Shown here: in pieces, positions 1 through 20,469 of the stretch
How positions within the stretch are numbered: position 1 is the stretch's first letter
How the letters are laid out: each line of letters starts with the position of its first letter
Virus record (IMG/VR): IMGVR_UViG_3300045115_000017
Location: 1-20,469 of that record
Reading direction: 5' to 3' (one strand)
From: a virus
Length of the DNA stretch: 20,469 bases
Translations under genes and position numbers: made by a program
The notes under the pieces: generated by a model
Database searches by the model: none
What the model was told of the DNA's origin: nothing
What the model saw: only the letters and a program-made list of their open reading frames with translations

Positions 1-124
1 TCAGGCTAGTTCGTTAGTGGCGTGTCTGTCCGCAGCTGGCGTGCGAATGTAAAGACAAACTAAGCATGTAGTACCGAGGATGTAGAAATTTCGGACGCGG
101 GTTCAACTCCCGCCAGCTCCACCA
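1..124 (+). ncRNA. ssrA: tmRNA (ssrA), 3' part; 5' part lies outside the window
   Basis: Transfer-messenger RNA, which rescues stalled ribosomes. The visible part is the 3' end of the molecule: the last pseudoknot region, then the tRNA-like arm with GGTTCAACTCC (T-loop) and the encoded CCA at 122-124. It matches the E. coli ssrA 3' end from memory, with only scattered differences such as AGACAAACTAAG for AGACTGACTAAG. The peptide-tag reading frame is upstream and not visible. The phage genome begins directly after this end, so the prophage uses the ssrA 3' end as its attachment site and keeps the gene functional. Confidence 0.95.
94..124 (+). other. Probable prophage attachment core at the ssrA 3' end
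   Basis: Phage-type sequence starts immediately downstream of the tmRNA CCA, and the 3' ends of tRNA and tmRNA genes are classic integration targets. The core is probably some part of the T-arm and acceptor stem at 94-124, which would be repeated at the far end of the prophage. That second copy lies outside the window, so the exact limits are inferred. Confidence 0.5.
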
Positions 125-132
125 AATAAAAC

Positions 133-163
133 AAGGGGTTACGTGAAAACGTAGCCCCTTTTT
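133..163 (+). terminator. Rho-independent terminator downstream of ssrA
   Basis: A 12-bp stem, AAGGGGTTACGT (133-144) with ACGTAGCCCCTT (149-160), encloses a GAAA tetraloop and contains one G-T pair. It is followed by a run of T on the plus strand. It sits nine bases after the tmRNA CCA, so it should end ssrA transcription. Because it lies on the phage side of the attachment site, it was probably supplied by the prophage. Confidence 0.85.
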
Positions 164-172
164 CTATTCCAA

Positions 173-210
173 TGGCGGCAAAATGGCGACAGGCTTTTGG
201 ACTGGCGACA
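173..210 (+). repeat. Three short direct repeats beside the attachment site, possible integrase arm sites
   Basis: TGGCGGCA at 173-180, TGGCGACA at 184-191 and TGGCGACA at 203-210 are in the same orientation, within 90 bases of the ssrA end. Clustered short direct repeats next to an attachment core are typical of tyrosine integrase arm-binding sites. No binding evidence is available here; the role is inferred from position. Confidence 0.4.
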
Positions 211-211
211 A

Positions 212-240
212 AAAAAACCCGCTTTGAAAGCGGGTTCTTT
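212..240 (-). terminator. Terminator after ogr
   Basis: An inverted repeat with AACCCGC on one side (216-222) and GCGGGTT on the other (230-236), extended by two A-T pairs towards a TGA loop. Read on the minus strand it directly follows the ogr stop codon and ends in a run of about eight T. It would stop late transcripts running from D and ogr towards ssrA. A short T-run also follows on the plus strand, so it may work in both directions. Confidence 0.8.
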
Positions 241-459
241 TTAAAAATTCATGTGCCCTTGCCCATCTTTTCCCGGATGTGGGGGCGCAGAAGAAATCAC
301 ATTAGGCTTTATGATATGCCTAACAAATGTTTCGTGCGTGACAAAAGTACAACCGCAGTTGATATTTTGGCACTGGTTGTAACGTTCTTTGGTTGTTGCT
401 GATACCTGAAAACTGCTTCTTGTATGGGCTGCCTGGCCGCACTCTGGACAATTCATCAT
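241..459 (-). CDS. ogr: Late transcription activator Ogr/Delta, zinc-finger protein
   Basis: Activator of P2-type late promoters. It binds upstream DNA and contacts the RNA polymerase alpha subunit. The 72-residue product has the length of P2 Ogr and the same zinc ligand pattern, Cys4-x2-Cys7-x22-Cys30-x4-Cys35, with the strongly conserved TTKERYNQCQNINC stretch. The start at 459 (MMNCPECG) was chosen because it reproduces the P2 length; an upstream in-frame ATG at 507 would add 16 residues unlike the family. It is the last gene of the late region, after D, as in P2. Two matching TGT-N12-ACA boxes occur in this window, before FI and before V. Recognition is confident; whether residue 1 is at 459 or 456 is open. 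Confidence 0.93.
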   Translation of the reverse strand: MMNCPECGQAAHTRSSFQVSATTKERYNQCQNINCGCTFVTHETFVRHIIKPNVISSAPPHPGKDGQGHMNF

Positions 460-491
460 TCCGGTTATCCCACCACTTTTGCCAAAATCAC

Positions 492-511
492 AATAATGAT
501 ACATCATTATT
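492..511 (-). other. AT-rich hairpin between D and ogr
   Basis: AATAATGA (492-499) and TCATTATT (504-511) form a perfect 8-bp inverted repeat around TACA. It is weak in G+C and is not followed by a clean T-run, so it may attenuate transcription from D into ogr or simply be a spacer. It also covers the alternative upstream ogr ATG. Confidence 0.35.
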
Positions 512-527
512 CAATTTTGAGAACCCA

Positions 528-1628
528 TTACTCCATTTCAAGATCATCAATCTTAACTTCAAGCTCCAGAGTCGTAGTGAAACCATTATCTGCATTGACA
601 CTATGCGTCAGGGTGGTAATGGTCCATTCGGCATCATCAATGGGCTGTTTAAAGCCGCTCACCTTCACCGGCATTTCGGTATACAGATCAGCCCTTCCCT
701 CTGCGAGCTGCAGGGAGAATGTTGCAACCCCGCGCTGCAGACGCTCCCACTGCATCTTTGCCGCTCGCTCTGCATTGCTGCGGTTTGCATAAGTTCTGTT
801 AAGGACCAGCACGTTTTCATCCGTTCCAACCAGGTAATCTCCCTGTTTTGCTTCCGGCTCCTTTGCCACGATGGTTTTCTTTCGAAGGCGCTTAACCTTT
901 GCTGTCTCTTTTTTCTTTGGCTCACGGGTATGGAGCCAGCTGGCAATTACCCCCGTATAGGCATCGCGATCAGCCAGGGTAAAACGATGACCGTCACCAG
1001 CCTGGCGGGTGATGGTGATAACCGGCAGCGGCTTACCGCTTGCCGTTCTGCCCTGCCCCTGGCGGATAAACAACAGATTGCCGTCCTTAACTGAGGCTAT
1101 CGCCCCATACTGCCGCGCCAGCTTCATCAAAAAGCTGGCGTCGCTTTCATTAGTCTGGTCAAGATGATCGACAGGCTTGTCCAACAGGTCCTTTCCCAGC
1201 GCCATCATTAATTTATGCCTGCCCGCGATTTCCTTCACAACTTTGCCCACCGTTGTCTGGTGCCAGGACTTTTCACGCCGCGTATTCAGGGTTTCACGGA
1301 AATCTGCACTACGCGCGCGGATTGTGAGACGATCAGGCGCGCCGCAGTGCTCAATCTCATCGACAGTAAACGCCCCTTTCGGAAAAAGCGGCTGACCTTT
1401 CCACCCCAGCGCAAACTGAATAATGGCCCCCCGACGCGGCAGAACGATTAGCCCGTCCGAGTCGTCCAGTTCCAGATCAAGCTGGTCCGCTTCAAAGCCC
1501 CGGTTATCCGTCAGCGTCAGACTCATCAGGCGCGCATCCAGCACGGTAGTCACATCTTTACCTTCAATGATGATACTGAAACCGGGGGTTTTACTGTTCA
1601 GGTTCAGGAGATCAGAGCTGAAATTCAC
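528..1628 (-). CDS. D: Baseplate hub protein gpD (late control protein D family)
   Basis: The 366-residue product matches P2 gpD (387 residues). GpD forms the hub at the tail tube end in P2-like myophages and is the counterpart of T4 gp27. Characteristic stretches are LMSLTLTDNRGFEADQLDLE near residues 34-53, FTVDEIEHCGAPDRLTIRAR in the N-terminal third, and a C-terminal RADLYTEMPVKVSGFK segment. A lysine-rich linker lies around residues 235-260, as in P2. The start is GTG at 1628, with GGAGGG eight bases upstream. It overlaps the U stop by four bases (GTGA), implying translational coupling. It is the last structural gene of the FI-D operon. Confidence 0.95.
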   Translation of the reverse strand: MNFSSDLLNLNSKTPGFSIIIEGKDVTTVLDARLMSLTLTDNRGFEADQLDLELDDSDGLIVLPRRGAIIQFALGWKGQPLFPKGAFTVDEIEHCGAPDRLTIRARSADFRETLNTRREKSWHQTTVGKVVKEIAGRHKLMMALGKDLLDKPVDHLDQTNESDASFLMKLARQYGAIASVKDGNLLFIRQGQGRTASGKPLPVITITRQAGDGHRFTLADRDAYTGVIASWLHTREPKKKETAKVKRLRKKTIVAKEPEAKQGDYLVGTDENVLVLNRTYANRSNAERAAKMQWERLQRGVATFSLQLAEGRADLYTEMPVKVSGFKQPIDDAEWTITTLTHSVNADNGFTTTLELEVKIDDLEME

Positions 1629-2110
1629 TGCAGTAACCCTCCAACCGTATTTTTCATACTGCCTATCGCAGAGGTGGCAGATTCCTGCAAATTACTGAGC
1701 TGGTCGCTGAGGCTGCCGAACATATCAGACAGCGACTCATCCACCCGTTTCAGGCTCAGCGAAAATTCGATGCGCCGGGGCATACCGCTCTCAAAAAATT
1801 CTGTTTTTGTCTGGCTCAGACTCTCGATCACAAACATGCCGTAAATCGTCCCGCTCCCCTCAATCAGAGGCCAGGCTTTTCCCAGCTCCGCCATCTGCTC
1901 CAGCGCCAGCAAAGACAGCCTGCCGCCGGTAATCTCCGGCAGCAGGACACCGGACAGAGTAAGCGTATCGTTATCCGGTCCAAGAAACTGCGTTGACGGG
2001 CGCCGGTTAACCCGGCTGTTGGCTGCGTGCCGCCAGCTGCGCTGATACTGCAGCTCCTGATAGGGCACTGTTCGCAGCATGAATACGTACAACCCCAGCA
2101 CCATCATCAT
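1625..2110 (-). CDS. U: Tail terminator/completion protein gpU
   Basis: The 161-residue product matches P2 gpU (about 159 residues), which is needed to finish the tail. Recognisable segments are QFLGPDNDTLTLSGVLLPEI, EGSGTIYGMFVIESLS and RRIEFSLSLKRVDESL, in P2 order. Three consecutive ATG codons occur at the start (2110, 2107, 2104). The first overlaps the T stop (TAATG) and has a GGGGG ribosome site nine bases upstream, so 2110 is used; P2 starts with two Met. The C-terminus overlaps D. Confidence 0.94.
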   Translation of the reverse strand: MMMVLGLYVFMLRTVPYQELQYQRSWRHAANSRVNRRPSTQFLGPDNDTLTLSGVLLPEITGGRLSLLALEQMAELGKAWPLIEGSGTIYGMFVIESLSQTKTEFFESGMPRRIEFSLSLKRVDESLSDMFGSLSDQLSNLQESATSAIGSMKNTVGGLLQ

Positions 2111-5100
2111 TATTCGTAACCCCCTCGATCACTGAAATTACTGCGTGTTTTTGCCCTGGCCCTGCGCTCACGCTCATCAAGCTGCCGGGCCACCTCGCGG
2201 GCGATATCCTGCGCGCTTTGCCCTGGCTGCGCGACAATATGAATTGGCGCGCTTATCTCGTACTTAATGACCTGCGGCTGTCTCTCTTCCTTCGGCGACG
2301 GCGCCGATTGCGTCCTGACAGGCACACTGTACCGATGAAGTGGTGCGGCTTCTGCCGGGGCAGCCGCCAGGCCCATTACGCCAGCAACCACGGAAGCAAA
2401 TACCTTCTGGCGCATAGCCATCGGGTCAGCCCTGTTATCCGTGATTTCCGTAATGGCCGGTGCTGGCATGACGGCAGCAGCGATATCAGCCAGCTCCGCA
2501 GCACGATCCCGACCAGGAAGTTTTACCGGGGCGTTAACAATCTCAGGAGGCAGTATTAACCTGCTTTCAGGCCTTTGCTCCGGGCTGGCTGTTACATCAC
2601 GAACGGGGCTTACTGTTGCCGCCCGTTTCACCAGTTCAGTAGTGCGATTGATTACCGGAATATTTGCCGGACCGTTCACACTATCAGGCGGCAGAACTAT
2701 CCCGCGTTCAGGACGTTGTTTAGCGCTGGCCGGTTCCGTCCGGGAAGGATTGAGCGTTGCCGCCACCCTCGCCAGATCAGCAGTCCGTTTCCTGCCGGTG
2801 ACATTGGCGGGTCCGTTAACAATCTCTGGGCCATTCTCGCCCACGATGCCGAACTGGCCGCGCGGAATGGTACCGCCGCTGTCGTACATTCCAGCAAAAC
2901 CCATCGTCGGGAATCCGCCAGGCGGCAGCACCACTTTACCGTCTCTGTTGACCGTAGATGGCTGCTGCCGCGTGACCTGTTCAGGAAGCTTCGCTTTGGC
3001 CGCCTCCTTGCTGACAATGCCGAGTTTTTCAAGCAGCCAGGACACGCCCGATTTAAGCGAATCCAGCGGGTGCATGACCATGTTCAGCCCTGCCGCCAGC
3101 GCTTCGCCAAACTGCCGCCCCATCGACGCCGCGCTTTGCAGTTCTGCAGAGGTGGATTTAACCGGCGTCAGCAGATCAGTAAACCAGCCCCACAACGCCT
3201 GGACCTTGTCACCTATCCACTGGAAAACAGGCTGCAGTGGCTCAAACGCCGCACTGATAGGCGCAGCTGCAGCTTTGAATCCTTCAACCACTCCACCTAA
3301 AAATGCGCTTATCGGCTGCCAGTATTTCCAGACAACCAGCGCCACGCCAGCCAACGCCGCCACGACCAGACCTATCGGACTAAGCAGGGCGCCCAGCAAT
3401 CCAGAAATCCCGTACAGCGCAACGCGAAGGAGAGCCAGCGGGCCGGACGCCATAAAACGAAGCACGCCAGCGGCTGCGGATACCCCCCCGCGCAACGCGG
3501 CCAGCGGGTTCATTACCATGCCGATAACGTTGCGAAAACCAGACATTCCGCTGCGAAGGACAGCAAGCGGTGCACCGGCCAGCGCTTTCAACGCATTGCC
3601 AGCCAGACCGGCAGAACGACGCAGGGAGTTAAGGGGAGACGTCAGCAATCCGGCGCTGCTGCCGGATGCCGCCAGGCCACGGCGCAACAGGGAAAGCGGC
3701 GCATTTGCCAGCCAGGACAGCGCGCCGCCGGTTCGGGTCACTGCAGACATAACGGAGGGGAGTGTTTTTACACCCAGCACGGACAGGCCTAAACGGATCA
3801 CCGCCAGCGGCCCCAGCACGGTAGCCACGGCCACCGCCAGTGTGCCGAGTATAACGGTGATCGCAGCAGTGGCCGCCGCCACTTTCATCAGCGTGCCCGC
3901 CAACTGCGGGTTAACCTCAACCCATCGACGCAGTGCCCCGGTAACGCTTTTGACGTATCCCATGATATCCATCAGCGGCTGGCGCAGTGTTTCCCCCAGG
4001 CTACTGAAAGCGTTCTGCGCGCCCGTTTTAACAAGCAACCACTGCGCGGAAAGTGAATCCTTATTGATATCGGATTCTTTCTGCATGGAGCCGTTAGCCT
4101 CAGTGCCTGAGGTGAGCTTCAGCTGTCGCTGCAGCTCCGGCAGGTTGTTTGCAAGCTTCGCAGCATCATCGCCAAACTCCTTGCCAAATATCATCGTCAT
4201 GGCGGACAGGCGTTTATCCTGCGGCAGCCTGTTGACCTTCTCCAGCACGCGCTGAATGGTCCCCATTGCGTCCTTTGTCATCTGCTTTTCAATCTCTTCT
4301 GGATTGAGTTTCAGCAGATCCATTCCTTCCATGAACCGCTTGCTCTGCATGGTCGCAATCGACAGTTCGCGCACCATCGCATTTGATGCGCTGGCGGCAA
4401 TTTCAGGCGCGGCGCCCAGAGACAGGAAGGTGGAACCCAGCGCGGCCGCCTTGCGGAAATCAAGCCGGTCAGCCACGCCGCCCATGCGCTGCAGCACATT
4501 GATGATATCGCCGCCCTTAGACATGGCGTTATCGTCCAGGTAGTTCAGGGCATCGCCAAGCTGTTCAATATTGCGGGTCGGCACTTTATAGAGCTGCGCG
4601 ATTTTCCCCAGCCCCTCCGCCAGCTCATCAGCGGGCAGCTCGAATGCCGTTGCGGCCTTTGCAGCAGTGGATGCAAAGGCCAGCAGGTCACGCTTCTGGT
4701 CTTCGTAAGAATCGTTCTGGTTTGTCACGCCCATGCGGGCGCCACCTTCAACCAGCGCGGCATAGTCGATGGCGCCATTCTCCATCGGCAGCTGTTCACT
4801 GGCGGCCTTGATGGCATCCTGCATGTCATAAAACTGTTTTGTGCGGTTGCCGTTGTCGTCCCGCAGCCCGTTAACCTGCTTTGCTACGCCTTTCATCGCA
4901 TCTTCCATGCTGGCATAGCTTTTAACGGCAGCCATCACCGGCGCGCCCATCGCCAGCCCGGCGGCAGTAGTCGTTGCTCCGGCGCCCGCAATACGATCCC
5001 GCACCTCAAGGCGCCGCGAATACTGATCGCGGACGACGTTCATACGGGCCCGCTGCTCGCCCAGGCGTTTAAGGGATTTCTGCTGTCGGTCCAGCGCCTG

Positions 5101-5553
5101 CCGGGTTTCGTCGGCATTCTGCCGCAGCTCCCGCTGCGCACTGCTCAGCTTTTTGGTGTCCAGCCCGGCCTCATTGAGCGCAAGACGCTGACGCTGCACC
5201 GACTGACGCAGGCCGTTGTATTTGCTCTGCAGCTCGTTAACGCGGTTTTTTGCCTGCTCCAGCAGACGCGCCTGCGCCGCCGTCGGCCGGTTAGTAGCTG
5301 AGAACTGCGTGGCAAGCTTCGCCGCTTCTTCGCGTGCGGCTTTAAGACTGTTGCCGGTGACGGCCAGCTGCGCGCTTGCCTTGCGGAAACCGTCAATACG
5401 GCCCGCCTGGGCGTCCAGTTCTTTTAATCTTGCGCGGCTTTGCTGAATGGCGGTAGCCAGCTCTTTAGAACTGGCCTGCGCTGATCGGAATGGGCGGGTG
5501 AGTTTATCAACCGCATTTAGAATTACCTGCAAACGCAGGTTAGTGTCACTCAT
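2110..5553 (-). CDS. T: Tail tape-measure protein gpT, enlarged
   Basis: Tape-measure protein that sets tail length and is ejected with the DNA. The product has 1147 residues against 815 in P2. Residues about 15-190 are rich in Arg, Gln, Ala and Leu heptad-like coiled coil. The TP901-type core follows, with 'TRNIEQLGDALNYLDDNAMS' near residue 330. Hydrophobic stretches occur around 555-600 and 710-745. A repeat of 21-22 residues beginning with PLxxLR runs through about 619-726. Three 47-residue repeats begin at P909, P956 and P1003. The C-terminus is basic. The E' extension overlaps its start by eight bases and its stop overlaps the U start. The extra length comes largely from the two repeat regions. 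Confidence 0.95.
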   Translation of the reverse strand: MSDTNLRLQVILNAVDKLTRPFRSAQASSKELATAIQQSRARLKELDAQAGRIDGFRKASAQLAVTGNSLKAAREEAAKLATQFSATNRPTAAQARLLEQAKNRVNELQSKYNGLRQSVQRQRLALNEAGLDTKKLSSAQRELRQNADETRQALDRQQKSLKRLGEQRARMNVVRDQYSRRLEVRDRIAGAGATTTAAGLAMGAPVMAAVKSYASMEDAMKGVAKQVNGLRDDNGNRTKQFYDMQDAIKAASEQLPMENGAIDYAALVEGGARMGVTNQNDSYEDQKRDLLAFASTAAKAATAFELPADELAEGLGKIAQLYKVPTRNIEQLGDALNYLDDNAMSKGGDIINVLQRMGGVADRLDFRKAAALGSTFLSLGAAPEIAASASNAMVRELSIATMQSKRFMEGMDLLKLNPEEIEKQMTKDAMGTIQRVLEKVNRLPQDKRLSAMTMIFGKEFGDDAAKLANNLPELQRQLKLTSGTEANGSMQKESDINKDSLSAQWLLVKTGAQNAFSSLGETLRQPLMDIMGYVKSVTGALRRWVEVNPQLAGTLMKVAAATAAITVILGTLAVAVATVLGPLAVIRLGLSVLGVKTLPSVMSAVTRTGGALSWLANAPLSLLRRGLAASGSSAGLLTSPLNSLRRSAGLAGNALKALAGAPLAVLRSGMSGFRNVIGMVMNPLAALRGGVSAAAGVLRFMASGPLALLRVALYGISGLLGALLSPIGLVVAALAGVALVVWKYWQPISAFLGGVVEGFKAAAAPISAAFEPLQPVFQWIGDKVQALWGWFTDLLTPVKSTSAELQSAASMGRQFGEALAAGLNMVMHPLDSLKSGVSWLLEKLGIVSKEAAKAKLPEQVTRQQPSTVNRDGKVVLPPGGFPTMGFAGMYDSGGTIPRGQFGIVGENGPEIVNGPANVTGRKRTADLARVAATLNPSRTEPASAKQRPERGIVLPPDSVNGPANIPVINRTTELVKRAATVSPVRDVTASPEQRPESRLILPPEIVNAPVKLPGRDRAAELADIAAAVMPAPAITEITDNRADPMAMRQKVFASVVAGVMGLAAAPAEAAPLHRYSVPVRTQSAPSPKEERQPQVIKYEISAPIHIVAQPGQSAQDIAREVARQLDERERRARAKTRSNFSDRGGYE
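2490..2850 (-). repeat. Three in-frame 141-bp repeats in the 3' part of T
   Basis: Copies of PEIVNGP-like coding sequence have equivalent points at 2829, 2688 and 2547, exactly 141 bases (47 residues) apart. The protein units read GPEIVNGPANVTGRKRTADL, PDSVNGPANIPVINRTTELV and PEIVNAPVKLPGRDRAAELA, followed by an A/V-rich stretch and Pro. The first two units also share 'QRPE' and 'LPP' tails. Their even spacing indicates tandem duplication with later divergence. Confidence 0.85.
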
Positions 5554-5982
5554 CGCTGGCCCCGCTTCTCTGAATCGCTTTATACCGCCACTCCAGCACT
5601 TCGGTCAGCGGCATAACGTCAGTGACGGACGGCGGCCAGTGAAAAATGGTGGCGATATCAGCCACCAGGTCTTCTACCGTCAGGCTGTCGGCAAACCGGC
5701 AAGCACCGATTTCTTCAACAAAAAAGTGACCACCTCAACCGACAGCGCGGTGAGATCTGCGGGGTCCATTTCAGCCATCTCCTGAGCGGTCAGCGCGGGC
5801 GTGGAGATGCGGGGAATAATCGTCATCATCGCGCCGACGTCCATATCCATGATCGCCTGCAGGCGGGTGCCACGCAGCGCGCCGGACTGCGGCTTGCGCA
5901 GCATAATTTCGGCAATTTCGGTTTTACCGCGTTTGATTGGGGTGTCCAGCTGTACGGTTTTTTCAGTCAGTTGTTCGCTCAT
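5546..5982 (-). CDS. E': Tail assembly chaperone E+E' made by -1 frameshift
   Basis: Long frameshift product of the tape-measure chaperone pair, like lambda G/GT and P2 E/E+E'. The slippery heptamer T TTT TTG lies at 5725-5719 on the minus strand, in the zero frame of E, and is the same heptamer used in P2. A -1 slip joins the first 88 residues of E (to the TTG Leu codon) to a 57-residue extension that contains FHWPPSVTDVMPLTEVLEW and ends at a TGA at 5546-5548. The product has 145 residues, against 142 in P2. It is thought to coat gpT before tube polymerisation. The extension overlaps the T start by eight bases. The coordinates span the slip site. Confidence 0.9.
5680..5982 (-). CDS. E: Tail assembly chaperone gpE (short form)
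   Basis: Short product of the frameshifting pair, 100 residues from the ATG at 5982. That start was preferred over an in-frame ATG at 5988 because AGGA lies seven bases before it and only one base before the other, and because P2 E also begins MS. Conserved features are LDTPIKRGKTEI near the N-terminus, LRKPQSGALRG, and MDVGAMMTIIPRISTPALTAQEMAEMDPADL. It works with E+E' in tail tube assembly around the tape measure. It lies between FII and T in P2 order. Confidence 0.92.
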   Translation of the reverse strand: MSEQLTEKTVQLDTPIKRGKTEIAEIMLRKPQSGALRGTRLQAIMDMDVGAMMTIIPRISTPALTAQEMAEMDPADLTALSVEVVTFLLKKSVLAGLPTA

Positions 5983-6036
5983 TGTCATTTCCTGTTAATA
6001 AGGTACTGGCGCGGCTGCCCGCGCCTTTAAAGTAGA

Positions 6037-6552
6037 TCAGAGGCCCAGGGCGTTGCGGTGTTCTTCCATCAGGTCCACGCCATCAACGATTTCAATCATG
6101 TTGATCACATCAACCTCATAGAGCACCTCGCCGTTAATGGTCAGCTTCGCGTAGCTGTTGGTGCTGCTGACTTTTGTGGTGTTGCTCTCGCCGGTTTTCC
6201 ATTCGCCGGAATCGACTTCTTTATGTCGCCCGCGCACAACCAGCTCAACGGCCTGCACTTCGCCGGTATCGTCACGCTGAATGGAGCCGGTGAAACGTAG
6301 CTGGATACCGTCAACGGTGGCTTTACCCATCTGCTTGAATAACAGCAGTTCGGTGCCACCGATTGAAAATTCCGTGTCCAGTGCTCCATCATCCAGCCCC
6401 AGATCAACATCCGCCGAACCGGGCATACCGCCGCCGCGATACTTTTCAAACTTGCGGCCGAATTTAGGCAGGGTCAGGGACTCAACGATCCCCTGATAGT
6501 TATTCCCGTCGTTAAACAGGTTCAGGTGTTTTAACTTGCGTGGTAAAGCCAT
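6037..6552 (-). CDS. FII: Major tail tube protein gpFII
   Basis: The 171-residue product is one residue shorter than P2 FII. It polymerises into the tail tube through which DNA passes. Family features are the N-terminal MALPRKLKHLNLFNDGNNYQ, ESLTLPKFGRKFEKYRGGGM, the central GDLGLDDG-type turn, and a C-terminal IDGVDLMEEHRNALGL-like end. It starts at ATG 6552, ten bases after FI, as part of the FI-D operon. Confidence 0.96.
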   Translation of the reverse strand: MALPRKLKHLNLFNDGNNYQGIVESLTLPKFGRKFEKYRGGGMPGSADVDLGLDDGALDTEFSIGGTELLLFKQMGKATVDGIQLRFTGSIQRDDTGEVQAVELVVRGRHKEVDSGEWKTGESNTTKVSSTNSYAKLTINGEVLYEVDVINMIEIVDGVDLMEEHRNALGL

Positions 6553-6561
6553 ATTGTCCCC

Positions 6562-7734
6562 TTACGCGCTGACCTGGCTGGAGAAATCCAGCAGATACTG
6601 ATCGGTGATGCGCTGGCGCAGCATCAGGTTTTCCAGAGGCGGTACCGGCGTATAGTCGTAATCGATAGTGAGCTTCCCAGCTTTCAGGGAATCTTTATCG
6701 TTTACGGACTCATCCAGCCAGCAGTCGGCGCCGATGATGTAGCCCTGCGTTTTCAGGTTGCGCAGTTTGGCGCGAATACCTTCGATAATATCGCGGGCCA
6801 GCGACGGGTTAAGCACGCCATCCACCGCCCACATGTGCGCTTCTGCGATGGTGTCAGCCAGAACTTGCGCGGTGCGGGTGTAGTTTTCAAAGGCAAACAG
6901 TGGATCGTCACTGAGGCAACGGGAACCCCAGAAGCGAAAGCCGTCTTTGCGGATCAGCGTGGTGACATCGTTCTGGTTCAGCAGCCCCGCATCGGTTGCC
7001 GGGTCCTGCAAATCCCAGAACACATCAGCAGAAATGCCGGTGACGCCATTCACGCCCACGTTGGACAGGGATTTGTGCCAGCCGGTCTGTTCGTCAATTT
7101 TGGCACGCAGGCCAAGCGCACGGGCTGAGGCATAAGCCGTTGCGTCAGCATTCAGCACGGTGTCAAAACTGATGAAATCAGGCCAGATCAGCATTCCCTC
7201 TCGCTGGCTGAAATTAGCGCGGTAGGCAATGGCCTCCTCTACCGTTTTGCAGCCGTAGGCTGACAGATAGGCGAACCCGCGCAGACTCTGCGCCAAGCTC
7301 AGCAGCTCAGTGGCAACCGCCTGCGTGTCATGCCCCGGCACGCCTAGAATGCGCGGCTTAACGCCGAGCTGAGACTGCGCAGATAACAGCGCTTTCATGC
7401 CCGTTTTTTTACCTTCAGCTGTCACGCCGCCGATAATGTTGGAGGTTGTCTCCGCTTCGGTTTCACCCTGTGCCACGCGCACAACGACGGTCACGGGTTT
7501 AGCCTGGTCGGCAATTGCATCCAGCGAGCGAGCCAGCGTGCCGGACTCGCCTGCTTTACCGCTGGCGGTCAGCACGTCGGTGAGCAGGACCGGTTTATTG
7601 AGGGGGAACACGGACGCATCTGCATCATCGCCGGTACAGACCATACCGACAATTGCCGTGCTTACTGTTGAAATGGGGCGGGTGCCATCGTTGACCTCAA
7701 CGACGCGCACACCGTGGTGATAATCCTGAGCCAT
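6562..7734 (-). CDS. FI: Contractile tail sheath protein gpFI
   Basis: The 390-residue product matches P2 FI (396 residues), the sheath subunit that contracts during infection. The N-terminus [20 protein letters not shown] and the segment [20 protein letters not shown] are diagnostic. The C-terminal domain carries [20 protein letters not shown] and a [20 protein letters not shown] end, as in other sheaths. It is the first gene of the FI-FII-E-T-U-D operon. An Ogr-type box centred about 82 bases before its start codon fits an activated late promoter there. Confidence 0.96.
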
Positions 7735-7807
7735 ACGGCGAACCCTCCGGTGTTTAGGTTTCGCCCTATGGTGAATTGAATGGGCCGCGCAGACAGCTAC
7801 GCGGCAT

Positions 7808-7825
7808 TGTTCCCTTAATCACACA
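7808..7825 (-). promoter_or_regulatory. Ogr-type activator box for the FI-D operon
   Basis: TGT (7808-7810), twelve bases, ACA (7823-7825), inside a wider dyad ATTGT...ACAAT. P2 late promoters have this TGT-N12-ACA box centred near -55. Counting from the centre puts the start site near 7762 and a leader of about 28 bases before FI. A CATAGG sequence at 7770-7765 could be the -10. The box overlaps the last codons of the broken methyltransferase gene. Confidence 0.7.
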
Positions 7826-8566
7826 ATATGCCCGCGCGGATATCTGCGTTTTCTTTTTCCAGGCGTTCGCATGAGATATCAAAATACTGCTGGCTCATTT
7901 CAATCCCGGTAAATTTATATCCTTTCCTCAGCGCGGCAACGCCAGTTGATGCACTCCCCATAAATGGATCAAGAATATGGCCGCTAGGGGGAACTGGGGC
8001 AATCAGGCTTTCCATTAGTTCAATCGGTTTGCCGGTCATATGGAGTTTTTGAGAAGGAATAACCCGACGAGTCACCATACCCGGCCAGGGTCCACCATGC
8101 AGACTTTTAGGCAATGGTCCGTTACTTCCCCAAACCACATATTCGCACTGATGGCGAAAATAACCGGTATGAGGCGCACGGGTTGAAAGCGTTTTATCCC
8201 ACGGAATCAAACCCCGCCATACAAAACCTCCAGCCTGGAAAACGTCAGTAAGCGTTGGAAGCTGCCGCCAGTCTGTGAAAACCATGGCATACCCGCCTGA
8301 CTTAACCAGGCGGTTAACCTGACTCATCCACTGCGTCATCCAGAACGCCCAGGAGCGCACGTCTCTGTTATCGCCGTAAACTCATGGTAGTTGTTATTGC
8401 CTACATACTTCCCTGAGGGTTTGGCCTGCCGATCACTGCGCGTCATACCACCGCTGGAATAAGGCGGATCAGTAATTACTGCATCAAATTCGCCAGTGAG
8501 TTCGCGCAAAATTTCCAGGCTGTCACCACAGTAAATAGTTGCCGCCCCAATAACTGCTTTTTGCAT
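7815..8566 (-). pseudogene. Phage DNA methyltransferase (N6-adenine/N4-cytosine type), broken by a frameshift
   Basis: An amino-methyltransferase in two frames. The first part (ATG at 8566, strong AGGGAGG site) carries the catalytic DPPY at residues 33-36 and runs to a stop at 8336. The second part, readable from about 8376 to 7815, continues with [19 protein letters not shown], a target-recognition region, and the cofactor motif DPFMGSAST, followed by a FTGIEMSQQYFDIS end. The motif order (DPPY first, FxGxG-type last) is that of the beta class. Losing one base in TTTAC-GGCGAT near 8374-8378 explains the break; restoring it gives exactly 250 codons plus a stop. The second part has only a GTG without a ribosome site. 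Motif I has GSAST where GSGST is usual. When intact it was probably an orphan enzyme protecting phage DNA. Confidence 0.85.
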
Positions 8567-8580
8567 AGACTTGCCTCCCT

Positions 8581-8605
8581 TATGTACCTGATTTCAGGTT
8601 ACATA
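8581..8605 (-). promoter_or_regulatory. Inverted repeat just upstream of the methyltransferase ribosome site
   Basis: TATGTACCTGA (8581-8591) and TCAGGTTACATA (8594-8605) form an imperfect palindrome with one bulged base around TT. It abuts the AGGGAGG ribosome site of the methyltransferase (8574-8580) and lies between that gene and the invertase stop. It has no T-run, so a protein operator or an RNA hairpin affecting translation is more likely than a terminator. Confidence 0.5.
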
Positions 8606-8624
8606 AATGAGAAGTCATGTTCAT

Positions 8625-9212
8625 TTATACAGGAGTGTCTGAGCGTTCAGACAATGGCGCCACGACAGACGCGGGAAATTTACGGTACAGCGTTGATATG
8701 CCCACATCAAAAATTAGTGCAACGCGCTTTCTGCTTTCCCCTGCCTCAAGGAGTCGCCCGGCCTGCGCCCATTGCTGCTCTGTCAGTTTTGGCCGCCTGC
8801 CACCGATACGCCCTTGCTGTCTGGCCGCAGCCAGCCCGGCGCGGGTACGTTCAACGATTAGCTCACGTTCCATTTCGGCCAGGGCGCCCATAACGTGGAA
8901 AAAGAAACGCCCCATCGCGGTTGATGTATCAATGCTATCCGTCAGACTGCGAAAATTTACGCCCCGACTGCGAAGGTCTTCGATCAGGGTAACAAGATGC
9001 CGCATGCTCCTGCCGAGCCTGTCCAGCTTCCAGACAACCAGCGTGTCACCTTCTGACAGAGTGCGCAGCACCTTCTTTAGCCCTGGTCGATCTGCGGTTT
9101 TACCGCTTATTTTATCCTCAAAAATCAGCTCACATCCTGCGCACTCAAGTGCATTCCGCTGTAAAGCGGTGTTCTGGTCATTTGTTGACACCCTCACGTA
9201 ACCTATTTGCAT
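8625..9212 (-). CDS. Serine site-specific DNA invertase (Pin/Gin/Hin family)
   Basis: A 195-residue small serine recombinase that inverts the adjacent fibre segment. The start is ATG 9212, giving the usual N-terminus IGYVRVSTNDQN, with catalytic Ser9 and Arg7. Other catalytic-domain features are LVVWKLDRLGRSMRHL, with the Arg residues of the active site, and SIDTSTAMGRFFFHVMGALAEMERELI at the dimer helix (E helix). The C-terminal helix-turn-helix reads GESRKRVALIFDVGISTLYR. It is slightly longer than Pin (184 residues) because of a short C-terminal tail. It lies just outside the invertible segment, about 110 bases from the nearer crossover site, as in Mu gin. No defect is visible, so it should be active with host Fis. 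Confidence 0.95.
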   Translation of the reverse strand: MQIGYVRVSTNDQNTALQRNALECAGCELIFEDKISGKTADRPGLKKVLRTLSEGDTLVVWKLDRLGRSMRHLVTLIEDLRSRGVNFRSLTDSIDTSTAMGRFFFHVMGALAEMERELIVERTRAGLAAARQQGRIGGRRPKLTEQQWAQAGRLLEAGESRKRVALIFDVGISTLYRKFPASVVAPLSERSDTPV

Positions 9213-9313
9213 GATTTTTCGCCCATAAAAAGCGAGAAATAATGCCACCTTTTTATCGAGCACGGTCATTTTTGACGGTCCTGCTGGTCAATGGCCAGCA
9301 CAGTCAAAAGTGA

Positions 9314-9679
9314 ATGTGTTTAACCAAAAACCTCGGTTTAGGAGGTTCCAAATTCGTAATAAGCCGGGGCAGAAACGCTAACGGATCATGGGTTATTTGG
9401 TCTGATGGCGCCATTGAGCTTATGGGGTACGGAGTAACTATTGATAATGGTCTGGCAACAGTGAATTACCCAATAGAGTTGCCTGATTTAAGTCGCTTGA
9501 TCAGTATTGCTGAACGTATTTCCACTGATCCAGGTGTTGGGGCCAACGTCACCCACTCATCTATGGTTATTGATTCATTAACAACAAAAGCTGGTTTCAA
9601 GGCTCGTTGCATAATGTCTGCTACGGGCAATCCATCAAGCAATGGTTTTTCATGGAGAGTTTATTATGCGCCTGTTTAA
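9314..9679 (+). CDS. Silent alternative tail-fibre C-terminal segment (S'-like)
   Basis: In the present orientation this is a promoterless fibre end without a convincing ribosome site; the ATG at 9314 lies outside the crossover site. From 9335 it encodes 114 residues that would become the C-terminus of H after inversion, continuing LGLG with GSKFVISRGRNANGSWVIWS. The sequence is rich in aromatic and Gly residues and ends SSNGFSWRVYYAPV. FSWRVYYAP-like C-termini are common in receptor-binding fibre tips of the enterobacterial 'gp53-like' type. It would give a tip different from the collar-type end now expressed. It is followed at once by the small gene at 9666. Confidence 0.85.
   Translation: MCLTKNLGLGGSKFVISRGRNANGSWVIWSDGAIELMGYGVTIDNGLATVNYPIELPDLSRLISIAERISTDPGVGANVTHSSMVIDSLTTKAGFKARCIMSATGNPSSNGFSWRVYYAPV
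9321..9346 (+). repeat. Hin/Gin-type crossover site, invertase-proximal copy
   Basis: The 26-bp site has twelve-base half sites TAACCAAAAACC (9321-9332) and GGTTTAGGAGGT (9335-9346) around the dinucleotide TC. It shares ACCTCGGTTTAGG exactly with the other site, and resembles the gix/cix core CCTCGGTTTA recalled from phages Mu and P1. It lies in opposite orientation to the copy at 11001-11026, so recombination inverts the DNA between them. Confidence 0.88.
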
Positions 9680-9857
9680 TCCGAACACTATGACAGAGGT
9701 TATTCACGGCTTTCACGATACTGCTGGGGCGATTGCACTACCGGATGACAATTGGTTTTTCACAATAGATACAATTCCGGAAGGGAAAATACTCGCCGTC
9801 AATGATAACGGCGAGCCAGTGATGATTGATATTACTAAGGAGCAGAAGGCCAGCTAA
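9666..9857 (+). CDS. Small protein paired with the silent fibre end, possible fibre assembly protein (U'-like)
   Basis: A 63-residue product starting MRLFNPNTMTEVIHGFHDTA. The ATG at 9666 has GGAG eight bases upstream and overlaps the end of the fibre segment by 14 bases. It is acidic, has no membrane segment, and ends in KEQKAS. In Mu and P1 this position is held by an assembly chaperone of about 175 residues, so this one is either a truncated assembly protein (N-terminal part only) or a separate small family. Its last 23 bases overlap the 3' end of G on the other strand. The role is inferred from position. Confidence 0.6.
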   Translation: MRLFNPNTMTEVIHGFHDTAGAIALPDDNWFFTIDTIPEGKILAVNDNGEPVMIDITKEQKAS

Positions 9858-10428
9858 TATCTGGCACAGTAGAGGTTTCAACGGCCTGAAGCAGATTTAT
9901 ATAGGTTAGCCAGTTGATGAGGGTGGCTTTATCCTCATCGCTGATAATGCCTAACTGTAATTCCGTCTGCCACAGGCTGATCGTTGTTTGTGCCTCTGCA
10001 AGCAAAGCTGCTTTCTGTTGTTCTGCTGCCTCTACGTCAGCCATGTGCTGCGCTTCGTTATCCGTCACCCACTCGCTACCATTCCACACATCGTAAGGCG
10101 TTGCAGGTGCCAGCGTGGTGGTGCCATCCGGGTAATCGCCAGGCGCAGAAACATGTACCGCTTCGCCAGTTTCAGTGCTATATACCGTTTCCCCCCTGTG
10201 ATCGGCGACATACTCCCATGAGGAAAAATCTGCAGTCCGGCGAATAGCAAAACTCTCTTTATTTTCCCCTGGCGCGTCAGTGCATGAGTTAGCGGGAATG
10301 CCAACCCCGACAGCCAGATACTCAATCGAAGAAGAAAGATATTCTCTCGTCTCACCATCGTAGTTAAATACGGTAATATCACCGGCCACTGTCGCAATAA
10401 GATCGCTGCTTAATTTTGCCTTGACCAT
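9835..10428 (-). CDS. G: Tail-fibre assembly protein gpG/Tfa
   Basis: A 197-residue Tfa-family chaperone that helps trimerise and attach the fibre made by H. The N-terminal half (YLAVGVGIPANSCTDAPGENKESFAIRRT, then FSSWEYVADHRGETVYSTETGE) and a C-terminal half with TPYDVWNGSEWVTD, an Ala/Glu-rich helix and LQLGIISDEDKATLINWLTYI are typical of Tfa. The C-terminus DISWPSAP matches the usual 'WP' ending. The start overlaps the H stop (TAATG), so it is coupled to H. It lies wholly within the invertible segment and is the assembly protein of the currently expressed fibre. Confidence 0.9.
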   Translation of the reverse strand: MVKAKLSSDLIATVAGDITVFNYDGETREYLSSSIEYLAVGVGIPANSCTDAPGENKESFAIRRTADFSSWEYVADHRGETVYSTETGEAVHVSAPGDYPDGTTTLAPATPYDVWNGSEWVTDNEAQHMADVEAAEQQKAALLAEAQTTISLWQTELQLGIISDEDKATLINWLTYINLLQAVETSTVPDISWPSAP

Positions 10429-11840
10429 TATGCGGCCCTCACGATGTAGTTAAACGCAATACTTCTCGGACGCGTCTCAACTGAAGATGTTGATGGCGTA
10501 GCAATGCTGGCACCTGACGACGCCCTGTAGGTCCTGAATGCCGGTAACCCTGTCAACAACCCGTTATTGTTGCCTACAGGAGTAAGATCCTTACGATAAA
10601 GTACCACTTTGTCAGTTGTACTGGTTCCATCCCAGGACGTTCCTGCAGTAGACGGGGTTAATGCAGCGCTAGGCATACTCGGAACATCGTTGAAAACCAT
10701 ATAAATATCATTCTCAACCATATCAGAGGGGTTACCTACACCAGTTGGCAAGCCGTGAGCATGATCCTGAAATGCAAAACCCTGACTACTGAGCAATGAA
10801 CGCCCCGCATCAACGCCGCGCCCGTCATCCCATCCACGGATAAACTCCCCGCGCAAGTCAGGCAGTCTTAGAGCTGGATAGGCAAGTGCCAGCTTTGGGT
10901 ACTGGGAAGCTGTGAACGCGGCTCCGTTGCACTTGAGCCACCCCGTTGGTGGTGTTGCTGACGGCCACGGAATTGGGGTGCCAACCGGCAAAGCAGAGCC
11001 TTCCCCTAAACCGAGGTATTCGAGAATGGCCGCAATAGATTTTCCCGACAAGGCCGTCAGCGTGTTATCCAGAGGCTGCTTGTTCGCCAGGGCGTTTGTC
11101 ATAGTGGCCGCAAAGTTAGGATCGTTACCTAACGCCGCCGCCAGCTCGTTCAATGTATCAAGCGCTGCGGGTGAGGAACCAACAAGCCCTGCAATAGCAG
11201 CCTGCACAAAAGCAGTATTGGCAAGCTGAGTGGAATTGTTACCAGCTGCCGCCGTCGGGGCTTTTGGGGTGCCGGTAAACGTCGGGCTGGCTTTTGGTGC
11301 ATATTGCGAATGCGGATCAGCTGCCGCAAGATGTGCAGCCATCAGCTCATCCACATATACCTTAAGCTCCAGTACCTTATCATCCACGTATTTACGGGTA
11401 GCGAGCACGACGGAAGGATCAATTTTCAGCGTAATGTTATCGGTGCTGCTGGTAATTAACACCATGCGCACTGTCTGCGTGCGCCCGCTGCCCTCTGTCA
11501 GCTGCGGCTTGTAGCTCTCCGGGCAGTTACCGACAGCAATCAGCGCGCCGGTTTCATCAAACAACCCAACTTCACGAATCCACCAACCGCCCTCTGTTTC
11601 AGGTATCACCTGCTCAGCTATCACCTGGCTGCTGTTCTGCGGATCGATATACAGCATATTCAGAGGTGCACGGCGTTTTTCACCGACCAGCTTTGTCTGT
11701 TGGGCATTTGGCGTTGGCAGCACGCCGCCGCCATCACCCACTGCCATCTGTGTAATTTTCAGTGGAACACCGAGCGCGGCGGCATTTGCCAGTTTCGCCG
11801 CGCCGATATCCGTCAGCAGGGTATAAAATTTTGCGCTCAT
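10428..11840 (-). CDS. H: Tail fibre protein gpH, currently expressed form
   Basis: A 470-residue fibre that binds the host receptor. Residues about 1-150 match the P2 gpH baseplate-attachment domain, with MAVGDGGGVLPTPNAQQTKL, VIPETEGGWWIREVGLFDETG and ESYKPQLTEGSGR. A shaft follows, with TFTGTPKAPTAAAGNNSTQL and an AALGNDPNFAATMTNALANK repeat-type segment. The crossover falls at Leu276. After it comes a tail-collar domain (PVGTPIPWPSATPPTGWLKC, then LPDLRGEFIRGWDDGRGVDA) and a tip ending VETRPRSIAFNYIVRAA. It is shorter than P2 H (669 residues). It overlaps I by four bases and is coupled to G. The part beyond residue 276 is exchangeable by inversion. Confidence 0.94.
   Translation of the reverse strand: MSAKFYTLLTDIGAAKLANAAALGVPLKITQMAVGDGGGVLPTPNAQQTKLVGEKRRAPLNMLYIDPQNSSQVIAEQVIPETEGGWWIREVGLFDETGALIAVGNCPESYKPQLTEGSGRTQTVRMVLITSSTDNITLKIDPSVVLATRKYVDDKVLELKVYVDELMAAHLAAADPHSQYAPKASPTFTGTPKAPTAAAGNNSTQLANTAFVQAAIAGLVGSSPAALDTLNELAAALGNDPNFAATMTNALANKQPLDNTLTALSGKSIAAILEYLGLGEGSALPVGTPIPWPSATPPTGWLKCNGAAFTASQYPKLALAYPALRLPDLRGEFIRGWDDGRGVDAGRSLLSSQGFAFQDHAHGLPTGVGNPSDMVENDIYMVFNDVPSMPSAALTPSTAGTSWDGTSTTDKVVLYRKDLTPVGNNNGLLTGLPAFRTYRASSGASIATPSTSSVETRPRSIAFNYIVRAA
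11001..11026 (-). repeat. Hin/Gin-type crossover site inside H
   Basis: On the minus strand the half sites are TTCTCGAATACC and GGTTTAGGGGAA around TC. It is read through as codons Leu-Glu-Tyr-Leu-Gly-Leu-Gly-Glu in H. It is inverted relative to the copy at 9321-9346, with the same core and central dinucleotide, as required for inversion rather than deletion. Confidence 0.88.
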
Positions 11841-12442
11841 GGGTTCACTCTCATTGTGTCAATTACATGGACGGCGCCGCCCTCGTAGGCAGTGCCATCG
11901 GAAATGATGGTTTCGTTGATATACGGGTAAATAGTGATTTCTTCGCCGGTGTAAGTGGCAGCCCCAACAAAATATGGTCCGCTCGTCTGTAGGTTTATGG
12001 ACATGCCGATCAGATGCCGACTGCAGGGTTTGGCGTCACCAATCAGGCGCTCCAGCTCCAGATAGGTTTCCTCTGTTATGCCCTGGTCCTGCACCCCAAT
12101 ATCCAGGCGAAACGTGCCCGGCGCATCGTCGGTCTGCCACCATTCAATGATGCGGATCAGAAAGCCGAACGGCTCCACCACACGCCGCACAGCGCTGGTT
12201 GTGCCCTTGTGCTGATGGATATAGAACGCATCCTGCACCACGCGGCGCTTCACGCTCTCCGCCCATCCTTCGTCCCAGCGATCAACCGAAAAAGCCCACG
12301 CCAGATACGGCAGAAACTTGACCGGGCATGTTGCCGGGTTCCATAAATCCCGCAGCGGCACCTGCAGATCGGAAATTCCGCCGCAGGTCTGAGCAAGACG
12401 GCGCTCAAGCGGCGATGAGCCAGGAGGAAGCAGACTATTCAT
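11837..12442 (-). CDS. I: Baseplate protein gpI
   Basis: A 201-residue member of the P2 gpI tail family (176 residues in P2), a baseplate wedge component next to J. It carries LLPPGSSPLERRLAQTCGGI at the N-terminus, then LRDLWNPATCPVKFLPYLAWAFSVDRWDEGW and IHQHKGTTSAVRRVVEPFGF, which are diagnostic. The C-terminus is about 25 residues longer than P2. It overlaps J by eight bases and H by four, so the J-I-H set is translationally coupled. Confidence 0.94.
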   Translation of the reverse strand: MNSLLPPGSSPLERRLAQTCGGISDLQVPLRDLWNPATCPVKFLPYLAWAFSVDRWDEGWAESVKRRVVQDAFYIHQHKGTTSAVRRVVEPFGFLIRIIEWWQTDDAPGTFRLDIGVQDQGITEETYLELERLIGDAKPCSRHLIGMSINLQTSGPYFVGAATYTGEEITIYPYINETIISDGTAYEGGAVHVIDTMRVNP

Positions 12443-13343
12443 CCGTTCCCCCGTTGGTTACGCTCCATTCCGTACATGAAGCGGCTTGTGTCTTATCCAG
12501 CACCACATCAGCGAGCGGCGAGGCCAGCTCAACACGCTGCACACCTTCAACATGCAGCGCGGCATAAATTGCACTGCGGCGAATATCACGCCCCAGCCTC
12601 GTCTGGCTGGCGATATATCTCTGCAGGCTGGCTTTTGCCGCCTCCATCACTGGCTCAGCTTCTGGCCCCGGGTAAAGAAAGATCGTCGCATCCACGCTGT
12701 ACGGAATAATTTCGGCGCTGCGCACCGTCAGGCGGTCCGCCACCGGCCGCACGTTCTCACTGTTAAGCGCCTGTTCAACCACTGCCAGCAGGTCCGCCGC
12801 TGCCGTTCCATCGCCCTCACGGCTCAGCACGGTAAGCACCACCTCCGCCGGTGCCGAGCTGGTTGCACTGGCATCAGCCACTCGCCCGTCCGCGCTTTTG
12901 GCGTGAAACTCATAGGCCGCCGTCGGGCCTGCAACGGATAGCCCCTCAAATGCAGCAGGAACACGCAGGCGCAACGCCTCGTCACTTTCCATTACCGCTG
13001 CGACCGGCGGCACCGCGTCATTATCGGCAGGCGTAACCGTCAGCCGCTTCACGTTGTAGTTGGCCGCCATCTGATCGAGATCGCCGCCAATGGCATAAGC
13101 CACCATGACCGCCTGCGCCGCCTCGTTAATGCGCTGGCGCAGCAGGATTTCCCGGTACGTGTTTTCCTGCAGTTGTTTGGTGATGGGTTCAGATTCCAGC
13201 TCAAGCGTGCGCCGCACCGCGTCCTGTTCGTCTGCCGGATACAGGGCCACAAAGGCGGCCTTACGCTCAGCCAGCAGGGATTCAAAGTCTGGTACGTCAA
13301 CGATTTGCGGCGCGGGGAGCTGGGAAAGGTCAATGACTGCCAT
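12435..13343 (-). CDS. J: Baseplate wedge protein gpJ
   Basis: A 302-residue product, the length of P2 gpJ, a baseplate wedge protein of the Mu gp47/T4 gp6 type. The N-terminus (MAVIDLSQLPAPQIVDVPDF) and RKAAFVALYPADEQDAVRRT, LRQRINEAAQAVMVAYA and GGDLDQMAANYNVKRL are typical. The C-terminal half contains the repeated beta-rich domain, ending VQRVELASPLADVVLDKTQA. ATG at 13343 overlaps W by 14 bases. Confidence 0.95.
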   Translation of the reverse strand: MAVIDLSQLPAPQIVDVPDFESLLAERKAAFVALYPADEQDAVRRTLELESEPITKQLQENTYREILLRQRINEAAQAVMVAYAIGGDLDQMAANYNVKRLTVTPADNDAVPPVAAVMESDEALRLRVPAAFEGLSVAGPTAAYEFHAKSADGRVADASATSSAPAEVVLTVLSREGDGTAAADLLAVVEQALNSENVRPVADRLTVRSAEIIPYSVDATIFLYPGPEAEPVMEAAKASLQRYIASQTRLGRDIRRSAIYAALHVEGVQRVELASPLADVVLDKTQAASCTEWSVTNGGTDE

Positions 13344-13689
13344 TGTCTGCTCCTGTTGATACCGAAAGTGAAACCGGCTCGCCGTTATCCCGCTGCCCGG
13401 TTAGCTCAACCACCATAGAGCCGTCAAAGCTGCTGATTATGGTGATGGAATCCAGCGTAAGTCGTGGCTCCCAGCGACTCAGAGCCACATAGACCGCAGA
13501 CATTACCTGCAGGCGCAGCGACGGGTTCTGCGGCTGGTCTATCAGTTCAGACAGAAGCGAGCCGTATTCCCGCCGGGCAATGCGGCTCCCCTGCGGAGTC
13601 AGCAGAATATCCCGGACCGACTGGCGCAGGTGGTCCGTATCGGTAATGGCCCTGCCGTTGTCCTGACTCATGCCGATATACAGCGTCAT
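13330..13689 (-). CDS. W: Baseplate protein gpW (T4 gp25-like)
   Basis: A 119-residue product (115 in P2) of the gp25-like lysozyme-fold family, which lacks enzymatic activity in contractile tails and joins wedge to sheath. Diagnostic stretches are LRQSVRDILLTPQGSRIARR and REYGSLLSELIDQP, the conserved region that contains the EPR-type motif 'WEPR' near residue 76. It overlaps V by four bases and J by 14. Confidence 0.94.
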   Translation of the reverse strand: MTLYIGMSQDNGRAITDTDHLRQSVRDILLTPQGSRIARREYGSLLSELIDQPQNPSLRLQVMSAVYVALSRWEPRLTLDSITIISSFDGSMVVELTGQRDNGEPVSLSVSTGADNGSH

Positions 13690-14264
13690 ACCGGGCCTCC
13701 TGATGTATCACCGCCGGACTTAACGCCGGTATGACCGTGTTTATCGACTACGATCTCGTTGGAACTCATGGCGCCGCCGCCCTGGGTGACGCCACCATTG
13801 ATCACCACCTCGCTGTTAATGCGCGTGTTACTCGCTTCCACCACAAACTCCCCCGTTTTCAGGGTTATGTTATCTGCAGCCTCGATCACCATGGATTTGA
13901 TACCCCGCACATGCCAGCGGCCGGTCGCGGGTTCATATTCAAACCAGCCACCGTCCGGGTATTCCGTTACGCAGCCGTCCACTGAGTCCGACGGCGGCGC
14001 GAACTGGTTGGAATAGATCGCAGGTAAGGCAAAAGCGGTTTCCAGATTGCCGCCCATACTCAGCACCACCACCTGCTCATCCGGCGACGGGCACCACCAT
14101 GTACGGGCACCGCCTGCGCGCAGTGTTAGCCAGTTTATCCAGTTGGTTTCAAGCTCGCCCACTTTCACCCGGCATAGCCAGTTTTCCCGGTCCACTTCGG
14201 TTACGGTACCGGTGCGGATCAGGTTGGTGATAAGGCGCATTACTTCGGTTAGTTGAGTATTCAT
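13686..14264 (-). CDS. V: Tail spike/baseplate assembly protein gpV
   Basis: The central membrane-piercing spike at the tail tip. The product has 192 residues from ATG 14264; a TTG at 14291 would add nine residues but is less likely, because P2 V begins MNT as here. The OB-fold region contains RVKVGELETNWINWLTLRAG, ARTWWCPSPDEQVVVLSMGG and TAFALPAIYSNQFAPPSDSV. The C-terminal part is beta-helical, with alternating Thr, Val and Asn, and closes with a KHGHTGVKSGGDTSGG tip in which the HxH metal ligands are visible (P2 has HTHKHPG). It is the first gene of the V-W-J-I-H-G operon. Confidence 0.95.
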   Translation of the reverse strand: MNTQLTEVMRLITNLIRTGTVTEVDRENWLCRVKVGELETNWINWLTLRAGGARTWWCPSPDEQVVVLSMGGNLETAFALPAIYSNQFAPPSDSVDGCVTEYPDGGWFEYEPATGRWHVRGIKSMVIEAADNITLKTGEFVVEASNTRINSEVVINGGVTQGGGAMSSNEIVVDKHGHTGVKSGGDTSGGPV

Positions 14265-14311
14265 GAGTTTATTTTCCCATGGTTTACACAAACTCTTCGA
14301 TCAGCCCATGT

Positions 14312-14329
14312 TGTGTAAAAGAGGATACA
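14312..14329 (-). promoter_or_regulatory. Ogr-type activator box before the V operon
   Basis: TGT (14312-14314), twelve bases, ACA (14327-14329), flanked as TTGT...ACAA. It is the only such match between the cargo gene and V, and fits the P2 late-activator box. Its centre is about 56 bases before the V ATG, so a standard -55 placement would put the start site almost at the codon. Either spacing differs here, with TGTAAA at 14288-14283 as -10, or the V leader is very short. Confidence 0.55.
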
Positions 14330-14366
14330 ATTGCTTTGAAATGAAATACGACCACTGATTAGCTAT

Positions 14367-14450
14367 CAGAGGCAGAGGCAGAGGCAGAGGCAGAGGCAGA
14401 GGCAGAGGCAGAGGCAGAGGCAGAGGCAGAGGCAGAGGCAGAGGCAGAGG
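14367..14450. repeat. Perfect hexanucleotide array (CAGAGG)14
   Basis: Fourteen perfect tandem copies of CAGAGG on the plus strand (CCTCTG on the minus), 84 bases with no variation. The array lies between the terminator of the cargo gene and the Ogr box of V, in no convincing reading frame. The unit length of six would not change a frame. Copy-number change would alter the distance between the cargo gene's end and the V promoter. Perfect arrays of this length are rare in enterobacterial phages. Confidence 0.97.
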
Positions 14451-14455
14451 TTATT

Positions 14456-14487
14456 AAAATATCGCAGGGTCACCCCTGCGAATATTT
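14456..14487 (-). terminator. Terminator of the ATPase/TOPRIM gene
   Basis: CGCAGGG (14463-14469) pairs with CCCTGCG (14474-14480) around TCAC, extended by A-T pairs, and lies directly after the stop codon of the cargo gene. On the minus strand it is followed by ATATTTTAATAA, a moderate T-run. It separates the cargo gene's transcript from V. Confidence 0.7.
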
Positions 14488-14488
14488 A

Positions 14489-16447
14489 TTAACTGAACTT
14501 CACAGGTTTATCACTTATAAAAAAATTTTCAATTTGGGCAATCCACCCTGGTCTTTTTCGAACATTACCCTTACAAATAGAAACATATTCCTTCGAGAAT
14601 TCAAACTTAATCCCTTCTTTATCAAAAAAAGCATCTAGCGTTTTTTTATTTCTAGGTGACAAATCCATAGCAGCAAAAGATGAGTGATTTTCATCAATTT
14701 GAACACTACTACCAGGAATCAATGCCTGAAGCTCAGGAAAACGCGAAGAAAATTTTGTTATAGTTTCTATAAATGTCAGAGGATTAAGACAATCTTCTAT
14801 TTCGGTTGCTGGGGATACGGGATTGGAAGATATATCAACTAATTTTACCAAATCGTTTACACTAACAATTCTTTTACAAACAACATGCTGCATAGTTGGG
14901 GTATCATATGACACCAACTCAGAATCTGTATCAGTTAACAAAAACACTTTGCCTTTGAGATCTTTTTTGAACTCCTCATAGGAGGCCTCTAAATGCTTAA
15001 ATATTTTTTTAACTTCACTTGCCCCGCCTACCGGAACAATCCGCAGCCTTTTATTTTCTACTAACTCATGGAGATAATGCGAGAGATATATTTTCTCGGT
15101 AGTCCCCTCACATATCAACCAATTATAAGGTTTTTCAGCAAGACAGCTAGATATTATAGACTGAATAAGATCATTGACGCTTTTTATTTTTATATCAAAT
15201 GGCATACCCGGAGATGAAGTTTTCGCTTTCCTCCTAACCTCTTCTCTATAACTAGCAAGATCATACAATTCAAAATGATGCGTTGCATCTGTTTTTAGGA
15301 TAGCTGTAGTGCATCCATTTTCGACAGTTGGAAGATAACCATACCAATGTGAAGTAAAGATTAATTGTTCACATATACCACTTATTGAATATAGTTTTTC
15401 AAACTGCTCAAAGCATGCAGACATATGAAGAGAACATTCTGGCTCATCGATTCCAATAATTAAATTATCGCCATTTTCTCGATGATTGGTGAGAAAACCA
15501 TACGCAATATCCATAATTGCACGCTGCTTTTCACCTGAACTTAGAGAACTAATTTCAATCCAGTCCGATCCTTGCTTTTTATTTAATTTCCTGACTCTAA
15601 AGAATGCTTCAATTATCAAATTGTAAACATCTTTCTTTTTTAATCGAGACTGTCTCTCGCCAGATGTTCTATAACCATACTCCTCAAGTTCCACCTCAAC
15701 ACCGTCGAGAAACTTGGTGAGACCTGTATTAATTTGACTAATAGTTCTATCAGAAATTCGTTCCTTTATTATCGTTTCTAAAGATTCCCCCATTAGTTTC
15801 TGCACTTCACTGGTTTCTAGCTTCGTAAAGGATTCTGAGTCTATATCCTTAGGGATATATATATATTCATACTTATGTCGAACATGATGCAACAAATACC
15901 CGAAGTGCTCTGATAGCGATTCACCAGAAACTTTATTATCAGTATTTTCAATTTCCAAAAGTCGACAAAGCACTTTACCATTTAGAATCGAAACACTTAC
16001 ATCACCATCTTTTTCAATACCTAAGGGAATTAAAAAATAATCATCTACATTTAGATTTCTTTTTAATTTAGCAATATGATCGGAGAATGTATTAAATATT
16101 ATGCGTGTGGTAGGCGTTAGTGTTACATCAGCATTGCTATTACTGTATTCTAAAACTAATTGTGTCAGAAGCCCAGCCTTAGCATGATGATCTTCATGCA
16201 ACTTATCTCGCCTTATAAGATATAAAGGAACAATATGCGGAGATGGCCTATCACTAGAAGTTCTTTTAAATGAAGAGTTAATATTCCATGGTTTGCTATT
16301 AATAAACGAATCTAAAGCTTCGAGAACGGAACTTTTGCCAATTCCATTATTACCAACAATCCCACAAAACTGGCTTCCAGAAGATAATGGTATGTAATGA
16401 TTTCCACTATATGTTTTAAAATATCTTAAAAAAATCCCTACTATCAT
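14489..16447 (-). CDS. ABC-type ATPase with C-terminal TOPRIM domain, OLD/PARIS-like candidate defence protein
   Basis: A 652-residue cargo protein. ATG 16447 is used because GGAG lies eight bases before it; a GTG at 16474 would add nine residues. The ATPase half has Walker A GNNGIGKS (32-39), the ABC signature LSSGEKQR (about 302-309), Walker B LIIGIDEPECSLH (catalytic E335) and a TSHW switch histidine (H367). The C-terminal half has the TOPRIM acid E447 in LICEGTTEK, GG in VPVGGASEV, and DxD (506/508) in LLTDTDSE. ATPase plus TOPRIM in one chain is the layout of class 1 OLD nucleases (P2 Old) and of fused AriA-AriB (PARIS). All key residues look intact. The gene is much richer in A+T than its neighbours and sits between S and V, so it was probably acquired. 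A role in excluding other phages is inferred. Confidence 0.85.
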   Translation of the reverse strand: MIVGIFLRYFKTYSGNHYIPLSSGSQFCGIVGNNGIGKSSVLEALDSFINSKPWNINSSFKRTSSDRPSPHIVPLYLIRRDKLHEDHHAKAGLLTQLVLEYSNSNADVTLTPTTRIIFNTFSDHIAKLKRNLNVDDYFLIPLGIEKDGDVSVSILNGKVLCRLLEIENTDNKVSGESLSEHFGYLLHHVRHKYEYIYIPKDIDSESFTKLETSEVQKLMGESLETIIKERISDRTISQINTGLTKFLDGVEVELEEYGYRTSGERQSRLKKKDVYNLIIEAFFRVRKLNKKQGSDWIEISSLSSGEKQRAIMDIAYGFLTNHRENGDNLIIGIDEPECSLHMSACFEQFEKLYSISGICEQLIFTSHWYGYLPTVENGCTTAILKTDATHHFELYDLASYREEVRRKAKTSSPGMPFDIKIKSVNDLIQSIISSCLAEKPYNWLICEGTTEKIYLSHYLHELVENKRLRIVPVGGASEVKKIFKHLEASYEEFKKDLKGKVFLLTDTDSELVSYDTPTMQHVVCKRIVSVNDLVKLVDISSNPVSPATEIEDCLNPLTFIETITKFSSRFPELQALIPGSSVQIDENHSSFAAMDLSPRNKKTLDAFFDKEGIKFEFSKEYVSICKGNVRKRPGWIAQIENFFISDKPVKFS

Positions 16448-16581
16448 GAGATTAGCTCCATTGATGAGATGCACAATTAAAGTACAACAAGATTAATCTT
16501 AAAAAAAGGGACTTGTAGTAAATTCAAGCTATGATTTGGAATTTCGCACGATTTAGAACACTTATCGCCATCACTAACCAT
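16448..16581 (-). promoter_or_regulatory. AT-rich upstream region of the ATPase/TOPRIM gene, with a short palindrome
   Basis: This 134-base AT-rich stretch lies between the gpS stop and the cargo ATG and should hold the cargo gene's promoter. It contains the perfect 12-bp palindrome AAGATTAATCTT at 16489-16500, a possible operator. TTGAAT at about 16538-16533 could be a -35 with an AT-rich -10 overlapping the palindrome, but no hexamer pair is convincing. I see no other gene in it. Confidence 0.4.
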
Positions 16582-17028
16582 CTATTTATCAAGGGATTTA
16601 AGTAAAATTTCCAAAATTAAGTACCTAGTATTGTCCGTAAATCCTAAAAGCTTTCTCGCAGGATACAGGGCTGTTTTGCCTCTTCGGCTCACACGATCAC
16701 GTAGGCCATAATGGTGAACACGGGCGATGCGCTGGACGTTCCTATCAAACTGCACACTTGCAGAGTCCGCAGTGGCTGCGGTTTTCAGGTATTTAGTGGT
16801 GCGCAATTTTGCGAACATCTGGCGCTTGATGCGCCCCTTTTTACTTCTGGCCGTCACTCGGCGCGGCTCAAAGGCAGTGCCGTCTGGATTGCGTTGCAGC
16901 CTGATGTTTTGCTGTTGCGACCGGCGCAACTCCTGCGCCAGTTGTCGCATCATACGGTTGCGGGCTGCCGGTTCCAGATTCGCCAGCAGAGCCGCCAGCC
17001 AGTCATCCACCCTCTGCAGGTCATCCAC
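16582..17028 (-). CDS. S: Tail completion protein gpS
   Basis: A 148-residue product (150 in P2) of the P2 gpS tail completion family (also Mu gpG-like). It carries DDWLAALLANLEPAARNRMM, RRSQQQNIRLQRNPDGTAFEPR and FDRNVQRIARVHHYGLRDRV, which are diagnostic. The basic central region is typical. The start is GTG at 17028, overlapping the R stop by eight bases. It is the last gene before the cargo insertion and ends the long late operon from the head genes. Confidence 0.94.
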   Translation of the reverse strand: MDDLQRVDDWLAALLANLEPAARNRMMRQLAQELRRSQQQNIRLQRNPDGTAFEPRRVTARSKKGRIKRQMFAKLRTTKYLKTAATADSASVQFDRNVQRIARVHHYGLRDRVSRRGKTALYPARKLLGFTDNTRYLILEILLKSLDK

Positions 17029-17452
17029 GTTTCACCGTCCACATTTCTTCGGGCACGTCGGGTTCCGGCACCGCTTCAACGCTCGATACGGTGCCATCTG
17101 TGCTGACAATCACACGCTCCGTGAGCTGCAGATTGAGGCTGAGATCACACAGATCGTTGCTCAGGATATCGACGTCAAAGGTAAAAAGTTTTTCGCGCAG
17201 CTCCGGGTTGTAGATGGCGTCCGGTTGATTGGTCATTAACCAGAGCAGCACGGGCGCCATCACTAAATTCTGGTTGCCGCTAAAATCTTCAATCACCACG
17301 TTCAGGGTGTAGCGATATTCCCATGACATTGAACGGGCGCCGGTTGCAACCAGCGAACCGTTATCAACAAAAAGGTGCAGTTTGTCCGGGTTGTCACGGA
17401 CATACGCCACCGATTTATTCAGTGCGTTGCGTAAGGACTGCGGCTTGTTCAC
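17021..17452 (-). CDS. R: Tail completion protein gpR
   Basis: Tail completion protein of the P2 gpR family, needed with S for stable tails. GTG 17452 is preferred because AGGAG lies seven bases upstream and the product then begins NKPQSLRNALNKSV, like P2 R (KKPESLRAAL); it has 143 residues. Conserved features are NPDKLHLFVDNGSLVATG, LNVVIEDFSGNQNLVMAPVL and FDVDILSNDLCDLSLNLQLTE. The C-terminus ends in a Pro-rich PEPDVPEEMW. The start lies inside the 3' end of lysC. Confidence 0.92.
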   Translation of the reverse strand: MNKPQSLRNALNKSVAYVRDNPDKLHLFVDNGSLVATGARSMSWEYRYTLNVVIEDFSGNQNLVMAPVLLWLMTNQPDAIYNPELREKLFTFDVDILSNDLCDLSLNLQLTERVIVSTDGTVSSVEAVPEPDVPEEMWTVKRG

Positions 17453-17705
17453 TGTCTCGCTCCTGACACGCAATGATCGTGTCTACTTTGTCGGCACATG
17501 CCGCCCAGGCGGCCTCAGTCTCATCCAGCACCTGATTCAGATCCCCATTACTGCGCGGCGCTGACCTGTCCAGGCGGCACTGCGTCACTTTTGGACAACC
17601 ACTCACGGTAAGCTGCACCTCCGGCGAGGGCCGGGCGGTCCCGCAGCCGGATAATGTCAGCAGGCAAAGGAGTGTCAGCCCAGCGGCGTAAATCCTCGTT
17701 TTCAC
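17415..17705 (-). CDS. lysC: Outer-membrane spanin lipoprotein LysC (Rz1-like)
   Basis: A 96-residue lipoprotein with a lipobox LSGC: the N-terminal signal RIYAAGLTLLCLLTLSGCG is cut before Cys21 and lipidated. It forms the outer-membrane half of the spanin that disrupts the outer membrane at lysis. The start is GTG 17705, with GAGGAG seven bases upstream. It is nested in the 3' half of lysB in another frame, as in P2 and lambda Rz/Rz1. The C-terminal part (SNGDLNQVLDETEAAWAACA, then CQERDSEQA) matches P2-like LysC. Confidence 0.9.
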   Translation of the reverse strand: MKTRIYAAGLTLLCLLTLSGCGTARPSPEVQLTVSGCPKVTQCRLDRSAPRSNGDLNQVLDETEAAWAACADKVDTIIACQERDSEQAAVLTQRTE

Positions 17706-17976
17706 GTTTTAGCTCCTCGATCCGGCGCTGGCGACTCCGCAACAGCGCGGAAGTATCCTCCGCTGCAGCATAAAGTTGCATCTGCGCCCGACTGTTGGTT
17801 TCGGTAAGAATGGACAGGCTCATGAGCTGGCTGTTTTTCTTTGCCAGCTCCTGCTTGTTCTTTTTAAGCGCCTCAGCCTGCGTCCCGATGGTGTGACCGG
17901 CATTATTAAGCCGCCATGACTGCCAGCCCAGCAGTGCCAGCACCAGAGCCAGAATCACCGCCAGCGCGCGCGTCAT
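17548..17976 (-). CDS. lysB: Inner-membrane spanin LysB (Rz-like)
   Basis: The inner-membrane half of the spanin, 142 residues (141 in P2). One N-terminal membrane segment (about residues 4-18, ALAVILALVLALLGW) is followed by a long periplasmic coiled coil rich in Lys, Glu and Arg (about 30-110, including RQRRIEELKRENEDLRRW). The C-terminus is Pro/Ala-rich. ATG 17976 overlaps the endolysin stop by four bases. LysC is embedded in its 3' end. Confidence 0.92.
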   Translation of the reverse strand: MTRALAVILALVLALLGWQSWRLNNAGHTIGTQAEALKKNKQELAKKNSQLMSLSILTETNSRAQMQLYAAAEDTSALLRSRQRRIEELKRENEDLRRWADTPLPADIIRLRDRPALAGGAAYREWLSKSDAVPPGQVSAAQ

Positions 17977-18488
17977 GCCCCTGCCCCTTTAAGACACCAG
18001 GCAAGCTCACGGGCGCGCCGGTTTTCCAGCCCTTTATTCCATTGACCATTTACATAAACCCAGCGGGGGAGCTGGTTGCACGCCTGCCACCATTGTTGGC
18101 GATTGATGTAAGAAACCATTGTTGACCGGCAGATTGCCCCCGTTCCGACATTAAAGCCGATACTGATCAAGGCATCGTAAACATGCTGAGGTGGCTTAAC
18201 CTGCAGGCAGGCTTCAATCCTTTTTTCCGTCAGCAACACGTTATTAATCAGCCCCTGCGCTGCCTGTCGCTCCGTTATGGTTTTGCCCGGCACTACCCCG
18301 GACGTATTGCCGATCCCGTCAGTCCAGACCCCGGCGCTGCACTGGTATGGCTGCAGGCGGCACCCTTCGAAATCAGCAATCAGTTTCAGCCCCTCAACTG
18401 AGGTACGAAGGGACTGAAAACCAGGCAGCGTGGCGGCAATCGCCAGCACCGCGCCGATCAGGCAACGCTTAACGATTGAAGGACTCAT
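17973..18488 (-). CDS. SAR endolysin, GH24 lysozyme of the P21 R type
   Basis: A 171-residue lysozyme that cuts peptidoglycan glycan chains. The catalytic triad is at Glu41 (DFEG), Cys50 in the Asp position (YQCSAG) and Thr56 (VWTDG), spaced 9 and 15 as in T4 lysozyme; the Cys form is known in R21-type enzymes. The weakly hydrophobic N-terminus (residues 9-27) is a signal-arrest-release domain that tethers the inactive enzyme to the membrane. The C-terminal half carries ALISIGFNVGTGAI and ENRRARELAWCL. P2 K belongs to a different family, so this lysis gene has been replaced. ATG 18488 has AAGGGGG upstream and overlaps the holin gene by 20 bases. Confidence 0.94.
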   Translation of the reverse strand: MSPSIVKRCLIGAVLAIAATLPGFQSLRTSVEGLKLIADFEGCRLQPYQCSAGVWTDGIGNTSGVVPGKTITERQAAQGLINNVLLTEKRIEACLQVKPPQHVYDALISIGFNVGTGAICRSTMVSYINRQQWWQACNQLPRWVYVNGQWNKGLENRRARELAWCLKGAGA

Positions 18489-18684
18489 ATTCCCCCTTGG
18501 ATATTCTGCCGTCCCGCAGCAGCTGGTAGGCTTTCCAGCGTAAATAACAGGTCACAGCTGCAGTAATAATCCCCAGCGCAAGACCGGTAATGGTCGATAC
18601 ATCTTTAAGAGACAAATCGCCGAGCCATGCCAGAAGCAGGGCAACGCAGTAAGTGATAAAGGCGCTGATTCGTTCAAGCGTCAT
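18469..18684 (-). CDS. Small holin (HP1-family, pinholin-like)
   Basis: A 71-residue membrane protein with two hydrophobic segments, about residues 7-21 (AFITYCVALLLAWLG) and 31-48 (ITGLALGIITAAVTCYLR), then a charged C-terminus RWKAYQLLRDGRISKGEYES. P2 gpY is larger (93 residues, three segments), so the family differs. Size and sequence resemble the short holins found with SAR endolysins. It sets lysis timing by depolarising the membrane so the SAR enzyme is released. It lies between X and the endolysin. Confidence 0.85.
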   Translation of the reverse strand: MTLERISAFITYCVALLLAWLGDLSLKDVSTITGLALGIITAAVTCYLRWKAYQLLRDGRISKGEYESFNR

Positions 18685-18687
18685 AGT

Positions 18688-18891
18688 TCAGTCCCATAAC
18701 TGGACAGTCTGCGCAGTGGTTGACGCCGTGATATCCGGCAGCTCCACCTGCAGCCCGTGCGGTAAAAAGGGGCCATATTCAGCCAGCCCCGGATTCGCCT
18801 GCAGCACCTGTTCAGTGACTCCCTGCGTACGCCCATAATGGCGCCAGCAGAGTGCGTCCACCGTGTCATACTGATGCGCACGCACTTTCAT
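18688..18891 (-). CDS. X: Tail protein gpX (LysM-like)
   Basis: A 67-residue product, the length of P2 gpX, an essential tail protein with a LysM-like fold. P2-like residues are visible: YDTVDALCWRHYGRTQGVTE, VLQANPGLAEYGPFLPHGLQ, VELPDI and a C-terminal VQLWD. ATG 18891 overlaps the L stop (TAATG), so the two are coupled. Confidence 0.94.
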   Translation of the reverse strand: MKVRAHQYDTVDALCWRHYGRTQGVTEQVLQANPGLAEYGPFLPHGLQVELPDITASTTAQTVQLWD

Positions 18892-19355
18892 CAGATAAGC
18901 TCCACCGTGCAGTGCGGTGCATCCTGCACCCGGCTGATAGCCCAGCGGGCATCACGCCACAGATCGCCGCTGACCTCCGCCAGTTCCTCCCCTCGCTTTA
19001 CCCCGGACGCCGTGGCGTCATAATCCTGGTAACGCTCATTGAGCACGGCGCGCGCCCAGCAATACACGGCGTTGAGGTAGTGCTGAATGCGCTCGCTTTT
19101 GCCGTCCAGCATTTCCGCCGGCACGTCAGCCAGATCCCGGTAGCCCAGCATCTGCTGGCGGTTGCGGAAGTCGTACAGCTCAGCGTTAACTTCGGAAATG
19201 GCTGTCAGCGCAACCTGCCTCAGACGGGGCTGCGTCACCGTGCCGTCGGTGCGCATCACACTGCGAAATTCCGACAGGTCCACATCAGGCCAGAACGGCG
19301 TATTTTTAATAACGTCCGCCTGTTCCGGTGCCTGTTCTGGCGCAACAAAATGCAT
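18891..19355 (-). CDS. L: Head completion protein gpL
   Basis: Head completion protein that joins the head connector. ATG 19355 is preferred because AGGAG lies eight bases before it, giving 154 residues. An upstream GTG at 19418 would add 21 residues (MAKGTATSKPRPPPTISGES) but has no clear ribosome site. Typical P2 L features are VIKNTPFWPDVDLSEFRSVM, ISEVNAELYDFRNRQQMLGY, AVLNERYQDYDATASGVKRG and LWRDARWAISRVQDAPHC. It lies between M and X as in P2. Confidence 0.9.
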   Translation of the reverse strand: MHFVAPEQAPEQADVIKNTPFWPDVDLSEFRSVMRTDGTVTQPRLRQVALTAISEVNAELYDFRNRQQMLGYRDLADVPAEMLDGKSERIQHYLNAVYCWARAVLNERYQDYDATASGVKRGEELAEVSGDLWRDARWAISRVQDAPHCTVELI

Positions 19356-19448
19356 GCGGCTTTCTCCTGAAATAGTGGGCGGTGGACGGGGTTTTGATGT
19401 GGCAGTGCCTTTCGCCACCCCGTGCCGCCCGTGCGCGGGGCACGTTCG

Positions 19449-20099
19449 TTAGCGGCTGTCACTGCGCAATCTGCGCTCCAACTGCTGCTTTTCTTTTTTC
19501 ACGCCGCAGCGGGGATCGAGCTGCAGCGCATGGGTAAGGTGATTAAGCGCAGAAGCCGGGTTGCTTTCGGTCAGTACCGCGCCGATGGCTTTGTGCAGGC
19601 GTGCCCGGGACTGGTCCGGCATATCCAGATCGGTAGTCAGTTCCAGCGTCTGCAGGAGCAGATCGACATCAAAACCGGCGGCGGCCAGCAGGGCGCTTTG
19701 TGCGGCGTCAGCCATTTCTTCCGCCAGAACGGTCTGCACGTTGCGGTTGCCCAGCGGCATCACCCAGCCATGGCGCAGCGCATGACGTCCGATTTCCAGC
19801 GCACCGGCATAATCACCGGCATCGATACGCCACAGCATCACGTACATCAGCACGTCATCCTGCTGCGCACCTCCGGCAGCCAGCACGCCCTCCGCCCAGG
19901 CGGCATACTTCGGCAGAAGCTCCACCTTGATTGCCGCCTTTTTCACGGTGGACTGGATACCCTTAAGGTGGCGGCGGTCTTCTGCCAGCTGCAGTAGCAT
20001 CAGATCATAGCCGGACGCATGGCGAACACTGCCGCCCTCCCGGGCGGCCTGTTCGGCCTGAATGCGCAGGCGGTGCTGCCGTGCGGGACTCAGGCTCAT
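19449..20099 (-). CDS. M: Terminase small subunit gpM
   Basis: A 216-residue terminase endonuclease subunit, against 247 in P2; the missing part is the basic C-terminal tail. P2-like features are SLSPARQHRLRIQAEQAARE, YDLMLLQLAEDRRHLKGIQS, ELLPKYAAWAEGVL, QQDDVLMYVMLWRIDAGDYA and LELTTDLDMPDQSRARLHKA. It starts at ATG 20099, three bases after the N stop. The large subunit P is beyond the right edge. Confidence 0.94.
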   Translation of the reverse strand: MSLSPARQHRLRIQAEQAAREGGSVRHASGYDLMLLQLAEDRRHLKGIQSTVKKAAIKVELLPKYAAWAEGVLAAGGAQQDDVLMYVMLWRIDAGDYAGALEIGRHALRHGWVMPLGNRNVQTVLAEEMADAAQSALLAAAGFDVDLLLQTLELTTDLDMPDQSRARLHKAIGAVLTESNPASALNHLTHALQLDPRCGVKKEKQQLERRLRSDSR

Positions 20100-20102
20100 G
20101 CG

Positions 20103-20469
20103 TTACTCCCCACCTTCCGGCGCAGCTGGCGCGGTGAAGTCACCGATAGTGATGTTTTCGACCAGGGCCGCGCAGCGGTAGTCTTCAATCACATACGCTT
20201 CGTTGACGGATTCGAAGTTCTCAATTCGGTCACGTTTTGGGTTGTCGATAACAGAACGGCGGCGGGTGTCCTCCTGCCAGTAAATGGACAGGTTATCCAG
20301 ACGGGTGATCAGCAGGGCATTCGCTGGGAAGAACGGCGCACGCACCGCCTGCAGCCCACCCATGCGTTTCTGGCTGATAATCAGATCGGCGGCGATTTTC
20401 TCGCTGTTTTCCTGCTCTTTGTTAACCAGTGGGAAATACTTGTCAGATAGCAGCTCGCGGCCGCAGATA
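20103..20469 (-). CDS. N: Major capsid protein gpN, C-terminal part, cut by the window edge
   Basis: The frame is open from the right edge, about 121 residues. It matches the end of P2 gpN: RELLSDKYFPLVNKEQENSE, then GGLQAVRAPFFPANALLITR, LSIYWQEDTRRRSVIDNPKR and DRIENFESVNEAYVIEDY. The N-terminus, including the scaffold-cleaved start, lies outside. An ATG at 20363 is internal and not the start. The gene comes first in the visible part of the long late operon N-M-L-X-lysis-R-S. Confidence 0.95.
   Translation of the reverse strand, partial: ICGRELLSDKYFPLVNKEQENSEKIAADLIISQKRMGGLQAVRAPFFPANALLITRLDNLSIYWQEDTRRRSVIDNPKRDRIENFESVNEAYVIEDYRCAALVENITIGDFTAPAAPEGGE

Follow-up and report, generated by a model that had tools for sequence, protein, structure and literature searches.

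Between two tail genes, S and V, a P2-like (Fels-2-type) phage has a gene that probably encodes a single-protein, Class 1-like anti-phage nuclease of the OLD family, carried at this site as swappable cargo. The window, the whole 20,469-nt stretch of viral DNA that we analysed, holds it as an open reading frame (ORF) at 14489–16447 on the minus strand, which starts with ATG and encodes 652 amino acids. Its predicted product consists of an ABC ATPase (residues ~1–410), a TOPRIM domain (~440–560) and a helical C-terminus (561–652). A GGAG ribosome-binding site stands 8 nt before the ATG; an alternative GTG start at 16474 would lengthen the ORF and is not required.

The original prediction had placed this gene in the S–V interval, flanked by P2 genes, and profile matches identified its neighbours: S (tail completion; 16582–17028, minus strand) as TIGR01635 and V (baseplate spike/assembly; 13686–14264, minus strand) as TIGR01644. 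The gene is also as AT-rich, and as unlike its flanks, as had been claimed, with a G+C content of 34% (GC3 25%) versus 57% (65%) for V, 53% (58%) for S and 61% (65%) for J. It is codirectional with S and V, whereas most other cargo of the S–V interval is antisense to them. A terminator of its own had likewise been proposed, consistent with the terminator-like hairpin that follows the stop codon (14462–14481, minus strand; 8-bp stem with 6 G–C pairs and a T-rich tail), the stem of which is conserved in E. coli copies of the gene. A separate upstream region, also named there, is present: an AT-rich stretch of 134 nt (16448–16581, minus strand) that shows conservation with the E. coli copies over its final ~60 nt. 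A search of these 134 nt gave no promoter of the sigma-70 type.

On the V side of the interval, a TGT-N12-ACA match (Ogr/Delta-type activator site) at 14312–14329, ~57 nt ahead of the V start codon, is placed as the annotated P2 activator site is. There are four such matches in the window against 3.7 expected by chance, and it is from position, not from the match count, that we argue for this one as the probable late promoter of V. Between it and the terminator of the OLD-type gene lies a perfect (CAGAGG)14 tandem array (14367–14450). The same array has 8 copies in L005, a locus whose OLD gene is 99% identical, and at this place another unit, CCTCTAA (7 nt), is repeated 5, 6 or 9 times in the E. 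coli copies; the repeat here is hypervariable, with a changing unit. Elsewhere in the window, a 76-aa ORF (8336–8566, minus strand) matches part of DNA methyltransferases (PHROG 67, 2e-10) and is probably a gene remnant; it adjoins the tail-fibre invertase (8625–9269), in the G–FI region where P2 has fun.

Pfam searches matched the protein to AAA_15 (9e-14) and to OLD-like_TOPRIM (PF20469, 8.5e-6), both exceeding the curated cut-offs; PF20469 was reached at E < 0.01 by only 10 of the 22 family members. The ATPase contains a Walker A motif (G32-NNGIG-KS39), a signature motif (L302SSGE306), a Walker B motif ending in D334E335 (DEPE) and an H-loop (H367), and the TOPRIM domain contains E447G448, G474-G475 and D506-T-D508. 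In alignments of 19–22 homologues, the Walker A, LSSGE, Walker B and H-loop motifs of the ATPase and the EG, GG (G474-G475) and DxD motifs of the TOPRIM domain were invariant or nearly so, upholding the earlier claim that one chain combines ABC ATPase motifs with a TOPRIM E447...D506xD508 set. Comparison of the family with P2 Old by hhalign gave a probability of 97.4%, with 24% identity over 233 columns that cover the C-lobe of the ATPase and the TOPRIM domain.

A direct sequence search of the PDB returned weak SMC and AriA matches only, and a profile search did scarcely better; we therefore used a fold search. AlphaFold2 with 7 sequences gave a poor model (pLDDT 63), which was remedied by using 22 sequences (pLDDT 82.1, pTM 0.79). 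Foldseek against the PDB ranked OLD-type proteins first, namely retron-Eco8 OLD (9.5e-13), GajA (2.4e-12) and Thermus OLD (6p74; 1.3e-10), each with prob 1.00, ahead of the Rad50 and SMC heads. Identity to solved OLD proteins is ~14% and full-length TM ~0.3, which sets the placement at family level only, and substrate and trigger therefore cannot be transferred from them. Judged by fold and profile, the predicted product belongs to the OLD family, not to RecF/SMC. Context assigns the gene to Class 1, with no helicase, reverse transcriptase (RT) or separate AriB accompanying it: we found no GajB helicase (UvrD/PcrA/Rep-like), RT or separate TOPRIM partner beside it, its neighbours in the window being S and V only.

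The original prediction had named two layouts for the protein, Class 1 OLD and fused PARIS. The former agrees with a single gene for which both the fold search and PF20469 give the OLD family. The latter would make the gene a single-gene PARIS system (fused AriAB; PARIS, with AriA and AriB, is Class 4), in which detection of an anti-restriction protein by an AriA-type ATPase sets free a TOPRIM domain that cuts tRNA. AriA is the best PADLOC match of the ATPase (9e-19), as it is in all 22 family members, AriAB is also matched (1.8e-9), true PARIS sits in the S–V slot of other prophages, an anti-restriction logic is plausible, and the relatives embedded in restriction–modification (RM) and BREX operons described below fit such a trigger. 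However, the AriA match covers the ATPase alone, and the ATPases of OLD, GajA, PtuA and AriA cross-match one another. The TOPRIM domain, in the same chain, is of the OLD type (PF20469), and the Pfam search returned no DUF4435 match at E up to 1; AriB was absent from the best 25 PADLOC matches listed, and no AriA chain was among the 50 Foldseek PDB matches listed, which the OLD-type proteins lead. The fused PARIS layout is thus disfavoured, and we consider this reading improbable.

Returning to the Class 1-like OLD reading and the status of the gene as cargo, we compared it with E. coli copies that differ by 15% in DNA and obtained a dN/dS of 0.06 overall and 0.038 in the TOPRIM region. The ORF is therefore not a chance one, and the gene is under strong purifying selection. 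It occurs in 13 of 5,426 E. coli genomes, with 2 of the 13 copies placed at S–V by opened loci and a third by coordinates, whereas a V gene near this one is found in 779 E. coli genomes and the surrounding tail-lysis region was matched in 1,062. The possibility that it is a core gene of this phage group, which the original prediction had set against its own claim, is ruled out by this difference (13 versus ~780–1,060 genomes), and the gene is rare, swappable cargo. A tblastn search with family members against the phage collection gave no matches.

In an evenly spread sample of the tail-lysis region matches, the S–V slot had exactly its empty length in 29 of 60 rows; roughly every second E. coli prophage of the sample had it filled. 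The survey of this interval in other P2-like prophages, where alternative cargo had been expected, recovered recognised defence genes among its fillings: the filled slots that we opened contained PARIS (AriA and AriB), Septu (PtuA and PtuB), AIPR/AbiU, GmrSD, FRG, a TIR protein, another AAA ATPase with OLD/PARIS-like scores, a PDC-S59 candidate, DUF5677 and unannotated genes. In most cases, the C-terminal ~20 residues of S vary with the cargo (L018–L026 and L069–L073 among the S ends compared), and the exchanged cassette would therefore extend into the end of S. This fits an exchange of cargo by homologous recombination acting through the stretches of S and V that are conserved, as we infer from these sequences. 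P2 itself has orf30 in the same interval, from the end of S to the V late promoter, which marks it as the site of a nonessential gene; no similarity of orf30 to the OLD-type gene was recognised. In the laboratory strain BL21(DE3) (NZ_CP053602.1, 884908–889749), the stretch matched in the tail-region survey includes a DUF6216 gene, which may be S–V cargo as well. Two defence loci of P2 have been named, the interval between the replication gene and the portal gene, and fun (Vassallo et al., PMC9519451); to these known sites, S–V appears to add another in P2-like phages.

These observations bear on a second alternative, that the gene encodes a repair or housekeeping ATPase of the RecF/SMC/YbjD kind, or serves the lytic growth of the phage as a late gene. 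It is codirectional with the late operons and its own promoter was not found, SMC and Rad50 heads are also among the fold matches, and E. coli YbjD is an example of an OLD protein encoded by a resident gene (PMC13261556). Set against this, the TOPRIM domain is complete and OLD proteins outrank SMC and Rad50, most phages of the group lack the gene, unrelated defence genes replace it, and relatives lie in BREX and RM operons. We regard this alternative as less probable still than a fused PARIS; identity with RecF/SMC as such we rejected, given the full TOPRIM, the higher rank of OLD folds and the defence and cargo context.

Profile-guided searches recovered relatives at other P2-like sites. Three of them (L031, L033 and L034; 45–47% identical) adjoin the portal gene Q, at the cos hotspot described by Rousset et al. 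(PMC9122126), which in P2 is occupied by old and tin. Others follow an integrase (L029, L030 and L032; 57–60% identical) or lie between the CI repressor and the integrase (L035–L048; ~32% identical), codirectional with the repressor, an orientation that expression in the lysogen would predict. Besides S–V, the P2-like cargo sites of the relatives are the cos hotspot and the vicinity of the repressor and int. An Acinetobacter plasmid homologue (49% identical) belongs to a BREX operon, where pglX and pglZ flank it. In a type I RM operon, a Pseudomonadaceae homologue separates hsdS from hsdR, and a Treponema homologue has GmrSD nearby. A tree grouped the copies by site, with the BREX and RM members clustering together; same-site copies therefore descend from one another and are not constantly shuffled between sites. 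The family is widespread but rare, with members in 6 of 298 Pseudomonadaceae genomes (one being the query genome) and in 3 of 398 genomes of the wider phylum. The gene is apparently a member of a divergent, uncharacterised subfamily; the OLD family itself is already known.

Two further kinds of gene were seen near OLD homologues. A D12-type adenine methyltransferase adjoins the homologue in L002 (8469–9272, by Pfam) and in L052 (2955–3758, by its similar start). Retron-like RT genes, 39% identical to each other, are convergent with nearby, distant OLD homologues of the gene in L003 (8091–8858) and L030 (7353–8117). The two genes of L030 are separated by a sequence resembling a tRNA 3' end; RT and OLD at these loci are probably separate elements. 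That the gene is a retron-type (Class 3) effector which lost or borrows its RT and ncRNA, as retron-Eco8 OLD being the closest fold and these RT-adjoined relatives might suggest, is the least probable of the alternatives: there is no RT among the ORFs of the S–V interval, Rfam gave no plausible match, both RT genes have the arrangement of separate elements, and most relatives have no RT nearby.

The OLD-type gene shares with the Class 1 OLD proteins (P2 Old, Thermus scotoductus OLD, V. cholerae OLD and E. coli YbjD) the form of one gene with an N-terminal ABC ATPase and a C-terminal TOPRIM domain, and like P2 Old it is phage-borne, with 45–47% identical relatives at the cos hotspot that holds old in P2. 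It differs from them in that the similarity is one of profile and fold only (~14% identity to T. scotoductus OLD; 652 aa versus 586 aa in P2 Old), in its position at S–V, and, in contrast to the isolated genes by which Class 1 was defined, in having relatives embedded in BREX and RM operons. GajA (Class 2) and retron-Eco8 OLD (Class 3) are the best structural matches of the model, but here there is no adjacent GajB helicase, RT or ncRNA. BREX loci also contain TOPRIM-linked OLD-ABC ATPases (PMC12839542), to which the Acinetobacter homologue corresponds; the gene in the window is instead a solitary one, carried by a phage. IbfA/HEC-04 also combines ATPase and TOPRIM in one chain, and IbfA reduces the growth of a P22-like phage (PMC12111858); by description, these are plasmid-borne or Hma-embedded, unlike the gene studied here.

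The function of the protein is most likely that of an ATP-gated abortive-infection nuclease, by analogy with these systems. ATP binding by the SMC/Rad50-like head would keep the dimer idle until some step of infection by a competitor frees it, the likeliest being a disturbance of RecBCD, of restriction or of BREX. The freed TOPRIM site would then cut nucleic acid, tRNA being somewhat likelier than DNA, and the cell would be stopped too early for the invader to mature, which would protect the resident prophage and its sisters. Inhibition of RecBC is the signal to which P2 Old responds, by cleaving tRNA (PMC13261556). PARIS likewise cleaves tRNA, in its case in response to Ocr, and the TOPRIM/OLD proteins found in BREX loci have been proposed as backup suicidal effectors (PMC12839542). 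The relatives in BREX and RM operons suggest an anti-restriction trigger. The nuclease step is not certain, because the TOPRIM domain of E. coli YbjD, a Class 1 OLD protein, is dispensable for its phage phenotype (PMC13261556). The upstream 134 nt yielded no promoter and the gene runs in the same direction as the late operons, so that its expression in the lysogen is presumed; domains, cargo position and defence neighbourhoods suggest that the protein may defend the lysogen.

A broader reading, which we offer tentatively and hold to be rather unlikely, is that the subfamily guards restriction and BREX in the manner of PrrC or PARIS but as a distinct OLD lineage, sensing phage anti-restriction and responding by shutting down the cell with its TOPRIM nuclease. 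P2-like phages would carry the gene alone at three cargo sites and bacteria would carry it inside BREX and RM operons, and S–V would join the two loci already named (PMC9519451) as the third general locus for defence in these phages.

The OLD family, and OLD proteins inside BREX, are already known; less expected are S–V as a defence locus and the RM- and BREX-embedded relatives. In the literature consulted, subscription papers excepted, we found neither the subfamily, nor the three P2-like cargo sites, nor S–V as a defence site. Class 1 OLD proteins are little studied: a review knows only P2 Old as phage-active and asks whether a lone OLD protein suffices for defence (PMC10568477). The gene described here is a self-contained, strongly conserved test case for that question. 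The S–V interval appears to be a further place to seek defence genes, with several of its fillings being recognised or candidate defence genes and others unannotated.
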